Below, in pieces: positions 1 to 64,000 of a stretch of DNA of 64,000 nucleotides. The stretch comes from Citricoccus sp. SGAir0253. GTDB lineage: Bacteria > Actinomycetota > Actinomycetes > Actinomycetales > Micrococcaceae. The DNA lies in the NCBI RefSeq assembly GCF_005877055.1, contig NZ_CP039424.1, positions 2,976,001 to 3,040,000 of the forward strand. The letters are read 5' to 3'. How positions within the stretch are numbered: the stretch's first letter is position 1; every line of letters starts with the position of its first letter. The position numbers were made by a program, and so were the translations under genes. A model generated the notes under the pieces. It was not told the DNA's origin. It did not search any database and worked only from the letters and a program-made list of their open reading frames with translations.

Positions 1-1
1 C

Positions 2-769
2 GCGGCCGCCGCCCTGCTGCTGGACCTGGCGACGGCGAGCGGCCGGGCCCCGCGCCGGCCGGCCGGCCGCCGCGGCCGGATCGCCCCGGACCTCGCCTCC
101 GCTTCCCTGGACGAGCTCGTCGAGGCCGGGCTGGCCGACGTCGAGGGCGTCCTCACCGCGCAGGGGCGCACGGTCACCGCGCCGCTGCGGCAGCCGGCGG
201 GACGGGCCACCCTGACGGCCCACCACCGCGGCCGGGAGTCCCGGCTCGCCCTGTTCCACGGCGCGGAGGGACAGACGCTGCTGCTCGGGCAGGGGTCCGT
301 GGGCGAGGACCTGCTCCGCGGCCCCGGACCGCGCGTCCCCGGCGTCCACGTCGCCGGGGACGCCCCCGGCACCGGCGCCACCCGCCTGGACTTCCTCCCC
401 GTCTGGCTCACGGCGTCCGTGGCCGCGGCCTGGCTCGGGCTGGGCCCGGCCTGGGTCACCGACACCGGCACCGCGACCGTGGCCTTCGAGGACTTCGACT
501 CCCGCATCCGCGACGTGACGCCGCCGCCCGCGGGGCTGCCGACCGCGCTGGCCCTGGCCTGGACGGAACCGTGGGTGGTGTGGCAGGCCGAGGGCGACGG
601 CGGCTCGGTCACCTACCTGGACGCCGGGGAGTCCGGCCACCACCTCGTGGAGTCCGACGGCGCCGGGAACGTGCTGCTGACCCCCGTCCCGGCGCGCAAC
701 GTCTACCGCCACCTGGCCGCCGTGCTCGGTCCGGCCGGCGCGGGCTACGGCGTGGCCCGCGCGGACTGA
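2..769 (+). CDS. Hypothetical protein, 5' end cut by window start
   Basis: The reading frame is open from base 2 to the TGA at 767-769, so the true start lies upstream of the window. About 255 residues are visible. They are Ala/Gly/Leu-rich with no signal peptide, no clear membrane segment and no motif I recognise. A GTG at 299 could be read as a start, but coding continues well upstream in the same frame with the same codon bias, so I treat it as internal. The gene converges on the RamB-type regulator, leaving only about 55 bases between the stops. Overall composition slightly recalls actinobacterial ESX-associated proteins, but I cannot support that assignment. Confidence 0.6.
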   Translation, partial: AAAALLLDLATASGRAPRRPAGRRGRIAPDLASASLDELVEAGLADVEGVLTAQGRTVTAPLRQPAGRATLTAHHRGRESRLALFHGAEGQTLLLGQGSVGEDLLRGPGPRVPGVHVAGDAPGTGATRLDFLPVWLTASVAAAWLGLGPAWVTDTGTATVAFEDFDSRIRDVTPPPAGLPTALALAWTEPWVVWQAEGDGGSVTYLDAGESGHHLVESDGAGNVLLTPVPARNVYRHLAAVLGPAGAGYGVARAD

Positions 770-824
770 CGGCGGGGTCCCCCACCCGACAGGCTCGCCT
801 CCGGGACTCCCGGACTCCGGCGCC

Positions 825-2327
825 CTACCCCTCGTACCCCTCCTGGGCGCGCAGGAACTCGAAGACCTCCACCTCGTCCACGCCGGGGAACGCGCCGGAG
901 GGCATGGCCGCCAGCAGGTGGGCGTTGGCGCGGGCGGCCGGCCACGCGTGGCCGCCCCAGTCCGCCTCCAGGTCCGGGGACGGCAGCCGACAGCACGTGG
1001 GGTCCGGGCAGCGGGACACGGAGCGGGCGGTGGTGTCCTTGCCGCGGAACCACCGGGCGGCGTCGAAGGGCACGCCGATGGACAGCGAGTAGAAGCCGGA
1101 GGAGTGCCCCTCCACCACGGCGGTGCACCAGTAGGTGCCGGCCGGGGTGTCCGTGTACTGGTTGAACGCCCGGAACCGGTCGCCCACGCCGAAGACCTCG
1201 CGCGAGGTCCAGTTCCGGCACACCTGCTGGCCCTCGATGGCGCCGGTGTGGTCGGCCGGGAAGGAGACGCCGTCGTTCTCGTAGGCCTTGTGGATGATCC
1301 CGGACTCGTGCACCTTCTGGAAGTGGCAGGTGATCCCCAGGTGCTCGGTGGCCAGGTTGGTGAACCGGTGGGCCGCGGACTCGTAGGAGACCCCGAACGC
1401 GTCCCGGACGTCCTCGATGGCCAGGTCCCGCTCCGCCTTCGCGCCCTTCAGGAACTTCACCGTCTCCTTCTGCGGCATCATCAGCGCCGCGGCGAAGTAG
1501 TTGGTGTAGACCCGCTGGCGCAGGAACTCCGAGTAGTCCTCCGGCTCGCCGTGGCCCAGGACGTAGGCGCCGATGGCCTGCAGCAGCACGGAGCGCTGGT
1601 CGTGGTCCGGCGTGCGGGCCCGGGAGAGGTAGAAGCGGCGGTTCTTCAGGTCCGTCACCGACCGGGTGGAGTGCGGCAGGTTGGCCACGGAGCGCACGGA
1701 GAAGCCGAGGTGCTCGGCGAGGTCCGCGGCGGCGTGGTGGCTCAGCGGCCCCCCGGAGTGCCCGACGGCGTCCAGCAGCTCCTGCGCCTGGCGCTCCAGT
1801 TCCGGGTAGTGGTTGTTCCGCTCCTTCATCTCCTGGCGCAGCTCGGCATTGGCCCGCCGGGCCTCCTCCGGAGTGGCGGCCTGCTCCTCCATGCGGCGGT
1901 TGAGCTCGGCCTCCAGCCCGGCGATGACCTCCAGGACCTCGGTGGGCGTGCGCGGGGAGATCTTGATCTGCGGCAGGCCCAGGCTGGCGTAGTGGGCGGT
2001 GCGCTGGGCCTTCTCGACGGCGATCTCCAGTGCCGCGCGGCGGCTCGGCGCCTCGGCGGCCAGCAGGTCCTCCACCGAGGTGCCGTGCAGGGCGGCCAGC
2101 CGGGACAGCAGGGTCAGCCGGGGCTCGCGCTTGCCGTTCTCGATGAGGGAGAGATGCGAGCCGGTGGCGCCCACGGCCTCCGCGGCCTGGTCGAGGGTCA
2201 GCCCGGCGGCCTTGCGCAGGTGGCGCAGGCGGCGGCCCAGCACCACGGGGTCCAGGGCCTCCGGCGCGGCGGCGGGCTGGGGACGGTCCGGTCGGTCGAC
2301 ACGGGGAGCAGCAGAGGTGATCGCCAT
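825..2327 (-). CDS. RamB/ScfR-type XRE-family transcriptional regulator
   Basis: A protein of about 500 residues with an XRE helix-turn-helix at roughly residues 30-84 (GLTLDQAAEAVGATGSHLSLIENG), a charged helical linker, an IrrE/DUF955-like domain around 230-330 and a C-terminal short-chain-fatty-acid-regulator domain with Cys residues (CPDPTCCRLPSP) near 440. This architecture is that of RamB/ScfR regulators of acetate and propionate metabolism in actinobacteria. The HExxH motif of the IrrE-like domain is absent here (AIGAYVLGH), so peptidase activity is unlikely. ATG 2327 is preceded by an in-frame GTG at 2330, and the SD is weak. None of its usual targets (glyoxylate or methylcitrate genes) lie nearby, so the regulated genes are unknown. 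Confidence 0.85.
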   Translation of the reverse strand: MAITSAAPRVDRPDRPQPAAAPEALDPVVLGRRLRHLRKAAGLTLDQAAEAVGATGSHLSLIENGKREPRLTLLSRLAALHGTSVEDLLAAEAPSRRAALEIAVEKAQRTAHYASLGLPQIKISPRTPTEVLEVIAGLEAELNRRMEEQAATPEEARRANAELRQEMKERNNHYPELERQAQELLDAVGHSGGPLSHHAAADLAEHLGFSVRSVANLPHSTRSVTDLKNRRFYLSRARTPDHDQRSVLLQAIGAYVLGHGEPEDYSEFLRQRVYTNYFAAALMMPQKETVKFLKGAKAERDLAIEDVRDAFGVSYESAAHRFTNLATEHLGITCHFQKVHESGIIHKAYENDGVSFPADHTGAIEGQQVCRNWTSREVFGVGDRFRAFNQYTDTPAGTYWCTAVVEGHSSGFYSLSIGVPFDAARWFRGKDTTARSVSRCPDPTCCRLPSPDLEADWGGHAWPAARANAHLLAAMPSGAFPGVDEVEVFEFLRAQEGYEG

Positions 2328-2391
2328 CACCCCATGCTAGTCAAATCACCACGCTTTCCAGAAGCATGCCCGCCTTGGCTGCCTCAGCGAG

Positions 2392-2413
2392 GTCAAGAGG
2401 CGAGCCTCTTGAC
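2392..2413. promoter_or_regulatory. 22-bp perfect inverted repeat upstream of the RamB-type gene
   Basis: GTCAAGAGGC, a 2-base centre, then GCCTCTTGAC. It lies 65-86 bases upstream of the regulator start and about 95 bases past the stop of the ZIP gene. It could be an autoregulatory operator, or a weak hairpin ending the ZIP transcript. There is no T run, which favours an operator. Confidence 0.45.
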
Positions 2414-2506
2414 GCCCGACCACAGTCCCGCGTCCCACGTTCCGTCGCGGCCCCGCCCTACGGAAGCCGTGGGCAAGGGGCCCGGAGGCCACGTCGCAGC
2501 GACGGC

Positions 2507-3298
2507 TCAGGCCAGGGACAGGGCATAGGACAACGCGAAGCCCGCCGTCGTGCTCAGGGCCACGGCGGGGCCTCCGTGCTCGTACGCCTCGGGCATCAGG
2601 GTGTCCGCCAGGGAGGCGATGACGGCCCCGGCCGCGAAGGCCAGGGGCAGCGAGATCGTCTCCGGGTCGCTGCTGGCCAGGGGGCCGGCTCCGAGGACGA
2701 CGGCCGCCACGAGCAGCGCCCCGCAGGCGGTCCAGAGCAGGACCACGCGGGTCCGGGACATGCCGCGCTCCCGCATCGAGGCGGCTCCCACGAGGGACTC
2801 GGGCAGGTTGGAGACGAAGATGGCGGCGAGCAGGGCCAGGCCGCCCGTGCCTTCCGTGAGCGAGACGCCGAGCGCCACGTTCTCCGGCACGCCGTCGAGG
2901 GTGACGGCGGCGAGCAGCGCGAGCCCGGCCGCCCCGCTGGCCGAGGCCGCCGTGGGCGCCGTCTCCTGCGCCGCGGCATCCGTGTCCAGCTTCGCGCTGC
3001 CCTGCTGCAGTTCGGCCTCGTTGCCCGCGGTGCCGGGCTGGGCCCACCGGTCGAGCAGTGCGCTGAGGGCCGTGAACACCGCGGCGCCGACGGCCAGGCC
3101 GATCACCGCGCGCCAGATGCCCCCGCGCTCGTAGGCGTCCTCGAAGAGCTCGAACGTCAGCGCCGTGATGAGCGCCCCGGCGGCGAAGGACAGCAGGATG
3201 GCCAGGAGGCGCTTGGGCAGGTCGACCCGGACCCCCACCAGCGCGCCGATGACGAGCGCGCTGGAGGCGATGACACCGAAGATGAACGGCCCCGTCAT
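2507..3298 (-). CDS. ZIP-family divalent metal transporter
   Basis: A protein of about 263 residues with roughly eight hydrophobic segments. TM4 carries DGVPENVALG and TM5 carries SNLPESLVGA, the paired metal-site motifs of the ZIP family. In GufA-like ZIPs the first motif begins with His (HNxPEG); here it is Asp, so metal preference cannot be read from sequence. ZIP proteins move zinc or similar cations into the cytoplasm. The start at 3298 (MTGPFIFGV) is chosen because the first membrane segment begins there; a longer frame to 3361 adds only Pro/Arg-rich residues. A poorly hydrophobic loop of about 45 residues separates TM3 and TM4, as is usual in this family. Confidence 0.85.
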   Translation of the reverse strand: MTGPFIFGVIASSALVIGALVGVRVDLPKRLLAILLSFAAGALITALTFELFEDAYERGGIWRAVIGLAVGAAVFTALSALLDRWAQPGTAGNEAELQQGSAKLDTDAAAQETAPTAASASGAAGLALLAAVTLDGVPENVALGVSLTEGTGGLALLAAIFVSNLPESLVGAASMRERGMSRTRVVLLWTACGALLVAAVVLGAGPLASSDPETISLPLAFAAGAVIASLADTLMPEAYEHGGPAVALSTTAGFALSYALSLA

Positions 3299-3584
3299 GG
3301 CGTCAGTGTAGGTCCTGGGCCGTGCCTGGGGAGGGGCTGGGCGACCGGTGGCCGGGATCACCGGCAGGCACGCCGCCCGGCCTCCCGGATGACGCCGCGC
3401 GACGTCCGATGACGGCGACGGAGGGCCAGGATGACGGCATCCGGCGCCGGGAGGCCGGACATGACGTCACGTTCCGACGAGGTGGCCGGTGACCGGGCGC
3501 GGGACGACACTGGGCCTCCGGTCCCCTCCGCGGGGTCCGTTCCCCCGACTCCTGTCACTCAAGGGCTCCCCCGAAGGACTCACC
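3299..3584. other. Intergenic region between divergent ZIP and symporter genes
   Basis: 286 bases with no supported gene. It must hold the promoters for the ZIP gene (minus) and the symporter pair (plus). I see short GATGACG-type repeats near 3389-3437 but no convincing -35/-10 pair. Confidence 0.4.
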
Positions 3585-3830
3585 ATGACCACTCGACCCC
3601 ACGATGCTCCCCCGGTCCAGCGTCCGGGGAGGATCGCCGCGCGCCTGCTCCTCGCCGCCGGCTTCGCGGCCGCGCTCCTGCCCGTCCTCCACTGGTCCCT
3701 CGGCAGCGCGGTGACCGCCATGGCCTACCTCGTGGGCACCGCCGCCCTGGTCACCGTGGGCATCATCGCCGTGTACCTCGCCGAGCACCCCCGCACGGGT
3801 GGCTCCGCGGTGGACGGAGGGGAGCGGTGA
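3585..3830 (+). CDS. Small two-helix membrane protein paired with a symporter
   Basis: An 81-residue protein with two predicted membrane helices (about residues 15-35 and 42-65) and hydrophilic ends. The ATG at 3585 follows a GAAGGACT Shine-Dalgarno; a longer frame from 3489 is not hydrophobic and lacks this SD. Its stop TGA overlaps the GTG start of the sodium:solute symporter by four bases, so the two are translationally coupled. Small two-TM proteins are often encoded just upstream of SSS-family permeases, where they are presumed to be subunits or stability factors. That role is inferred from position; I cannot assign it to a named DUF. Confidence 0.75.
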   Translation: MTTRPHDAPPVQRPGRIAARLLLAAGFAAALLPVLHWSLGSAVTAMAYLVGTAALVTVGIIAVYLAEHPRTGGSAVDGGER

Positions 3831-5374
3831 ACATGCTCATCGGATACGGGGCCATCGCGTTCTTCCTGGCGCTCGTCGTCACGGTCCTCGAACGCACGCG
3901 CGTGCGGTCCTCGGGGTTCAGCGACTACACCACGGGCGGGCGGTCCTTCGGCCCCTGGTTCCAGGCGATGTCCTTCCTCAACACGTGGCTGGCCGGGTCC
4001 GTGTTCATCTCCTTCGCCGGGATGGTCGCCGGGGGCGGCGTCATCGGCTTCTACCTCGTCTTCTACTCGTTGCTGGCGCTGGCCCTCATGTTCTTCATGG
4101 CGCGGCCCGTCCACGTGTGGGGCAAGCGCTTCGACCTGCGGACCCAGGCGGAACTGCTGGGCTTCCGCTACGGGTCCCGCGCCGTGCGCCGCACCGCGGG
4201 GCTGATCGCGCTCCTCGCCGCCTTCCCGTGGATCGTGCTGGGCATGCAGTCGCTCGGGCTGGTCTTCGTCCACCTCGGCTTCGGCGCGGTGCCCGCCGTC
4301 GTCGCGATCGTGCTGAGCATCCTCGTGCTCTCCGTCCGGCAGGTGTGGACGGTGCGGATGGGCATGCGCGGGGTGGTCATCTCGGACATGGTCCAGGGCA
4401 TCGTCGCCTACGGCGTGGGCCTCGTGGTGATCGTGGGCCTGCTGGCGTACCTGCTCACCCACGGCCACGGCTTCGACGCCGTCCCGGAGGGCCACTTCCT
4501 GCTCCCCGGGCCGGGCAGCGAGGCCGGCCCGCTCTACTTCTTCTCCCTGGTCCTCGTGGGCGCCCTCGGCGGCTGGTGCTGGCCGGACGTGTTCGTCCGA
4601 CTGTTCACCGCCCGCAGCACCGAGGCCATCCAGAGGTCCACCGCCCTGTCCGCGCCCATCCTGATGGCGTTCGCCACGGGGCTGTGCACCGTGGCGCTGC
4701 TCGGGACCTCCTTCCCGGGCGTGGCCGAGGACCCGAACGCGGTGTGGTTCATCGTCGCGTCCGTGGGCGGGCCGGCCCTCGTGGCCCTGGCCGGCGTGAT
4801 CGTGCTGGCCGCGACCATGGGCAACATCGACGCGCTCATCCAGGCCTCCAGCGCCCAGTTGTCCAACGACTTCGCCCGGACCGTCCCGGACGCCCAGGGC
4901 CAGGGCGAGACCCGCCTGGCCAAGGTCGGCACCGCCGTCATCACGCTGGCCGCCGCGGTCTGCGCGCTCGTCTGGCTCGAGTCGCCGGCCCTGTACATGC
5001 TGGCGATCGTCTCCTACGCCGGGATCGTGCAGCTCGGTCCCACGCTGTACCTGGGCCTGTTCTGGCGGCGCGGGACGGCCGTGGCGGCCGTGGCCTCCAT
5101 GGTGGCCGGCATCGGCACGGCGGCGGTGCTGCAGGTGCTCTACCCCACCTCCGTGCCCTGGCTCGGCGGGGCGACCTCCGGCCTCGTGGGACTGGTGGTC
5201 AACACCATCGTGTACGTCGCATGCGCCTACCTGCTCCCGGCCGCTCCCGCGGAGCGACTCCGGGTGGACGCCCTGTTCGCCCAGCTCGCCGACGCGGAGC
5301 CCGCGCCGTCGGGCAGCCCCACGCCGGTCACGGCCGGGGACGAGGATCCCCGACTGGACCCCGTCGGTCGCTGA
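3827..5374 (+). CDS. Sodium:solute symporter (SSS family)
   Basis: A 515-residue protein with about 13 membrane helices and SSS-family features: an N-terminal segment with YTTGGRSFGPWFQAMSFLNTW, then SGVF/SVFISFAGM-like sequence in TM2, and a late helix with GNIDALIQASSAQLSNDF. Members import small carboxylates, amino acids or osmolytes with Na+. GTG 3827 is chosen because it overlaps the preceding stop and has GGAGGGGAG just upstream. The neighbouring GlcD-type oxidase suggests a 2-hydroxyacid such as lactate or glycolate as a possible substrate, but that is inference; pantothenate- and proline-type carriers look similar. Confidence 0.88.
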   Translation: MNMLIGYGAIAFFLALVVTVLERTRVRSSGFSDYTTGGRSFGPWFQAMSFLNTWLAGSVFISFAGMVAGGGVIGFYLVFYSLLALALMFFMARPVHVWGKRFDLRTQAELLGFRYGSRAVRRTAGLIALLAAFPWIVLGMQSLGLVFVHLGFGAVPAVVAIVLSILVLSVRQVWTVRMGMRGVVISDMVQGIVAYGVGLVVIVGLLAYLLTHGHGFDAVPEGHFLLPGPGSEAGPLYFFSLVLVGALGGWCWPDVFVRLFTARSTEAIQRSTALSAPILMAFATGLCTVALLGTSFPGVAEDPNAVWFIVASVGGPALVALAGVIVLAATMGNIDALIQASSAQLSNDFARTVPDAQGQGETRLAKVGTAVITLAAAVCALVWLESPALYMLAIVSYAGIVQLGPTLYLGLFWRRGTAVAAVASMVAGIGTAAVLQVLYPTSVPWLGGATSGLVGLVVNTIVYVACAYLLPAAPAERLRVDALFAQLADAEPAPSGSPTPVTAGDEDPRLDPVGR

Positions 5375-5390
5375 CGCCCCGGGGCGGCAT

Positions 5391-5419
5391 CCCGGCCGGG
5401 GCCTCAGGCCCCGGCCGGG
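5391..5419. terminator. Bidirectional hairpin between convergent genes
   Basis: A 13-bp GC stem (CCCGGCCGGGGCC with its complement) around a 3-base loop. The loop is the stop codon of the minus-strand FAD oxidase. It lies just past the symporter stop, with no T run. It probably ends the symporter transcript. Confidence 0.55.
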
Positions 5420-6795
5420 AACACCTTCCCCGGGTTCATGATCCCCTGCGGGTCGAAGACCTGCTTGATCCGCCGGGACAGCTCATACTGGTCTTCGCCC
5501 AGCTCGTCCTGGAGCCACGCCCGCTTCAGCAGGCCCACGCCGTGCTCGCCGGTGAGCGTGCCGCCCAGCTCGAGGGCCAGGCCGAAGACCTCCCCGGCGG
5601 CCTCCCAGATGTGGTGCGGGACCTCGCGGTCCGTGAAGACGAAGGTCGGGTGCAGGTTGCCGTCACCGGCGTGCGCCGTCGTCGGGATGGCCACCTGGTA
5701 CCGCTCCTCGATGCGCCGGATGGCGGTGAAGGCCTCGGCGAGCCGGTCCCGCGGCACCGCGATGTCCTCCACCAGCAGCGTGCCCATCGCCTCCAGGGCC
5801 GGGAAGGCGCTGCGGCGCACGGCGACCAGCCGCTCGGACTCCGCGGGGTCCCGGGTGACGGCCACTCGGCCGCCGCCGGCCTCGGCGAGGGCGGCGATGC
5901 CGCGGGCCGCGTCCTCGGCGTCCGCCCCGTCGCACTGGACGAGGAGGTAGGACTCCGCGGCCGCCGTCGGGTCCTGGCCGCCAGCCGTGGCGATGGCCGT
6001 CAGGGTCCGGTCGTCCATGAGCTCCATGATCGCCGGGACGAAACCGTCCCGGACCACCGCGGAGGCCACGGCCGCCGCGGCGTCCACCGAGTCGAAGTAC
6101 GCGCCGATCGTCACGACGGTCCCGGAGCGCAGCGGCTGGAGCTTGAGCGTGCACTCCACGATGACGCCCAGGGTGCCCTCGGAGCCGATCATCAGCGCGC
6201 ACAGGTCGTAGCCGGTGACGCCCTTGACGGTGCGGTGGCCGACCGAGAGCAGCGTGCCGTCCGCCAGGACCACCTTCAGGGCGAGCACGGCCTCCCGGGT
6301 CACGCCGTACTTGGCGCACAGCAGCCCGCCGGCGTTCATGGCGATGTTGCCGCCCACCGTGGAGAAGTCCTTGCTCGCCGGGTCCGGCGGCCACCACAGG
6401 CCGTGCTCGGCCAGCAGGGCGTTCAGGTCCCCGTTGAGGATCCCGGGCTCGACGACGGCCAGCCGGTTCTCCGCGGAGACCTCCAGGACCCGGTCCATGT
6501 CCTCCAGCAGCAGGACGATCTCCCCGGGTCCGGCCACCGCGCCGCCGGCCAGGCCGGAGCCCGCGCCCCGGGTGACCACCGGGTGTCCGCCGCTCGAGGC
6601 GATGCGGCACACGGCCTGCACGTCCTCGATGCTCCGGGCGCGCACGCAGGCCAGGGGCACCCCGGCGGAGCGGTGGCCGGAGCGGTCGGTGGTGTACTCG
6701 GTGAGGGCGCCGGGGTCCTCGACCACCCGGCCGGGCAGGGCCTCGCGCAGGGCGCGCAGGACGTCGGCGGAGCGCTGGGAGGCGTCGGTGTCCAC
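5404..6795 (-). CDS. FAD-binding 2-hydroxyacid oxidase/dehydrogenase, GlcD type
   Basis: A 463-residue protein with a PCMH-type FAD-binding domain (about 35-215; motifs GAGSGLAGGAV and STVGGNIAMNAGG) and a C-terminal FAD-oxidase domain ending HAGDGNLHPTF and GTLTGEHGVGLLKR, which supplies the substrate/metal His residues. The family oxidises glycolate, D-lactate or related 2-hydroxyacids. It has no Fe-S domain of its own, and glcE/glcF partners are not adjacent. The start is a GTG at 6795. It converges with the SSS symporter across a hairpin, so the pair may take up and oxidise the same 2-hydroxyacid, but the sequence does not fix the substrate. Confidence 0.85.
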   Translation of the reverse strand: MDTDASQRSADVLRALREALPGRVVEDPGALTEYTTDRSGHRSAGVPLACVRARSIEDVQAVCRIASSGGHPVVTRGAGSGLAGGAVAGPGEIVLLLEDMDRVLEVSAENRLAVVEPGILNGDLNALLAEHGLWWPPDPASKDFSTVGGNIAMNAGGLLCAKYGVTREAVLALKVVLADGTLLSVGHRTVKGVTGYDLCALMIGSEGTLGVIVECTLKLQPLRSGTVVTIGAYFDSVDAAAAVASAVVRDGFVPAIMELMDDRTLTAIATAGGQDPTAAAESYLLVQCDGADAEDAARGIAALAEAGGGRVAVTRDPAESERLVAVRRSAFPALEAMGTLLVEDIAVPRDRLAEAFTAIRRIEERYQVAIPTTAHAGDGNLHPTFVFTDREVPHHIWEAAGEVFGLALELGGTLTGEHGVGLLKRAWLQDELGEDQYELSRRIKQVFDPQGIMNPGKVFPAGA

Positions 6796-6948
6796 GGTGG
6801 TCAGGGGTCCTTCCGGAGGGGCGGGGTCAAGGCGCTTTCAGGGCACAAGCCAACAGTGTGGATCATGGCACAGGTCACGGCGCGGGGCGGGGAGGACGTC
6901 GACGCGGCCTCCCCGCCCCGTGGCCCCGACGGGGTCAGGCCCCTCCGG

Positions 6949-8712
6949 CTACTCGCGGCACGCGAAGCTGTCGGCGGACTCGGTGTCCCCGCCGACGTAG
7001 ACCGCCACGGCCGGGTAGGCGCACAGCGGGCGGGAACGGTCCGTGGACCAGTCCGCCGGCAGCTGCGGGTTCGCCGGGTTCACCCACGCCTCGAGGCGGT
7101 CCGGACGCTCGCCGCGCTCCACCCAGTCGACCAGCGCGGCCAGGGAGTCGTGCTGGTCGGTGGCCGGGCCACCCTGCGTGTGCCCCATGCCGGGCACCTG
7201 GAAGTACTGGACGAAGTCCGAGGCGTCGCCGCCGTGGTGCGCCTCCAGGCCCCGGTACCACGCGGTGGTGTCCTCCATGGAGAAGACGCCGTCCGAGGCG
7301 CCGTGGATCACCATCATCTTCCCGCCACTGGCCTCCAGGTCCTCGAAGGCCAGGTCCGGGGGCGTCATGAACTCCATGGCACTCTCGGTGTAGGGACCCT
7401 CGGTGGCGTAGATGCGCTCGGCGGCGTCGTCCATGTCCAGGCCGAGCACGAAGTCGCGCAGGGCGCCCAGGGCCGGGGCGTAGGGCAGGGTGGAGAAGAT
7501 GTAGCCCACGGCCACGGAGTCACGGGAGAACGGGGAGCCGAACTTCCAGTCGGCCCACCCCGGCTGGACGAGCCCCGGGTCGTACGGGAAGGGGCTGTAG
7601 ATCTCCTCTCCGCCGCTGGTCCTCGCGCCGGCGAACACCTCGGCGACGACGGCCTTCTGCTCCGCGCTCAGGCACGTGCCGTCGCGCTCGCCCGTGCAGG
7701 TCGGCACGTCCTCGGCGACCGAGAACGCCTCCTGGCAGTCGTCGCTGGACTGCACGAGGCCGTCCTCGAGGCCGTCGAGGCCGTCGCACTCGGCAAGGAC
7801 CGCTCCGGCGAGCACCTGCCGTTCGGCCGGGGTGAGCGCCGAGGCGAGGTCCTCGGAGGTGGCCACCGTGTTCCACTGCTGGGCGCCCCACAGCTGGGCG
7901 ACGGCGGCCTGCGGGAGGTTGAACCCGGGCGCGACGGCCAGGAAGCCGTCGTACTCGTCCGCGTACCGGGAGGCGGCGACCATGGCGTGGCGGCCTCCGT
8001 TGGACGAGCCCGCGAAGTACGAGTGGTGCGGCGCGGCGCCGTAGGCCTCGGTCACCAGGGCCTTGGCCATGGGGGTCAACGTGCCGACGGCCTGGTAGCC
8101 GTAGTCCAGCCGGGCCTGCGGGTCCAGGCCGAAGGTGGGGTTCTGGGCGCCGGTGTGGCCGGCGTCGGAGCTCAGGACCGCCATGCCCAGCTGCAGTCCG
8201 CTGTCACTGCCGCCGGCCCGCCCGAGGGCGGTGGCCACGGAGCCGTCGAGCCCCCCGTTGCCCTGGTACAGGAAGCGACCGCTCCAGTGCATGGGCAGGC
8301 GCAGCTCGAAGCCGATGGCGTAGGCCTCCCCGTCCACCTCGCTGACCCGCTCGTTCATCCGCCCGGTGACGAGGCAGTGCTTGCCGATGCGCTCCCCGCG
8401 GTGGGTGAGCTCACCGGGCGGGACGATCTCCGCCGAGGTGATCTCGGTCGATGCGAAGTCGAAGTCCGCCAGCGCCTCGCACGTAGGCTTCGTCAGCGGG
8501 TGGACGGGCTTCCCGGACGTCGCCGCGAGGCCCGCCCTTTCGGCGGGTGCCGCGGGTCCGGCGCTCCAGGCCGGGGCCGCCGCGGAGCCGGCGAGCAGTC
8601 CGGCCGCGGCGAGGAGGCCGACGGCGGCCCTCAGCACCCGCCGGGGGCCCGTCACCGTGGGGCCGGGTGGGGAGGGGTCCACCGGTCGCGATGGTCGCCT
8701 GAAGTCATCCAT
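6949..8712 (-). CDS. Secreted tannase/feruloyl esterase-family hydrolase
   Basis: A 587-residue alpha/beta-hydrolase with a long N-region and hydrophobic signal (about residues 27-52, Ala-rich, likely cleaved near ASA/WSA). Catalytic candidates are Ser237 in GSSNGG, Asp474 in HGASDG and His511 in MGHTQGG. A Ca-binding-type loop, CDGLDGLEDGLV, lies at 309-320 in the lid. This is the tannase/feruloyl esterase/MHETase superfamily, which cleaves aryl-ester bonds outside the cell. The Cys pair that brackets the catalytic Ser and His in typical members (CS...HC) is missing here: Ser236 and Thr512 occupy those places. ATG 8712 has a GGGAGGGTGAC SD. It is divergent from a DUF3237 gene. Confidence 0.85.
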   Translation of the reverse strand: MDDFRRPSRPVDPSPPGPTVTGPRRVLRAAVGLLAAAGLLAGSAAAPAWSAGPAAPAERAGLAATSGKPVHPLTKPTCEALADFDFASTEITSAEIVPPGELTHRGERIGKHCLVTGRMNERVSEVDGEAYAIGFELRLPMHWSGRFLYQGNGGLDGSVATALGRAGGSDSGLQLGMAVLSSDAGHTGAQNPTFGLDPQARLDYGYQAVGTLTPMAKALVTEAYGAAPHHSYFAGSSNGGRHAMVAASRYADEYDGFLAVAPGFNLPQAAVAQLWGAQQWNTVATSEDLASALTPAERQVLAGAVLAECDGLDGLEDGLVQSSDDCQEAFSVAEDVPTCTGERDGTCLSAEQKAVVAEVFAGARTSGGEEIYSPFPYDPGLVQPGWADWKFGSPFSRDSVAVGYIFSTLPYAPALGALRDFVLGLDMDDAAERIYATEGPYTESAMEFMTPPDLAFEDLEASGGKMMVIHGASDGVFSMEDTTAWYRGLEAHHGGDASDFVQYFQVPGMGHTQGGPATDQHDSLAALVDWVERGERPDRLEAWVNPANPQLPADWSTDRSRPLCAYPAVAVYVGGDTESADSFACRE

Positions 8713-8807
8713 GTCACCCTCCCTTGTCCGCCGGCGCCGGAACCACCTCGATGGCTCGCGGGCCCGGCCCTGCGGGTCGGCGGTGCGCGGCCCGTGGAGG
8801 GGAGCCT

Positions 8808-8835
8808 ATGATTAATCGTTGCGATTGACAATCAT
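8808..8835. promoter_or_regulatory. Nested palindromes, candidate operator
   Basis: Three overlapping inverted repeats: GATTAATC (8810-8817), AATCG-TTG-CGATT (8814-8826) and GATTG-A-CAATC (8823-8833). They are enclosed by ATGATT and AATCAT at 8808-8813 and 8830-8835. The site lies about 100 bases upstream of the esterase and 165 upstream of the DUF3237 gene, and is unusually AT-rich for this genome. The regulator is unknown. Confidence 0.45.
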
Positions 8836-8916
8836 CGACCACGACGTGCCGGGAGAAGATCCCGCTCCAGTCACCTCGGGATCCCCACGAATACGGTCGA
8901 TTGATCTCCACAACCG

Positions 8917-8946
8917 TTGACACACTCCACCCACCGTCCATACCTT
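8917..8946 (+). promoter_or_regulatory. Candidate promoter for the DUF3237 gene
   Basis: A consensus -35 TTGACA at 8917-8922 with TACCTT at 8941-8946, 18 bases apart. The -10 match is weak. The ATG of the DUF3237 gene follows about 53 bases later. Confidence 0.4.
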
Positions 8947-8998
8947 GTGGCGGACATCACATGCACCTACCGTTCCTTTCGTCCGCCCAGGAGGGCCC

Positions 8999-9601
8999 AT
9001 GACCACCACTCGCCGCACCGCCCTCGCCCTGGGTGCCACCGTCCTGGCCGGCACGGCCACGGCCGCCACCGCCTCGGCCGAGACGCGGCCCCGCCCGGTG
9101 CCGGGCGAGCCCCAGCTCACCGACCGGCGCTTCCACGACCTCCTGGAGTCCACCCCGGTCGCGGCACCCACCACCCGGCTCGCGTTGCGCGCCGTCGTCG
9201 ACATCGCCGACGGCATCGACCTCGGCGCATCGCCGTGGGGGCACCGCTACCTGGTGCTCATCACCGGCGGACGGTTCGCCGGTCCCGGCCTGGCGGGCGA
9301 GGGCATCGAGGGCGTCGTGCGTCCGGGCGGCGCGGACCGGCAGCTCCAGCGGCAGAACGGGATCAAGGACCTCGAGGCCATCTACGAACTGGAGACCGAT
9401 GACGGAGCGGTCCTCAGCGTGGTCAACCTCGTCATCAGCGACCCTCGTGACGCCGACCGGCCGTACCGGCGCTCCACGGTGACCATCACCGCCCCGGAGG
9501 GCCGGTACGGCTGGCTGAACGAGAGGAAGTTCGTGGGCACCCTGCAGTCCCTGCGACCGGAGCGCCAGGCCGTGCTCATCAGCGTGTTCATCGTGGAGTA
9601 G
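8999..9601 (+). CDS. Secreted DUF3237-domain protein
   Basis: A 200-residue protein. The first 33 residues look like a Tat or Sec export signal (TTTRRTALALGATVLAGTAT then an Ala-rich cleavage region ending ASA). The rest is a DUF3237 beta-barrel domain, recognised by GGRFAGPGLAGEG, VVRPGGADRQL, YELETDDGA and the closing RYGWLNERKFVGT. The family has no established biochemical function. The start at 8999 is chosen because the signal begins there and GGAGGGCCC precedes it; an upstream in-frame start at 8945 lacks an SD. It is divergent from the tannase-family esterase, which is also exported, so the two may act on the same extracellular substrate. That link is inference. Confidence 0.8.
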   Translation: MTTTRRTALALGATVLAGTATAATASAETRPRPVPGEPQLTDRRFHDLLESTPVAAPTTRLALRAVVDIADGIDLGASPWGHRYLVLITGGRFAGPGLAGEGIEGVVRPGGADRQLQRQNGIKDLEAIYELETDDGAVLSVVNLVISDPRDADRPYRRSTVTITAPEGRYGWLNERKFVGTLQSLRPERQAVLISVFIVE

Positions 9602-9614
9602 GCCGCCGCGGCCG

Positions 9615-10067
9615 TCAGGACTCCTGTGCCGCCTCGTGGCCGGAGTGGTGGGTGATGAGCACGGGGCAGCGGGCGTGGCCACCCACGGCGGAGCTGACCG
9701 AGCCCAGCACCAGCCCGGCGAAGCCGCCCCGGCCGCGGCTGCCGACCACGAGCATGCTCGCCTCCCGGCTCATCCTCGTCAGGACCAGGGCGGCCGGGCC
9801 CTCGCGGGCCACTACCGTGGTCCCCGGCGGCGTCTCCTCGCCGAGGGCCTTCCGCACGGCGTCGGCCGCGAGCCTCTCGGCCTCCTCGTGGGGACTCCAG
9901 GCCCGGTCGGCCAGGATCTCCGGGACCACGAGCATGGGCCACTGCCAGGCGGTGACGACCGTGAGGGGCGCCTCCGTCAGCCGGGCCATCCGCGCCCCCT
10001 CACGGAGGGCGTGCAGCGACGCCTCCGAGCCGTCGACTCCCACGACCACCGGCTTCACAGCATCCAT
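9615..10067 (-). CDS. Universal stress protein, UspA family
   Basis: A 150-residue single-domain UspA protein with PVVVGVDGSEAS at the N-terminus and the ATP-binding pattern GSRGRGGFAGLVLGSVSS near residues 112-131. The family binds ATP and is induced by stress and growth arrest. ATG 10067 has GAGGAGACGTG just upstream. It sits between the DUF3237 gene and the branched-chain dehydrogenase E2 gene on the same strand as E2, about 117 bases past the E2 stop, so it may be read from the same transcript or its own promoter. Confidence 0.88.
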   Translation of the reverse strand: MDAVKPVVVGVDGSEASLHALREGARMARLTEAPLTVVTAWQWPMLVVPEILADRAWSPHEEAERLAADAVRKALGEETPPGTTVVAREGPAALVLTRMSREASMLVVGSRGRGGFAGLVLGSVSSAVGGHARCPVLITHHSGHEAAQES

Positions 10068-10184
10068 CACGTCTCCTCGGACGAACCGACACCGGGCGCG
10101 ACCGCGGCGCCCTCGGGGTGAGGACACCGTAGGCTCGGACGCCCGCCTCCGACAAGGCTCGATCGCTGGGCGGCGGACCGCCCG

Positions 10185-11948
10185 TCACACCTCCGCCAGC
10201 AGCGCCACCGGGTTCTCGAAGCAGTCGGCCACGAAGCGCAGGAAGCCGCCGGCCACCCCGCCGTCGCAGACGCGGTGGTCGAACACCAGGGACAGTTGCA
10301 TCACCTTGCGCACGGCCAGTTGGCCGTCCACGACCCACGGCCGGTCGATGATCCGCCCCATCCCGAGGATCGCGACCTCGGGGTGGTTGATGATCGCCGC
10401 CGAGCCGTCGGTGCCGAAGATGCCGTAGTTGTTGATGGTGAACGTCCCGCCGGACAGCTCCTGGGGCGTCCCCCTGCCGGAGCGGGCCAGCTCGGTCACG
10501 CGGCGCAGCTCGGCCTGCAGCTGCCGCGCACTCATCCGGTGGGCGCCGCGGATGGAGGGCACCACGAGCCCGCGGTCGGACTGCACCGCGACGCCGAGGT
10601 TGATGCCCTCGAAGGACACGATCCGGTGCCCGCCCTCGCCGTCCTCCTCGAACCGCTGCGCGAGCGCGGGGTACCGGGCCAGGCCCGCGAGCGCGAACCG
10701 GGAGGCGAACGCGAGCACGCCGGGCACGTCCTCGTCCCCGCGCGCCTTCATCCCGGCGCGCAGGTCCATCAGCGGGGTGACGTCCACGTCCACCCAGACG
10801 GTCGCCTCGGGGATCTCCCGCCGGGAGCGGGACATCGCCGCGGCGGTCGCCTTGCGCACGCCGGTCACCCTCTCGACGCCGGCCACCGCCAGCCCCGTGC
10901 GGGCGTCCACCTCTCCGGCGGCTCCGGCCCCGGGGACCCCGGGGCTCGGCGCCGCCGTCGGGGCGGCGAGCGCCGCCTCGCCGGCCACGGGCGCCGCCGC
11001 GGCACTGGCCGCCGAGGCCTCCGCGGTCCCGCCGCCACCCTGCGGGCCGACCTCCGCGCCGGAGGTCCCGACGGCGGCCAGCACGTCCGCGCGCATCACC
11101 AGCCCCCCGGGGCCCGAGCCGCGCACGGCCGCCAGGTCCACCCCGTGCTCGCGGGCCAGCCGCCGCACGAGTGGGTTCACCACGCGCGGCGCCTGCCGCT
11201 CGGCGCCCTCCGCACCGGACGCGCCCGGGGCACCGCCTGCGGCAGGTCCCCCCGTCGAGGAGACCGCCGCCGTCGCCGTCGCCGGGGCCTCGGCCGCCGC
11301 GGAGACCGCGGCGTGGGTCCGCGGACCGTCACCGGCCTGCCCGCCACCGGACACGCCACCGGCGGCACCGCCGGGCGCCGCGCCCTTGCGCCGCCGGGTG
11401 CGGCCCTTGGCCGCGCCGCCCGGGGTGCCGTAGCCGATCAGGACGTTGCCGGAGCCGCCGTCGTCCGCCTCGCCGGATCCACCGGAGCCCCCGGCCCCGG
11501 ACTCGCCGGCGGCCACCACGCCGGCCTCGGCCGCGGCCTCGGGCTGCGCGCCGGCGCGCTCCTCCTCGGCGTAGGACTGGGCGACCTCGCGCGCGTGCGC
11601 CCCGGCCCAGTCGGCGTCCGTGGGGTTCGCCGCCGGACCGGCGGCTCCCCCGCCAGAGGCCGCCCCGGCAGCGCCGGCCGCGCCGCCGCCGGGACCACCA
11701 GCGTCCACGCCGTCCTCCACGGACACGAGCGGCCTGCCCACGTCCAGGGTGGTGCCGGCCGCGGCGTGCAGCGTGGCCACGGTGCCGCCGAACGGGCTGG
11801 GCACCTCCACGAGGGACTTGGCGGTCTCCACCTCCACGATGGGCTGGTCCACCACCACGGTGTCGCCCTCGGCCACGAGCCAGCGGACGATGTCGGCCTC
11901 GGTCAGGCCCTCCCCGAGGTCGGGGAGCAGGAACGTGCGGACGGTCAT
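10185..11948 (-). CDS. bkdC: Branched-chain 2-oxoacid dehydrogenase E2 (dihydrolipoyl acyltransferase)
   Basis: A 587-residue E2 protein. The lipoyl domain is at 1-80 with lipoyl Lys44 in EVETAKSLVEVP. A long Ala/Gly/Pro-rich linker follows, then a peripheral subunit-binding domain near 255-290 (VNPLVRRLAREHGVDLAAVRGSG) and the catalytic domain at about 360-587 with His558 in DHRVCDGG. It transfers the acyl group made by E1 to CoA in the complex that turns branched-chain 2-oxoacids into acyl-CoA esters. Third gene of the operon, one base after E1beta. No E3 (lpd) gene is in the window. Pyruvate dehydrogenase E2 is the alternative, less likely given two-subunit E1 and the adjacent Lrp regulator. 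Confidence 0.88.
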   Translation of the reverse strand: MTVRTFLLPDLGEGLTEADIVRWLVAEGDTVVVDQPIVEVETAKSLVEVPSPFGGTVATLHAAAGTTLDVGRPLVSVEDGVDAGGPGGGAAGAAGAASGGGAAGPAANPTDADWAGAHAREVAQSYAEEERAGAQPEAAAEAGVVAAGESGAGGSGGSGEADDGGSGNVLIGYGTPGGAAKGRTRRRKGAAPGGAAGGVSGGGQAGDGPRTHAAVSAAAEAPATATAAVSSTGGPAAGGAPGASGAEGAERQAPRVVNPLVRRLAREHGVDLAAVRGSGPGGLVMRADVLAAVGTSGAEVGPQGGGGTAEASAASAAAAPVAGEAALAAPTAAPSPGVPGAGAAGEVDARTGLAVAGVERVTGVRKATAAAMSRSRREIPEATVWVDVDVTPLMDLRAGMKARGDEDVPGVLAFASRFALAGLARYPALAQRFEEDGEGGHRIVSFEGINLGVAVQSDRGLVVPSIRGAHRMSARQLQAELRRVTELARSGRGTPQELSGGTFTINNYGIFGTDGSAAIINHPEVAILGMGRIIDRPWVVDGQLAVRKVMQLSLVFDHRVCDGGVAGGFLRFVADCFENPVALLAEV

Positions 11949-11949
11949 C

Positions 11950-13230
11950 TCAGTCCTCCCATTGCAGGTCGTCCACGGCGTCGAGGATGCGGTCCACCGA
12001 CGGCAGGAAGTGGTGCTCGAGCTTCGGCGCCGGGTACGGCACGTCGAATCCGGTCACGCGCAGCACGGGCGCGGCCAGCGAGTGGAAGCAACGCTCCTGG
12101 ACCCGCGCGGCGATCTCCCCGGCCACCGAGCCGAAGCCGGTCTCCTCGGAGATCACCACGGCCCGGCCGGTGCGGCGCACCGAGGCGGTGACGGTGGCGT
12201 CGTCGAACGGCACGATCGTGCGCACGTCCACCACCTCGAGCGAGCGGCCCTCCTCCGCGGCGGCCGCGGCGGCGGCCAGGGCGGTGGGCACGGACGGCCC
12301 GTAGGCGATCAGCGTGGCGTCCGTCCCGGTGCGCGCGACGGCGGCCCCGCCGGACTCCAGCGCGGCGCGCGGGTCCGCGCCGGCCGCGGCACCGGACCGG
12401 CCGGCGTCGGGCTCGGTGCCGGTGGCCCCGGACATCCGCCCGGCGTCCCGCCCGGCCCCGGCGTCCGCCCGGGCGCCGGACTCGTACTGCGCCCGCAGCG
12501 CCTCCAGGTCCACCCGGTCCTTGGCGAAGTACAGCTTCTTCGGCTCCAGGAAGACCACCGGGTCGTCGGAGTCGATCGCGGCGCGCAGCAGCAGGTACGC
12601 GTCCGTCACGGTGGCGGGGGTGACGACCTTCAGCCCCGGGGTGTGGGCGTAGTACGCCTCGGAGGAGTCACAGTGGTGCTCCACGCCGCCGATGCCCCCG
12701 GCGTAGGGGATGCGGATGACGATCGGCATCGGCAGCCGCCCGCGCGTGCGGTTGGACATCTTGGCGATGTGCGAGGCGATCTGCTCGAACGCCGGGTAGG
12801 CGAACGCGTCGAACTGCATCTCGATCACCGGGCGCATCCCGTTGATCGCCATGCCCACGCTCATCCCGGCGATGCCGGACTCGGCCAGCGGGGTGTCGAA
12901 GCAGCGCTGCGCGCCGAACCGCGCCGCCAGCCCGTCGGTGATCCGGAAGACCCCGCCGAGCGTGCCCACGTCCTCGCCGAAGACCACGACGCCGTCATCC
13001 GCCGCCAGCGCGTCGGCCAGCGCCGCGTTGAGCGCCTTGGCCATCGTCACCGGCCCCGGCGGGACCGGGGCGGCCGGGGACTCCGGGCGGGCCTGCGGGA
13101 CGCCGGCACCCCCGGCCCGGCTGGCGGAGTCGCGCGCGGCGTCCACGGCCACGGCGACGTCGGCGGTCGCCGGCGCGGCGCCGTCGGGGTTCGCCGCGGG
13201 ACCGGCGGTGTGCTGGGTGGTGCTCATCAT
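11950..13230 (-). CDS. bkdB: Branched-chain 2-oxoacid dehydrogenase E1 beta subunit
   Basis: A 426-residue transketolase-like E1beta. It has VFGEDVGTLGGVFRITDGL, the GMRPVIEMQFDAFAYPAFEQI region and a C-terminal transketolase domain ending in the YPAPKLEHHFLP segment. It binds thiamine diphosphate at the interface with E1alpha. The ATG at 13230 overlaps the E1alpha stop (ATGA). It is about 80-100 residues longer than typical E1beta because of an N-terminal Ala/Pro-rich extension (about 65 residues) and a roughly 50-residue Ala/Gly/Asp-rich insert after the KDRVDLEALRAQY segment, between the two domains. Both additions are low-complexity and unlikely to be catalytic. Confidence 0.88.
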   Translation of the reverse strand: MMSTTQHTAGPAANPDGAAPATADVAVAVDAARDSASRAGGAGVPQARPESPAAPVPPGPVTMAKALNAALADALAADDGVVVFGEDVGTLGGVFRITDGLAARFGAQRCFDTPLAESGIAGMSVGMAINGMRPVIEMQFDAFAYPAFEQIASHIAKMSNRTRGRLPMPIVIRIPYAGGIGGVEHHCDSSEAYYAHTPGLKVVTPATVTDAYLLLRAAIDSDDPVVFLEPKKLYFAKDRVDLEALRAQYESGARADAGAGRDAGRMSGATGTEPDAGRSGAAAGADPRAALESGGAAVARTGTDATLIAYGPSVPTALAAAAAAAEEGRSLEVVDVRTIVPFDDATVTASVRRTGRAVVISEETGFGSVAGEIAARVQERCFHSLAAPVLRVTGFDVPYPAPKLEHHFLPSVDRILDAVDDLQWED

Positions 13231-14408
13231 GCCTCCTCGCGGGAGAGTTCCTCGGCCAGCCGGGCGGACTGCTCGGCCAACTGCGGGGTGGGGACGGTGT
13301 AGACGTGGGCGAACAGGTCCTGCGGGTCCGGGGTGGTCTCCCGGTTCAGGCCCTCGCGCAGGGCCGCGGCGACCTGCTCGGCCTCCTGCTCGTACTGCGC
13401 CTGGAGCTGCTCGGTGAGCAGCCCCCGGTCGGTCAGGTAGGTGCGCATCCGGGTGACGGGGTCCCGGGCCAGCCACTCCTGGACCTCGGCGTCCGCGCGG
13501 TAGCGGGTGGCGTCGTCCGCGTTGGTGTGCGCCTGGATGCGATAGGTGTAGGCCTCCACGAGCAGCGGGCCGGCACCGCCGCGGACGAGGCGCACGCCGC
13601 GCTCGAGCACGGCCAGCAGCGCCACGAGGTCGTTGCCGTCCACGCGCTCGCCGGCCATGCCGTAGCCGACGGCCTTGTGGGCCAGCGAGGGGGCCACGGT
13701 CTGGCGGGCCAGCGGCACGGAGATCGCGTACTGGTTGTTCTGGACGAAGAAGATCACCGGCAGGTGGAAGACGGCGGCGAAGTTCAGCGCCTCGTGGAAG
13801 TCGCCCTCCGAGGTGGCGCCGTCCCCGCACAGGGCCACCACCACGGTGTCCTCCCCGCGCAGCCGCGCCGCGTGGGCCACCCCCACGGCGTGCAGCAACT
13901 GGGTGGTCAGCGGCGTGGACTGGATGCCCACGCGGTGCTCGGCCGGGTCGAAGCCGCCGTGCCAGTCGCCGCGGAAGATGGTCATGGCCTCCACCGGGTC
14001 CACGCCGCGCGAGATCACGGCCACGGTGTCCCGGTAGGTGGGGAACAGCCAGTCCCCCTCGGCCAGGCACGCGGCGGCCGCGACCTGGCAGGCCTCCTGG
14101 CCGTGGCTGGAGGGGTAGACCGCCATCCGGCCCTGGCGCACGAGCGCCGAGTTCTGGTCGTTGATCCGCCGGCCGGCCACGAGGCGCCGGTACGCCTCGA
14201 GCAGGTGCTCGTCCGGCGGGACGGGGTAGTCGTGGCCGGGCTCCGGGCCCTCGTCCGAGACGACGCGGCCGTCCTGGTCCACGATCCGGATGAGGTGGCG
14301 GGCCGGGAGCATGTAGTCCTCCGGCGTGATGCCGAAGCTGCGGGCGGCATCGGAGATGTCCGTGGACACCTCCGCCGTCGCGGCGTCCGGGCGAACGTCC
14401 TCGCTCAT
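13227..14408 (-). CDS. bkdA: Branched-chain 2-oxoacid dehydrogenase E1 alpha subunit
   Basis: A 393-residue E1alpha with the thiamine-diphosphate motif GDGATSEGDFHEALNFAA ending in QNNQ, the upstream YPSSHGQEACQ region and FPTYRDTVAVISRG. Together with E1beta it decarboxylates branched-chain 2-oxoacids (from Val, Leu, Ile) and acylates E2. ATG 14408 has an ideal AGGAGG six bases upstream; the longer frame to 14684 has none. First gene of the operon, divergent from the Lrp/AsnC gene. In this family E1alpha of the branched-chain complex resembles pyruvate E1alpha, so substrate choice rests partly on context. Confidence 0.9.
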   Translation of the reverse strand: MSEDVRPDAATAEVSTDISDAARSFGITPEDYMLPARHLIRIVDQDGRVVSDEGPEPGHDYPVPPDEHLLEAYRRLVAGRRINDQNSALVRQGRMAVYPSSHGQEACQVAAAACLAEGDWLFPTYRDTVAVISRGVDPVEAMTIFRGDWHGGFDPAEHRVGIQSTPLTTQLLHAVGVAHAARLRGEDTVVVALCGDGATSEGDFHEALNFAAVFHLPVIFFVQNNQYAISVPLARQTVAPSLAHKAVGYGMAGERVDGNDLVALLAVLERGVRLVRGGAGPLLVEAYTYRIQAHTNADDATRYRADAEVQEWLARDPVTRMRTYLTDRGLLTEQLQAQYEQEAEQVAAALREGLNRETTPDPQDLFAHVYTVPTPQLAEQSARLAEELSREEA

Positions 14409-14665
14409 GGTTCCTCCTGGGCCCGTGCCGGGCTGGGCGTCGGCCCGCGCGCACCGGGGGTGCGGCAGGTCACTGCGGTAGTCACTTTGTACCCAACAGT
14501 GTGGACCCGGTCGATGGTTCGTCGCCGCAATCCGGCGGGATCGTGGACAGATTGTCCGTTCGTGCATAGCCTGATGGATGCTTCGGGCCCACGCCCGGGG
14601 TCCGTGGACGGAGGCTCCACGGACGCGACGACGCCCGGACGACCCGGGTCCGGGGAGGAACCACC
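14409..14665. promoter_or_regulatory. Divergent bkd/lrp promoter region
   Basis: 257 bases between the E1alpha and Lrp/AsnC starts. The clearest element is GGACA-GAT-TGTCC at 14545-14557, an exact inverted repeat of the size bound by Lrp/AsnC dimers. A half-like TGTGGACC lies near 14508. Both promoters are expected here; I see no consensus -35/-10 pair. Confidence 0.5.
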
Positions 14666-15115
14666 ATGGACAAGATGCCCGCACGGATCGATTCCGTGGA
14701 CGAGCGCATCCTGGCCGAGCTCACGCGGGACGGCCGGCAGTCCGTCACCGCCCTGGCGCAGAAGGTCCACATCTCCCGCGCCCACGCCTACGCCCGCATC
14801 AACCGGCTGCAGGAGGACGGGGTGATCACCCGCTACAGCGCCGTGGTGGACCCCGTGCGGGCCGGGCTGCGCTCCTCCGCGTACGTCACGCTCAAGCTGC
14901 GCCAGCACGGCTGGCGGGAGGTCAAGGACGCCCTGGCGAGGATCCCGGAGGTCTACCACGTGAGCCTGGTGGGCGGGAACTTCGACGTCCTGCTGCTCGT
15001 GCGCGCCCGGGACAACCTGGACCTGCGCCGCGTGGTCTTCGACCTCATCCAGCCGCTGCCCGGGGTGCTGGACACCCAGACGTTCGTGATCTTCGAGGAC
15101 ATGGACACGCGCTGA
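14666..15115 (+). CDS. bkdR: Lrp/AsnC-family transcriptional regulator of the bkd operon
   Basis: A 149-residue protein. An N-terminal winged helix-turn-helix (about 5-60: IDSVDERILAEL, then SVTALAQKVHISRAHAYARINRL) is followed by a RAM ligand-binding domain (70-149) with the typical VYHVSLVGGNFDVLLLV strand and loop. The start at 14666 has GGGAGGAACC upstream; an in-frame ATG at 14675 is possible. Lrp-type regulators beside branched-chain dehydrogenase genes usually activate or derepress them in response to branched-chain amino or oxoacids. The divergent arrangement and the palindrome at 14545 support that here. Confidence 0.85.
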   Translation: MDKMPARIDSVDERILAELTRDGRQSVTALAQKVHISRAHAYARINRLQEDGVITRYSAVVDPVRAGLRSSAYVTLKLRQHGWREVKDALARIPEVYHVSLVGGNFDVLLLVRARDNLDLRRVVFDLIQPLPGVLDTQTFVIFEDMDTR

Positions 15116-15239
15116 GCCGGGCGCCGGGCACCTCGCCCACCGGGCCGGGGTACGCTGGGGACCGGGCGCGGACGACGGACGGGGGCACGCCCCGGGCCGG
15201 CCGCCGTCGGGCCTGTCCGCCCGGTCACACGCCCTCATC

Positions 15240-15273
15240 CCGTGGCTCACACACCCCCATTCCGTGGCTCACA
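15240..15273. repeat. Two direct copies of CCGTGGCTCACA
   Basis: The 12-base unit occurs at 15240-15251 and 15262-15273, spaced 22 bases start to start (two helical turns). It lies about 75-108 bases upstream of the small membrane-protein gene. It could be a tandem activator or repressor site; no regulator can be named. Confidence 0.4.
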
Positions 15274-15347
15274 GGGGGCGGTGAAATTGGCGACAGATCC
15301 CCGGGATCCCGCGGATCCGGGGCCCTCACCGGCCCTACCCTGTCAGG

Positions 15348-15830
15348 GTGACCCCGCCTGAATCCCCCCGCCCCGCAGCCACCCGGCGCGCGCCCCGCCG
15401 CGGCCGCCGCTCCCTCGCGACCGCCCAGCCCGGGCCGCTCGGCGAGGACATCCTGCTGGCACGCCACGGGGACCGGATCGAGTCCTTCCGCCAGGACGCG
15501 CGGACGAACCGCACCGTCGCCGCGCTGCGGGACGGCGGGATGGACAGCGCCCCCAACCACCTCGACGGCGGCGCCGTGCGCCTGAGCCCCGTGGACCGGA
15601 CCCAGCTGCGCCTGGCCACGCTGAGCTCCGCACGGGGCGCGGAGACGCGCCGCGAGCTGCGGTTCTTGGGCCGGATCACCCTGGCTTGGCTCGTGGTGTC
15701 CGCGATCGCCTTCGGCGCGATGATGTGGGGCGCGGCGGCCATGGACCCGCAGGACCTGCAGATGGTGATGTCCAGCCAGCTCGGCGCCGAGCGCCTGCCG
15801 GAGGGTATCGTCCCGCCCGTCAGCGGCTGA
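15348..15830 (+). CDS. Hypothetical single-pass membrane protein
   Basis: 160 residues starting at GTG 15348. The N-terminal two thirds are hydrophilic and rich in Arg and Pro, containing ARHGDRIESFRQDARTNRTV. One hydrophobic segment (about residues 110-130, ITLAWLVVSAIAFGAMMWGA) is followed by a short Met/Gln-rich tail. The long basic N-region suggests a cytoplasmic N-terminus with one membrane anchor near the C-terminus. I recognise no family. It is convergent with the enoyl-CoA hydratase gene, and the two stops sit in a shared small hairpin near 15826-15844. Confidence 0.6.
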   Translation: MTPPESPRPAATRRAPRRGRRSLATAQPGPLGEDILLARHGDRIESFRQDARTNRTVAALRDGGMDSAPNHLDGGAVRLSPVDRTQLRLATLSSARGAETRRELRFLGRITLAWLVVSAIAFGAMMWGAAAMDPQDLQMVMSSQLGAERLPEGIVPPVSG

Positions 15831-15839
15831 CCGGGGAGG

Positions 15840-16631
15840 TCAGCGGCCGGCGGTGCCGGTGAAGACCGGCGTGCGCTTCTGCTGGAAGGCGGCGAAGCCC
15901 TCGGCGTAGTCCTCGGTGCCGCACAGGTCCGCCTGGGCCTGGTTCTCGTTCGCCATGGACTCCCACAGCCCCAGCCGCTGGTCGCGCACCTGCGCCACGA
16001 GCTCCTTGGAGGCCACGAACGCCCCGGTGGCCCCCTGCGCCACGCGGGCCACGATCGCCCGGGTGTCCTCGAGCAGCGACTCGGCGGGCATGGCGCGGGA
16101 GAACAGCCCGGAGGCCACGGCCTCGGCCCCGCTGATCAGCTCGGCGGTGTAGATCAGGTCCAGCGTCCGGTGGGTGCCCAGCCGCTCGGTGAACAGCCAG
16201 TGGCCGCCCGAGTCGAGGGTGGCGCCGAGGTTGGCGAACGGCGAGCCGATCTTCGCGTTCTCGGCCACGTAGACCACGTCCGTGGCGATCGCCAGGCCCA
16301 GCCCGACGCCCAGGCACGCGCCCTGCACCGCGGCGAACGTGGGCGCCGGGAAGGCGCTCATGGACTGCAGCAGCGGGGTGACCTTGCCGCCCAGGTAGCC
16401 CAGCACGTCGTCGTCGGCGGGGGTGACCCGGGAGATGTCCCGGCCCGCGCAGAAGCCACGGCCCTCGCCGCGCAGCAGCAGGGCCCGCACCTCGCCGCGG
16501 CCGGCGGCGGCAGCGGCGTCGTCGTACGCCCGGCCGAGCTCGGCCAGTGCCGCCTCGTCCAGGGCGTTCATCTTCTCCGGGGCGTTGAGGACCACCTCGG
16601 CGATCCCGTCGGCGATGGTCAGGTCGATCAT
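15840..16631 (-). CDS. paaG: Enoyl-CoA hydratase/isomerase, probable phenylacetate PaaG
   Basis: A 263-residue crotonase-fold protein with FCAGRDISRV (oxyanion-hole segment, near residue 60), GACLGVGLGLAIATDVVY (about 105-122) and GSPFANLGATLDSGGHW (about 129-145). The Asp in LGATLDSGG and the absence of the usual second Glu fit the isomerase PaaG, which converts ring-1,2-epoxyphenylacetyl-CoA to the oxepin form, rather than a hydratase. It lies immediately downstream of paaE, but a strong hairpin separates the two, so it may have its own promoter. Another crotonase is a possible alternative. Confidence 0.75.
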   Translation of the reverse strand: MIDLTIADGIAEVVLNAPEKMNALDEAALAELGRAYDDAAAAAGRGEVRALLLRGEGRGFCAGRDISRVTPADDDVLGYLGGKVTPLLQSMSAFPAPTFAAVQGACLGVGLGLAIATDVVYVAENAKIGSPFANLGATLDSGGHWLFTERLGTHRTLDLIYTAELISGAEAVASGLFSRAMPAESLLEDTRAIVARVAQGATGAFVASKELVAQVRDQRLGLWESMANENQAQADLCGTEDYAEGFAAFQQKRTPVFTGTAGR

Positions 16632-16731
16632 GCGTGCCTCCTGGCGGTGGATGGTGAAGCTGGCGGAAGGGGTGCTGGCGGAAAGGGGGGACGTGGCGCC
16701 GCGGCCTCCGGCGGCCGTGGCAGGACGAACG

Positions 16732-16769
16732 GCGCCGTCCCCGCCGGTGGAGACCGGCGGGGACGGCGC
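16732..16769 (-). terminator. Strong hairpin after paaE
   Basis: A perfect 17-bp stem starting GCGCCGTCCCCGCCGGT with a 4-base loop, 8 bases past the paaE stop. No T run follows. It likely ends or attenuates the paaABCDE transcript before the downstream crotonase gene. Confidence 0.65.
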
Positions 16770-16777
16770 TGGACGGA

Positions 16778-17953
16778 TCAGGCGTCGAAGTTGACGACGA
16801 GCTTGTCCGTGGTGGGGTGGGACTGGCAGGTCAGCACGTAGCCGTTCTCGATCTCGTCCGGCTCCAGCGCGTAGTTCTCGTCCATCTCCACCGAGCCCTC
16901 GACGACCTTGGCGCGGCACGTGCCGCACACGCCGCCGGCGCAGGCGAAGGGGACGTCCGGGCGCACGCGCAGGGCGGCGTTGAGCACGGTCTCGCGCTGG
17001 CCCTTGGGGGACTTCACCTCGTTCTGCAGGCCGTCCAGGGTGAAGGCGATGTCGAAGTTCTCGCCCTTCTCGTCCACCACCACGGGGCGGCCGATGTTGC
17101 CCTCCGGCCGGCCCTTGCCCGGGTCGCCGGTGGTGAACAGCTCGAAGCGGACCTTGTCCGCATCCACGCCCAGGCTGCCCAGCTCGTCCCGGACCATCTG
17201 GACCAGCTCGAACGGTCCGCACAGGAACCACTCGTCCACGGTGTCCGGCTGGATCACGGTGGTCAGCAGGGTGGAGAGCTTCTCGTGGTCGATCCGCCCG
17301 GACAGCAGCGGGGAGATCCGCTGCTCGCGCGTCAGCACGTGGTGCAGGGCGAACCGGGAGGGGTAGCGGTCCTTCAGGTCGGCGAGCTCCTCGAGGAACA
17401 TCACGTCCATGGCGGCCTTGTTCGAGTAGACCAGGTCGAACCGGACATTCTCGTTCGCGGCCAGCACGGTGCGGGCGATGGCGATCACCGGGGTGATGCC
17501 CGAGCCCGCGGCCACGGCCACGAAGGTGTGCTCCGTGTCCGTGTCGATCGACTCCGGGTCGTTCATCCCGGTCATCCGGTGCTTGGAGATGAACGCGCCG
17601 GCCGGGCTCATGACCTCGATCCGGTCCCCCGCCTGCAGGTTCTCGTTGGCCCACGTGGAGAAGACCCCGCCGAGGTCCCGCTTGATGGCCACCTTGACCT
17701 CGCCCGGCCGGGGCTCGGCGCAGATGGAGTAGCTGCGGCGCACCTCGTGGAGGTTGCCCTCGGCGTCCGGCAGGTCCTTGCGCAGGGCCACGTACTGGCC
17801 GGGGGCGTAGTCGTAGTCGGCCGCCAGGTCCTCGGGGACGGCGAACGTGACCTCGACGGCGTCGGCGGTCAGGCGGCGGACCTCGGCGACCTCCAGCTCG
17901 TGGAAGGTGGCGCGGCGGCGGCCGGCGGTGGTGGTTTCGGCGGTAGCGGTCAT
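16778..17953 (-). CDS. paaE: Phenylacetyl-CoA epoxidase reductase subunit PaaE
   Basis: A 391-residue flavin and 2Fe-2S oxidoreductase. An FAD-binding barrel (about 15-130, RRSYSICAEP) is followed by an NAD(P)-binding domain (about 135-260, AAGSGITPV and FLCGPFELVQ) and a plant-type ferredoxin domain with CAGGVCGTC and a fourth Cys in LTCQSHP. It passes electrons from NADPH to the PaaABC(D) oxygenase. ATG 17953 overlaps the paaD stop (ATGA). Last gene of paaABCDE before the hairpin. Confidence 0.93.
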   Translation of the reverse strand: MTATAETTTAGRRRATFHELEVAEVRRLTADAVEVTFAVPEDLAADYDYAPGQYVALRKDLPDAEGNLHEVRRSYSICAEPRPGEVKVAIKRDLGGVFSTWANENLQAGDRIEVMSPAGAFISKHRMTGMNDPESIDTDTEHTFVAVAAGSGITPVIAIARTVLAANENVRFDLVYSNKAAMDVMFLEELADLKDRYPSRFALHHVLTREQRISPLLSGRIDHEKLSTLLTTVIQPDTVDEWFLCGPFELVQMVRDELGSLGVDADKVRFELFTTGDPGKGRPEGNIGRPVVVDEKGENFDIAFTLDGLQNEVKSPKGQRETVLNAALRVRPDVPFACAGGVCGTCRAKVVEGSVEMDENYALEPDEIENGYVLTCQSHPTTDKLVVNFDA

Positions 17954-18444
17954 GAGAGCACCTTGAAGTAGTCGAAGGGTTCCAGGCAGTCGCGGCACGA
18001 GTACAGCGCCTTGCAGGAGGTGGATCCGAAGCGGGAGAGCTCGCGGGTGTTCAGCGAATGGCAGTGCGGGCACTTCACCGTCATCCCGAGGGTCACCGTG
18101 CCGCGGTGTCCCTTCCCGGTGGGCGGGGCGATGCCGTACTCCTCGAGCTTGGCCTTGCCCTCGTCGGTGATCCAGTCGGTGGACCACGCCGGGGAGAGCA
18201 CCAGGTCCACGCGGACCCTCTCGTAGCCGGCCTCGGTGAACTCCTTCTCGAGGTCCTGCCGGATGGCGTCCATGGCCGGGCACCCCGAGTAGGTCGGGGT
18301 GATGGTCACGACGACGGTCCCGTCGCCCCCCTGGGCGACGTCCCGCAGGATGCCCAGGTCGGCGATCGTGAGGACCGGGATCTCCGGGTCCGTCACGCGG
18401 GACGCGATCTCGTGCAGTCGGCCGGTCGCGGTGGTCGGGGTCAT
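17950..18444 (-). CDS. paaD: Phenylacetate degradation protein PaaD
   Basis: A 164-residue MIP18/DUF59-family protein: N-terminal ASRVTDPEIPVLTIADLGIL and TPTYSGCPAMDAIRQDLE, and a C-terminal zinc-ribbon-like part with CPHCHS and CKALYSCRDC. PaaD is required for the phenylacetyl-CoA epoxidase, probably for Fe-S or metal assembly. It overlaps paaE by four bases and follows paaC after 19 bases. Confidence 0.92.
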   Translation of the reverse strand: MTPTTATGRLHEIASRVTDPEIPVLTIADLGILRDVAQGGDGTVVVTITPTYSGCPAMDAIRQDLEKEFTEAGYERVRVDLVLSPAWSTDWITDEGKAKLEEYGIAPPTGKGHRGTVTLGMTVKCPHCHSLNTRELSRFGSTSCKALYSCRDCLEPFDYFKVLS

Positions 18445-18463
18445 GGTGGTCCTCCTGACGGGA

Positions 18464-19339
18464 TTACCAGGTGGCGCCGGGATGCTTGCGCGCCAGCACC
18501 TGCATCTCGGCGAGGATGTAGCCCAGGTGCTCGGAGTGCTCCCCGCGGCGGCCGTGGCACATCGCGTAGGGCACCTGCGGGACGGCCAGGCCGGCCCGCT
18601 CCAGCAGCTCGCCCAGGCGGGCGTCCCAGTCCGCGCGCAGCGTGGACGGGCGCACGGCCACGCCCTCGAGCTCGTCGTACAGCGGCTCGTCGGTGAACAG
18701 CTCGTCCACGTACGGCCACAGCTTGTCCAGGGCCACCCGCATGCGGCGGGCGGACTCGTCGGTGCCCAGGCCCAGGCGCAGCGTCCACATCTCGAAGTGC
18801 TCGAGGTGGTAGTCGACCTCCTTGAGCGCCTTGGCGGAGATCGCGGCGAGGGTCTCGTCCGCCGAGTCCAGCAGCCGCGTGTAGAGCAGGTGCTGGTAGA
18901 TGGCCAGGAACAGGCCGCGCACGGTGGTCTCGGCGAAGTCGCCGTTGGGCTGCTCGACGAGGTGGACGGAGGTGAACTCCTCCTCCTCGCGGAAGTAGGC
19001 CAGGTCGTCCTCCGTCTTGCCCCACGCCTTGCCGGCGTAGGTCAGGAAGGAGCGGGCGTGGCCGAGCTGGTCCAGGGTGATGTTGCCGAGGGCGACGTCC
19101 TCCTCCAGCTCCGGGGCGCGGGAGACCCAGTGGGCCATGCGCTGGGCGTAGACGAGGGCGTCGTCGCCCAGCCGCAGGGCGTACTGCGCCGCGGCCTCGC
19201 TCGCCGGGGCGGTGTCCTGCAGCACGATGTCCTCGGGCCGCAGGGCGTTGCCCGGGGTCACGCGGGTGGCCGAGGCCGCCGCGTCGCCGTAGCTGTCCAG
19301 GCTGTGGTCGGCCGCGTGGCCGGTGGAGGTGCCGCTCAC
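18464..19339 (-). CDS. paaC: Phenylacetyl-CoA epoxidase structural subunit PaaC
   Basis: A 291-residue ferritin-like helical protein: LRLGDDALVYAQRMAHWVSRAP, LGNITLDQLGHARSFL, HLEHFEMWTLRLG. PaaC pairs with PaaA in the PaaAC heterodimer; it keeps the fold but is the non-catalytic partner. The start is GTG 19339, overlapping the paaB stop by four bases (GTGA). A longer frame upstream runs through paaB in another frame and is not coding. Confidence 0.93.
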   Translation of the reverse strand: MSGTSTGHAADHSLDSYGDAAASATRVTPGNALRPEDIVLQDTAPASEAAAQYALRLGDDALVYAQRMAHWVSRAPELEEDVALGNITLDQLGHARSFLTYAGKAWGKTEDDLAYFREEEEFTSVHLVEQPNGDFAETTVRGLFLAIYQHLLYTRLLDSADETLAAISAKALKEVDYHLEHFEMWTLRLGLGTDESARRMRVALDKLWPYVDELFTDEPLYDELEGVAVRPSTLRADWDARLGELLERAGLAVPQVPYAMCHGRRGEHSEHLGYILAEMQVLARKHPGATW

Positions 19340-19668
19340 AGGTGCTTCACCCCTTCGCTCTTGGTGTAGTAGGTGGCGTGGCGGTAGTCCTTGCCCTTGG
19401 GCGACTCGAACATGGCGTCCTTGTCGTCCGGGTCCGAGGTCATGATGTCCTCGGAGCGGACCACCCAGAGGGACACGCCCTCGTTGCGGCGGGTGTACAG
19501 GTCCCGGGCGTTGCGCACGGCCATCTCGGCGTCCGGCGCGTGGAGGGAGCCCGCGTGCACGTGGGACAGGCCGCGCGAGGAGCGCACGAACACCTCCCAC
19601 AGGGGCCAGCCGGCCGAGTGGGCCGAGGTCGCGGACTGCGTGCCGTTCGGGGTGCTGGTCTTGCTCAT
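19336..19668 (-). CDS. paaB: Phenylacetyl-CoA epoxidase subunit PaaB
   Basis: A 110-residue protein of the PaaB family with [21 protein letters not shown] and the [18 protein letters not shown] core. PaaB bridges the PaaAC heterodimers in the epoxidase. ATG 19668 overlaps the paaA stop, and its own stop overlaps the paaC start, so all three are coupled. Confidence 0.93.
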
Positions 19669-20657
19669 GCCACCTGTTCCTTCTGCTCCTGCTGCTTGCG
19701 TGCGTAGGCGGCCGCGGCCTCGCGGACCCAGGCGCCTTCCTCGTGGGCCTCGCGGCGGCGTGCCATCCGCTGGGCGTTGCAGGGACCGCCGCCGGCGATC
19801 ACCCGCTTGAACTCGTCCCAGTCCAGCTCCATGTGGATCCACTTGCCGGTCTCCTCGTCGTAGCGGAGCTCCGGGTCCGGCAGGGTCAGGCCGAGGACCT
19901 TGACCTGCTCGGCGATCATCCCGACGAAGCGCTGGCGCAGGTCGTCGTTGGAGAAGCGCTTGACCTTCCAGGCCATGGACTGCTGGGAGTTCGGCGAGTC
20001 GTGGTCGGACGGGCCGAACATCATCAGGGCCGGGGCGTAGAAGCGGTCGATGGCGTCCTGCGCCATCTTCTTCTGGGCCTCGGTGCCGTTGGCCAGCTCG
20101 AGCAGGATCTCGAAGCCCTGCCGCTGGTGGAAGGACTCCTCCTTGCAGATGCGCACCATGGCGCGGCCGTACGGGCCGTAGGAGGCGCGGCACAGCGGGA
20201 CCTGGTTGGCGATCGCCGCCCCGTCCACGAGCCAGCCGATGGCGCCCATGTCCGCCCACGTGCGGGCCGGGTAGTTGAAGATCGAGGAGTACTTGGCGCG
20301 GCCGGCGAGCAGCTGGTCGTTCAGCGTGTCCCGGTCCGTGCCCAGGGTCTCCGTGGCGGAGTACAGGTACAGCCCGTGGCCGGCCTCGTCCTGCACCTTG
20401 GCGATGAGGATGGACTTGCGCTTCAGGCTTGGGGCGCGGGTGATCCAGTTCGCCTCCGGCTGCATGCCGATGATCTCGGAGTGCGCGTGCTGGCTCATCT
20501 GCCGGGTCAGCGACTTCCGGTAGGCCTCGGGCATCCAGTCCCGGGGCTCGATGCGGGAGTCCTCGGCGATGATCTCGTCGAACCGGCTCTGGCCCGCGGC
20601 CTCCTCCGGCGTCTGGACGGCGGTCAGGTGCCCGCCGGTTTCCTGGTTTGCGGCCAT
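19665..20657 (-). CDS. paaA: Phenylacetyl-CoA epoxidase catalytic subunit PaaA
   Basis: A 330-residue diiron oxygenase. The two E-x-x-H iron motifs are visible in [11 protein letters not shown] (about 112-122) and [11 protein letters not shown] (about 175-185). It epoxidises the aromatic ring of phenylacetyl-CoA. ATG 20657 has GAGGTGGG upstream; an upstream in-frame ATG at 20723 lies between the gene and its operator and lacks an SD. First gene of paaABCDE, divergent from paaI, with two TetR-type operators in the 258-base intergenic region. Confidence 0.95.
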
Positions 20658-20747
20658 GGTGCCCACCTCGTTCTGGAGATTGTCTGCAGCGGGCCCGGGA
20701 GGGGCGTTCCGCTGTCCGTGCATGGTCAGGGTCGTTCCCGATCGTAT

Positions 20748-20769
20748 TTACCGACCGTTCGTTCAGTAA
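20748..20769. promoter_or_regulatory. PaaR-type operator A (paaA side)
   Basis: A 22-base imperfect palindrome with arms TTACCGACCG and TCGTTCAGTAA. It is the same motif as at 20876, 25837 and 34632. It lies about 90 bases upstream of paaA. The likely binder is the TetR protein encoded at 22825. Confidence 0.75.
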
Positions 20770-20875
20770 TATAGCCACGGGGTGTGACCCCGTCAACACC
20801 CCCGAGTCTCCGGCGATCCGCCGTCCCGGAGGGAGGCCCGGCGGACCAGAACTTGACCCACATCACATTCTAGGA

Positions 20876-20897
20876 TTACCTAATGATCGTTCAGTAG
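20876..20897. promoter_or_regulatory. PaaR-type operator B (paaI side)
   Basis: A 22-base site with arms TTACCTAATGA and TCGTTCAGTAG, ending 18 bases before the paaI start. Its position close to the gene fits repression of paaI-paaK-tetR. Confidence 0.72.
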
Positions 20898-20915
20898 AGA
20901 AAGATCGGAGCGCCC

Positions 20916-21359
20916 ATGACCACGTCCGGCACCGCCGCGGAGACCGGCACGCGCCATGCCCTCCTCGAGGGCGACCACGCCAGCGCCTGGATGGGCATCG
21001 ACGTCGAGCGCATCGCCGACGGCCACGCGACCATCACCATGACCCTCCGGCAGGAGATGCTCAACGGCTTCGGGATCGCCCACGGCGGCATGGTCTTCGC
21101 CTTCGCGGACTCCGCGTTCGCCCTGGCCTGCAACCCGGCCGAGGGCTCGGCGGACTCCATGACGGTCGCCTCCGGCGTGGACATCAACTTCCTCAAGCCC
21201 GGCATCCCGGGCCGGCTGCTGACGGCCGTGGCGAACCGCCGCCAGCAGTCCGGCCGCAGCGGGATCTACGACATCCAGGTCCTGCAGTCCCTCCCCGAGG
21301 GCGGCACCGAGGTCATCGCCGAGTTCCGCGGCCGGTCCCGGACCGTGTCCACCCGCTGA
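20916..21359 (+). CDS. paaI: Hydroxyphenylacetyl-CoA thioesterase PaaI
   Basis: A 147-residue hotdog thioesterase with NGFGIAHGGMVFAFADSAFALACN (about 45-68), containing the HGG-MF-D active-site pattern of PaaI. It hydrolyses dead-end ring-hydroxylated phenylacetyl-CoA products and frees CoA. ATG 20916 has GGAGCG upstream. First gene of the plus-strand unit paaI-paaK-tetR. Confidence 0.93.
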   Translation: MTTSGTAAETGTRHALLEGDHASAWMGIDVERIADGHATITMTLRQEMLNGFGIAHGGMVFAFADSAFALACNPAEGSADSMTVASGVDINFLKPGIPGRLLTAVANRRQQSGRSGIYDIQVLQSLPEGGTEVIAEFRGRSRTVSTR

Positions 21360-21476
21360 CCGCCCCGCCGGGCCCCCGCCCGGCGGCCCCCTCTCCCTGA
21401 CGTCCCCCGCCGGCGTCGCCGGTCCCCCGGCGCCCCGGCAACCAGACCCCCACCCACCGCATTTGGAGGCCCCCAG

Positions 21477-22796
21477 ATGACCGAGACCCTCTCCACCACC
21501 GCGTCCGCGGCCGGACTCGACCCGGAGGAGACGATGAGCCGGGACCAGATCGAGTCCCTGCAGCTGGAACGCCTCCAGCACGCCGTCGCCTACGCCTACG
21601 ACCGCGTCCCGCTGTACCGCGAGAAGTACGACGCCGCCGGCGTCCACCCGTCCGACCTCAAGGAGCTCGCCGACCTGGCCAAGTTCCCCTTCACGGACAA
21701 GGAGGACCTGCGCAAGACCTACCCGTTCGGCATGTTCGCCGTGCCGCAGCCGGAGGTCGCCCGCATCCACGCCTCCTCGGGTACCACCGGCCGTGCCACC
21801 GTGGTCGGCTACACGCAGCAGGACCTGGACGACTGGGCCAAGCTCGGCGCCCGCTGCCTGCGCATCTCCGGCGTGCAGAAGGGCTGGAAGGTCCACAATG
21901 CCTACGGCTACGGCCTGTTCACCGGCGGCCTGGGCGCCCACGCCGCCGCCGAGCGCCTCGGCACCACCGTCATCCCCATGTCCGGCGGCCAGACCGAGAA
22001 GCAGATCACGCTGATCCGCGACTTCGAGCCGGACGCGATCCTGTGCACCCCCACCTACCTGCTGACCATCGGCGACGCCATGCAGCGCCAGGGCCTGGAC
22101 CCGCGCAAGACCTCGCTGAAGGTGGCCGTGCTCGGCGCCGAGCCGTGGACCGAGGAGATGCGCCACGAGCTCGAGGAGATGTTCGACATCGACGCATGCG
22201 ACATCTACGGCCTCTCCGAGGTCATGGGCCCCGGCGTGGCCGGCGAGTCCGGGCGCACCAAGGACGGCTGCCACATCTGGGAGGACCACTTCCGCCCGGA
22301 GATCCTGGACCCGTTCGACGAGACCAAGGTCCTCGGCGACGGCGAGCACGGCGAGCTGGTCTTCACGGCCCTGACCAAGCAGGCCCTGCCGATCATCCGC
22401 TACCGCACCCACGACCTGACCCGCCTGCTGCCCGGCACCGACCGCCCCGGCCACCGCCGCATGGGCCGCATCACGGGCCGCTCGGACGACATGATCATCC
22501 TGCGCGGGGTGAACCTGTTCCCGAGCCAGATCGAGGAGCTCGCCCTCAAGGTGCCGGGCCTGTCCCCGCACTTCCAGCTGGAGATCACCCGCCCCGGGCG
22601 CATGGACCAGCTGGCCGTGAAGATCGAGCGCCGCGACGACTGCACCGCCGAGCGCGCCACCGCCGCCGGCGCGGAGTTGCAGAAGCTCATCAAGATCCAC
22701 GTGGGCTCCTCGTGCCAGATCGACGTGGTGGACCCGGAGTCCCTGCCCCGCTCGGTCGGTAAGCTGAAGCGGATCCACGACCTGCGCAACCTCTGA
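21477..22796 (+). CDS. paaK: Phenylacetate-CoA ligase PaaK
   Basis: A 439-residue AMP-forming acyl-CoA ligase. The phosphate-binding loop is HASSGTTGRATVVGYT (about residues 99-114), then YGLSEVMGPGVAGE near 242 and the RITGRSDDMIILRGVNLFP hinge region near 327. It activates phenylacetate to phenylacetyl-CoA, the entry step of the pathway. The start at 21477 has GGAGG seven bases upstream. It follows paaI by 117 bases. Confidence 0.95.
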   Translation: MTETLSTTASAAGLDPEETMSRDQIESLQLERLQHAVAYAYDRVPLYREKYDAAGVHPSDLKELADLAKFPFTDKEDLRKTYPFGMFAVPQPEVARIHASSGTTGRATVVGYTQQDLDDWAKLGARCLRISGVQKGWKVHNAYGYGLFTGGLGAHAAAERLGTTVIPMSGGQTEKQITLIRDFEPDAILCTPTYLLTIGDAMQRQGLDPRKTSLKVAVLGAEPWTEEMRHELEEMFDIDACDIYGLSEVMGPGVAGESGRTKDGCHIWEDHFRPEILDPFDETKVLGDGEHGELVFTALTKQALPIIRYRTHDLTRLLPGTDRPGHRRMGRITGRSDDMIILRGVNLFPSQIEELALKVPGLSPHFQLEITRPGRMDQLAVKIERRDDCTAERATAAGAELQKLIKIHVGSSCQIDVVDPESLPRSVGKLKRIHDLRNL

Positions 22797-22824
22797 CCCG
22801 CTGCCGACCTCCAGGAGACTGACC

Positions 22825-23439
22825 GTGTCCCCCGCGTCCAAGACCACCTCCGCGCCCCGGCGCGGACGCCCCGGCTACGACCAGGAGTCGGTGCTGCAGA
22901 TCGCCGTGGGGGTCTTCAACCGGCACGGCTACGACGCCACCTCGATGGGCATGCTCGCCGAGGAGCTGGGGGTCAGCAAGTCCGCGATCTACCACCACGT
23001 GCCCTCGAAGGGCGACCTGCTGCGGCTGGCGCTCGACGAGGCGCTCGTGCCCCTGGAGGCCATCGGCCGCCAGGAGCAGGCCATGCACGGCACGGCGATC
23101 GAGCGGCTGGAGTTCATCCTGCGCAGCACCATCCGCGTGCTGATCGAGCGCCAGCCGTACGTGACCCTGCTGCTGCGCCTGCGCGGCAACACGGAGGTGG
23201 AGCGCCAAGCGCTGGAGCGCCGGCGCGCGGTGGACCGGAAGGTCACGGACCTGATGATCGCCGCCCAGGCCGAGGGGAAGGTGCGCACGGACGTGGACCC
23301 GCGCACCACCACCCGGCTCATGTTCGGCATGATCAACTCGCTCGTGGAGTGGTACAAGCCGAACGGGCCGGGCTCGCCGGAGCAGCTCGAGGAGAACGCG
23401 ATCGCGATGATCGTGGACGGGCTGCGCGCCCGGGCGTGA
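22825..23439 (+). CDS. paaR: TetR-family regulator of phenylacetate genes (PaaR)
   Basis: A 204-residue TetR protein with an N-terminal HTH (about 22-68: SVLQIAVGVFNRHGYDATSM, then LGVSKSAIYHHVPSKGDLL) and a helical ligand domain. The start is GTG 22825 with AGGAGACTGACC upstream. It is 28 bases after paaK in the same operon. TetR-type PaaR proteins repress paa genes and respond to phenylacetyl-CoA; four matching palindromes upstream of paa units in this window support that role. The effector is inferred from the family. Confidence 0.88.
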   Translation: MSPASKTTSAPRRGRPGYDQESVLQIAVGVFNRHGYDATSMGMLAEELGVSKSAIYHHVPSKGDLLRLALDEALVPLEAIGRQEQAMHGTAIERLEFILRSTIRVLIERQPYVTLLLRLRGNTEVERQALERRRAVDRKVTDLMIAAQAEGKVRTDVDPRTTTRLMFGMINSLVEWYKPNGPGSPEQLEENAIAMIVDGLRARA

Positions 23440-23521
23440 GGCGGTTGCCGTGGCGTCCCGGGGACGCCGCGGCAGGGGCGCACCCGCCCACCACGCACCC
23501 CACCCCGGACATCGCCATGCA

Positions 23522-23565
23522 CGCCGAGGGGCGGGGCGGCCACGCGGCCGCCCCGCCCCTCGGCG
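23522..23565 (+). terminator. Hairpin after tetR
   Basis: A perfect 20-bp stem (begins CGCCGAGGGGCGGGGCGGCC) with a 4-base loop and TT after it, 83 bases past the TetR stop. Confidence 0.65.
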
Positions 23566-23617
23566 TTCCCGGGGCCGCACGGGCGCGCCTGGCGCACGCG
23601 CGGAGTCCGTGGCACGG

Positions 23618-23662
23618 ACGACGGCGGGCCGCCCCGGATCTCCCGGGACGGCCCGCCGTCGT
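23618..23662 (-). terminator. Hairpin after paaZ
   Basis: A 14-bp stem (ACGACGGCGGGCCG with its complement) around a 17-base loop that itself contains CCCGG/CCGGG, 35 bases past the paaZ stop. With the hairpin at 23522 it insulates convergent tetR and paaZ. Confidence 0.6.
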
Positions 23663-23696
23663 CGTGTCCTGCCGTCCCAGCCGGGCGGCGGGAGGG

Positions 23697-25826
23697 TCAG
23701 TCCTGCCAGTCCTTGTAGATGGTGTCCTCCTTCTCCACGAGCGTCAGCACGTCGTAGGTGGCCACGATCTCGTCCCGCTGGTTGTGGATGACGGCGTCCC
23801 ACGCCACCTCGCCGTAGTCGTCCGTCACGCGCGGCGTGATCTTCTTGGCGGTGAGGGTGATGCGGATGGAGTCGCCGGCGGCCACCGGGGTGATGAAGCG
23901 CAGGTTCTCCAGGCCGTAGTTGGCCAGCACCGGGCCCGGGGCCGGCTCCACGAACAGCCCGGCGCCCCAGGCCACGAGCAGGTAGCCGTGGGCCACGGTG
24001 CCCGGGAAGAACGGGTTGGCCTCGGCGGCCTTCGGGTTCACGTGGGCGTAGAAGGTGTCCCCCGTGGTGTGGGCGAAGGCGGTGATGTCCTCCTGGGTGA
24101 CCTGGCGCAGGTCGGAGGCCAGGGCGTCGCCCACGCGCAGCTCCGCGAGGGACTTCCGGAACGGGTGCACGTTGCCGGGCTCCGCGCCGTACGCCTCGGA
24201 GCCCGCGATGCGCCGGTCCGCCCCGGTCTGCCACACGCCGGTCACGGCGGTGAGCAGGTTGGGCGAGCCCTGCAGGGCGGTGCGCTGCATGTGGTGCATG
24301 ACGGAGCGGATGCCGCCGAGCTCCTCGCCGCCGCCGGCCCGGCCGGGTCCGCCGTGGACGAGATGCGGGACGGGCGAGCCGTGGCCCGTGGAGGTCTTGG
24401 CGGTCTCCCGGTTCAGCAGGTGCACGCGGCCGTGGTGGCCGGCGATGCCGACGGTCAGCTCGCGGGCCACGTCCGGATCGTTGGTGCAGACGGTGGCCAC
24501 GAGGGAGCCGGAGCCGCGGGCGGCCAGGCGGATGGCGTCCGCCACGTCCGAGTAGCCGATCAGCGAGCTGACCGGGCCGAAGGCCTCGCGGGAGTGCACC
24601 ACCTCGTTCTCCGCGTCCGCCCAGGTCAGCAGGATCGGGGACATGAAGGCCCCGTCCTCCACCACGGCCTGCTCGCCGGAGGCGGTGCGCACGGTGGGGG
24701 CGTCCAGGCTGCCGTAGGCCAGCTCGCCGCCGGCGGCGATCATGTCCTCCACGGCGCCGCGCACGTCCTGGAGCTGGCCCAGGGAGGCCAGGGCGCCCAT
24801 GGTGACGCCCTCCGCGCGGGGGTCGCCCACCACCACGCGCTGCTCGAGCCGGGCCGCGATCGCGCGGCCGACGGCCTCGCGCTGGGCCTCGGGGACGATC
24901 GCGCGGCGGATCGCGGTGCACTTCTGGCCGGCCTTGACGGTCATCTCGGTGACGACGGCCTTGACGAAGGCGTCGAACTCGGGAGTGCCCTCGACGGCGT
25001 CGGGGCCCAGGATGGCCGCGTTGAGGGAGTCGGTCTCGGCGGTGAGGCGGACGCCGCCGGTGACGACGTTCGGGTGGGACTTCAGGGACTGGGCGGTGGA
25101 CGCCGAGCCGGTGAAGGCCATCATGTCCCGGTAGTCCATGACGTCCAGCAGGCCGCGGGCCGAGCCGGAGATCAGCTGCAGGGAGCCGGCCGGCAGCAGG
25201 CCGGACTCGACCATGACGCGCACGGCCGCCTCGGTGACGTAGCCGGTCGGGGTGGCCGGCTTGACCACGGTGGGCACGCCCGCGATGAAGGCCGGGGCGA
25301 ACTTCTCCAGCATGCCCCACACGGGGAAGTTGAAGGCGTTGACCTGCACGGCCACGCCCGGGATGCGGGTGTAGACGTGGGTGCCGATGAAGGAGCCGTC
25401 CTTGGACAGCGGCTCGATCCCGCCGTCCTGGATGACGTTGGCGTTGGGCAGCTCGCGGCGGCCCTTCGAGGAGAAGGTGAACAGCACGCCGATGCCGCCG
25501 TCGATGTCCACCATGTTGTCCACCTTGGTGGCGCCAGTGCGGTGGGAGAGCTCGTAGAGCTCCTCGCGCCGGCCGTTGAGGTACAGGGCCAGCTCCTTGA
25601 GCCTCAGGGCGCGCTCGTGGAGGGTCAGCTCGCCCAGCGAGCGCTGGCCCACGGTCCGGCCGTGCTCGAGGACGGCGGCCAGGTCGAGGCCCTCGGCGCC
25701 GAAGTGGGCCAGGACCTCGCCGGTGCTGGCGTCGAGGACATCGTTCGTCCGGGAGCCCTCCTCCGGGGTCCACCACTGGTCGAGGACGTAACTGGGGACG
25801 GTGTGCACGGCGGTCTGCGTGGTCAT
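23697..25826 (-). CDS. paaZ: PaaZ, oxepin-CoA hydrolase / 3-oxo-5,6-dehydrosuberyl-CoA semialdehyde dehydrogenase
   Basis: A 709-residue bifunctional protein. Residues about 1-530 are an aldehyde dehydrogenase (NFPVWGML, TGSASTAQSL, catalytic Cys in GQKCTAIRR). Residues about 560-700 are a MaoC-like hotdog hydratase (FAHTTGDTFYAHVN, FFPGTVAHGYLLVAWGAGLF). It opens the oxepin ring and oxidises the resulting aldehyde. ATG 25826 is followed at once upstream by TetR-type operator C. Convergent with paaK-tetR; its own transcription unit. Confidence 0.93.
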   Translation of the reverse strand: MTTQTAVHTVPSYVLDQWWTPEEGSRTNDVLDASTGEVLAHFGAEGLDLAAVLEHGRTVGQRSLGELTLHERALRLKELALYLNGRREELYELSHRTGATKVDNMVDIDGGIGVLFTFSSKGRRELPNANVIQDGGIEPLSKDGSFIGTHVYTRIPGVAVQVNAFNFPVWGMLEKFAPAFIAGVPTVVKPATPTGYVTEAAVRVMVESGLLPAGSLQLISGSARGLLDVMDYRDMMAFTGSASTAQSLKSHPNVVTGGVRLTAETDSLNAAILGPDAVEGTPEFDAFVKAVVTEMTVKAGQKCTAIRRAIVPEAQREAVGRAIAARLEQRVVVGDPRAEGVTMGALASLGQLQDVRGAVEDMIAAGGELAYGSLDAPTVRTASGEQAVVEDGAFMSPILLTWADAENEVVHSREAFGPVSSLIGYSDVADAIRLAARGSGSLVATVCTNDPDVARELTVGIAGHHGRVHLLNRETAKTSTGHGSPVPHLVHGGPGRAGGGEELGGIRSVMHHMQRTALQGSPNLLTAVTGVWQTGADRRIAGSEAYGAEPGNVHPFRKSLAELRVGDALASDLRQVTQEDITAFAHTTGDTFYAHVNPKAAEANPFFPGTVAHGYLLVAWGAGLFVEPAPGPVLANYGLENLRFITPVAAGDSIRITLTAKKITPRVTDDYGEVAWDAVIHNQRDEIVATYDVLTLVEKEDTIYKDWQD

Positions 25827-25836
25827 CCGACATACC

Positions 25837-25858
25837 TTTCTGAACGATCGGTCAGTAT
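25837..25858. promoter_or_regulatory. PaaR-type operator C (paaZ)
   Basis: A 22-base palindrome, core CTGAACGATCGGTCAGT, starting 11 bases upstream of the paaZ start. It is the cleanest of the four copies. Confidence 0.75.
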
Positions 25859-26018
25859 TGTTTCCCAGCCTAACAGCAGCGTGGCGCAGAGCACAGGCCC
25901 GGCGTCGACTCCGCGCCTCCGGCCGGCGGTCCTGCCGCGTCCCACGACGTCACGGGGCGGTCCTGGCCGAAGGTCCAGTTGAAATACCTCCCATGAGTGT
26001 GTCTTTAATGTCCCCCGG

Positions 26019-26037
26019 TTAGGTAAGGCTAACCTCA
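26019..26037. promoter_or_regulatory. Iron box (IdeR/DmdR type) of the siderophore operon
   Basis: TTAGGTAAGGCTAACCTCA, a close match to the 19-base actinobacterial iron box TTAGGTTAGGCTAACCTAA. It ends 16 bases before the decarboxylase start. It implies iron repression of the three-gene operon. Confidence 0.88.
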
Positions 26038-26053
26038 TAACCGAAGGGACACC

Positions 26054-27655
26054 ATGACCGCACCCAGCACGACCGACACGCTGCCCCACCCGTCCGCCGC
26101 GGCGCCCGACCCGGCGGAGGACGCCCTCCTGACGGGGGAGACGGCCCACCGCCTGGTCCAGCACGCCGGCACCGCCACCCTGCTGGCCGCCTCCGCGCTG
26201 GTGCGGGCCCAGGGCCCGACCACGGGACCGGACCCCGAGGACCTCGCCGGCCGGTTCACGGCCGTGGACCTGGACCGCCCGCTGGGCTCCACGGAGGCGG
26301 CCCTGGCCGAGGCCGCGGGACTGTACCTGGACGACGCGGTCTACTTCCACCACCCGCGCTACGCCGCCCACCTCAACTGCCCCGTGGCGCTGCCGGCGGT
26401 CGCGGCCGAGGCGCTCGTGACGAGCATCAACACCTCCATGGACACGTGGGACCAGTCGGCCGGGGCCACCCTGGTCGAGCGGCGCCTCGTGGACTGGGCG
26501 GCCGGCCGCTGCGGGCTCGGGGCCGCGGCGGACGGCGTCTTCACGAGCGGCGGGACGCAGTCCAACCTGCAGGCGCTGCTCGTGGCCCGCAACCGCGCGG
26601 TGGCCGGCGCCGGCCCCCTGCCCGGCCGGCTGGCCGGCTGGCGCGTGTACGCCTCCGCGGACAGCCACTTCAGCATCGTCCGCTCGGCGGCCCAGCTCGG
26701 CCTGGGCGCCGAGGCCGTGGTGCGTGTCCCCGTGGACCGTCACCACCGCATGGACGCGGTCGCCCTGGAGCGGGCCGTCGAGCGGGACCGCGCCGCCGGG
26801 CTGCGGCCCCTGGCCGTCGTCGCCACGGCCGGGACGACCGACTTCGGGGCCATCGACCCCCTCGAGGACGCGGCCGACGTCGCCCGGGGCGTGGGGGCCT
26901 GGTTCCACGTGGACGCCGCCTACGGCTGCGGGCTGCTGGCCTCCCCCACGCGCCGGCACCTGCTGGACGGGATCGAGCGCGCCGACTCCGTGACCGTGGA
27001 CTTCCACAAGTCCTTCTTCCAGCCGATCGGCTCGAGTGCCCTGCTGCTGCGGGACGGCGCGCACTTCGCGCACATCACCCACCACGCCGACTACCTCAAC
27101 CCCCACCGGGACCCCGCGAGCCCGAACCAGGTGGACAAGTCCCTGCAGACCACGCGCCGCTTCGACGCCCTCAAGCTGTGGGTCACCCTGCGCTCCCTGG
27201 GCGCGGACACCCTGGGCATCCTGTTCGACGCCACCCTGGACCTGGCCGCCGAGGCCGGCCGCCTCGTGGCGGACACGCCGGGACTCGTGCTGGCCGCGCC
27301 CGTCCAGCTGGGCACCGTGGTGTTCCGCTACGAGCCGGCGCTCGACGACGGCCGGCCCGCCGGGTCCGGCGGCGAGCGCCCCGGCGACAGGCACCCCGAC
27401 GGTACCGCGGCCGAGGGCCCGGGGCCCGGCGGCACCGTCCCGGGCCCCGCCGCCGTCGACGCCCTCAACGACGCCGTCCGCCGCGCCCTGTACCGCTCGG
27501 GGGAGGCGATGGTCGCCGCGACCACCGTGGCCGGCCGCCGGCACCTGAAGCTCACCCTGCTCAACCCGCGCACCACCCCCGAGGACGTGGCCGCGATCCT
27601 CGACGGCATTCTCCGGCACGGCCGCGTCCTGGCCCGGACGGCGGTGGCGGCATGA
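26054..27655 (+). CDS. desA: PLP-dependent group II decarboxylase, siderophore (DesA-like)
   Basis: A 533-residue group II amino-acid decarboxylase: AHLNCPVALP and TSINTSMDTWDQS near 110-140, TSGGTQSNLQALLVARN near 165-180, HVDAAYGCGLL near 290, and PLP Lys319 in DFHKSFFQP. DesA-type enzymes decarboxylate lysine (or ornithine) to the diamine used in hydroxamate siderophores. It begins 16 bases after the iron box and overlaps the next gene by ATGA. A Gly/Pro/Asp-rich insert (about 433-475) is unusual. Diaminobutyrate decarboxylase of other siderophore systems is the alternative. Confidence 0.87.
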   Translation: MTAPSTTDTLPHPSAAAPDPAEDALLTGETAHRLVQHAGTATLLAASALVRAQGPTTGPDPEDLAGRFTAVDLDRPLGSTEAALAEAAGLYLDDAVYFHHPRYAAHLNCPVALPAVAAEALVTSINTSMDTWDQSAGATLVERRLVDWAAGRCGLGAAADGVFTSGGTQSNLQALLVARNRAVAGAGPLPGRLAGWRVYASADSHFSIVRSAAQLGLGAEAVVRVPVDRHHRMDAVALERAVERDRAAGLRPLAVVATAGTTDFGAIDPLEDAADVARGVGAWFHVDAAYGCGLLASPTRRHLLDGIERADSVTVDFHKSFFQPIGSSALLLRDGAHFAHITHHADYLNPHRDPASPNQVDKSLQTTRRFDALKLWVTLRSLGADTLGILFDATLDLAAEAGRLVADTPGLVLAAPVQLGTVVFRYEPALDDGRPAGSGGERPGDRHPDGTAAEGPGPGGTVPGPAAVDALNDAVRRALYRSGEAMVAATTVAGRRHLKLTLLNPRTTPEDVAAILDGILRHGRVLARTAVAA

Positions 27656-29049
27656 GCACGACGCACGAGACCCCCACGCACGACGTCCTCGCGATCGGCG
27701 CCGGGCCGTTCAACCTCGGGCTGGCCGCCCTCGCCGGGCCGGCCGGGGTGGACGCCGTGGTCCTCGAGGCCCGCGAGGGGCCGCAGTGGCACCCCGGCAT
27801 GATGCTCGAGGGCACGCACCTGCAGGTCCCGTTCCTCGCCGACCTCGTGACCATGGCCGATCCCACGCACCCGCTGTCCTTCCTGGCGTTCCTCAAGGAG
27901 ACCGGCCGGCTGTACCCGTTCTACATCCGGGAGGACTTCCACGCCCTGCGTCCCGAGTACGCGCGGTACCTCGCCTGGGCCGCCGAGCGGCTGCCGGTCC
28001 GCTACGGCCACCGGGTGGAAACCGTCGACCACGACGGCCGGGCGTACACCGTCACCGCCACCACCCCGGACGGCCCGCGCACCCTGCGCGCCCGGTCCCT
28101 CGTGCTCGGCACCGGCACGGAGCCGGTGATGCCCGACGCCGTCCCGGTCGCCCTGCGCGCGGATCCCCGCGTGGTGCACTCGGCCGGGTACCTGCCCGCC
28201 CGGGAGCGGCTGGCCGCGGCCGGGCGCGTGGCCGTCGTCGGCAGCGGCCAGAGCGCGGCCGAGGTGTTCACGGACCTGCTCGGCGGCCTCATCGGCGGGA
28301 CCCCGGGTGCCGGCCACCGGCACCTGACGTGGGTGACCCGCTCGCCGCGGTTCGTGCCCATGGAGTACACCAAGCCGACCCTGGAGATGACGTCCCCGGA
28401 CTACATCGACCACTTCACGGCGCTGCCGCAGGCGGTGCGGGACCGGCTCTCCGCCGGCCAGGCCGCGCTGTACAAGGGTGTCAACGCGGACCTGCTCAAC
28501 CGGCTCTACGACATGCTCTACGAGGCCAGCGTGCACGGTCCCGTCCCGGCGACGCTGCGCACCGCCACCACGCTCGAGCACCTCGAGGACCGGGGTGGGG
28601 AGCTGGTGCTCTCCCTGCGCCACGCGGACGACGGCGGGGTGCACGAGTGCCGCGCGGACGCCGTCGTGCTGGCCACCGGGTACGGCTACCGCGAGCCGGC
28701 GTTCCTGGCCGGGATCGAGGACCGGCTGCGGCGGCTGCCGGACGGGCGCTGGGACGTGGACCGCGGCTACGGCATCGGCCGCCACGGCGACGTGTTCGTG
28801 CAGAACGCCGAGCTGCACACCCACGGCTTCACCGCCCCCGACCTGGGCATGGGCGCCTACCGCAACGCGCTGATCGTGAACCGGCTCGCCGGGCACGAGC
28901 ACTACGCCGTGGAGCGGCGCATCGCCTTCCAGGACTTCGGCACGCCCGGCGCCCACGAGCCGTACGCCCCCTTCACCACCGGCGCAACCGCCACCCGTCC
29001 CACCGACCCCGCGGCCCACGCCGCCCGCCTCGAGGAGGCCCTGCGATGA
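27652..29049 (+). CDS. desB: Diamine/lysine N-hydroxylase, siderophore (DesB/IucD family)
   Basis: A 465-residue flavin N-monooxygenase. The FAD motif is GAGPFNLGLAAL (about 15-26), followed by HPGMMLEGTHLQVPFLADLV; the NADPH motif GSGQSAAEVFTDLL is near 197, and the C-terminal ATGY motif near 342. The family hydroxylates the side-chain amine of lysine, ornithine or cadaverine, producing the hydroxamate nitrogen. The start overlaps the decarboxylase stop and its stop overlaps the next start, so the three genes are tightly coupled. Confidence 0.9.
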   Translation: MSTTHETPTHDVLAIGAGPFNLGLAALAGPAGVDAVVLEAREGPQWHPGMMLEGTHLQVPFLADLVTMADPTHPLSFLAFLKETGRLYPFYIREDFHALRPEYARYLAWAAERLPVRYGHRVETVDHDGRAYTVTATTPDGPRTLRARSLVLGTGTEPVMPDAVPVALRADPRVVHSAGYLPARERLAAAGRVAVVGSGQSAAEVFTDLLGGLIGGTPGAGHRHLTWVTRSPRFVPMEYTKPTLEMTSPDYIDHFTALPQAVRDRLSAGQAALYKGVNADLLNRLYDMLYEASVHGPVPATLRTATTLEHLEDRGGELVLSLRHADDGGVHECRADAVVLATGYGYREPAFLAGIEDRLRRLPDGRWDVDRGYGIGRHGDVFVQNAELHTHGFTAPDLGMGAYRNALIVNRLAGHEHYAVERRIAFQDFGTPGAHEPYAPFTTGATATRPTDPAAHAARLEEALR

Positions 29050-31574
29050 CCCCGACGACCCCCCGCCCCACGACCGCTGCGGACCCCACGACCCAGGCGT
29101 CCGCGACGCCCCCGGGAGCCCCGCGCTTCGCCTTCCGCCCCGTGCGCCCGGCGGAGGACGCCGCCCTGCTGCACGCCTGGACCTCCCCGGAGCGGGCGCG
29201 CTTCTGGGGACTGACCGGCGCGTCCATGGCGGAGGTCCGCGCCGAGCACGAGCGCCTCGCGGCCGACCCGCACCACCGGGCGCTGCTGGCCCTGGACCGC
29301 GAGCGCGGCGACCGGCCGGCGTTCCTGCTGGAGACCTACGACCCGGCGCACTCGGTGCTGGCCGGCCGGTACGCGTGGCAGCACGGCGACGCCGGGCTGC
29401 ACCTGCTGCTGCCCGACCCGGCCCAGGCCGGCGGCGCGGAGCCCGGGTTCAGCGCCGCTGCCCTCGAGGCCTCGCTCGAGCACGTCTTCGCGGACCCGGC
29501 CGTGCTGCGCGTGGTCGTGGAGCCCGACGCGCGGAACACCGCGATCCAGGCCCTCAACGCCCGCTGCGGCTTCCGCCCGGTGGGCCGGATCGAGCTCCCG
29601 GCCGACGGCGGGGCGCCGGCGAAGACCGCGCAGCTGTCCTTCTGCACGCGCGTGGACTTCGCGGCGGCGACCGGCCGGCCCAGTGGGGCCGTCGCCCACC
29701 TGGACCCGGCGCGCTGGGCCGCGGCCAACCGGCACGTCACCGCCAAGGCGATCGCGGAGTTCAGCCACGAGCGGCTGCTCGCCCCCGTCCCGGACCCGGA
29801 CGCGCAGCCCGAGGCGGGCACGGGAACGGGAGCCGCCGCGTGGCTGCTGGAGGGACCCGGGATGCGCTACCGGTTCCGCGCCCGGCGCCACGCCCTGGAC
29901 CACTGGGACGTCGACGCCGGCTCGCTCACCTGCGAGCGCCGGACCGAGGGGCCCGGGTGGACCGAGGAGGCCCCCGACGCCCAGCGGTTCGTCACGGCCT
30001 TCCGGGACGTCCTGGGCATCTCGGCGGCCCAGCTGCCGGTGTACCTCGAGGAGGTCGGCAGCACGCTGGCCTCGCACTGCTACAAGCAGCTGCACTCCAC
30101 CGCCACGGCGGCGGAGCTCGCCGCCGGCACCGGCGACCCCGTGGCGGACTTCCAGCGGCTCGAGGCGGCGATGACGGAGGGGCACCCGTGCTTCGTGGCC
30201 AACAACGGCCGCCTCGGGCTCGGCGCCGAGGACTACCTCGCGCTGGCCCCGGAGACGGGATCCGCCCTGCCCCTGGAGTGGGTGGCCGCGCACCGCAGCC
30301 GGGCCCGGTTCACGGCGGTCGACGGCCTGGACCTCGACCAACTCCTGGCGGCGGAGCTCGGCCCGGGACTGCGCGAGGCCTTCCGGTCCCGGCTGGCCGC
30401 CGCGTGCGCGCGCACCGGCCTGGACCCCGAGGAGTTCCTCCCCCTGCCGGTGCACCCCTGGCAGTGGCGGAACCGGCTCTCGGTGACCTTCGCCGCCGAC
30501 GTCGCCACGGGCCACCTCGTGCACCTGGGCCCGACCGAGGACCTGTACCAGCCGCAGCAGTCCATCCGGACGTTCCTGAACCGCACCCGCCCGGAGCGCC
30601 ACTACGTCAAGACCGCCCTGTCCGTGCTCAACATGGGCTTCCTCCGCGGGCTCTCCGCGGCCTACATGGAGTCCACCCCGGCCATCAACGACTGGCTCGC
30701 CGGGCTGTTCGCGGACGACCCCGAGCTGGACCCGGAGCGGGTCCAGCTCATCCGGGAGGTCGCCGCCGTGGGGTACTCCAACCCGCTGTTCCACGAGGCG
30801 ACGGACCGGCACTCGCCCTACCGCAAGATGCTCGCGGCGCTGTGGCGCGAGTCCCCGGCCACCCGGATCGGCCCGGGCGAGGACCTCGCCACCATGGCCT
30901 CGCTGCTGCACGTGGACCGGCACGGCACCCCGTTCGTGGCCGAGCTCGTCCGGCGCTCCGGGCTCGGGGCCGAGGACTGGCTCGGGCGCTACCTCGAGGC
31001 CTACCTGGTCCCGCTCGTGCACTGCCTCGTGCGCCACGACCTCGTGTTCATGCCGCACGGGGAGAACGTCATCCTCGTGCTGCGCGAGGGCGTCCCGGTG
31101 CGGGTGCTGCTCAAGGACCTCGCGGAGGAGGTCGTCGTGCTCGGGGACCGCACGGACCTGCCGCCCGAGGTCGAGCGGCTGCGGGCCGAGGTGGCGGACG
31201 AGGACCACGGGCTGTCCGTCCTGACGGACATCGTGGACTGCTTCCTGCGCTTCCTCGCCCCGCTCCTGGTGCGCGAGGGGCTGGTCACCGAGGAGCGGTT
31301 CTGGGCGGTCGTCGCCGGCCGGCTCACGGACTACCGGGCCCGCCACCCGGAGTCGGCCGAGCGGTTCGACTCCCTCGGCCTGCTGGCCCCCGCCTTCCGG
31401 CTGTCCTGCCTGAACCGCCTGCAGCTGCGCAACAACCAGCAGATGATCGACCTGGCGGACCCGGCCGGCTCGCTGGCCTACGCCGGGGAGCTGGAGAACC
31501 CGATCGCCGCGGCGGCGGAGGCCACGGCGGAGGTCACGGCGGGGGTCCCGGTGCCGGCCGGCGCCCCGGCGTAG
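29046..31574 (+). CDS. Fused GNAT acyltransferase and IucA/IucC siderophore synthetase (DesC-DesD)
   Basis: An 842-residue single protein. Residues about 20-210 are a GNAT acyltransferase of the siderophore type (FRPVRPAEDAALLHAWTS, YAWQHGDAGLHLLL, VVVEPDARNTAIQALNARCGF), which acylates the N-hydroxy-diamine. Residues about 230-840 are an IucA/IucC NIS synthetase (CYKQLHSTATAAEL, HPWQWRNRLSV, KTALSVLNMGFLRGLSAAY, PHGENVILV, LLKDLAEEVVVLG), which joins units with ATP. In the classic des operon these are separate genes. No frameshift is visible at the junction and the linker is in frame. The product is probably a desferrioxamine-like hydroxamate. Confidence 0.88.
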   Translation: MTPTTPRPTTAADPTTQASATPPGAPRFAFRPVRPAEDAALLHAWTSPERARFWGLTGASMAEVRAEHERLAADPHHRALLALDRERGDRPAFLLETYDPAHSVLAGRYAWQHGDAGLHLLLPDPAQAGGAEPGFSAAALEASLEHVFADPAVLRVVVEPDARNTAIQALNARCGFRPVGRIELPADGGAPAKTAQLSFCTRVDFAAATGRPSGAVAHLDPARWAAANRHVTAKAIAEFSHERLLAPVPDPDAQPEAGTGTGAAAWLLEGPGMRYRFRARRHALDHWDVDAGSLTCERRTEGPGWTEEAPDAQRFVTAFRDVLGISAAQLPVYLEEVGSTLASHCYKQLHSTATAAELAAGTGDPVADFQRLEAAMTEGHPCFVANNGRLGLGAEDYLALAPETGSALPLEWVAAHRSRARFTAVDGLDLDQLLAAELGPGLREAFRSRLAAACARTGLDPEEFLPLPVHPWQWRNRLSVTFAADVATGHLVHLGPTEDLYQPQQSIRTFLNRTRPERHYVKTALSVLNMGFLRGLSAAYMESTPAINDWLAGLFADDPELDPERVQLIREVAAVGYSNPLFHEATDRHSPYRKMLAALWRESPATRIGPGEDLATMASLLHVDRHGTPFVAELVRRSGLGAEDWLGRYLEAYLVPLVHCLVRHDLVFMPHGENVILVLREGVPVRVLLKDLAEEVVVLGDRTDLPPEVERLRAEVADEDHGLSVLTDIVDCFLRFLAPLLVREGLVTEERFWAVVAGRLTDYRARHPESAERFDSLGLLAPAFRLSCLNRLQLRNNQQMIDLADPAGSLAYAGELENPIAAAAEATAEVTAGVPVPAGAPA

Positions 31575-31593
31575 CCGCGCCACCGGACGCACA

Positions 31594-31631
31594 CCGGCCC
31601 CGGACAGGACCGTGGTCCTGGCCGGGGCCGG
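31594..31631. terminator. Hairpin between siderophore operon and paaH
   Basis: A 17-bp stem with one mismatch (CCGGCCCCGG side paired with CCGGGGCCGG), loop CGTG. It lies between convergent genes, 19 bases past the synthetase stop, and probably serves both directions. Confidence 0.65.
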
Positions 31632-31660
31632 CGTCGTGGGCCTCCGCTGGGCGCGGGGCC

Positions 31661-32560
31661 TCACTCCCAGTCGAAGAAGCCCTTGCCGGTCTTGCGGCCG
31701 AGCTCGCCGCGGGCGACCTTCTCCCGCAGGATGGCCGGCGGGGCGAACCGCTCGCCCAGGGTCGAGGCGAGGTACTCGGCGATGCCCAGGCGCACGTCCA
31801 GCCCCACGATGTCCGTGGTGCGCAGCGGCCCGGTGGGGTGCCTGTAGCCCAGCACCATCGCGTTGTCGATGTCCTCGGCGCTGGCCACGCCCTCCTCGAC
31901 CATCCGCATCGCCTCCAGGGCGATCGCCACGCCCAGCCGGGACGAGGCGAAGCCCGGGGCGTCGTTGACCACCACGGCGGTCTTGCCCAGGCCGGCGGTC
32001 CAGCCGCGGGCCGCGTCCACCAGCTCGGGGGCGGTCTGCTTGCCGATCACCACCTCCACGAGGGTGGAGGCCGGCACCGGGTTGAAGAAGTGCAGGCCGA
32101 GGAACCGCTCCGGGCGCTGCAGCTGCTCCGCGAGGCCGGTCACGGACAGGCTGGAGGTGTTCGAGGCCAGCACGGCAGTCTCGGACAGGTGCCGCTCCAC
32201 CGCCTGCAGGGAGGACACCTTCAGGTCCCAGTCCTCCGGCACGGCCTCGATCACCAGCTCGCGGTCGTCGAACGCGGAGCGGTCCACGGAGACGGAGAAC
32301 CGCTCCAGGATCGCGTCGAGGTTCCCGTCCAGCACGCCGCGCTCGAGGGACTTCGCGGTCGAGGACTCCACGCGCTCCTGCGCGGCCTCGGCCGCGGCCT
32401 CGTCCCGCTCCACGACCACGACGTCGGAGCCCTTGATCAGGAAGGCGTGGGCGATCCCGGCGCCCATCCGCCCGCCGCCGAGCACGCCCACGGTGGCGGG
32501 CACGGTGGCCTGGACGGCGGTGGGGGCGGACGCCCCGGTCGGTGCGGTCGATTCGGTCAT
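31661..32560 (-). CDS. paaH: 3-hydroxyacyl-CoA dehydrogenase (PaaH type)
   Basis: A 299-residue enzyme. The Rossmann motif is GVLGGGRMGAGIAHAF (about 24-39), with SNTSSLSVTGLA near 135 and LHFFNPVP near 155 containing the catalytic His, then the helical C-terminal domain ending RKTGKGFFDWE. It oxidises the 3-hydroxyacyl-CoA formed from the opened phenylacetyl-CoA ring. Last gene of the thiolase-hydratase-dehydrogenase operon that starts at PaaR-type operator D, seven bases after the hydratase. A generic 3-hydroxybutyryl-CoA dehydrogenase is the alternative. Confidence 0.85.
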   Translation of the reverse strand: MTESTAPTGASAPTAVQATVPATVGVLGGGRMGAGIAHAFLIKGSDVVVVERDEAAAEAAQERVESSTAKSLERGVLDGNLDAILERFSVSVDRSAFDDRELVIEAVPEDWDLKVSSLQAVERHLSETAVLASNTSSLSVTGLAEQLQRPERFLGLHFFNPVPASTLVEVVIGKQTAPELVDAARGWTAGLGKTAVVVNDAPGFASSRLGVAIALEAMRMVEEGVASAEDIDNAMVLGYRHPTGPLRTTDIVGLDVRLGIAEYLASTLGERFAPPAILREKVARGELGRKTGKGFFDWE

Positions 32561-32567
32561 GACGGTC

Positions 32568-33356
32568 CTACTTCCTGTTCTTCTTGTCGAGAAACGCCTG
32601 CATCCGGTCGAACTTGGCCTGGGACTCGAAGAGCATGCCCTGGGCCAGGGTGTCGATCACGGGATGGACCTCCCGCGGGGTGTGGAACACGGACTTGGTG
32701 ATGCGCACGGCCAACGGGTCCTGCGCGGCGATCCGGTCGGCCAGCGCGTGCGCGGCGTCCATCAGGGCCTCCGGCTCCACCAGCTCGGTGATGAGCCCGG
32801 CGGCCAGGCACTCGGCGCCCTTGAGCACCTTGCCGGCGAGCAGGACCTCCTTGGCCAGCGGCTCCCCCACGAGCTCCCGCAGCCGCCACGTGGCGCCGGC
32901 GGCGGCCAGGATGCCGAGGTTCGTCTCGGGGTTGCCCATGCGCAGGGCCTCGGTGCCGATGCGGAAGTCCGCGGCGTAGGCCAGCTCGGCCCCGCCACCC
33001 AGGGCGTAGCCGTCCAGGGCGGCGATCACCGGCATCGGCAGCTTCGCGATCCGGTCGAAGATCGTGGAGTTGATCCCGGCCAGGGCGTCGTCCCGGCGCC
33101 GCTCGCGCAGCTGGGCGATGTCCGCGCCGGAGGCGAAGATGCCCTTCGTCCCGGCCTCCGGGTCGGACGGCGTCCCGGTGAGGATGAGCACCTTGGGGCT
33201 GCGCTCCAGGTGGGCGCAGACGGCGTGCAGCTCGTCCACCATCGCCTGGTCGATCGCGTTGCGGACCTCCGGGCGGTGCAGCCGGGCGACGAGCCGGTCC
33301 TCGCGCTCCTCGAGCTGCAGCGTGGTGAACTCCCGGGCCTCCAGCGTCGCCGTCAT
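32568..33356 (-). CDS. paaF: Enoyl-CoA hydratase (PaaF type)
   Basis: A 262-residue crotonase with the oxyanion region FASGADIAQL (near 75), GYALGGGAELAYAADFRI (about 116-133; first catalytic Glu) and GNPETNLGILAAAGATWRL (about 141-159; second Glu). It hydrates 2,3-dehydroadipyl-CoA in the phenylacetate pathway. Its start overlaps the thiolase stop by one base (TGATG). Context, not sequence alone, gives the paa assignment. Confidence 0.85.
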   Translation of the reverse strand: MTATLEAREFTTLQLEEREDRLVARLHRPEVRNAIDQAMVDELHAVCAHLERSPKVLILTGTPSDPEAGTKGIFASGADIAQLRERRRDDALAGINSTIFDRIAKLPMPVIAALDGYALGGGAELAYAADFRIGTEALRMGNPETNLGILAAAGATWRLRELVGEPLAKEVLLAGKVLKGAECLAAGLITELVEPEALMDAAHALADRIAAQDPLAVRITKSVFHTPREVHPVIDTLAQGMLFESQAKFDRMQAFLDKKNRK

Positions 33357-34576
33357 CAGACCGCCTCCACCAGCAGGGCGGAGCCCTGGCCGACGCCCAC
33401 GCACATGGTTGCCAGGCCGCGCGCCCCGGCCGAGGCCTCGCGCTCGAGCCGGCCCAGCAGGGTGATGACGAGGCGGGAGCCCGAGGAGCCGAGCGGGTGC
33501 CCCAGGGAGATCGCGCCGCCGTCGTTGTTGACGATGCCGGCGTCCAGGCCGAGCTCGCGCATGCTGGCCAGCGACTGGGAGGCGAAGGCCTCGTTGAGCT
33601 CGACGGCGGCCAGGTCGCCGACCGCGGTCCCGGTGCGCTCGAGCACCTTGCGGGAGGACGGGACCGGGCCCATGCCCATGATCTCCGGGGCCAGCCCGGC
33701 GGAGGCACCGCCCAGGATGCGGGCGCGCGGGGCGAGCCCGTACTTCTCGATCGCGGCCTCGGAGGCCACGATGATCGCCGAGGCGCCGTCGTTGAGCGTG
33801 GAGGCGTTGCCCGCGGTCACCACGGAGCCGCCCTTGACGACCGGGCGCAGGCCGGCGAGGACCTCGAGGGTGGTGCCCGGGCGCGGGCCCTCGTCCGTGT
33901 CCACGACCGTCTCGGCGCCCTTGCGGCCCTTGACCGTCACGGGGACGATCTCCGCGGCGAAGCGGCCGGCCTCGATGGCGGCCAGGGCACGCTCGTGGGA
34001 GCGCACCGCGAAGGCGTCGCAGTCCTCGCGGGAGGTGCCGTAGACGCGGGCGACCTCCTCGGCGGTCTCCGGCATCGAGTACGTGGCCTTGCCATCCCGG
34101 GAGTACTCCCCGGACAGGAAGGCGGGGTTGGGGAAGCGCCAGCCGATGGAGGTGTCGTAGACCTCGCCGGGCTTGGCGAAGGGCTTGGCCGGCTTCTCCA
34201 TCACCCAGGGGGCGCGGGACATGGACTCCACGCCGCCGGCGACGACGACGTCCGCCTCCCCGGCCTGGATCATGTGCGAGGCCATCTGGATGGCGCTCAT
34301 CCCGGAGGCGCACAGGCGGTTGACCGTGATGCCCGGCACGTGGTCCGGGAAGCCGTTGAGCAGCCACGCCATGCGGGCCACGTTGCGGTTCTCCTCGCCG
34401 GCGCCGTTGGCATTGCCGAGGATGACCTCGTCCACCACGCCCGGGTCGATGCCGGCGCGCTCGACGGCGGCGCCGACCACCAGGGCGGCCAGGTCGTCGG
34501 GGCGGACGGAGGACAGGGCGCCGCCGTAGCGGCCGACGGGGGTGCGGGCACCGCCGACGAGGAATGCTGCAGTCAT
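33356..34576 (-). CDS. paaJ: Acetyl-CoA acyltransferase, 3-oxoadipyl-CoA thiolase type
   Basis: A 406-residue thiolase. The acyl-accepting Cys89 lies in NRLCASGM, His360 in GGAISLGHPLGSSG, and the second Cys392 in MCVGVGQG near the C-terminus. It splits 3-oxoadipyl-CoA into succinyl-CoA and acetyl-CoA, the last step of phenylacetate breakdown. PaaJ and PcaF cannot be told apart by reading; no pca genes are nearby. ATG 34576 is about 55 bases downstream of PaaR-type operator D. First gene of the operon. Confidence 0.9.
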   Translation of the reverse strand: MTAAFLVGGARTPVGRYGGALSSVRPDDLAALVVGAAVERAGIDPGVVDEVILGNANGAGEENRNVARMAWLLNGFPDHVPGITVNRLCASGMSAIQMASHMIQAGEADVVVAGGVESMSRAPWVMEKPAKPFAKPGEVYDTSIGWRFPNPAFLSGEYSRDGKATYSMPETAEEVARVYGTSREDCDAFAVRSHERALAAIEAGRFAAEIVPVTVKGRKGAETVVDTDEGPRPGTTLEVLAGLRPVVKGGSVVTAGNASTLNDGASAIIVASEAAIEKYGLAPRARILGGASAGLAPEIMGMGPVPSSRKVLERTGTAVGDLAAVELNEAFASQSLASMRELGLDAGIVNNDGGAISLGHPLGSSGSRLVITLLGRLEREASAGARGLATMCVGVGQGSALLVEAV

Positions 34577-34631
34577 GGGACTCCGTTCGGGGAACCGGTC
34601 CGGGGACCGGGCGCGGGAGACGGCCAGGGAA

Positions 34632-34653
34632 TTACCGACCGATCGTTCACCTA
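34632..34653. promoter_or_regulatory. PaaR-type operator D (thiolase operon)
   Basis: A 22-base site with arms TTACCGACCGA and TCGTTCACCTA. It ties the thiolase-hydratase-dehydrogenase genes to the paa regulon although they are separated from it by the siderophore genes. Confidence 0.72.
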
Positions 34654-34704
34654 CAGTATTCCGGGTCACACGGGGCGGGGCAACCACATGACGCCCCTCC
34701 CCGT

Positions 34705-34720
34705 CTATTGTTGACAATAG
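34705..34720. promoter_or_regulatory. GntR-type operator 1 (doeA)
   Basis: CTATTGTTGACAATAG, a 16-base palindrome with centre TG, starting 40 bases upstream of the ectoine hydrolase start. First of six sites sharing ATTGT-N2-ACAAT. Confidence 0.78.
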
Positions 34721-34744
34721 GATGGACGGATTCGAAGATGGGTC

Positions 34745-36019
34745 ATGGCCACCTCCTACCCGTACGTCGGCCCCGCCGCCGGCGACCACCCCGGAGCCGC
34801 CGCGGTCCCGGACCTGCCGGCGGACTCGCCGGACGTGCGGGCCCCGCTGTTCTCCGCGGAGGAGTACGCCGGGCGCCTGCGCGCGGTCCGCCGCCGGATG
34901 GCCGCCCAGGGACTCTCCGCCCTGGTCGTCACGGACCCGGCGAACCTGTTCTACCTCACGGGCTACGACGCGTGGTCCTTCTACACCCCGCAGATGCTCT
35001 TCGTCCCGGCCGAGGGGGACATGCTCCTGTTCCTGCGGGAGATGGACGCCCACGGCGCGTTCCGGACCTCGTGGCTGCCCGCGGAGCAGGTCATCGGCTA
35101 CCCCGAGCGGTACGTGCACCGGCCCCACCTGCACCCCTTCGACTGGGTCGCCTTCGCCCTGCGGCGCCGCGAGCTGATCGCCCCCGCCGCACGCGGCTGC
35201 GTGGGGCTGGAGATGGACTCCCACTTCTTCTCCCCCAAGGCCTACCGGGCCCTGGTCAACGCCCTGCCCGAGTGGACGCTGGTCGACTCGTTCGAGCTGG
35301 TGAACTGGGTGCGCGCCGTGAAGTCCGCGGCCGAGGTCCAGTACCTGCGCACGGCCGCGCGCGTGACCACCGCCGCGATGCAGGCGGCGATCGACGCGAT
35401 CGAGCCGGGCGTCCCCCAGCACCACGTGGCGGCGCGCATCGCCGCCGCCCAGGTGCTGGGCGCGGAGGAGGCGTGGGGCGACTTCCCCGCCATCGCCCCC
35501 ATGCTCCCGACCGGCGCCTCCGCGGACACGCCCCACCTGACGTGGTCGGACCGGGTGCTGCGGGAGGGCGAGGCCGTGGTCGTGGAGCTGGCCGGGGTGC
35601 ACCGGCGCTATCACGTCCCACTGGCCCGGACGGTGATGCTCGGCCCACCGACGGACGAGCTGCTGCGCCTGGAGGAGGCCGTGGCCGCGGGGCTCCAGGC
35701 AGTCCTGGACGTCACCGCCGCGGGCGTGCCGGTGCGGGACCTCTCCGCGGCCTGGAACCGGACGCTGGCCGCCCACGGCCTGGAGAAGCCCAGCCGGCTG
35801 GGCTACTCCATCGGCATCGGCTACCCGCCGGACTGGGGCGAGCGCACCATCAGCATCCGCTCGGAGGACGAGACCGTCCTGGCCGAGGACATGACCTTCC
35901 ACCTCATCTGCGGCATGTGGATGACCGGCTACGGCTACGAGGCCTCCGAGTCCATCCGCGTCACCGCCACCGGGACCGAGACCCTGACCGCCTTCCCCCG
36001 AGCCCTCATCAGGAAGTGA
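34745..36019 (+). CDS. doeA: Ectoine hydrolase (DoeA/EutD, M24 family fold)
   Basis: A 424-residue creatinase/prolidase-fold protein. Sequence typical of ectoine hydrolases includes YLTGYDAWSFYTPQ (70-83), GYPERYVH (118-125), GLEMDSHFFSPKAY (154-167), LPTGASADTPHLTW (254-267), YHVPLARTVMLG (289-300) and GYPPDWGERTISIRSEDE (359-376). The enzyme opens the ectoine ring to N-acetyl-diaminobutyrate. ATG 34745 is chosen over 34722, which would place coding against operator 1. First gene of a unit with an aminotransferase and an M20 deacylase, matching the expected next steps. Assignment rests on remembered family features, not on a search. Confidence 0.88.
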   Translation: MATSYPYVGPAAGDHPGAAAVPDLPADSPDVRAPLFSAEEYAGRLRAVRRRMAAQGLSALVVTDPANLFYLTGYDAWSFYTPQMLFVPAEGDMLLFLREMDAHGAFRTSWLPAEQVIGYPERYVHRPHLHPFDWVAFALRRRELIAPAARGCVGLEMDSHFFSPKAYRALVNALPEWTLVDSFELVNWVRAVKSAAEVQYLRTAARVTTAAMQAAIDAIEPGVPQHHVAARIAAAQVLGAEEAWGDFPAIAPMLPTGASADTPHLTWSDRVLREGEAVVVELAGVHRRYHVPLARTVMLGPPTDELLRLEEAVAAGLQAVLDVTAAGVPVRDLSAAWNRTLAAHGLEKPSRLGYSIGIGYPPDWGERTISIRSEDETVLAEDMTFHLICGMWMTGYGYEASESIRVTATGTETLTAFPRALIRK

Positions 36020-36022
36020 GCC

Positions 36023-37303
36023 ATGACCATCACCCCCATCACCACCCTGGGAGACCTCACCACCCGGCGCGGCACCGCCGGCGACCCCCTCCGCGGCAGG
36101 CTGCCCCTGGCCCGCCGCGCCGACGGCCTCGTCGGCTCGGTCATCGACTCCTCCACCTCCCTGCTGGCCGCCCAGACGCACGACATCGTCCGGTTCGCCA
36201 TGGGGGCCCCGGCGGCCGAGTCCGTGCCCGCCGAGCAGTTCCGCCGGATCGCCGCGGAGGTCCTGGACCACGACTCCTTCACCTACGGCGCCACGGAGGG
36301 CGAGCCCGGGCTGATCGAGACGGTGGTGGAGCACCACTCCACCACGCCCGAGCCCACGCACCCCGACCGCCTCGTCATCACCTCCGGCGGCATGCAGGGG
36401 CTGGACCTGGCGTTCAAGCTGTTCGTGGACCCCGGGGACCTCGTGGCGGTGGAGAGCCCCACGTACACCAACGGGTCCGGCACGGCCCTGAGCTACGGCG
36501 CGGACGTGCTGGAGGTCCCCGTGGACCGGGACGGGATGGACGTGGACGCGCTCGAGGACCTGGTGGCCTCGACCGGGCGGCTGCCCCGCGTCATCTACAC
36601 GATCCCCACCTTCCAGAACCCCTCCGGCACGACCCTCAGCGAACCGCGCCGGCGCCGCCTGCTGAACCTCGCGCACCACTGGGGCTCGGTCATCCTCGAC
36701 GACGACCCGTACGGGAGCCTGCGCTTCGCCGGCACCCGGGTCCCCGGGTTCCGGGAGCTCAGCCCGGACGACCCGCTCGTGTTCTCGGTGCGCACCTTCT
36801 CCAAGGTCCTGGCCCCGGGACTGCGCGTGGGCTGGGTGGACGCCGACCCGCGGCTGCGCCACCTGCTCATCGCCGGCAAGCAGGCCATGGACACCTGCAC
36901 GAACGTGCCCGGCCAGCACATCGTGGAGCGCTTCGTGCGCCAGGGCGGCTACGACGACCACCTGGCCCGCCTGCGCGTCGAGTACCGCCGGCGCAAGGAG
37001 GCCATGGACGCCGCGATCGCCCGGCACCTCGGACCGCGCGTGAGGACCACCGACCCCGAGGGCGGCTTCTTCCTCTGGGTGACGCTGCAGGGCGAGGACG
37101 CCCGGGTCTCCGCCTCGCGGCTGTTCGAGATCGCCCTCGCGGAGGGCGTGGCGTTCATCCCCGGTCCGGCGCTGTCCCCGGCCGGGCGGTTCGGGGACGC
37201 CTTCCGGCTGTGCTTCGCCTCCACGACGCCGGAGCGCACCGAGATCGGCGTGCAGCGGCTGGCGAGGGCGCTGGACATCGCCCGCGCGGAGGTGGACCGC
37301 TGA
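36023..37303 (+). CDS. PLP aminotransferase, class I/II (LysN/MocR-domain-like)
   Basis: A 426-residue fold-type I aminotransferase: FTYGATEGEPGL (86-97), TSGGMQGLDLAFK (120-132), IPTFQNPSGTTL (194-205), DDDPYGSLRF (226-235) and PLP Lys261 in RTFSKVLAPGLRVGW. The pattern is that of 2-aminoadipate aminotransferases and of the aminotransferase domain of MocR/EnuR regulators; the roughly 60 N-terminal residues do not look like a winged helix, so I call an enzyme. It starts four bases after doeA. It could deaminate diaminobutyrate or a relative released from ectoine. Substrate is inferred only from position. Confidence 0.8.
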   Translation: MTITPITTLGDLTTRRGTAGDPLRGRLPLARRADGLVGSVIDSSTSLLAAQTHDIVRFAMGAPAAESVPAEQFRRIAAEVLDHDSFTYGATEGEPGLIETVVEHHSTTPEPTHPDRLVITSGGMQGLDLAFKLFVDPGDLVAVESPTYTNGSGTALSYGADVLEVPVDRDGMDVDALEDLVASTGRLPRVIYTIPTFQNPSGTTLSEPRRRRLLNLAHHWGSVILDDDPYGSLRFAGTRVPGFRELSPDDPLVFSVRTFSKVLAPGLRVGWVDADPRLRHLLIAGKQAMDTCTNVPGQHIVERFVRQGGYDDHLARLRVEYRRRKEAMDAAIARHLGPRVRTTDPEGGFFLWVTLQGEDARVSASRLFEIALAEGVAFIPGPALSPAGRFGDAFRLCFASTTPERTEIGVQRLARALDIARAEVDR

Positions 37304-37356
37304 GCGCGCGGCCGCCGGCGGGCCGCCCGCCCGCCCCCGCGGCGGGACCCGGGGGG

Positions 37357-38598
37357 ATGCCCGCGGCGGGGCCCGCGGAGGCGTCCCGGGAGGGCGCCGC
37401 CCCGGCGGTGTCCGAGGCCGAGCGCGCGGTGCTGGAGTCCATCCGATCCGACGACGTGGTCGCGCTGACGCGGGCGCTCGTGGACGCCGGCGGGGAGAAC
37501 CCGGGAGGGACGGAGGAGCGCACCGCGCAGGTCCTCGAGCAGGCCGGGCGCGCCCGCGGGCTCGCCGTCCGGTTGGACGCCGTGGCCCCCGGACGCCCGA
37601 ACGTGGACGTGGAACTGCCCCCGGGCGGACCCGTGGGGGACGGCCCCGGCCTGCTGTTCCTGGGGCACTCGGACGTGGTGCCCGCCGGCCCCGGGTGGAG
37701 CCGGGAGCCCTTCCGCTCGGTCGTCGCGGACGGTCGGCTGTACGGGCGCGGCGCCACGGACATGAAGGGCGGGCTCGCGGCCGTCGTCGTCGCCCTGGAC
37801 GCCCTGCGCCGCGCGCAGGTCCCGCTCACCGGGCCCGTGCGCCTGGCCTGCACCGTGGACGAGGAGGACCTGGGGCTCGGGATCCGGCACCTGGCGCGGC
37901 GCGGGCTGGGCCGCGCCTTCCGCGGCTGCGTGGTCGCCGAGCCCACGGACCTGCAGACCGTGGTGGCCTGCCGGGGGGACGCCTACGTGGAGCTCGAGGT
38001 CACCGGGGTCCCCGCGCACTCCGGCCGCCCGGCCGACGGGCGCAACGCCATTGACGCCGCGTCCCGCGTGCTCGAGGTGGTGCGGGCGGACCACGAGCGC
38101 CGCCAGCGGGACCGCGATCCCCTCCTGGGCGCGGGCAGCTGGAACGTGGGACGGATCGAGGGCGGGCGCACCTCCTCCATGGTCGCGCCCTCGTGCCACG
38201 TGTGGCTGGACCGCCGGCTGATGCCGGACGAGGACCCCCAGCTCATCGTCCGGGAACTGCTCGCCGCGGTGGATGCCGCCGGGATCCCGGGGGACGGCAT
38301 CTCGGTCTCCGCCGAGGTCACCATGGCCATGCCCGGGTTCCGCACCGCCCCGGACCACCCGCTGGTCCGCACGATGCACGACGCCGTCGCCGCCCTGGGC
38401 GGCCCCGCCTCGGTGGGCGGCTGGACCGCGGCGTGCGACGGCGGCTTCATCGCGCGAGACCACGGGGTCCCCACCGTCGTCATGGGCCCCGGCGGCCTGA
38501 ACGACCAGGCCCACCAGGTCGACGAGTCGGTGGGCGTGGAGGAACTGGTGATCGCCGCGCGGGCCTACGCCCTGGCCGCCCTGCGCCTGCTCGGCTGA
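37357..38598 (+). CDS. M20-family deacylase (ArgE/DapE type), probable N-acetyl-diaminobutyrate deacetylase
   Basis: A 413-residue M20 metallohydrolase. Metal and catalytic residues: His104 and Asp106 in GHSDVVP, Asp135 in GATDMKGG, Glu169-Glu170 in TVDEED, Glu195 in AEPTD, and His386 in NDQAHQVDE. A dimerisation domain sits between about 205 and 320. The family removes acyl groups from N-acyl amino acids. Next to ectoine hydrolase it is the natural candidate for deacetylating N-acetyl-diaminobutyrate, a step done by the DoeB/EutE (AstE-like) family elsewhere. ATG 37357 is used; coding may begin at a CTG or other start from about 37300. The Pro/Gly-rich first 20 residues are uncertain. Confidence 0.82.
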   Translation: MPAAGPAEASREGAAPAVSEAERAVLESIRSDDVVALTRALVDAGGENPGGTEERTAQVLEQAGRARGLAVRLDAVAPGRPNVDVELPPGGPVGDGPGLLFLGHSDVVPAGPGWSREPFRSVVADGRLYGRGATDMKGGLAAVVVALDALRRAQVPLTGPVRLACTVDEEDLGLGIRHLARRGLGRAFRGCVVAEPTDLQTVVACRGDAYVELEVTGVPAHSGRPADGRNAIDAASRVLEVVRADHERRQRDRDPLLGAGSWNVGRIEGGRTSSMVAPSCHVWLDRRLMPDEDPQLIVRELLAAVDAAGIPGDGISVSAEVTMAMPGFRTAPDHPLVRTMHDAVAALGGPASVGGWTAACDGGFIARDHGVPTVVMGPGGLNDQAHQVDESVGVEELVIAARAYALAALRLLG

Positions 38599-38600
38599 CG

Positions 38601-38642
38601 CCCCGGAGCCCGCGCGCCCGGGGGGACGCGCGGGCTCCGGGG
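38601..38642. terminator. Bidirectional hairpin between M20 and MHS genes
   Basis: A perfect 16-bp stem, CCCCGGAGCCCGCGCG and its complement, with a 10-base loop, between convergent stops. No T run. Confidence 0.7.
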
Positions 38643-38657
38643 CCACCGGGCCAGGGC

Positions 38658-40055
38658 TCAGGTGCGGGCGCGGACGATGTCCTGCGGCCGCGTCTCCGGG
38701 ATCTCCGTGCCGCGCAGGGAGGCGCCCACCGTCTCCTTCATGAACCACACGGCCACGAGCCCGACGACGCAGGCGGCCATCATGTAGAAGGCGGGGACCA
38801 GCGGATTGCCGGTGGCGTCGATGAGGGCCTCGTTGGCCAGCGGCGCGGTGCCGCCGAAGACCGCGGTGGCCACGTTGTAGGTGATCGCGAAGCCCGCGTA
38901 GCGCACCTGCGTGGGGAACATGGCCGGGAACGTGGCCGAGATGGTGGCCAGCTGGGGGATGTAGAGCAGGCCCAGCACGGCGAAGCCGAGCAGGGCCCAC
39001 CAGAAGCCGTTGGACATCAGCATGTACATCGGGATGGCCAGCACCAGCAGGCCGATCAGCGAGGCGTACCACATGGGCTTGCGACCGACCCGGTCCGAGA
39101 GGGCCCCGGCGAACGGGATGACGAGCATCATGGCGAACTGGGCCACGAACATGATCGTCAGGACCGTCTGGTTCTCCATCCCCACCTGGCCCTCGAGGTA
39201 CGTGGGCATGTAGCTCAGCAGGGTGTAGTTCACCACGTTCAGCGCGATCACCAGTCCCGTCATCGTGAGCATGGGCCGCCAGTAGCGGGTGAGCAGGTCC
39301 TTCAGCGCGGACCCGGCGCTCGCCTCGGTGTGCCCGGACTCCTCCAGTTCCTGGAACACCGGCGAGTCCGCCAGCCGGGACCGCAGGTACAGGCCGACCA
39401 GGCCCAGCGGCCCGGCGATCAGGAACGGGATGCGCCAGCCCCACTCCCCCATGGCCTCGGTCCCCACGGTGACCTCGCCGAGCAGGACGATGAGCGAGCC
39501 GAGCGCGAAGCCGGCGAGCGTGCCGAACTCCAGGAAGCTGCCCAGGCGGCCACGCTTCCGGTCCGGGGCGTACTCGGCCATGAACGTGGCGGCGCCGCCG
39601 TACTCGCCGCCCGTGGAGAAGCCCTGGACCGCCCGGAGCAGGATGAGCAGCACCGGCGCCGCGATGCCGATGGCCTCGACGGTAGGCAGCAGCCCGATGC
39701 AGAAGGTGGCCCCGGCCATCAGGAGGATGGTCAGGGCGAGGATGCGCTTGCGGCCGAGACGGTCGCCGAGGGGGCCCCAGAACAGCCCGCCCAGGGGCCG
39801 GACGAGGAACGAGAACGCGAAGGTGCTCAGGGCGAGGACGGTGCCGTACTCGCCCGGGAAGAAGTTCTGGGTGATGTAGACGACCGACACGGCGTAGACG
39901 CCGTAGTCGAACCACTCGGTGGCGTTGCCGATCGCCGAGGCCGCGACGGCACGGCGGATGGTCCGGTCGTCCGGTTGGATACGGCCCGTCTCCGGGTCGC
40001 GGGGCAGCTGTTCCTGCCGGGTGCCGGTCCTGCCGGCGGTGTGGTGCGGGGTCAT
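38658..40055 (-). CDS. MFS transporter, metabolite:H+ symporter (ProP-like) family
   Basis: A 465-residue protein with 12 membrane helices. N-terminal IGNATEWFDYGVYAV, GDRLGRKRIL in loop 2-3, FSTGGEYGGAATFMAEYAP in TM5 and SDRVGRKPM in loop 8-9 are hallmarks of the MHS family, which includes the osmolyte carrier ProP and shikimate and alpha-ketoglutarate carriers. ProP-type carriers take up ectoine and proline, so an ectoine or ectoine-breakdown-product role is plausible here. It overlaps the amidase stop (ATGA) and shares the promoter controlled by operator 2. Confidence 0.85.
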   Translation of the reverse strand: MTPHHTAGRTGTRQEQLPRDPETGRIQPDDRTIRRAVAASAIGNATEWFDYGVYAVSVVYITQNFFPGEYGTVLALSTFAFSFLVRPLGGLFWGPLGDRLGRKRILALTILLMAGATFCIGLLPTVEAIGIAAPVLLILLRAVQGFSTGGEYGGAATFMAEYAPDRKRGRLGSFLEFGTLAGFALGSLIVLLGEVTVGTEAMGEWGWRIPFLIAGPLGLVGLYLRSRLADSPVFQELEESGHTEASAGSALKDLLTRYWRPMLTMTGLVIALNVVNYTLLSYMPTYLEGQVGMENQTVLTIMFVAQFAMMLVIPFAGALSDRVGRKPMWYASLIGLLVLAIPMYMLMSNGFWWALLGFAVLGLLYIPQLATISATFPAMFPTQVRYAGFAITYNVATAVFGGTAPLANEALIDATGNPLVPAFYMMAACVVGLVAVWFMKETVGASLRGTEIPETRPQDIVRART

Positions 40056-41548
40056 GGGGTCCTCCCTCGGGATGCGGACGGTGCGCCGGCCGGCACCCCG
40101 GCCGGGGTGGACCCGGCGTCGGGGACGCCGGGACGTGGGTGCTGGGCCTCCGGGCGCGCCGGGCGCCGGGTCCCCCAGTCGACGGCCCGCTCGTACGCCC
40201 GGGCCGCCCGGAGGACCGTGCGGTCGGCGTGGCGGGGGCCGACGACCTGCAGCCCCGCGGGGAGCCCGTCCTCGGTGAAGCCGCAGGGGACGCTCACCGC
40301 CGGCTGCTGGGTCATGTTGAACGGGTAGGTGTAGGGCGTCCAACTGGTCCAGTGGGGCGAGGGCCACCCCACGGGGGTGTCCCGGCCGCGGGCGAACGCG
40401 GGGATCGGCAGCGTGGGGGTGAGCAGCAGGTCGTAGGCCTCGTGGAAGCGCCCCAGGGCCACGCCCAGGGCCACCCGGACCGCGGTGGCGTCGAGGAACG
40501 CGGCGGCGCTGGCCTCGCCGAGCTCCTCGATGCCGCGCCGCAGCCCGGGGTCGATCCGCTCCCGGGCGTCCGGGCCGTAGCCCTCGAGGACCTTGGCCGC
40601 CCCGGCGAACCACAGGACGTGGAAGGCCTCCACGGGGTCCTCGATGCCCGGGTCCACCTCCTCGACCACGGCGCCCAGGTCCCGGAACCTCTCGGCGGCC
40701 GCCCGGACGAGCCGCTCGATCGCCGGGTCGTTGCGCCCGAACCCCAGGGTGGGCGAGAAGGCGATGCGCAGGCCGGAGACCCCGTCGTCGAGCCCGTCCA
40801 GGAAGGAGCGGGTGGGGGTCGGCAGTGCGGACCAGTCCCGGGAGTCGAAGCCCGTGACGACGTCCAGCAGCAGGGCGGCGTCGGCCACCGTGCGCGCCAT
40901 GGGCCCGGCGTGGGCCAGCGTGCCGAAGGGGCTCGCCGGGTACAGGGGGACCAGCCCGTAGGTCGGCTTCAGGGCCACCGTGCCGGTGAACGCAGCCGGG
41001 ATGCGGACCGAGCCGCCGCCGTCCGTCCCCACCGACCACGGGCCCATGCCCAGGCCCACCGCCGCGGCGCTGCCGCCGCTCGAGCCCCCCGGGGTCAGCG
41101 AGGGGTCCCACGGGTTGCCGGTGGAGCCGTGGCGCGCGGAGTCGGTGACGCCCTTCCACGCGAACTCCGGCGTGGTCGTCTTCCCCAGCAGCACCGCGCC
41201 GGTCTCGCGCAGGCGGGCCACGCACGGGGCGTCCTCGTCCCACCGGCGCTCGGCGTCGATGAGCCGGGTGCCGCGCAGGGTGGGCCAGCCCCGGGTGTGG
41301 AAGACGTCCTTGACGGACGTGGGGACGCCGTCCCCGGGCCCCAGGGGCTCTCCCGCCCGCCAACGGCGCTCCGACGCCGCCGCGGCCTCCAGGGCCTGCT
41401 CGGCGTCCACCGCCACGAAGGCGTTGACCGCCCCGTCGCGCTCCTCGATGGCCTGCAGGGCCGCACGCGTGGCCTCCACGGGGGACAGGGCGCCGCGACG
41501 GTAGCCGTCCAGCAGTTCCAGCGCCGTGAGGCCGGCCAGCTCCGCCAT
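40052..41548 (-). CDS. Amidase-signature hydrolase
   Basis: A 498-residue amidase. The Ser-cisSer-Lys triad is visible: Lys80 in TSVKDVF, cis-Ser156 in PGGSSGGS, nucleophile Ser180 in GTDGGGSVR. It hydrolyses an amide; substrate unknown. The tail after about residue 460 is Pro/Arg-rich. ATG 41548 has GGGGAGGA upstream; a longer frame from 41617 would start inside operator 2. Transcribed with the MHS transporter and divergent from gntR, so it may process an amide brought in by the carrier, possibly an acetylated diamino acid. Confidence 0.85.
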   Translation of the reverse strand: MAELAGLTALELLDGYRRGALSPVEATRAALQAIEERDGAVNAFVAVDAEQALEAAAASERRWRAGEPLGPGDGVPTSVKDVFHTRGWPTLRGTRLIDAERRWDEDAPCVARLRETGAVLLGKTTTPEFAWKGVTDSARHGSTGNPWDPSLTPGGSSGGSAAAVGLGMGPWSVGTDGGGSVRIPAAFTGTVALKPTYGLVPLYPASPFGTLAHAGPMARTVADAALLLDVVTGFDSRDWSALPTPTRSFLDGLDDGVSGLRIAFSPTLGFGRNDPAIERLVRAAAERFRDLGAVVEEVDPGIEDPVEAFHVLWFAGAAKVLEGYGPDARERIDPGLRRGIEELGEASAAAFLDATAVRVALGVALGRFHEAYDLLLTPTLPIPAFARGRDTPVGWPSPHWTSWTPYTYPFNMTQQPAVSVPCGFTEDGLPAGLQVVGPRHADRTVLRAARAYERAVDWGTRRPARPEAQHPRPGVPDAGSTPAGVPAGAPSASRGRTP

Positions 41549-41606
41549 GGTGTCCTCCCCGAGGCGGCTCGCCCGTCGCGCCCCTCTTGGTGCCCCTCTT
41601 CGTACC

Positions 41607-41618
41607 ATTGTCGACAAT
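41607..41618. promoter_or_regulatory. GntR-type operator 2 (amidase/MHS)
   Basis: ATTGTCGACAAT, a perfect 12-base palindrome, about 59 bases upstream of the amidase start. Confidence 0.78.
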
Positions 41619-41711
41619 CAGTCTACGCGTGGGGTGTGGCCCGGACAACAGTGCACCGACGGGAGCCAGGGCCCCTCCGGGAGCGTCCCAGGGAGCGGAG
41701 GTCGGCGGTAT

Positions 41712-41725
41712 GATTGTGGACAATC
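41712..41725. promoter_or_regulatory. GntR-type operator 3 (gntR)
   Basis: GATTGTGGACAATC, 37 bases upstream of the gntR start. It indicates autoregulation. Confidence 0.78.
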
Positions 41726-41761
41726 CTTCTTTCAGACCCGCTGCCACGGCCGGAGGCCCCC

Positions 41762-42436
41762 ATGACCAGTCCCACGCTCCAACCGGTGGTCCAGGAGACG
41801 ACCCCCTCCCTCATCGCGCGGCAGTTGCGCCGGGCGATCGGGCAGGGTGAGCTGGCCCCGGGCCAACAGCTCAACGAGGCGGAGCTCAGCCGCCGGCTCG
41901 GGGTGAGCCGGGGGCCGCTGCGGGAGGCGATGCAGCGGCTGACCCAGGAGGGCCTGCTGGTCAGCATCCGCAACCGCGGCGTGTTCGTCATCGAGGTGAC
42001 GGACGACGACGTGCGGGACATGTACCTCGCCCGGACGGCCGTGGAGCGCGCCGCGGCGGCGCGGGCCATCGAGGTCCAGGCCGCGCACGCCGGCGAGCGC
42101 CTGCTCGAGGTGGTGGAGACCATGGCCGCGGCCGTGGGCCGGGACGACGCCGACGCGCTCACCGAGGCGGACGTGGAGTTCCACGCCCGGCTGGTGTCCC
42201 TGGCCGGCAGTCCCCGGCTCTCGCGGATGCACACCACCCTGATGGTGGAGACCCGCATGTGCATCACGGCGCTCGAGACGCGCTACGCCTCGCACGCCTT
42301 CCGCCTCGAGGAGCACCGGGGGATCGCCGAGGCGATCGGGCGCGGCGACACCGCGGAGGCCGACCGGTTGCTGCGCGACCACATGGAGGACGCGCTGGGG
42401 CGGCTCCAGCCCGCCGGAGAGCAGCCGGGACGGTAG
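41762..42436 (+). CDS. GntR-family regulator, FCD (FadR) subfamily
   Basis: A 224-residue protein. The winged helix is at about 15-80 (LIARQLRRAIGQGELAPGQQL, LSRRLGVSRGPLREAMQRL, GLLVSIRNRGVFV). The FCD effector domain (about 90-215) has the AVERAAAARAI helix and metal-site-type His/Asp residues (EFHARLVSLAGS, LEEHRGIAEAI). The FCD subfamily usually binds a carboxylate effector via a metal. ATG 41762 lies just after its own operator-like palindrome. Six such palindromes upstream of the surrounding genes suggest it is the local regulator of ectoine-related catabolism. The usual regulator of doe/eut genes is the unrelated MocR-type EnuR. Confidence 0.88.
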   Translation: MTSPTLQPVVQETTPSLIARQLRRAIGQGELAPGQQLNEAELSRRLGVSRGPLREAMQRLTQEGLLVSIRNRGVFVIEVTDDDVRDMYLARTAVERAAAARAIEVQAAHAGERLLEVVETMAAAVGRDDADALTEADVEFHARLVSLAGSPRLSRMHTTLMVETRMCITALETRYASHAFRLEEHRGIAEAIGRGDTAEADRLLRDHMEDALGRLQPAGEQPGR

Positions 42437-42461
42437 CCGGGACCCCGGCCCGGCCGGCGGG

Positions 42462-43961
42462 TCAGCCGCGCGGCACCGCCATGTACTTGACCTCGAGGAA
42501 CTCCTCGATGCCCACGCGGCCGCCCTCCCGGCCCAGGCCCGAGGCCTTGACGCCGCCGAAGGGCGCCGCGGGGTTCGAGACGATGCCGGTGTTGAGCCCG
42601 ACCATGCCGACCTCGAGTGCCTCGCCCACGCGGAAGCCCCGGTCGACGTCCTGGGTGAAGAGGTATCCCACGAGGCCCCACGGGGTGTCGTTGGCCAGCC
42701 GCACGACCTCCTCCTCCGTGTCGAACGGGATCACGGGGGCGACGGGACCGAAGATCTCCTCGCCCATGAGCTGGGACCGAGGGTCGACGTCGGACAGGAC
42801 GGTGGGGGCGTAGAAGTACCCCGGCCGCTCGGGCCGGGAGCCGCCGCAGACCACCGTGGCGCCCCGGGCGACGGCGTCGTCCACGAGCTCCTGCACCTTG
42901 GCGAGTGCCTTCTCCTCGACGAGCGGCCCCACCTCGGTGCCGTCCCGGGCGCCGTCACCCACGGCCAGCGACCCGAGGCGGTCGGCCAGGCGCCGGGAGA
43001 ACTCGTCGGCCACCGAGCGGTGCACGAACAGCCGGTTGGCCGCGGTGCAGGCCTCCCCCATGTTGCGCATCTTCGCCGTGACGGCACCCTCCACCGCGCG
43101 GTCCAGGTCCGCGTCCCCGAACACGATGAAGGGCGCGTTGCCGCCGAGCTCCATGGACGAGCGCATCACGTGCTGGGCGGCCTGCTCCAGCAGGCGGACG
43201 CCCACCTCCGTGGAGCCGGTGAAGCTGACCTTGCGGGCGATGCCGCTGGCCATCCAGTGGCCCACCACGGACGAGGCGCTGGACGTGCAGACGACATTGA
43301 GCACGCCCCGGGGCAGGCCGGCCTCCACGAGGATGTCCACCAGCGCCAGCGAGGACAGCGGGGTGAGGGCGGCCGGCTTGAAGACCATGGTGCAGCCGGC
43401 CGCGATGGCCGGGCCGATCTTGCGCGTGCCCATGGCCAGCGGGAAGTTCCAGGGCGTGACCAGCACGCACGGGCCCACCGGCTCGCGGGAGACGAGGATC
43501 CGGTTCCGGCCGTCCCCCGTGGTGGTGTGGTCCCCGCCGATGCGCACGGCCTCCTCGGAGAACCAGCGGAAGAACTCGGCGGCATAGGCCACCTCCCCCC
43601 GGGCCTCGGCCAGGGGCTTGCCCATCTCCGTGGTCATCACCAGGGCCAGCTCGTCCTGGCGGGACATGATGAGGTCGTAGGCGCGGCGCAGGATCTCGCT
43701 GCGCTCCCGGGGCGGCGTGCGGCCCCACGTCCGCTGGACGCGGCCGGCGGTCTCGATCGCGCGCCGGGCCTCCTCGGGGCCCCCGTCCGCGACGGTGGCG
43801 ATGACCTCCTCGGTGGCGGGGTTGACCACGTCGAAGCGGGCCCCGGAGGCGGCCTCGCCCCACTGCCCGTCGATGAACACGCCGGTGCTGACGGCGGAGA
43901 CCGCGCGCCGGGCCTCCGCGGAGGTGCGGGCGGCGGGGGTGGTGTGGGCGTTGACGGTCAC
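42462..43961 (-). CDS. Succinate-/aspartate-semialdehyde-type aldehyde dehydrogenase
   Basis: A 499-residue NAD(P) aldehyde dehydrogenase: TPWNFPLAMGTRKIGPA (about 169-185), FTGSTEVGVRLLEQ near 238, Glu in MELGGNAPF near 260, catalytic Cys in MGEACTAANR near 295, and the C-terminal PFGGVKASGLGREGG. It closely resembles GabD and DoeC, which oxidise succinate or aspartate semialdehyde. Last gene of an operon behind the class III aminotransferase, a pairing that converts a diamino or omega-amino acid to a diacid. In an ectoine pathway it would turn aspartate semialdehyde into aspartate. Confidence 0.87.
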   Translation of the reverse strand: MTVNAHTTPAARTSAEARRAVSAVSTGVFIDGQWGEAASGARFDVVNPATEEVIATVADGGPEEARRAIETAGRVQRTWGRTPPRERSEILRRAYDLIMSRQDELALVMTTEMGKPLAEARGEVAYAAEFFRWFSEEAVRIGGDHTTTGDGRNRILVSREPVGPCVLVTPWNFPLAMGTRKIGPAIAAGCTMVFKPAALTPLSSLALVDILVEAGLPRGVLNVVCTSSASSVVGHWMASGIARKVSFTGSTEVGVRLLEQAAQHVMRSSMELGGNAPFIVFGDADLDRAVEGAVTAKMRNMGEACTAANRLFVHRSVADEFSRRLADRLGSLAVGDGARDGTEVGPLVEEKALAKVQELVDDAVARGATVVCGGSRPERPGYFYAPTVLSDVDPRSQLMGEEIFGPVAPVIPFDTEEEVVRLANDTPWGLVGYLFTQDVDRGFRVGEALEVGMVGLNTGIVSNPAAPFGGVKASGLGREGGRVGIEEFLEVKYMAVPRG

Positions 43962-46900
43962 GATGGGTCCTCTCGTCCGGGCTGCGGGTCGGGCTGGGGG
44001 TCAGGCTGCGGATGCGGCTCGGCCGGCGGGCGCGCGGCGGCGCCCGTCGGCTCCGGATCCGCCGGCGCGGTCGGCGCGGGGTCCAGGAGCTGGGCCAGGT
44101 GCAGGCCGGGCCGGCCGGCGTCGAGCTGGTCGACCTGCCGGGCGCAGGAGAAGCCGTCGGTGAGCACCGCGGTCCGCGGCCCCGCGGCGCGCAGCGCCGG
44201 GGCCAGGGCGTTCTCCGCCACCTGCATGCTCACAGCGTAGTGCTCGCGCTCGAAGCCGAAGTTGCCGGCCACCCCGCAGCAGCCGGTGGCCTCCACGATG
44301 TCCGTGACACCGGCGGCCGCCAGCGCGGTCCGCTGCGCCCCCTGCCCGAAGACCGAGTACTCGTGGCAGTGCGTCTGCAGCACGACCCGCCCGGGGACCG
44401 GACGGCCCGGCCGGGGCGACCACCCGCCGGCGGAGCGCTCGGCCACGTGGGCGGCGAAGCTGCGCACCCGGGCGGCCACGCGGCGGGCCCGGTCCGTGGG
44501 GACCAGCTCGGGCAGGTCCTTGCGCAGGGCCGCGGCGCAGCTGGGCTCGACGACGACGATCGGCCGGTCCGTGCCGTCGTCGAGCACCTCCGCGGCCCGG
44601 GTGAGCATCGCCCGCGCGGGGCGCAGCTGGCCGGTGGAGATCCAGGTCAGCCCGCAGCAGGCCTCGGCCGAGCATTCCACGGACCCGCCGGTGCCGGCGA
44701 GCACCCGGGCCGCGGCCCCGGCCACCTCGGGACGGAACCCGCGGGTGAAGGTGTCGACGAACAGCACGGTGTCCTCCGCGCCCGGTCCGGTGACGCCCGC
44801 ACCGGCCGGACCGCCGGCGGCGACCGTGGCCGCCGCGCCGACCTCCCGGCGCCACGCCCCGGACGGGGCGAGGCGCGGCAGCCGGCGCCGGGTGGTCAGC
44901 CCGCCCAGGGCCGCGGCGGTCCGGCCCAGCGGGGTGGCCAGCACGGCGTTCACGAGCGGGGCGATCCGGCCGGTGACCGCCAGCCACCGGGGCAGCCAGC
45001 CGAGCGAGTAGTGCGAGAGCGGGCGACGGCGGCCCCGGTAGTAGTGGTCGAGGAACTCGGACTTGTAGGTGGCCATGTCCACGCCGGTCGGGCAGTCGGT
45101 GGAGCAGGCCTTGCAGGACAGGCACAGGTCCAGCACCTCGCGGGCCTCCTCGGACCGCCACCCCTCCTCGACGGTGCGGGCGCCCCGGACCACCTCCTGC
45201 AGCACGCGGGCGCGGCCGCGCGTGGAGTCCTTCTCGTCCCGGGTGGCGCGGTAGCTCGGACACATGACCCCGCCGGTGTCCGCGCGGCACCGCCCCACGC
45301 CGATGCAGCCCTGCACGGCGTGCACCCAGGCGCCGGCGCGCTCGTCGTCGGCGCGCTCGTCCTCGGTGCGCCCGCCCTCGGGGGCCCCGGGCCGGGCCCC
45401 CAGGGGCCGCAGCTCGAAGCTCGTGCGCCAGGGCCGGTCGGGCACACCCGCCAGGGACAGGTGGGCATCCATCGGGTCCGGGGCGGTGACCGAGCCGGGG
45501 TTGAGGATGCCCGCCGGGTCCCAGAGCCGCCGGAACCCGGCGAAGGCGGCGAGGACCTCCGGGGAGTACATGATCGGCAACAGCTCCGACCGCGCCCGGC
45601 CGTCGCCGTGCTCCCCGGACAGCGACCCGCCGTGGCGGACCACCAGCTCCGCCGCGGCGCGGGTGAAGTCGCGGAAGACGGCCCGCCCGGCCTCCGTGCG
45701 CAGGTCGTAGGTGATGCGGATGTGCATGCACCCGGCCCCGAAGTGGCCGTACATGACCCCGTCCAGCCCGTGCGCGTCGAGCAGGGCCCGGAGGTCCGTG
45801 AGGTAGTCGGCGAGCCGCTCGGGGGCCACCGCGGAGTCCTCCCACCCGGGCCACGACTCCCCGCCGGAGGCCAACCGGGAGGAGAGCCCGGCCCCGTCCT
45901 CGCGCACCCGCCACAGCGAGGCCCGCTCCAGGGGGTCGGGCACCGCCCGGCCCTCCACGAGCCGGCCCTCGCGCCCCAGCCGGGCGAGCAGCCGCTCGGC
46001 GGCGGCCGCCACCTCGTCCGCGTCGTCGCCGTCGAGGTCCACGAACAGCCACGCATCCCCCGCGGGCAGGCCGAGCACGGAGTCCGCGCCGCGGCGCAGG
46101 CGCATGGTCTCCACGATGGCCCGGTCGATCCCCTCCACGGCCGCGGGGGAGGACTCGAGGATGGCGGGCACGTCCCGCGCGGCGTCCACGACCCCGGCGT
46201 AGCCCAGGCACACCAGCAGGGCGCTCGCCGGCCGGGGCACCAGCCGCATACGGGCGCGCACCACGAGGGCGCAGGTGCCCTCGGTGCCCACCAGCGCGCG
46301 GGCGACGTCCAGGTGCCGCTCCGGCAGCAGGTGCTCCAGGTGGTAACCGGAGACCTGGCGGGAGATCCGGCCCAGCTCCCGCCGGAAGGCGGCGAGGTGG
46401 TCCCGGGCGAGCCCGCGCAGGGCCTCCTCCAGCTCCGCGGCGCGCGCCGCGGAGGCGGCGTCCGCGGGGTCGGTGGCGCGCAGGCCCGTGGTCGTGGCCG
46501 TGAGTCGCGCGCCGTCGGAGGTGACCACGTCGAGCTCCACCACGTGGTCGGAGGTCCGGCCGTGGCGCACCGAGTGGTTGCCGCACGCGTCGTTGCCGAT
46601 CGCCCCGCCCACCGTGGCCCGGGTCCGAGAGGACGGGTCCGGGGCGAAGGTGAGGCGGCCACCGGTGGCGGCCTCCACCTCCCGGGTCAGTTCCGCCAGC
46701 ACCATGCCGGGCTCCACGTCCACCGTGCCGGCGGCCTCGTCGATGCCGTGGACGCGGTTCAGGTGGCGGGAGAGGTCCAGGACCACGCCCGGGCCCACCG
46801 CGTTGCCCGCCATGGACGTGCCCCCGCCGCGGCCGATGAGCGCGGTGCCGGTCTCGCGGCAGGCCACGACGGCGGCGCGGACCTCCTCCGCGGAGCGCGG

Positions 46901-47140
46901 GAACACCACGGCCACCGGGGCGACGCGGTAGTTGGAGGCGTCGTAGGAGTACTCGGCCAGGCGCCGGGGCGAGGCGTCCGGGTCCAGCCCGGCCGCCCGC
47001 AGGCGGTCGACCACGTCGACCACGGCGGAGCCCGGGCCGGCCCCGTCCCGGAGGGCGGCCTCCTCGCGCGGCCCGGTCCCGGGGAGGGGCCCTGGGAGGG
47101 TCTCGGCGGCGTCCCGCATGCGGTCCCCCAGCCCCGTCAC
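43958..47140 (-). CDS. FAD-linked and 4Fe-4S oxidoreductase (D-2-hydroxyacid dehydrogenase type)
   Basis: A 1060-residue multidomain protein. The PCMH FAD-binding domain (about 40-260; GRGGTSMAGNAVGPG, GNDACGNHSVRHG) is followed by a C-terminal FAD-oxidase domain ending MYGHFGAGCMHIRI and SLSGEHGDGRARSEL. Cys clusters follow near 610-630 (CIGVGRCRADTGGVMC) and 675-685 (CLSCKACSTDC), and two CCG domains near 830 and 955. This is the Dld/GlpC-like fusion that oxidises a D-2-hydroxyacid and feeds electrons to quinone. GTG 47140 overlaps the aminotransferase stop (GTGA). The divergent neighbouring D-2-hydroxyacid dehydrogenase could make or share its substrate. Confidence 0.85.
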   Translation of the reverse strand: MTGLGDRMRDAAETLPGPLPGTGPREEAALRDGAGPGSAVVDVVDRLRAAGLDPDASPRRLAEYSYDASNYRVAPVAVVFPRSAEEVRAAVVACRETGTALIGRGGGTSMAGNAVGPGVVLDLSRHLNRVHGIDEAAGTVDVEPGMVLAELTREVEAATGGRLTFAPDPSSRTRATVGGAIGNDACGNHSVRHGRTSDHVVELDVVTSDGARLTATTTGLRATDPADAASAARAAELEEALRGLARDHLAAFRRELGRISRQVSGYHLEHLLPERHLDVARALVGTEGTCALVVRARMRLVPRPASALLVCLGYAGVVDAARDVPAILESSPAAVEGIDRAIVETMRLRRGADSVLGLPAGDAWLFVDLDGDDADEVAAAAERLLARLGREGRLVEGRAVPDPLERASLWRVREDGAGLSSRLASGGESWPGWEDSAVAPERLADYLTDLRALLDAHGLDGVMYGHFGAGCMHIRITYDLRTEAGRAVFRDFTRAAAELVVRHGGSLSGEHGDGRARSELLPIMYSPEVLAAFAGFRRLWDPAGILNPGSVTAPDPMDAHLSLAGVPDRPWRTSFELRPLGARPGAPEGGRTEDERADDERAGAWVHAVQGCIGVGRCRADTGGVMCPSYRATRDEKDSTRGRARVLQEVVRGARTVEEGWRSEEAREVLDLCLSCKACSTDCPTGVDMATYKSEFLDHYYRGRRRPLSHYSLGWLPRWLAVTGRIAPLVNAVLATPLGRTAAALGGLTTRRRLPRLAPSGAWRREVGAAATVAAGGPAGAGVTGPGAEDTVLFVDTFTRGFRPEVAGAAARVLAGTGGSVECSAEACCGLTWISTGQLRPARAMLTRAAEVLDDGTDRPIVVVEPSCAAALRKDLPELVPTDRARRVAARVRSFAAHVAERSAGGWSPRPGRPVPGRVVLQTHCHEYSVFGQGAQRTALAAAGVTDIVEATGCCGVAGNFGFEREHYAVSMQVAENALAPALRAAGPRTAVLTDGFSCARQVDQLDAGRPGLHLAQLLDPAPTAPADPEPTGAAARPPAEPHPQPDPQPDPQPGREDPS

Positions 47141-48432
47141 GCGCCGGCGGCGGGGACGGCGGCGGCACCGGCGGGGACGGCCCCGACGACGGACGCCACG
47201 GCCGCCTCGAGGCGCTCCAGGCCCAGCGCGATCTCGCCCTCCGTGACCACGAGGGCCGGGATGAGGCGCACCACGTTGCCGGACGGCCCGCACGTCAGGG
47301 TGAGCAGCCCGTGCCCCGTGGTGGCCTGCTGGACGGCGGTGGCCGTCGCGGCGTCCGGGGTGCCGTCCGCGGCCGTGAACTCGATACCCTGCATCAGGCC
47401 CAGCCCGCGGACGTCCCCGATGACCGGGAACCGGCGCTGGACCTCCCGCAGCCCCGCCTGGAGCTGCTCACCGCGCACCCGGGAGTTCTCCACCAGGCCC
47501 TCGTCCCGGACGACGTCCAGGGTGGCCACGCCGGCCGCGGCGGAGACCGCGTTGCCGCCGTAGGTGCCGCCCTGGGAGCCCGGCCAGGCCTTGGCCATGG
47601 TCTCGGTGGGTGCGGCGATCGCCGAGATGGGGAAGCCGGAGGCGATGCCCTTGGCGGTGATGAGGATGTCCGGGACGGCGGCGGAGTGCTGGTGGCCCCA
47701 GAACCTCCCGGTGCGCCCGACGCCGGCCTGCACCTCGTCGACGACCAGCTGGATGCCGTGGTGGTCGGCCCGCTCCCGCAGTCCCTCCAGGAACGCCGGC
47801 GGCGTGGGCAGGTAGCCCCCGTCCCCCAGGGCGGGCTCGATGAGGAAGGCCGCCGTGTCCTCCGGGGCGGTGCGGGTCCTCAGCAGGTAGTCCAGCTCCC
47901 GCAGGGCGAACTCGACCGCGGTCGCCTCGTCCCAGCCGTAGCGGTAGGCGTAGGGGAAGGCGGACATGTGCACGCCGGCCATCAGGGGGGCGAACCCGGC
48001 CGAGAACCGGGTGCCGGCCGTGGTGAGGGAGGCGGCCGCGACCGTGCGGCCGTGGAACCCGCCCTGGAAGACGACGACGTTCGGCCGCCCCGTCGCCATG
48101 CGGGCCAGCCGGACGGCGGCCTCCACCGCCTCCGAGCCGGAGTTGGCGTAGAACACCGAGTCCAGGCCGGCGGGCAGCACCTCGCCCAGCCTCCCGGTGA
48201 GCTCCAGCAGCGGCCGGTGCATCACGGTCGTGTACTGGGCGTGGATGATCCGGCCCACCTGCTCGCGGGCGGCCTCCACCACCCGCGGATGGCAGTGGCC
48301 GGTGCTCGTCACGCCGATGCCGGTGGTGAAGTCGAGGTACTCGCGCCCGTCGGTGCCGAAGATCCAGCTGCCGAGGGCGTGGTCCACGACCACGGGGGTG
48401 GCCTGCTTGAGGACGGGGCTCAGGGACGTCAT
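47137..48432 (-). CDS. Class III aminotransferase (GabT/DoeD-like)
   Basis: A 431-residue PLP enzyme: TTGIGVTSTGHCHPRV (36-51), ANSGSEAVEAAVRLAR (96-111), FHGRTVAAASLT (127-138), DEVQAGVGRTGRFW (232-245) and PLP Lys261 in LITAKGIASGFP. The family transfers omega-amino groups, as in GABA and diaminobutyrate transaminases. With ectoine hydrolase nearby, a DoeD role (2,4-diaminobutyrate to aspartate semialdehyde) is likely. ATG 48432 is chosen because GGAGG is nine bases upstream; ATG 48441 sits directly on that SD. First gene of the aminotransferase/FAD-FeS/ALDH operon, under operator 4. Confidence 0.85.
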   Translation of the reverse strand: MTSLSPVLKQATPVVVDHALGSWIFGTDGREYLDFTTGIGVTSTGHCHPRVVEAAREQVGRIIHAQYTTVMHRPLLELTGRLGEVLPAGLDSVFYANSGSEAVEAAVRLARMATGRPNVVVFQGGFHGRTVAAASLTTAGTRFSAGFAPLMAGVHMSAFPYAYRYGWDEATAVEFALRELDYLLRTRTAPEDTAAFLIEPALGDGGYLPTPPAFLEGLRERADHHGIQLVVDEVQAGVGRTGRFWGHQHSAAVPDILITAKGIASGFPISAIAAPTETMAKAWPGSQGGTYGGNAVSAAAGVATLDVVRDEGLVENSRVRGEQLQAGLREVQRRFPVIGDVRGLGLMQGIEFTAADGTPDAATATAVQQATTGHGLLTLTCGPSGNVVRLIPALVVTEGEIALGLERLEAAVASVVGAVPAGAAAVPAAGA

Positions 48433-48458
48433 GCCGCACATCCTCCCGTCCGCATCGA

Positions 48459-48476
48459 CTTATTGTCAACAATAAG
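48459..48476. promoter_or_regulatory. GntR-type operator 4 (shared divergent)
   Basis: CTTATTGTCAACAATAAG, 18 bases, between the divergent class III aminotransferase (start 48432) and D-2-hydroxyacid dehydrogenase (start 48499). It can serve both units and is the longest of the six sites. Confidence 0.8.
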
Positions 48477-48498
48477 CAGGGCGACCTAGGGTGGGGGC

Positions 48499-49503
48499 GT
48501 GGAGACCATGGAGAACAGGACATGCCGCCCCGGACCGCGGCCCACGGTGGTCGTGCTGACCACGGCCACCACCCCGCCCCCGTACAACGCGGCCCTCCTG
48601 GAGGACCGGGCGGAGGTCGTCTACACCGATGCGGAGGGGCTGGGCGGGGCCCTGCCCGGGGCCGAGGTGCTCCTCGTCTGGGACTTCTTCTCCACCGCCC
48701 TGCGGGACGCGTGGGAGCACGCCGACGCGCTGCGCTGGGTGCACGTGGCCGCGGCCGGCGTGGACTCCCTGCTCTTCGACGGGCTGCGCGACTCGGACGT
48801 CCTGGTCACCAACGCCCACGGCGCCTTCGACGGGCCCATCGCCGAGTTCGTCCTGGCCTCGGTCCTGGCGCAGGACAAGCAGCTCCACCTGAGCAAGGAC
48901 CTGCAGCGGCGGTCCACGTGGCGGCACCGGGAGGTCCGGCGCACGGCCGGGCAGCACGCGCTCGTCGTCGGGACCGGCGGCATCGGCCGGGCCACCGCGC
49001 GCCTGCTCCGTGCAGTGGGCCTGGAGGTGCGCGGCGCGGGCCGCACGGCGCGCGAGGACGACCCCGACTTCGGCACCGTGGTCGCCAGCGCGGACCTGGC
49101 CGAGCACGCCGGGTGGGCCGACCACCTCGTGCTGATCGCGCCGCTGACCGAGGCCACCCGCGGCCTCCTGGACGCGGAGGTGCTGGGGCGGATGAAGCCC
49201 ACCGCCCACGTGGTGAACGTGGGCCGCGGGGCGCTCGTGGAGGAGCCGGCGCTGGTCGAGGCGCTCCGGTCCGGGCGGATCGCCGCGGCCTCCCTGGACG
49301 TGTTCGCCGAGGAGCCCCTGCCCCCCGGCCATCCGTTCTGGGCGATGGAGAACGTGCACGTGTCCGCCCACATGAGTGGGGACGTGGTGGGCTGGCGGGA
49401 CACGCTGGCGGACCAGTTCGCCGACAACCTGGACCGCTGGCTCGCGGGCTCCGTCCCGGCCCACCGCGTCGACAAGGACCTCGGCTACGTCCGCCGGTCC
49501 TGA
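48499..49503 (+). CDS. D-isomer-specific 2-hydroxyacid dehydrogenase
   Basis: A 334-residue enzyme. The NAD motif VVGTGGIGRATARLL is at about 155-169. Catalytic residues are Arg in NVGRGALV (near 238), Glu in FAEEPLPPG (near 272) and His in SAHMSGD (near 293). It interconverts a 2-oxoacid and a D-2-hydroxyacid with NAD(P)H. GTG 48499 and ATG 48508 are both possible starts. Divergent from the aminotransferase operon that contains a D-2-hydroxyacid-oxidising flavoprotein, so the two could form a reduction/oxidation pair on one metabolite. Substrate unknown. Confidence 0.85.
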   Translation: METMENRTCRPGPRPTVVVLTTATTPPPYNAALLEDRAEVVYTDAEGLGGALPGAEVLLVWDFFSTALRDAWEHADALRWVHVAAAGVDSLLFDGLRDSDVLVTNAHGAFDGPIAEFVLASVLAQDKQLHLSKDLQRRSTWRHREVRRTAGQHALVVGTGGIGRATARLLRAVGLEVRGAGRTAREDDPDFGTVVASADLAEHAGWADHLVLIAPLTEATRGLLDAEVLGRMKPTAHVVNVGRGALVEEPALVEALRSGRIAAASLDVFAEEPLPPGHPFWAMENVHVSAHMSGDVVGWRDTLADQFADNLDRWLAGSVPAHRVDKDLGYVRRS

Positions 49504-49529
49504 TCCGGCCCGTCCCGGAGCGGGACAGG

Positions 49530-50033
49530 TCAGCCGGCGTCGGCCCGGGCGAAGGCCAGCGTCTCCCCGCGCGCTCCGCCCATCCACACGTCCTGGCACG
49601 CCGCGCGGAACTCCTCCAGGCCCTCCTCGATCGTGGCGAAGACGTTCCCGGGCACCCAGCCGACGTCGCCGTTGAGCAGCAGGTTGTTGCGCCCGTAGAA
49701 CACGGCCAGGTCGATGAGCAGCCGGTGCTCGGCCGTCCCGGCGGCGGGCTCGTACCCGTAGGCGGGATTGTCCAGGACGCCCTCGAAGGTGAAGTAGCAC
49801 AGGTCCCCGGGGATGGGGGTCACGGTCTGGTTCTCCGGGCCCGGCTCCTGCGCCGCGAACGCCGGGACGAGGGCGTAGACCTCGTTGCGGGCGAACTTGC
49901 CGTGGAACACCTGGCCGGACTGGGGCAGGGCCTCCCAGACGGCGGCGGCCGTGCGGGGAGCCTCCTCGTCCAGCAGCCGGGCGCGGGCGGTGACCCCCCG
50001 CCGTTCCAGGGTGACCGTGATGTACCGCGCCAT
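49530..50033 (-). CDS. DUF3830-family (cyclophilin-like fold) protein
   Basis: A 167-residue protein starting ARYITVTLERRGVTARARLL, with GQVFHGKFARNEVYALVP and PGDLCYFTF, patterns of the DUF3830 family, whose known structures have a cyclophilin-like beta-barrel. No function is established. ATG 50033 is used; the frame extends upstream to 50132 across operator 5. DUF3830 genes often travel with Asp/Glu racemase-like and hydantoinase- or amidase-like genes, as here. Convergent with the 2-hydroxyacid dehydrogenase. Confidence 0.75.
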   Translation of the reverse strand: MARYITVTLERRGVTARARLLDEEAPRTAAAVWEALPQSGQVFHGKFARNEVYALVPAFAAQEPGPENQTVTPIPGDLCYFTFEGVLDNPAYGYEPAAGTAEHRLLIDLAVFYGRNNLLLNGDVGWVPGNVFATIEEGLEEFRAACQDVWMGGARGETLAFARADAG

Positions 50034-50075
50034 GGCAGGCTCCGTCCGGAGGATCGAGGGGCCCGGGCGGCCCGA

Positions 50076-50091
50076 GGATTGTCTACAATCC
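50076..50091. promoter_or_regulatory. GntR-type operator 5 (DUF3830 / EutA-like 1)
   Basis: GGATTGTCTACAATCC, 16 bases, between the DUF3830 gene (start 50033) and the divergent EutA-like gene (start 50165). Confidence 0.8.
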
Positions 50092-50164
50092 AACTGTAGG
50101 CGTCCGCGGTCACGCCGCAACCCCCGGCGCATCCGCGGCGCACCCCAGGAGGAGGGCCACCGCC

Positions 50165-50872
50165 GTGCACACCGTCGTCATGCTCTACCCCGGCCACAGC
50201 GCCGAGGACGAGTTCCGCGCCCTCGAGGACCGGGTCCCCGGCGCCTCCCTCCCCGTGGTGCACACGTGGGAGGGCGGCACCGCCCACGACGTGCCGGCCC
50301 TGCTGGCCCTGGGCTCCCGGCAGCAGCTGGCCAGCCCCGCCGCCCGGGCCCGGGCCCTCGCCCCGGACGCGGTGATGTGGGCCTGCACCTCGGGCAGCTT
50401 CGTGTACGGCTGGGAGGGCTGCCACGAGCAGGCGGGGTGGGTCCGGGAGGCCGCGGGGGCACCCGCCTCGTCGACCTCCCTGGCCTTCGCCGCGGCGGTG
50501 CACCACCTCGGCCTGCGGCGCGCGTCCGTCGCGGCGACCTACCCGGGGGACGTCGCGGCCCACTTCGTGGACCTCCTGGAGCGGGACGGCATCACGGTGA
50601 CCGCCCTGTCCTCGTACGACGTCCCGAGCGGCGAGGACGCGGGCGCCCTGGGCCCGGACTGGGTGCGGCGGGTCGCCGGGGCGGCGGACCTCGCCGGGGC
50701 CGAGTGCCTGCTGGTCCCGGACACCGCCCTGCACACGATCGAGGTCCTGCCGGAGCTGGAGGCCGCCGCGGGCGTACCCGTGCTGACCGCCAACCAGGTC
50801 ACGGCGTGGCACGGGCTCGCGCTGGCCGGCCACCCCGCCCGCGCGCCCGGGCTCGGCGCCCTCTTCGCCTGA
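50165..50872 (+). CDS. Asp/Glu racemase / maleate isomerase-like protein 1 (EutA-like), one catalytic Cys missing
   Basis: A 235-residue protein of the maleate isomerase / arylmalonate decarboxylase / EutA superfamily. The first active-site Cys is Cys74 in WACTSGSFVYG. At the second active-site position the sequence is VPDTALHT, with Asp186 where the neighbouring paralogue has Cys197. The shared ending PVLTANQVTAW confirms the alignment. GTG 50165 has AGGAGGAGGG upstream. Enzymes with one Cys in this fold include decarboxylases, so it may not be an isomerase. In ectoine clusters EutA homologues act on hydroxyectoine-derived steps; the activity here is open. Confidence 0.78.
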   Translation: MHTVVMLYPGHSAEDEFRALEDRVPGASLPVVHTWEGGTAHDVPALLALGSRQQLASPAARARALAPDAVMWACTSGSFVYGWEGCHEQAGWVREAAGAPASSTSLAFAAAVHHLGLRRASVAATYPGDVAAHFVDLLERDGITVTALSSYDVPSGEDAGALGPDWVRRVAGAADLAGAECLLVPDTALHTIEVLPELEAAAGVPVLTANQVTAWHGLALAGHPARAPGLGALFA

Positions 50873-50973
50873 GAGCGACGGCGGCCCGGCGCGGGCGAGG
50901 CGAGGACGGGGCGGGATCCCGACGACGGCCCGGCGAGGAATGCCGTCCGGCCGCCCCCGCGTCCGGGCGGCCC

Positions 50974-51732
50974 TCAGCCGTCCGCGGCCCAGCCCGCCGC
51001 ACCGAGCACCTGGTCCCGCGCCGTGAGCCCCAGGCCCAGGCGGCGCAGCCCGGCCCACGCGGTGACCTGGTTGGCCGTGAGCACCGGCTTGCCCAGCTCC
51101 GCCTCGAGCGGGGCGATGATGTCGAAGGTCGGCAGGTTGGTGCACGAGACGAACACCGCCTCGGCCTCCGGGCGGTCCGCCTCGCGCACGAGCCCGGCGG
51201 TCACGCGGTACGGCACGTGCCAGATCAGGTGGTCGAGGCCGAGGCCGGCGGTGCCCACCACGGAGTGGCCCTCGGCGGCGAGGAAGGCCTCCAGCCGCTC
51301 GGTCAGGCGCGGGACGTAGGGCGTCGCGATCGCCACCCGCGCCAGGCCCAGGGCGTCCAGCGCCTCCAGGAGCGCCTCGGACGTCGTCACGGCCGGGGCG
51401 CCCACCTCCTCCGCGATGGCCGCGGAGATGCGCCGGGCGCCGTCGACCCCGTGGACGAAGCTGCCCGAGGCGCAGGCGAAGACGACGGCCTCCGGCTCCA
51501 CCGCGGCCAGGGACCGGGCCGTGGAGCGGATCTCCGCGTCGTCCCCCAGCGCGCTCGCCATCAACTCGTCCACGACGAGCGGGTGGTACGGGGTCCGTGC
51601 CATGGCCAGGGAGACGCCGGCCGGCATCCAGCGCCACAGTTCGCGGTCCAGCGCCATGTCGTAGGGGTCGACCACCCCGATGACCCGGTCGGGCGCGGGC
51701 CCCTTGGGGATGCGTCCCGTCGTGTCCGGCAT
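50974..51732 (-). CDS. Asp/Glu racemase / maleate isomerase-like protein 2 (EutA-like)
   Basis: A 252-residue member of the maleate isomerase superfamily with both active-site Cys: Cys87 in FACASGSFVHG and Cys197 in VSCTNLPTFD, then PVLTANQVTAW. Maleate isomerase and racemases of this fold use the two Cys as acid/base or nucleophile. It is a diverged paralogue of the gene at 50165, convergent with it. ATG 51732 lies 24 bases downstream of operator 6. In eut-type ectoine clusters the racemase-like EutA occupies a similar position, so a stereochemical inversion of an ectoine-derived intermediate is the leading guess. Confidence 0.8.
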   Translation of the reverse strand: MPDTTGRIPKGPAPDRVIGVVDPYDMALDRELWRWMPAGVSLAMARTPYHPLVVDELMASALGDDAEIRSTARSLAAVEPEAVVFACASGSFVHGVDGARRISAAIAEEVGAPAVTTSEALLEALDALGLARVAIATPYVPRLTERLEAFLAAEGHSVVGTAGLGLDHLIWHVPYRVTAGLVREADRPEAEAVFVSCTNLPTFDIIAPLEAELGKPVLTANQVTAWAGLRRLGLGLTARDQVLGAAGWAADG

Positions 51733-51755
51733 GCCTCATTCTCCCATGGCGTCCG

Positions 51756-51767
51756 ATCGTCGACAAT
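51756..51767. promoter_or_regulatory. GntR-type operator 6 (EutA-like 2)
   Basis: ATCGTCGACAAT, one mismatch from the perfect palindrome at 41607, 24 bases upstream of the EutA-like 2 start. Confidence 0.68.
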
Positions 51768-51824
51768 GCGACGGAGGCCCGCCCCGGAGCCCGGAACGCC
51801 GCACCCCGGAGGCGGACACGCCGA

Positions 51825-51868
51825 GGCCCGGCGCGCCCCGGCCTGGGAGCAGGCGGGCGCGCCGGGCC
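51825..51868 (-). terminator. Hairpin after ectC
   Basis: A 14-bp stem GGCCCGGCGCGCCC with its complement, 16-base loop, 22 bases past the ectC stop. It separates the ectoine synthesis operon from the catabolic block. Confidence 0.65.
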
Positions 51869-51889
51869 GTGGAGGGGCCGGGCCGGTGA

Positions 51890-52342
51890 TCAGCCCATGG
51901 CCGCCATGGCGGAGGTCTCCACGTTGGCCTTGGTCGGCACCTTGCGGTCCGAGCCGTCCTGCAGGACGAGCTCGTAGACGCCGTTCTCGTCGTGGGTCTC
52001 CCGGCCGGTCACGGGCGGGTTGAACACGCAGGCCATGCGCAGCTCGGTGGTGGCGCGCACGGTGTGCTTCTCGTGCCCGTCGAGCAGGTACATGGTGCCG
52101 TCGCGCAGCTCGTGCACCTCGCCGGTCTCCTCGTTGGTGAGGGTGCCCTCGCCCTGGACGCAGTACACGGCCTCGATGTGGTTCGCGTAGTGGAAGGTCG
52201 AGGTGGTGCCGGCGTAGATCACGGTGTCGTGCAGGGAGAAGCCGACGCCCTCCCCGGCGAGCACCATGCGGCGCGAGCGCCAGGTCTCGGACTTGATGTC
52301 GCGCTCGGTCTCGTTCAGGTCGTTCAGGTTGGTCACCAGCAT
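51890..52342 (-). CDS. ectC: L-ectoine synthase EctC
   Basis: A 150-residue cupin enzyme. The catalytic residues known for EctC fall at identical numbers: Glu57 in [12 protein letters not shown], Tyr85 in TMYLLDG and His93 in EKHTVRA. It cyclises N-gamma-acetyl-diaminobutyrate to ectoine with loss of water. ATG 52342 has GAAAGGAGCC upstream. The C-terminus extends about 15 residues past the usual end ([17 protein letters not shown]). Last gene of the ect operon, 53 bases after ectB. No ectD hydroxylase is seen in the window. Confidence 0.95.
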
Positions 52343-52395
52343 GGGTGGCTCCTTTCGGTCGGTCGAAGCGTGGGTCGGTGGCGCGGGGCGCCTGC

Positions 52396-53694
52396 TCAGG
52401 CGTCCAGCAGCTCGCGGTCGCCGGTGCGGTACTGCACGTCGGCACCGGTCACGGTGGCCACCGCGTCGGCGATCAACCGCAGGCCGCGCTCGAGCTGGTC
52501 CTTCGGGGTGGTGAGCGGCGGCATCACCTTGAGCACCTCGTCGTCCGGACCGGAGGTCTCCACGAGCAGGCCGTGGGCGAAGGCCTCGCGGGCCACCTTG
52601 CCGGCCACCTCGACGTCCTCGAAGCGGATGCCGGCCAGCAGGCCGCGGCCGCGGACCGAGGCGCCCTCCACGGACGCGGCGATCTGCTCCAGGCCCGAGT
52701 GCACGGTGGCGATGGCCTCGGCGAGGGTGCCGCGCTCGAAGGAGTCGTCGGCCCAGAACTCGCGCAGCGCGGTGGTGGCGGCCACGAACGCGGGGTTGTT
52801 GCCGCGGAAGGTGCCGTTGTGCTCGCCCGGGGCCCACTGGTCCAGGTCGCCGCGGAACAGGGTCAGGGCCATCGGCAGGCCGTAGCCGGAGATGGACTTG
52901 GACAGGCACACGATGTCCGGGGTGAAGCCGGCCTCCTCGAAGCTGAAGAAGGTGCCGGTGCGGCCGCAGCCGGCCTGCACGTCGTCCACGATCAGCAGGA
53001 TCTCGTGCTTGCGGCACAGCTCGGACAGCCCGCGCAGCCACTCGGCGCGGGCCGCGCGCAGCCCGCCCTCGCCCTGGACGGTCTCGACGATCACCGCGGC
53101 CGGCTTGTCCACGCCGGAGCCGGAGTCCTCGAGCACTCGCTCGAGCCACAGGAAGTCGGCGGTCTCGCCGTCGAAGTAGTCGTCGTAGGGGATCTTGGAG
53201 CTGTTGGTCAGCGGGATCCCGGCGCCCTTGCGCTTCATGGAGTTGCCGGTCACGGACAGCGAGCCCAGGGTCATGCCGTGGAACGCGTTGGTGAAGGACA
53301 GGATGTGCTGGCGGCCGGTGACCTTGCGGGCCAGCTTCAGGGCCGCCTCCACGGTGTTGGTGCCCGTCGGACCGGGGAACATCACCTTGTAGTCCAGCCC
53401 GCGCGGGTCGAGGATCAGCTCCTTGAAGGTCTCGAGGAACTCGCGCTTGGCCGGGGTCATCATGTCCAGGGAGTGCACGGGGGCGCCGCTGGTGAGGTAC
53501 TCGACCACGGCGGCCTGCATCTTCGGGTGGTTGTGCCCGTAGTTCAGGGCGCCGGCCCCGGCGAAGAAGTCCAGGTACTCGGTGCCGTCCTCGGCGGTCT
53601 GGGTGGACCCGGAGGCGTGGCTGAACACGGCGGGCCAGCTGCGGCTGTAGCTGCGGACCTCGGACTCGGTGGTGGTGAAGATGTCGTTCGTCAT
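52396..53694 (-). CDS. ectB: Diaminobutyrate-2-oxoglutarate transaminase EctB (internal start of the ectA-ectB frame)
   Basis: A 432-residue class III transaminase if begun at its own ATG 53694, which has GAAAGGGA seven bases upstream. PLP Lys266 is in [31 protein letters not shown] (106-123) and [15 protein letters not shown] (236-250) are typical EctB. It makes 2,4-diaminobutyrate from aspartate semialdehyde. The frame is open upstream through ectA without a stop, so the protein may also be made as the C-terminal part of a fusion. The good SD and normal EctB start sequence (MTNDIF) argue that separate EctB is made at least in part. Confidence 0.85.
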
Positions 53695-54294
53695 GGTGCG
53701 TCCCTTTCGTCGGGGGAGGGAATGGCCTGTGGTGGGCGACGCGGCGGTCGGCTCAAGGACGTCGCCCCGGTCCCGGACCGCGACCGGCCGCGTGGGGGCG
53801 ATCCGGTGCAGGAACTCGGTGTCGTGGCCGTCCGGGTACATCCGCTCGGTGAACAGCGGCGTGACCTCGTGGCCGGCGCCGTGCCGGCGGGCGAGGCCCG
53901 TGAACAGCGCGATGGAGGCCTCGTTGTCCGCGGTGATGGTGGTCTCCACGGCCTCGGCGGAGGTGCGGGAGACCAGCTCCTCCAGCATGCGCGAGGCCAG
54001 CCCGTGGCCCCGGGCGGCCTCGGCCACCGCCACCTGCCACACCATCAGCGTGCCCGGCGCGTCGGGGCGCAGGTACCCGGTCACGAAGCCCACCGGCGCG
54101 CCGTCGAGCTCGGCGATCACGGAGGTGTCCGCGAAGTCGCGGCACCACAGCAGGTAGGCGTACGAGGTGTTGACGTCCAGGGTCCGCGAGTCCCTGGCCA
54201 TCTGCCAGAGGGCGGCCCCGTCGGCGGGCCGGGGGCGCCGCAACGTGGGGGTGGTCGGTCGGGTGGTCAGTGGTGTGTCTGCATCAGCTGCCAT
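52396..54294 (-). CDS. ectA: In-frame EctA-EctB fusion (diaminobutyrate acetyltransferase plus transaminase)
   Basis: From ATG 54294 the frame runs 632 codons to the ectB stop. Residues 1-168 are EctA, a GNAT acetyltransferase ([57 protein letters not shown]) that acetylates diaminobutyrate. Residues about 169-200 are a linker with lower third-position GC (CTT, ACA, CAT, CGA) that looks like former intergenic DNA; residue 201 is the usual EctB Met. I checked every codon from 53695 to about 53790 and found no stop, so ectA has no terminator of its own. Real fusion, readthrough, or a sequencing indel in the linker are the options. Confidence 0.75.
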
Positions 54295-54595
54295 CCATTC
54301 CAACCTAACGAGATCGATCTCGATCTCAACTCGGGAAGGGCCGGATTCCGGGGTTTCCGGCCCCTCGGCACCCCTCCCGTGGCGGGGTGCGGACCCCCTT
54401 GGATCCCTTGCGCCATGAGGTTGCGCGGGCAAATACGACGTACACGGAAGGACTGCTGGGCATCGTTATCATTCCGTTATATTCACCCCCCGGCCGGCGG
54501 GCCGGGAGGACCTCCCCGGGGCCGTCGCCCGCGTGCCGGGCGTCACCTCCCCCGCTCCCCCGCTCCCCGACGGCGGGCTCCGCTACATTGCTGGA
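54295..54595. promoter_or_regulatory. ectA / thioesterase divergent intergenic region
   Basis: 301 bases without a gene. CGAGATCGATCTCG at 54309-54322 is a perfect 14-base palindrome 15 bases before ectA, overlapping a second GATCTC half, so it is a good operator candidate. An AT-rich island at 54463-54485 (GTTATC and GTTATA) gives minus-strand -10-like GATAAC and TATAAC elements, but no matching -35. The remainder holds the plus-strand thioesterase promoter, which I cannot pinpoint. Confidence 0.5.
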
Positions 54596-55555
54596 ATGAC
54601 CGCTTCCACCCCGGACCGCCAGCCCTCCACCCCGGCCGTGGGGACCGACACCCTCGAGGCCCCCGCCCCGGACCTCGACGCCCCGGGGCGGCAGGGTGGC
54701 CGCCGCGGGCTCGTGCTGGGCCGCACGGAGCAGCTGATGCGCGTGCACCTGCTCCGCGACCCGCAGCACGGTGCGGCGGGCGCGAGGACGGGGACGATGG
54801 GCACCGGGCCGTGGGTCCTCGACCCGGACGGGCGGCCCTTCGGGGCCGCGGCGGCGGTGATCATGGACAACACCCTGGCCACGTCCCTGCACGCGGCGGG
54901 CCCCGAGCTGGACTGGATCGTCACCACGGAGCTGCTGCTCAACGTGCTGCGGCCGCTGCCGGCGGACGGCACCGTGCTCGAGTCCTGGACCCGGGCGCGC
55001 GTGGCCGACGCCACGGGCGGGATGGCCTCCGGCACGCTCGTGGGGCCGGACGGCACGGAGTACCTCCAGGCGACCGGCTGGTTCCAGGGCGTCGAGCGCC
55101 ACGACCCGGCCGCCGTCGAGCACTTCACCGCCATGGCACGCCTGCCGCTGGGCCCGGACACGGAAGTCCCCCTGGACCGGATCCTGGGGGCGAGGCCCAC
55201 GACGCCGGCCCCGCCGGCCGGGCGGCCGGCGGTCACCGAGGCCTTCGGGGCCGGATGGGGCTTCGAGCGCAAGGACGAGCTGCGCAACCCGCACGGGGCC
55301 GTCCACGGCGGGGCCCTGAGCATAATGGCGGCCATGGCCGCCCAGCAGGCCATGCCGGACCACGCCGGGTTCGACCTGCAGTCGCTGCGGGTCATGTTCC
55401 TGCGGCCGGCCGGCGGCGCGATCGCCTCGCGGGTGCGGGTCCGGCATGCGGGCCGCTCGCTGCGCGTGGTGCAGGTGGAACTGGCCGGCGCCGAGCACGG
55501 GCCCGGCGCGAAGCCGTTCGTGCAGGCCGAGGCGGTGTTCCGGCCGGCCCAGTGA
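54596..55555 (+). CDS. PaaI-type hotdog thioesterase family protein
   Basis: 319 residues. The C-terminal part has a hotdog domain with NPHGAVHGGALSIMAAMAAQQA (about 233-254) and LQSLRVMFLRPAGG, as in acyl-CoA thioesterases. The N-terminal part (about 55-180), with PFGAAAAVIMDNTLATSLHAA and TTELLLNVLRPL, looks like a second, diverged hotdog, so the protein is probably a tandem double-hotdog thioesterase. ATG 54596 follows CTGGA; an earlier frame from 54533 lacks an SD. Divergent from ectA and convergent with carD. Substrate unknown. Confidence 0.75.
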   Translation: MTASTPDRQPSTPAVGTDTLEAPAPDLDAPGRQGGRRGLVLGRTEQLMRVHLLRDPQHGAAGARTGTMGTGPWVLDPDGRPFGAAAAVIMDNTLATSLHAAGPELDWIVTTELLLNVLRPLPADGTVLESWTRARVADATGGMASGTLVGPDGTEYLQATGWFQGVERHDPAAVEHFTAMARLPLGPDTEVPLDRILGARPTTPAPPAGRPAVTEAFGAGWGFERKDELRNPHGAVHGGALSIMAAMAAQQAMPDHAGFDLQSLRVMFLRPAGGAIASRVRVRHAGRSLRVVQVELAGAEHGPGAKPFVQAEAVFRPAQ

Positions 55556-55586
55556 GGGCGGGCCGGAGCGCCCCGACCCGGACGGG

Positions 55587-56144
55587 TCAGGCGGCCTGCC
55601 GGGCGTCCTCGCGCTGGGCCTTCGCCGCCTTGCCGCGGTCCAGGCCGAGGTCCTTGAGCGGGACCCCGTCGATCGCCTGGGCCATGACGTCCTCGGCCTC
55701 GGCGGCGGAGATGTCGAGGACGATGGCCACCTCGGCGGCGAGCACGTCCACGGCCTCGCGGTGCAGCATGCGCTCGGCCATGGAGAGCTCCTTGACCTCG
55801 TGGCGGCGGTGCAGGTCACGGACCACCTCGGCCACGCGCGGCAGGTCACCGGTGGCCAGCTTCTCCTGGAACGCCTTCAGGCGGCGGGACCACTGCTCCT
55901 CGACGTGCTCGCTGGGCTTCGCCAGCAGGGACATCAGCTTGCGCACGGTGGTGTGGCTGCTGACGTCCCGGACGCCGATGGTCTTCACCATGGACTCGGG
56001 CACGGAGATGCGCAGCCCCTTGTCCTGGATCTCCAGCTCCACGTAGGCGACGTCCTTGCCCTTCAACTGGCGCACCTTGCGGTCCAGGACGACCGCGGGA
56101 CCGTGGTGGGGGTGGACGACGAACTGACCGGGAACCAGACGCAT
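55587..56144 (-). CDS. carD: CarD-family RNA polymerase-binding regulator
   Basis: A 185-residue protein. The N-terminal RNA-polymerase-interacting domain (about 1-65: RLVPGQFVVHPHHGPAVVL, YVELEIQDKGLRISVPES) is followed by a helical DNA-binding domain with VRKLMSLLAKPSEHVEEQWSRR and the AERMLHREAVDVLAAEVAI helix. CarD stabilises open complexes at rRNA and housekeeping promoters in actinobacteria. ATG 56144 (MRLVPGQ) is the family start; the frame extends to 56201 without an SD. The C-terminal tail is longer and more charged than in mycobacterial CarD. Confidence 0.88.
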   Translation of the reverse strand: MRLVPGQFVVHPHHGPAVVLDRKVRQLKGKDVAYVELEIQDKGLRISVPESMVKTIGVRDVSSHTTVRKLMSLLAKPSEHVEEQWSRRLKAFQEKLATGDLPRVAEVVRDLHRRHEVKELSMAERMLHREAVDVLAAEVAIVLDISAAEAEDVMAQAIDGVPLKDLGLDRGKAAKAQREDARQAA

Positions 56145-56217
56145 GGGTGGGGTGCACCTTCCTGTTGACGGAGCCGAGCGACCTCCGGGCGGCAGCGGCA
56201 CGCCGCCGGGAATTCGG

Positions 56218-56257
56218 CCAATAAATCATCTCATAAATAGCCGGAAAAAACAATTCG
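56218..56257 (-). promoter_or_regulatory. AT-rich region upstream of carD, likely promoter
   Basis: A 40-base AT-rich island in a GC-rich genome, containing minus-strand TTGTTT (near 56247-56252) and TATTTAT/GATTTATT elements. It lies about 75-110 bases upstream of carD. Spacing does not fit a consensus promoter exactly. It could also hold the end of the MarR-gene transcript. Confidence 0.4.
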
Positions 56258-56290
56258 CCGGAGGGAATCTGGCGTTCCCCGAGGGCGGAA

Positions 56291-56824
56291 TCAGTTCTTG
56301 ACGGGGAGGATCGGGGTGTCCCCCGCGAAGTCGCCGGCATCGGCGCGGAACCGCGCGAGGATGCCGTTGAGGGTGGAGACGTCCCCTGCGGGGATGCCGA
56401 GGTCGCCGAAGACGCGCTCGTTCAGGGCCCGGCCGGCGCGGTCGGCCAGGTCGCGGCCCGCCGCGGTGATCTCGATGAGCGTGGCCCGCCGATCGGTGGG
56501 GTGGGCCCGGCGGGCCACGAGGCCGGCCTGCTCCAGCCGGTCCACGGTGTTCGTCACGGAGGTGGGGTGCACCTGCAGCCGCACGGAGGCCTTGGCCATC
56601 GGCAGGGCCCCCGAGCGCGTGAAGGACAGCAGGGTGAGCAGCTCGAAGCGCGCGAAGCTCAGGTCCAGCGGCCGCAGCACGGCGTCGATGCGGGCCATGA
56701 TGATCTGCTGCGCGCGGACGAGCGAGGTCACCAGGGCCATGCCGTCGGCGGCCCCGCTCCAGCCGCGGTCCACCCAGTGGCGGTAGGCCTCCGCCACCGG
56801 GTCCGTCCCGAGGGGTTCACGCAT
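56291..56824 (-). CDS. MarR-family transcriptional regulator
   Basis: A 177-residue winged-helix protein: RPLDLSFARFELLTLLSF, AKASVRLQVHPTSVTNTVDRLEQAGLVARRAHPTDRRA (recognition helix and wing). MarR proteins often respond to aromatic acids or acyl-CoAs. It is the last gene of the acyl-CoA operon; its start overlaps the stop of the preceding enoyl-CoA hydratase by eight bases, so it is co-translated and probably autoregulates the operon. Its operator would lie upstream of the operon, outside the window. Confidence 0.87.
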   Translation of the reverse strand: MREPLGTDPVAEAYRHWVDRGWSGAADGMALVTSLVRAQQIIMARIDAVLRPLDLSFARFELLTLLSFTRSGALPMAKASVRLQVHPTSVTNTVDRLEQAGLVARRAHPTDRRATLIEITAAGRDLADRAGRALNERVFGDLGIPAGDVSTLNGILARFRADAGDFAGDTPILPVKN

Positions 56825-57644
56825 GCGAGGCCCCCGGTCCGCCGTTCCAGGTGAACTCGGGCTCGCGGTGCGCCAGGAAGGCGGCGACCCCGGTCCGTGC
56901 GTCCCCGGCGGCGAGCATCTGCCGCTGCCAGCGCGCGCTCGCCTCCTCCAGCCCCGCCCCGCCGGCGGACGCCCGGTCGACGATCTCCTTCATCGCCTGG
57001 ACGGACAGCTGGGACCGGGAGGCCACGCGCCGGGCCAGGGCGTCCGCGCGGTCCCAGAAGTCCTCCGTGGGGTGCACGGCGTGCACCAGGCCCATCGCCC
57101 GGGCCTGCTCGGCGTCCACGAAGTCCCCGGTGAACAGCAGGTACTTGGCGACGGCCGGGCCGGCCAGGCGCACCAGCCGCTCGATGCCCGCGACCGGGTA
57201 GACGATCCCGATCTTGGCCGGCGTGATGCCGAAGGTGGACCGGGCGGAGGCGATCCGCAGGTCGCAGGCCGCGGCGATCTGCCAGGCCCCGCCGAGGCAG
57301 TAGCCGTCGACGGCGGCGATGGTCGGCTTGTGCAGCCCGGCCAGGGCGGCCTCGCCCTTCGCGAGCGCCCCGCCGTCGTGCCGGCCGGTGTCCTCGTCCC
57401 GCAGGATGTTCTCCAGGTCGGTCAGGTCCGCCCCGGCGGAGAAGTCCTCCCCCGCACCGCGGACCACCACGACCCGCACCGCGGGGTCCTCGGCGAGCGC
57501 GGCGGTGACCGGGACGAGGGACAGCCACATCTGCTCGGTCATCGCGTTGCGGCGGCGCGGGTGGGACAGCGTGATCGTGGCCACCGCCCCCTCGGTCGCC
57601 ACCGTCACGCGTCCGCCGGGCCCGGCCGCCGTCGGGCCGGTCAT
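56817..57644 (-). CDS. Enoyl-CoA hydratase/isomerase family protein
   Basis: A 275-residue crotonase with FSAGADLTDLEN (oxyanion hole, near 68), GYCLGGAWQIAAACDLRI (about 112-129) and FGITPAKIGIVYPVAGIERL (about 137-156). The position of the first catalytic Glu is Gln in GGAWQIA, so it may not be a plain hydratase; isomerase, dehalogenase or lyase activity is possible. Starts ATGA-overlapping the CoA-transferase stop. Grouping with a CaiB transferase, an aldehyde dehydrogenase and MarR recalls aromatic side-chain shortening (ferulate-type) as an alternative to valine catabolism. Confidence 0.82.
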   Translation of the reverse strand: MTGPTAAGPGGRVTVATEGAVATITLSHPRRRNAMTEQMWLSLVPVTAALAEDPAVRVVVVRGAGEDFSAGADLTDLENILRDEDTGRHDGGALAKGEAALAGLHKPTIAAVDGYCLGGAWQIAAACDLRIASARSTFGITPAKIGIVYPVAGIERLVRLAGPAVAKYLLFTGDFVDAEQARAMGLVHAVHPTEDFWDRADALARRVASRSQLSVQAMKEIVDRASAGGAGLEEASARWQRQMLAAGDARTGVAAFLAHREPEFTWNGGPGASHA

Positions 57645-58882
57645 GGCCGTCCCGCCTCGGTGACGATGCCGGCCTCCACGAGCCCGGCGATCTGCGCCTC
57701 GTCCAGCCCGAGGCCCTTGAGCACGGCGCGGGTGTCCTGCCCCAGCGCCGGCGGGGCGCGGTGCACGGGCGTGGCCTCGCCGTCGATGCTCAGCGGACCG
57801 CGCACGAGCGGCAGCTCCGAGCCGTCCGCGCGCCGCACCCGCCGCACGACGTCCAGGGCCTGCACCTGTGGGTCGGCGAACGCCTGCGGGTAGGTGTAGA
57901 TCGGTCCCGTGGGGATGCCCGCGGCGCGGAACCGCTCGATCCACTCCAGCCCGGGGCGCGTGGCCAGCCGCTGCTCGATGAGCTCCGCGAGGTCCCGGCG
58001 GTGCCCGGAGCGGTCCCGCCCCGTGGCGAACCGCGGGTCCTCCTCCAGCTCGGGCGCGCCGAGGATTCCGCAGAAGGTCCGCCAGTGGGCCTGGTTCCCG
58101 ACGGCGATGATGACCGGCAGGTCCGCGGTGCGGAACACGCCGTAGGGGGCGAGCACGGGGTGGTCGTTGCCGCGCGGGACGGGCACGGCGCCGGTGGACA
58201 GGTGGTCCTGGCCCTGGAACGCGGACAGGGCGAGCCCGGCCTCCAGCAGCGAGGTGGCCACGTGCCGGCCCCGCCCGCCCTGGCGCTCGCGCCCGGCCAG
58301 CGCCGCGCAGATCCCCACGGCGGTGAACATCCCGGCGGACAGGTCCATGACCGGGACGCCCACGCGGGTGGGGTGCTCGGCGTCCGGGCCGGTGACGGAC
58401 ATCAGCCCGGACATGCCCTGCGCCACCTGGTCCAGCCCCGCGGCCTGCGCGAGCGGACCGGTGCTGCCGAAGCCGGAGACCGAGGCGATCACCAGGCTCG
58501 GGTTCTCCCGGCGCAGCTCCTCCGGGTCCAGGCCCATGGTGGCCAGCACGCCGGGGCGGAAGTTCTCCACCAGCACGTCGGCGGACACCGCGAGGTCCCA
58601 CAGCAGCGTCCGGCCCCGGTCGGAGTAGAAGTCGATGGCGATCGACTCCTTGTTGCGGTTGGTGCAGTCGAAATAGAGCGAGTGCTCGCCCTCGAACGGC
58701 GGCCAGGCGCGGGAGGAGTCCCCGCCCGTGACGGACTCGACCTTGACCACGGTGGCACCGAGGTCCCCCAGCAGGGCGGTCGCGTACGGGCCCGCCAGCG
58801 CGCGGGACAGGTCCACGACCCGGACGCCGTCGAGCGGCAGGGGCGCCGGGGCACCGGCGGCCGGGATCGCGTCCGGCGTCAT
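57641..58882 (-). CDS. CaiB/BaiF family (class III) CoA transferase
   Basis: A 413-residue family III CoA transferase: LDGVRVVDLSRALAGPYATALLGDLGATVVKVES (16-49), FDCTNRNKESIAID, VLVENFRPGV and the catalytic Asp in GVPVMDLSAGMFTA (near 170). It moves CoA between carboxylic acids. Overlaps by ATGA with both the aldehyde dehydrogenase upstream and the crotonase downstream, so it is tightly coupled. Substrates are not predictable from sequence. Confidence 0.88.
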   Translation of the reverse strand: MTPDAIPAAGAPAPLPLDGVRVVDLSRALAGPYATALLGDLGATVVKVESVTGGDSSRAWPPFEGEHSLYFDCTNRNKESIAIDFYSDRGRTLLWDLAVSADVLVENFRPGVLATMGLDPEELRRENPSLVIASVSGFGSTGPLAQAAGLDQVAQGMSGLMSVTGPDAEHPTRVGVPVMDLSAGMFTAVGICAALAGRERQGGRGRHVATSLLEAGLALSAFQGQDHLSTGAVPVPRGNDHPVLAPYGVFRTADLPVIIAVGNQAHWRTFCGILGAPELEEDPRFATGRDRSGHRRDLAELIEQRLATRPGLEWIERFRAAGIPTGPIYTYPQAFADPQVQALDVVRRVRRADGSELPLVRGPLSIDGEATPVHRAPPALGQDTRAVLKGLGLDEAQIAGLVEAGIVTEAGRP

Positions 58883-60381
58883 CCCCGCAGCCTCACGTTG
58901 ACCTGCTTGACCTGGGTGAAGCCCTCCAGCATGCCCTCGAGGGACACCTCGCGGCCCATCCCGGACTGCTTGTAGCCGCCGTAGGACTGGCCCACCACCT
59001 GCCCGCCGCCCTGGTTGACCTGCACCCAGCCGGCCTCGAGGCGGTGGGCGGTGTCCAGGGCGGCGTCCAGGTCGTGCGTCCAGACATAGGCGGCCAGGCC
59101 GTAGTGGGAGTCGTTGGCCATCCGCACCACCTCGTCGACGTCCTTCCACTTGATGGCCACCAGCACGGGCCCGAAGATCTCCTCCTGGGAGAGCCGGAAG
59201 TCGTTGCGGGCCCCGCCGAAGATGGTGGGCAGGTGGTAGTAGCCCTCGGTGAGGGGACCCTCGGCGGGGACCTCGCCGCCGAGCACCGTGGTCAGGTCCG
59301 GGTGGTTCCGGCCCTCCTCGAGGTAGCCGCTGATCTGGTCGAACTGGGACTGGTTGATGACCGAGCCCATGTCCGAGGCCTCGTCGAGCGGGTCTCCGAC
59401 CACGAGGGCGCCGAGCCGGGCGGAGAGCCGCTGGAGCATCTCGTCGTAGACGTCCTCGTGCAGGAACAGCCGCGACCCGGCGGTGCAGGACTGGCCCTGG
59501 CGGGTGAACCGGGAGGACAGCAGCAGCCCGTCGAGGATCCCCTCGTCCTCCACCGCGTCCGGGAACACGATGGACGGGTTCTTCCCGCCCAGCTCCAGGG
59601 ACAGGTGCGCCAGCCGCTCGGAGGCCTGCGCGGCCACGCCGCGGCCCACCTCGGTGGAGCCGGTGAAGGACACCTTGTCCACGCCCGGGTGGGTGGCCAG
59701 GGCGGTGCCGATCACCGAGCCGCGCCCGGTCAGGGAGTTCACGACGCCGGCCGGCACGTGCCGCTGGCACAGCTGGGCCAGGTACTGGATGGTCAGCGGC
59801 GCGTCGTCCGCGGCCTTGAGGATCACCGTGTTCCCGGCCGCGAGGGCGGCGGGAACCTTGAAGGCGGCGATCATCAGCGGGGAGTTCCACGGCAGGATGC
59901 ATGCCACCACGCCCAGCGGCTCGCGGCGCGTGTACTGCAGCTGCCGATCCCCCGCGGGCAGGGTCACGCCCTTCGCCTCGCCGGCGACCCCGGCGAAGTA
60001 GCGGAAGAGCGAGACGAGCGTGGCGACCTCCGGACGCGCCTGGGTGCGCAGGGCGTTGCCGGTGTCCAGGGCGGTGAGCCGGGCGAACTTCTCGGCCTCG
60101 GCCTCGATGTCGTCGGCGATCGCCAGCAGCGCCCGGGAGCGCTCCGTGAAGTGCAGGGCGCGCCACGCGGGGAACGCCGCGCGGGCCGCGCGCACGGCGC
60201 GCTCCACGTCCTCGGGGCCGGCGGCGGGCACGCGCGCGATCGCCTCGCCCCGGCGGGCCGGGTTCAGCACGTCGCGCCACTGCCCCGTGGCCGACTCCAC
60301 GGCGTGGCCGTCGATCCACAGCGCCTGCTCGACGCCGGCCAGGATCTCCTGGGCCCGGGTGTCCGGGGTGGTCTGGGTCAT
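58879..60381 (-). CDS. NAD(P)-dependent aldehyde dehydrogenase
   Basis: A 500-residue enzyme with ILPWNSPLMIAAFKV (about 160-174), FTGSTEVGRGVAAQ (about 230-243), Glu in LELGGKNPS (about 258), catalytic Cys in GQSCTAGSRLF (about 293) and C-terminal GGYKQSGMGREVS. The Cys context is that of non-acylating aldehyde dehydrogenases (betaine- or aromatic-aldehyde type), not the CoA-acylating methylmalonate-semialdehyde enzyme MmsA, although it sits in a valine-type operon. It follows the enoyl-CoA hydratase by about 80 bases. Substrate uncertain. Confidence 0.85.
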   Translation of the reverse strand: MTQTTPDTRAQEILAGVEQALWIDGHAVESATGQWRDVLNPARRGEAIARVPAAGPEDVERAVRAARAAFPAWRALHFTERSRALLAIADDIEAEAEKFARLTALDTGNALRTQARPEVATLVSLFRYFAGVAGEAKGVTLPAGDRQLQYTRREPLGVVACILPWNSPLMIAAFKVPAALAAGNTVILKAADDAPLTIQYLAQLCQRHVPAGVVNSLTGRGSVIGTALATHPGVDKVSFTGSTEVGRGVAAQASERLAHLSLELGGKNPSIVFPDAVEDEGILDGLLLSSRFTRQGQSCTAGSRLFLHEDVYDEMLQRLSARLGALVVGDPLDEASDMGSVINQSQFDQISGYLEEGRNHPDLTTVLGGEVPAEGPLTEGYYHLPTIFGGARNDFRLSQEEIFGPVLVAIKWKDVDEVVRMANDSHYGLAAYVWTHDLDAALDTAHRLEAGWVQVNQGGGQVVGQSYGGYKQSGMGREVSLEGMLEGFTQVKQVNVRLRG

Positions 60382-60463
60382 GGTGTCCTTCTCTCGGGTG
60401 TGGCTCGGGGGTGCCTCGGGTCTGGCCCGGTCGTGGCTCGGGGGCCGGGGGTCGGGGCGCGGT

Positions 60464-61282
60464 TCAGCGGTGGGCGAAGGAGGCCGGGCGCTTCTCGACG
60501 AAGGCGGCCATCCCCTCCTTCTGGTCCTCGGTGGCGAAGCAGGCGTGGTTCATCCGGCGCTCGTGGAGCAGCCCCTCGCGCAGGGAGGACTCGTAGGAGC
60601 GGTTGACCGCCTCCTTGGCGATCATCGCGATCGGCTTGGACATCCCGGCAATGGTGGCCGCCAGCTCCGCCACCTCGCGCTGGAGGTCGGCCACCGGCAC
60701 CACGCGGGCCACCAGCCCCGCCCGTTCGGCCTCCGCGGCGTCCATGGTCCGGCCGGTGAGCACCATCTCCATGGCCTTGGACTTCCCGATCGCCCGGGTC
60801 AGCCGCTGGGACCCGCCCATGCCCGGGATGATGCCGAGCTTGATCTCCGGCTGGCCGAACCTCGCGTTGTCCGCCGCGATGATGAGGTCCGCGATCATCG
60901 CCAGCTCGCAGCCACCGCCGAGGGCGTGGCCGGCCACGGCGGCGATCACCGGCGTGCGCACCGCGACGAGCCGGTCCCACGCGCCGAAGAGGTCCGCGGC
61001 GTAGACGTCCGCGAAGGAGTGCGTGGCCATCTCCTTGATGTCCGCGCCGGCCGCGAAGGCCTTCTCGGAGCCGGTGATGACGATGGCCCCGATCCCCGGG
61101 TCCGCGTCGAACCGCTCGGCGGCGTCCAGCAGCTCCTCGGTGAGCCGCAGGTTCAGGGCGTTGAGGGCCTTCGGCCGGTTGAGGGTGATCGTGGCGACCC
61201 GGCCCTCGGTGCTCGTCAGGATGGTCTCGTAGTCGGTCGTGTGCATGGTGGTCCCGTTCCTCGCGTCGGTCGTGGCGGTCAT
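60464..61282 (-). CDS. Short-chain enoyl-CoA hydratase
   Basis: A 272-residue crotonase with both catalytic Glu residues, in [18 protein letters not shown] and [20 protein letters not shown], and [10 protein letters not shown] in the oxyanion hole. It hydrates short enoyl-CoAs such as methacrylyl-CoA or crotonyl-CoA. ATG 61282 overlaps the stop of the dehydrogenase (ATGA) and is preferred; ATG 61246 ([10 protein letters not shown]), with GAGGAACGGGA upstream, is a good alternative and gives the usual family length. Confidence 0.88.
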
Positions 61283-62346
61283 TGCTCGGCTCCCGTGCCG
61301 GTCCCGGTGCCGGTCCCGGTGTCGGTCCCGGCGTCGGCCCCGGACGCGGTGCCGGTCCCCGCCTCGGTCTCGAGGGCGGAGTGCTCGCGGATCTGCTCGA
61401 TGATGGCGGAGAAGTCCCGGTCGGCCCCCTCGCCGGCGGCGAAGGCGGCGTAGATCCGCTCGGCCAGCAGCCCGATCCGGCTCTCGGTGCCGGTGGCCTC
61501 GATGGCGTGGCGGGCCAGCCCGAGGTCCTTCGCCATGAGGGCCCCGGCGAAGCCCGGCCGGTAGTCCCGGTTGGCCGGGGACGTGGGCACCGGGCCCGGC
61601 ACGGGGCAGTTGGTGGTCAGCGCCCAGCACTGCCCGGAGGCCGTGGAGGCCACGTCGAACAGCGCCTGGTTGCTCAGGCCCAGCCGCTCGCCCAGCACGA
61701 AGGCCTCGGACACGGCGATCATGGAGGCCCCCAGGATCAGGTTGTTGCAGACCTTCGCGGCCTGCCCGGCCCCGGCGTCCCCGCAGTGCACGATCCGCCG
61801 GCCGACCACCTCGAGCACGGGCAGGGCCTCGGCGTAGTCCTCGGCGGAGCCGCCGACCATCATCGTCAGCGTCCCGGCCTCGGCCCCCACCACCCCGCCG
61901 GAGACCGGCGCGTCGAGGCTGCGGTGCCCGGCCGCCGTCGCGAGCTCGTGCGCCCGGCGGGCGTCCTCGACCGAGATGGTGGAGCAGTCCATGAACAGGG
62001 TGTCCGGGGCCGCAGCCTCCAGCAGCCCGGGCACCGCGAGGGCTTCCCCGTCCCCGGGGGTGCCCTGGTAGGCGACCAGCACGTGGCGGCCGGCCGGCAG
62101 CATGGTGATGACCAGTGCGGCGCCCTGCACGGCCTCCGGGCCGGAGCCGGCGATCTCCACGCCGGCGGCCCGGGCGGTCTCGAGCGCCTCGGGCACGAGG
62201 TCGAAGCCGCGCACGCGGTAGCCGGCCGCCACCAGGTTGGCGGCCATCGGGGCGCCCATGTGGCCCAGGCCGATGAAGGCCACCTGCGGCAGCGCGGCGG
62301 GGGCGGTGGTCTCGGGGACCGTGGGGGTCCCGGGGGTCTCGGTCAT
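61279..62346 (-). CDS. mmsB: 3-hydroxyisobutyrate dehydrogenase
   Basis: A 355-residue beta-hydroxyacid dehydrogenase: NAD motif [16 protein letters not shown] (24-39), [11 protein letters not shown] (near 119), [16 protein letters not shown] (near 144) and catalytic Lys in [15 protein letters not shown] (near 195). It oxidises 3-hydroxyisobutyrate in valine breakdown. It follows the 3-hydroxyisobutyryl-CoA hydrolase with an ATGA overlap, the correct reaction order. The last 25 residues are a Thr/Gly/Ala repeat (TGTGTGTGTG-type) not expected in the family, encoded by repeats of a GGTGCCGGTCCC-like unit near 61295-61350. Confidence 0.9.
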
Positions 62347-63434
62347 GACAGGGCCTCCTCGACGGCCTCGGTGCGGGACGGGTGGGGTGCGGCGAAGACG
62401 GCGGCGACGTCGGCGTCCCGCACGTCCTCGAGCGCGGCCGGGTCCCAGTGGGGATCGCGGTCCTTGTCCACGAGCTGGGCGCGGATGCCCTCGCTCATGT
62501 CCGCGCTGCGGATCAGGTGGTGGGCCACCGTGCGGTCCTGGTCCAGCACCTCGTGCACCGAGCGCATCCGACCGGCCCGGCGCACGAGCTCGAGGGTGAC
62601 CTTGACCGACGTCGGCGACTTGGCCCGGATGTGCGCGGCGGCCTCGGCGGCGGCCGGGTCGCCGTCGGCCTCCAGGGCGGCGACGATCTCCTCCGCCGTG
62701 CCGGCCCGGTAGCACGCCTCGATCCACCGACGATGGGCCAGCAGGGGCGCGGCGGGCGGGTCGGTGGCGACGGCGGCGATCGCCGCGTCCGCCTCGAGCG
62801 TCTCCAGCGCGGCGGCCAGCTCCGGCAGCCGCCCGGCGGGGACGTGGTGGTCCGCGAAGCCCAGCGCCACGGCGTCCGCACCGGTGACGTGCTGGGACGT
62901 CAGCGCCATGTGCAGGCCGAAGCCGTCCGCGCGGGACAGCAGCCAGGACCCGCCGACGTCCGGGAAGAAGCCGATTCCGGTCTCCGGCATGCCGAGCCGG
63001 GTGCGCTCGGTGACGACCCGGTGGGAGCCGTGGGCGGAGATCCCCACGCCGCCGCCCAGGACGATGCCGTCCATGAACGCCACGAACGGCTTGGGGAAGT
63101 CCGCGATCTCCCCGTTCATCGTGTACTCGACGTCGAAGAACGCGTCCGCGTCCTCCGGGTGGCCCTCGGCCACCGTGCGGTGCAGGTTGACGATGTCCCC
63201 GCCGGCGCACAGCCCCCGTTCCCCGGCGCCCGTGACGAGGACCGTGCGCACGCCGTCGTCCTCGCGCCACCGCGCCAGCGCCTCCCGGACGGTGTCCACC
63301 ATGCCGGGGGTGAGCGCGTTGAGCGCCCGCGGGCGGTTCAGGACGAGGTGGCCCAGGCGCCCGGCGCGCCGGACGATCACCTCGGGCCCGTCCGCGGGGT
63401 CCGCGGCCGGCGTCGTGCTCGGTTCGGTGCTCAT
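62343..63434 (-). CDS. 3-hydroxyisobutyryl-CoA hydrolase
   Basis: A 363-residue crotonase-fold hydrolase: [17 protein letters not shown] (near 75), [21 protein letters not shown] (about 123-143), [20 protein letters not shown] (about 149-168), and the C-terminal extension ([32 protein letters not shown]) that distinguishes HIBCH from hydratases. It releases 3-hydroxyisobutyrate from its CoA ester in valine degradation. ATG 63434 has GGAAGGGAATCC upstream, 40 bases after the acyl-CoA dehydrogenase stop. Confidence 0.9.
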
Positions 63435-63474
63435 GGATTCCCTTCCGCTCTCGGGGCCGGGCGGCCCCCGGATG

Positions 63475-64000
63475 TCAGGCGTCGACGAGCATGCGGCCGA
63501 CGATCAGCCGCATGATCTCGTTGGAGCCCTCGAGGATCTGGTGGACCCGCAGGTCCCGGACGAGCTTCTCCACCCCGTACTCGTGGAGGTAGCCGTAGCC
63601 GCCGTGCAGCTGCAGGGCGGCGTTGGCCACCTCGAAGCCGGCGTCCGTGGCCACCCTCTTGGCCATGGCGCACAGCCGGACCCGGTCCGGGTCCTGGCGG
63701 TCCAGGGCGTCCGCCGCCCGCATCAGCAGGGTGCGGGCCGCCTCGAGGCGCATGTCCATGTCCGCCAGGTCGAAGACGAGGGCCTGCTTGGTGGTCAGGG
63801 GGGCGCCGAAGGCCGTGCGCTCCTTGAGGTAGGCGGTCGCCTTCTCCAGCGCCGCCTGGCCGCCGCCGAGCGAGCACGCCCCGATGTTGATGCGCCCGCC
63901 GTTCAGGCCCTTCATGGCGATGTGGAACCCGTCCCCCTCCTCGCCGAGCCGGTGGGCCACCGGGACCCGGGCGTCCTCGAGGATGACCTGGCGCGTGGGC
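63475..64000 (-). CDS. Acyl-CoA dehydrogenase, probable isobutyryl-CoA dehydrogenase (5' end beyond window)
   Basis: Only the C-terminal 174 residues lie in the window; the frame is open to base 64000 (RQVILEDARVPVAHRLGEEGDGF), so the start is outside. Visible acyl-CoA dehydrogenase features are NGGRINIGACSLGGGQAALEKA, YLKERTAFGAPL, the FAD-contact LQLHGGYGYLHEYGVEK and the catalytic Glu region HQILEGSNEIM. As first visible gene of the valine-type operon it is probably the isobutyryl-CoA dehydrogenase. A GTG at 63960 is internal. Confidence 0.87.
   Translation of the reverse strand, partial: PTRQVILEDARVPVAHRLGEEGDGFHIAMKGLNGGRINIGACSLGGGQAALEKATAYLKERTAFGAPLTTKQALVFDLADMDMRLEAARTLLMRAADALDRQDPDRVRLCAMAKRVATDAGFEVANAALQLHGGYGYLHEYGVEKLVRDLRVHQILEGSNEIMRLIVGRMLVDA

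Follow-up and report, generated by a model that had tools for sequence, protein, structure and literature searches.

EctA and EctB share one stop-free reading frame, with a candidate internal start for ectB, in Citricoccus sp. SGAir0253 and in other lineages

In Citricoccus sp. SGAir0253 the genes ectA and ectB, whose enzymes take part in making ectoine, a protectant against salt stress, are joined in a single open reading frame, inside which a candidate start for ectB is found. The window, that is, the whole stretch of 64,000 nucleotides that was analysed, holds this ectAB frame at positions 52396 to 54294 of the minus strand (632 codons plus the stop). We consider it probable, at about two chances in three, that this is a real fusion, in which one gene would give a bifunctional EctA-EctB protein and also, by internal initiation, free EctB. 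Comparison with other genomes points to a fusion of known enzymes that close relatives also have and that recurs in several lineages, with the internal start retained.

Results

A single frame encodes two complete enzyme domains

The preliminary description had claimed that no stop codon separates ectA from ectB, and this holds: translation of positions 52396 to 54294 (minus strand) gives 632 codons without an internal stop, the sole stop being its end, and both domains are complete. A bifunctional protein is therefore predicted from a single frame. The first domain, EctA (L-2,4-diaminobutyrate acetyltransferase; residues 18-167, positions 53794 to 54243, minus strand), scores 177.1 bits against TIGR02406, above the curated cut-off of 120.6, and covers positions 1-155 of the 157 of the profile; acetyltransferase activity is predicted. 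Among solved structures it matches PDB 3d3s (E 5e-29) and 6sk1/6slk (E 7e-28). The second, EctB (diaminobutyrate--2-oxoglutarate transaminase), runs from its own ATG to the stop (residues 201-632, positions 52396 to 53694, minus strand). The match itself lies at residues 204-613, with 632.1 bits against TIGR02407 (cut-off 552.2; positions 1-411 of 412 covered), and PDB 9s1q (E 2.5e-149) and also 6rl5 are matched among solved structures. The putative PLP lysine is Lys466 of the fusion (codon at 52897 to 52899, minus strand), which aligns with the lysine of 9s1q that is an alanine in 9s1p and which, by likeness to Lys274 of Paenibacillus lautus EctB in the excerpts of PMC6915088, would anchor the cofactor.

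The ectoine synthase gene, ectC, is separate (positions 51890 to 52342, minus strand; NF009806, 194.4 bits, cut-off 128). It lies directly downstream on the same strand, 53 nt after ectB, and has its own Shine-Dalgarno (SD) sequence, AAAGGAG. The arrangement is thus that of an ectABC operon in which ectA and ectB are one stop-free frame instead of separate coding sequences. The order of the domains, EctA then EctB, is the opposite of the pathway order. When the window's genome (3.56 Mb in 3 contigs, 99.99% complete) was searched, a single EctA match was obtained at E up to 0.001, inside the fused frame, and each fused genome of the genus likewise has one EctA above the cut-off. With no stop to part the two domains, and with the search yielding no second EctA, every EctA would be joined to an EctB, barring proteolysis or frameshifting.

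Several other frames were noted around the fused gene. A 1233-codon open frame (52345 to 56046, plus strand), antisense to the fused gene and extending beyond it, is most likely a by-product of the high GC content. Next to ectC are two Asp/Glu-racemase-like proteins (50165 to 50872, plus strand; 50974 to 51732, minus strand), whose matches to EutA (ectoine utilization) and arylmalonate decarboxylase fall well short of the cut-off, with 66.5 and 100.2 bits where EutA requires 318. Also close to the ect genes, positions 42462 to 49503 encode three proteins whose matches stay under the equivalog cut-offs (succinate-semialdehyde-dehydrogenase-like, class III aminotransferase and D-2-hydroxyacid dehydrogenase), and a large ORF (43958 to 47293) looks by eye like a FAD/Fe-S oxidase; the region is possibly a catabolic cluster.

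The linker is spacer-like and predicted to be disordered

A linker of roughly 30 residues had been described between EctA and EctB. We measured 33 (residues 168-200, 99 nt, positions 53695 to 53793, minus strand). Its codon use had been called intergenic-like, which is a fair description: GC at codon positions 1/2/3 is 0.76/0.70/0.82 in the linker, compared with 0.69/0.55/0.96 in EctA and 0.65/0.47/0.99 in EctB, and with a third-position GC below that of both genes the linker is still spacer-like. In an AlphaFold2 model of the fusion (monomer only, 78 aligned sequences; mean pLDDT 82.8, pTM 0.66), 45 of the 64 ten-residue blocks reach 85 or more, while pLDDT is about 30 over residues 171-200, so that this stretch is predicted to be disordered; residues 337-362, within EctB, fall below 50 too. 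Given this predicted disorder and a dN/dS of 1.95 in the window's clade (few codons), which speaks for freedom from protein-level constraint, the linker is tether-like. At the RNA level no unusual structure was seen in the linker (z 1.61 over 141 nt and -1.09 over 71 nt). A scan of positions 53500 to 54600, of a kind that says little for actinobacteria, found no promoters or terminators. A TGA is present in another frame of the window's linker, and the in-frame TGA that unfused relatives have two codons 5' of the ATG reads CGC in the window.

The fusion recurs in the genus, in other actinomycetes and on rhizobial plasmids

The same fusion was looked for in close relatives, as the preliminary description had proposed, and 4 of the 8 genomes of the genus, the window's included, proved to be stop-free. 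EctA is present in seven of them: it is fused in G000, G002, G003 and G004 and separate in G001, G005 and G007, and G006 gave neither an EctA match nor a close EctB. G002, G003 and G004, of which two carry the name Citricoccus and one Micrococcus sp., show the architecture of the window's frame at 83-84% identity, with linkers of 42 nt against 99 nt in the window. In the three unfused genomes a TAG stands three to four codons past the EctA domain, and the spacer measures 165-167 nt. Named fused copies are those of Citricoccus sp. CH26A, Citricoccus sp. WCRC_4 and Micrococcus sp. Bu38, and C. zhacaiensis (L070) has separate genes. G002, G003 and G004 each carry two more EctB-like transaminases (L010, L011, L012, L018, L019 and L020; 51-53% identity), none of which was found in the window's genome by the same search.

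Outside the genus, fused frames were found in 3 of 9 genomes of the Yaniella group, including Yaniella halotolerans DSM 15476 (L033/L058), and in 32 of the 37 genomes of an actinomycete genus, g194 (which includes G754), the other 5 having separate genes. The family sample of 149 genomes contains 7 with the fusion and 34 (manual count of the table) in which EctB was matched at E 1.8e-187 or better. A stop-free frame was seen in 1 of the 74 genomes with a match in the order sample (396 searched) and in 2 of the 94 in the class sample (394 searched). Fusions hidden behind large open frames scored as EctB only were looked for at 40 sampled places in these two samples: none is fused, 38 are separate and 2 have no adjacent EctA. 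Altogether, EctB follows EctA at 141 distinct loci, which include 39 distinct fused sequences, a share that is inflated because fused genera were sampled on purpose. As a control, an EctB-EctC fusion occurs at 0 of 136 loci. One apparent EctB-EctC case (L181) was rejected as an artefact, the alignment having overrun the EctB stop. The gap between ectA and ectB at L137 (G498) is -7, apparently a short overlap of the genes in different frames and another closely packed arrangement.

Phyla beyond the actinomycetes were sampled through 68 named loci and through plasmid matches. Adjacent EctA and EctB are found at 65 of the named loci, and 4 of these are fused, all in the window's family. Among the 11 plasmid loci examined (from the 40 matches listed of 335), 2 are fused, 8 are separate and 1 has no EctA. 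The fused plasmid genes are those of Mesorhizobium sp. AR07 (WP_319946014.1, 633 aa) and Sinorhizobium fredii GR64 (WP_080604305.1, 632 aa), at 1420-3321 of L257 and 1417-3315 of L258. Their EctA parts score 158.9 and 157.5 bits (cut-off 120.6) and their EctB parts 622.4 and 609.9 bits (cut-off 552.2). RefSeq already holds each of these frames as one CDS, named ectB only; because naming goes by best match, fusions of this kind are hidden, as both rhizobial ones are under plain ectB. When the S. fredii gene served as a DNA query, 3 of 88 records covered at least 80% of it, one being a second Mesorhizobium plasmid (in two pieces). Downstream of the ectoine synthase gene on the AR07 plasmid there is an IS66 transposase.

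Origins, selection and the chance of an open spacer

The gene tree was built from 84 rows, all actinomycetes, with the rhizobial genes left out; g194 is represented in it by 11 of its 30 main-clade fused sequences and all 5 unfused ones. The fused state requires five changes on this tree, and the starred branches force at least four, in a count that does not distinguish gain from loss. We read these changes as lying in the window's genus, in Yaniella, in the g194 main clade and in a pair of sequences within g194, G877/G878. The window's branch falls outside the other six of its genus, and one fusion with a later loss could not be separated from two fusions by the AU test (p 0.30 with protein sequences and 0.36 with DNA). 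The genus may thus have acquired the fusion once, with a reversal, or twice; the differing linkers (99 and 42 nt) would fit two events without proving them.

In the fused lineages purifying selection acts on EctA as well as on EctB. Their respective dN/dS values are 0.24 and 0.22 for the genus, 0.14 and 0.06 for Yaniella and 0.08 and 0.08 for g194. For the linker they are 1.95 in the genus (2.24 for the three short linkers of 14 codons alone) and 1.11 in Yaniella, each from few differences, and 0.34 in g194, where the linker shows some protein-level constraint.

How much does an open spacer mean in such DNA? Of the 99-nt stretches in the window 74.8% lack a stop, as do 65% of random 99-nt stretches at the GC content of the linker, and one open linker in a single genome of GC-rich DNA is unremarkable, no more than chance. 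That fused linkers are multiples of three in length is no evidence either, being merely a consequence of how a fusion was defined. For g194, whose main clade is the one sampled most densely, the picture is another: the 36 nt before the ATG are open in 30 of 30 main-clade genomes, and the simulated probability that a free spacer stays open there, with the SD held fixed, is 0.0003-0.05 if it evolves at the full third-position rate, 0.009-0.08 if that rate is halved and 0.05-0.16 if it is cut to a quarter; all these simulated probabilities are rough, because the assumed ancestor was one present-day linker. The corresponding values are 0.10-0.27 in the window's clade and 0.48-0.67 in Yaniella, and therefore retention in those two is not evidence of selection.

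The candidate internal ectB start

EctB had been said to keep its own start and SD, and both are present within the fused frame: an ATG at 53692 to 53694 and, inside the linker, the SD-like sequence GAAAGGGA at 53701 to 53708 (minus strand). All 4 fused genomes of the genus, the window's included, and all 3 unfused ones have the identical GAAAGGGA; since it is equally conserved where the genes are separate, it may be inherited from that state and not actively kept. Its duplex with the anti-SD has an energy of -8.9 kcal/mol, which none of the 42 other in-frame ATG or GTG codons of the ORF reaches and which 57 of 1775 arbitrary positions of the ORF do, so by energy the site is not rare. For the three fused relatives of the genus, the duplex energy of the site is reached by 1-2 of 30-32 in-frame ATG or GTG codons and by 42-97 of 1718 positions. 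Over the other 38 fused actinomycete sequences, 0 to 2 of 16-32 such codons reach it. Weaker sites are found in G877/G878 (-6.2 kcal/mol, matched by 169-170 of 1670 positions), and one of the two rhizobial sites is strong (-11.1) and that of the S. fredii plasmid weak (-5.6).

In g194 the codons GAA, AGG and AAC before the ectB ATG occur in 29, 30 and 30 of 30 main-clade sequences. AGG makes up 50 of the 1136 Arg codons of 32 sequences, and 30 of the 50 are at the SD site; of 29 conserved Arg columns, the SD site alone is AGG throughout, and one other is codon-invariant (CGG). In 30 genomes the 9 nt of the SD differ pairwise by 0.0074, the 27 remaining bases ahead of the ATG by 0.253 and third positions by 0.300. 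The spacing between SD and ATG in g194, about 12 nt, is longer than usual. The SD of the window's clade always contains GGA, a codon that none of the 50 conserved Gly columns in the EctA and EctB domains uses throughout. The Yaniella SD carries GGG, which is used throughout in 1 of 47 conserved Gly columns. Thus an SD and a start conserved beyond what the protein needs, as is expected of an internal in-frame start, are strongly indicated in g194; the window's clade is consistent with such a start, but its unfused genomes are equally conserved, and the sites of G877/G878 and of the S. fredii plasmid are weak.

Discussion

We propose that the stop of ectA was lost, upon which reading would run on through what had been the ectA-ectB spacer and enter ectB in frame. 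The product would be a 632-residue protein consisting of the EctA acetyltransferase, a flexible tether and the EctB transaminase. Because the SD and ATG of ectB persist in the linker, ribosomes could also start there and yield free EctB. Each EctA would then be matched by at least one EctB: EctA would be anchored to EctB oligomers, free EctB would fill the remaining places, and from such a mixture EctB oligomers could form with fewer EctA domains than EctB subunits. We infer that both proteins accumulate and that the benefit is one of tethering or of stoichiometry. The preliminary description had already considered that the frame might allow both a fusion and free EctB, and the comparative evidence (SD codons and divergence in g194, duplex energies) favours this option; a dual product is likely on these grounds. 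We advance more tentatively a wider proposal, namely that EctA-EctB fusions arose independently in several actinomycete lineages and in rhizobia, that selection keeps the SD in the linker, and that the design is a dual one, in which the fusion would serve channelling or stoichiometry and free EctB would complete the oligomers.

If the 632-residue protein were the sole product, the SD and ATG of ectB would be a relic and the SD codons would merely encode linker residues. The absence of a stop between the domains, the dN/dS of 0.34 of the g194 linker with the protein-level constraint that it suggests, and the weak SD sites of some fused copies would all agree with this; we nevertheless hold it to be improbable, since the rare AGG is kept in 30 of 30 g194 sequences exactly at the SD, since the SD of g194 has diverged by 0.7% against 25% for the remaining linker before the ATG, and since in the window's clade the invariant GGA of the SD has no counterpart among 50 conserved Gly columns. 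It is far less probable still that an assembly or base-calling error in the window's linker hides truly separate genes. A one-base error could conceal a stop such as the TGA in another frame of the linker, and the 99-nt linker does differ from the 42-nt linkers of the relatives, but an artefact is unlikely because three other genomes of the genus have stop-free frames, albeit with that different linker, as do other lineages; moreover, the assembly has 3 contigs and is 99.99% complete, and the in-frame TGA of unfused relatives is CGC here.

Two further explanations are compatible with a dual product. According to one, the loss of the stop was neutral: a GC-rich spacer drifted open, and the fusion is tolerated without benefit, the functions of the domains being unchanged. 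Open stretches of 99 nt are common in the window, the linker of its clade evolves freely (dN/dS 1.95) and would persist with a probability of 0.10-0.27 without selection, and one fusion with a later loss is not separable from two (AU p 0.30 and 0.36). Against it stand at least four changes on the gene tree, the retention of the fusion in 30 g194 main-clade genomes (P 0.0003-0.05 at the full rate, up to 0.16 at a quarter rate), the 0 of 136 in the EctB-EctC control and the fused plasmid genes of rhizobia, in another phylum, and we find this explanation rather doubtful. The other is channelling, in which the tether would set the active site of EctA beside that of EctB and diaminobutyrate would pass directly. 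EctB and EctA catalyse consecutive steps of the pathway, according to PMC5924519 and PMC6344544, and it is this consecutive pair that is fused, EctB-EctC giving 0 of 136; however, the linker is predicted by the monomer model to be disordered and is unconserved in the window's clade, and direct passage seems unlikely to us.

Ectoine synthesis is an industrial pathway and a model for the study of osmotic adaptation. Natural EctA-EctB fusions are ready-made constructs for testing whether joining two steps improves flux, and they allow a clean comparison of fused genes in which the downstream ribosome-binding site has been retained.

Comparison with known systems

No report of an EctA-EctB fusion was found in the openly available literature searched, and no mention of one was seen in the excerpts of PMC6915088, PMC5924519, PMC7824335, PMC6344544 and PMC9872684. 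The excerpt of a genome announcement for the WCRC Citricoccus names ectoine synthase and the Ehu transporter. EctB of P. lautus is a homotetramer and two other EctB proteins are reported as hexamers (PMC6915088), an EctA crystal structure is a homodimer, and EctB controls the flow of precursor into the ectoine route (PMC5924519).

A natural fusion of consecutive enzymes of compatible-solute synthesis is described in the excerpt of PMC7824335: the fused GMT-DMT methyltransferase of glycine betaine synthesis in Actinopolyspora halophila. It is likewise natural and joins consecutive steps, but it belongs to another pathway and consists of other enzymes than EctA and EctB, and no ect fusion is named in that excerpt. 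With the canonical ectABC operon, as outlined in the excerpt of PMC5924519, the window shares gene order, enzyme families, a separate ectC and an SD before ectB; the canonical operon has a stop between ectA and ectB, whereas the EctA of the window would be obligatorily within the 632-residue protein.

The unfused ectA-ectB genes of the genus (G001, G005, G007 and those of C. zhacaiensis) belong to the same operon and have the same GAAAGGGA before ectB. The fusions of Y. halotolerans and g194 resemble the window in their stop-free order of EctA, linker and EctB and in the SD and ATG before EctB, but their linkers are unrelated by eye and they fall in separate clades of the gene tree. The rhizobial fusions, too, have both domains in one CDS, a linker ATG preceded by a purine-rich site, and an ectoine synthase gene downstream; they differ in phylum, in linker and in sequence (35-37% identity for EctA, 53-54% for EctB), and their RefSeq name gives the transaminase alone. 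With regard to the internal start, genes such as cheA (CheA-L/CheA-S), infB and clpB also use one that is in frame, each giving a long protein and a second one shortened at the N-terminus. In those genes the short form is a truncated domain array, whereas here it would be the whole second enzyme.
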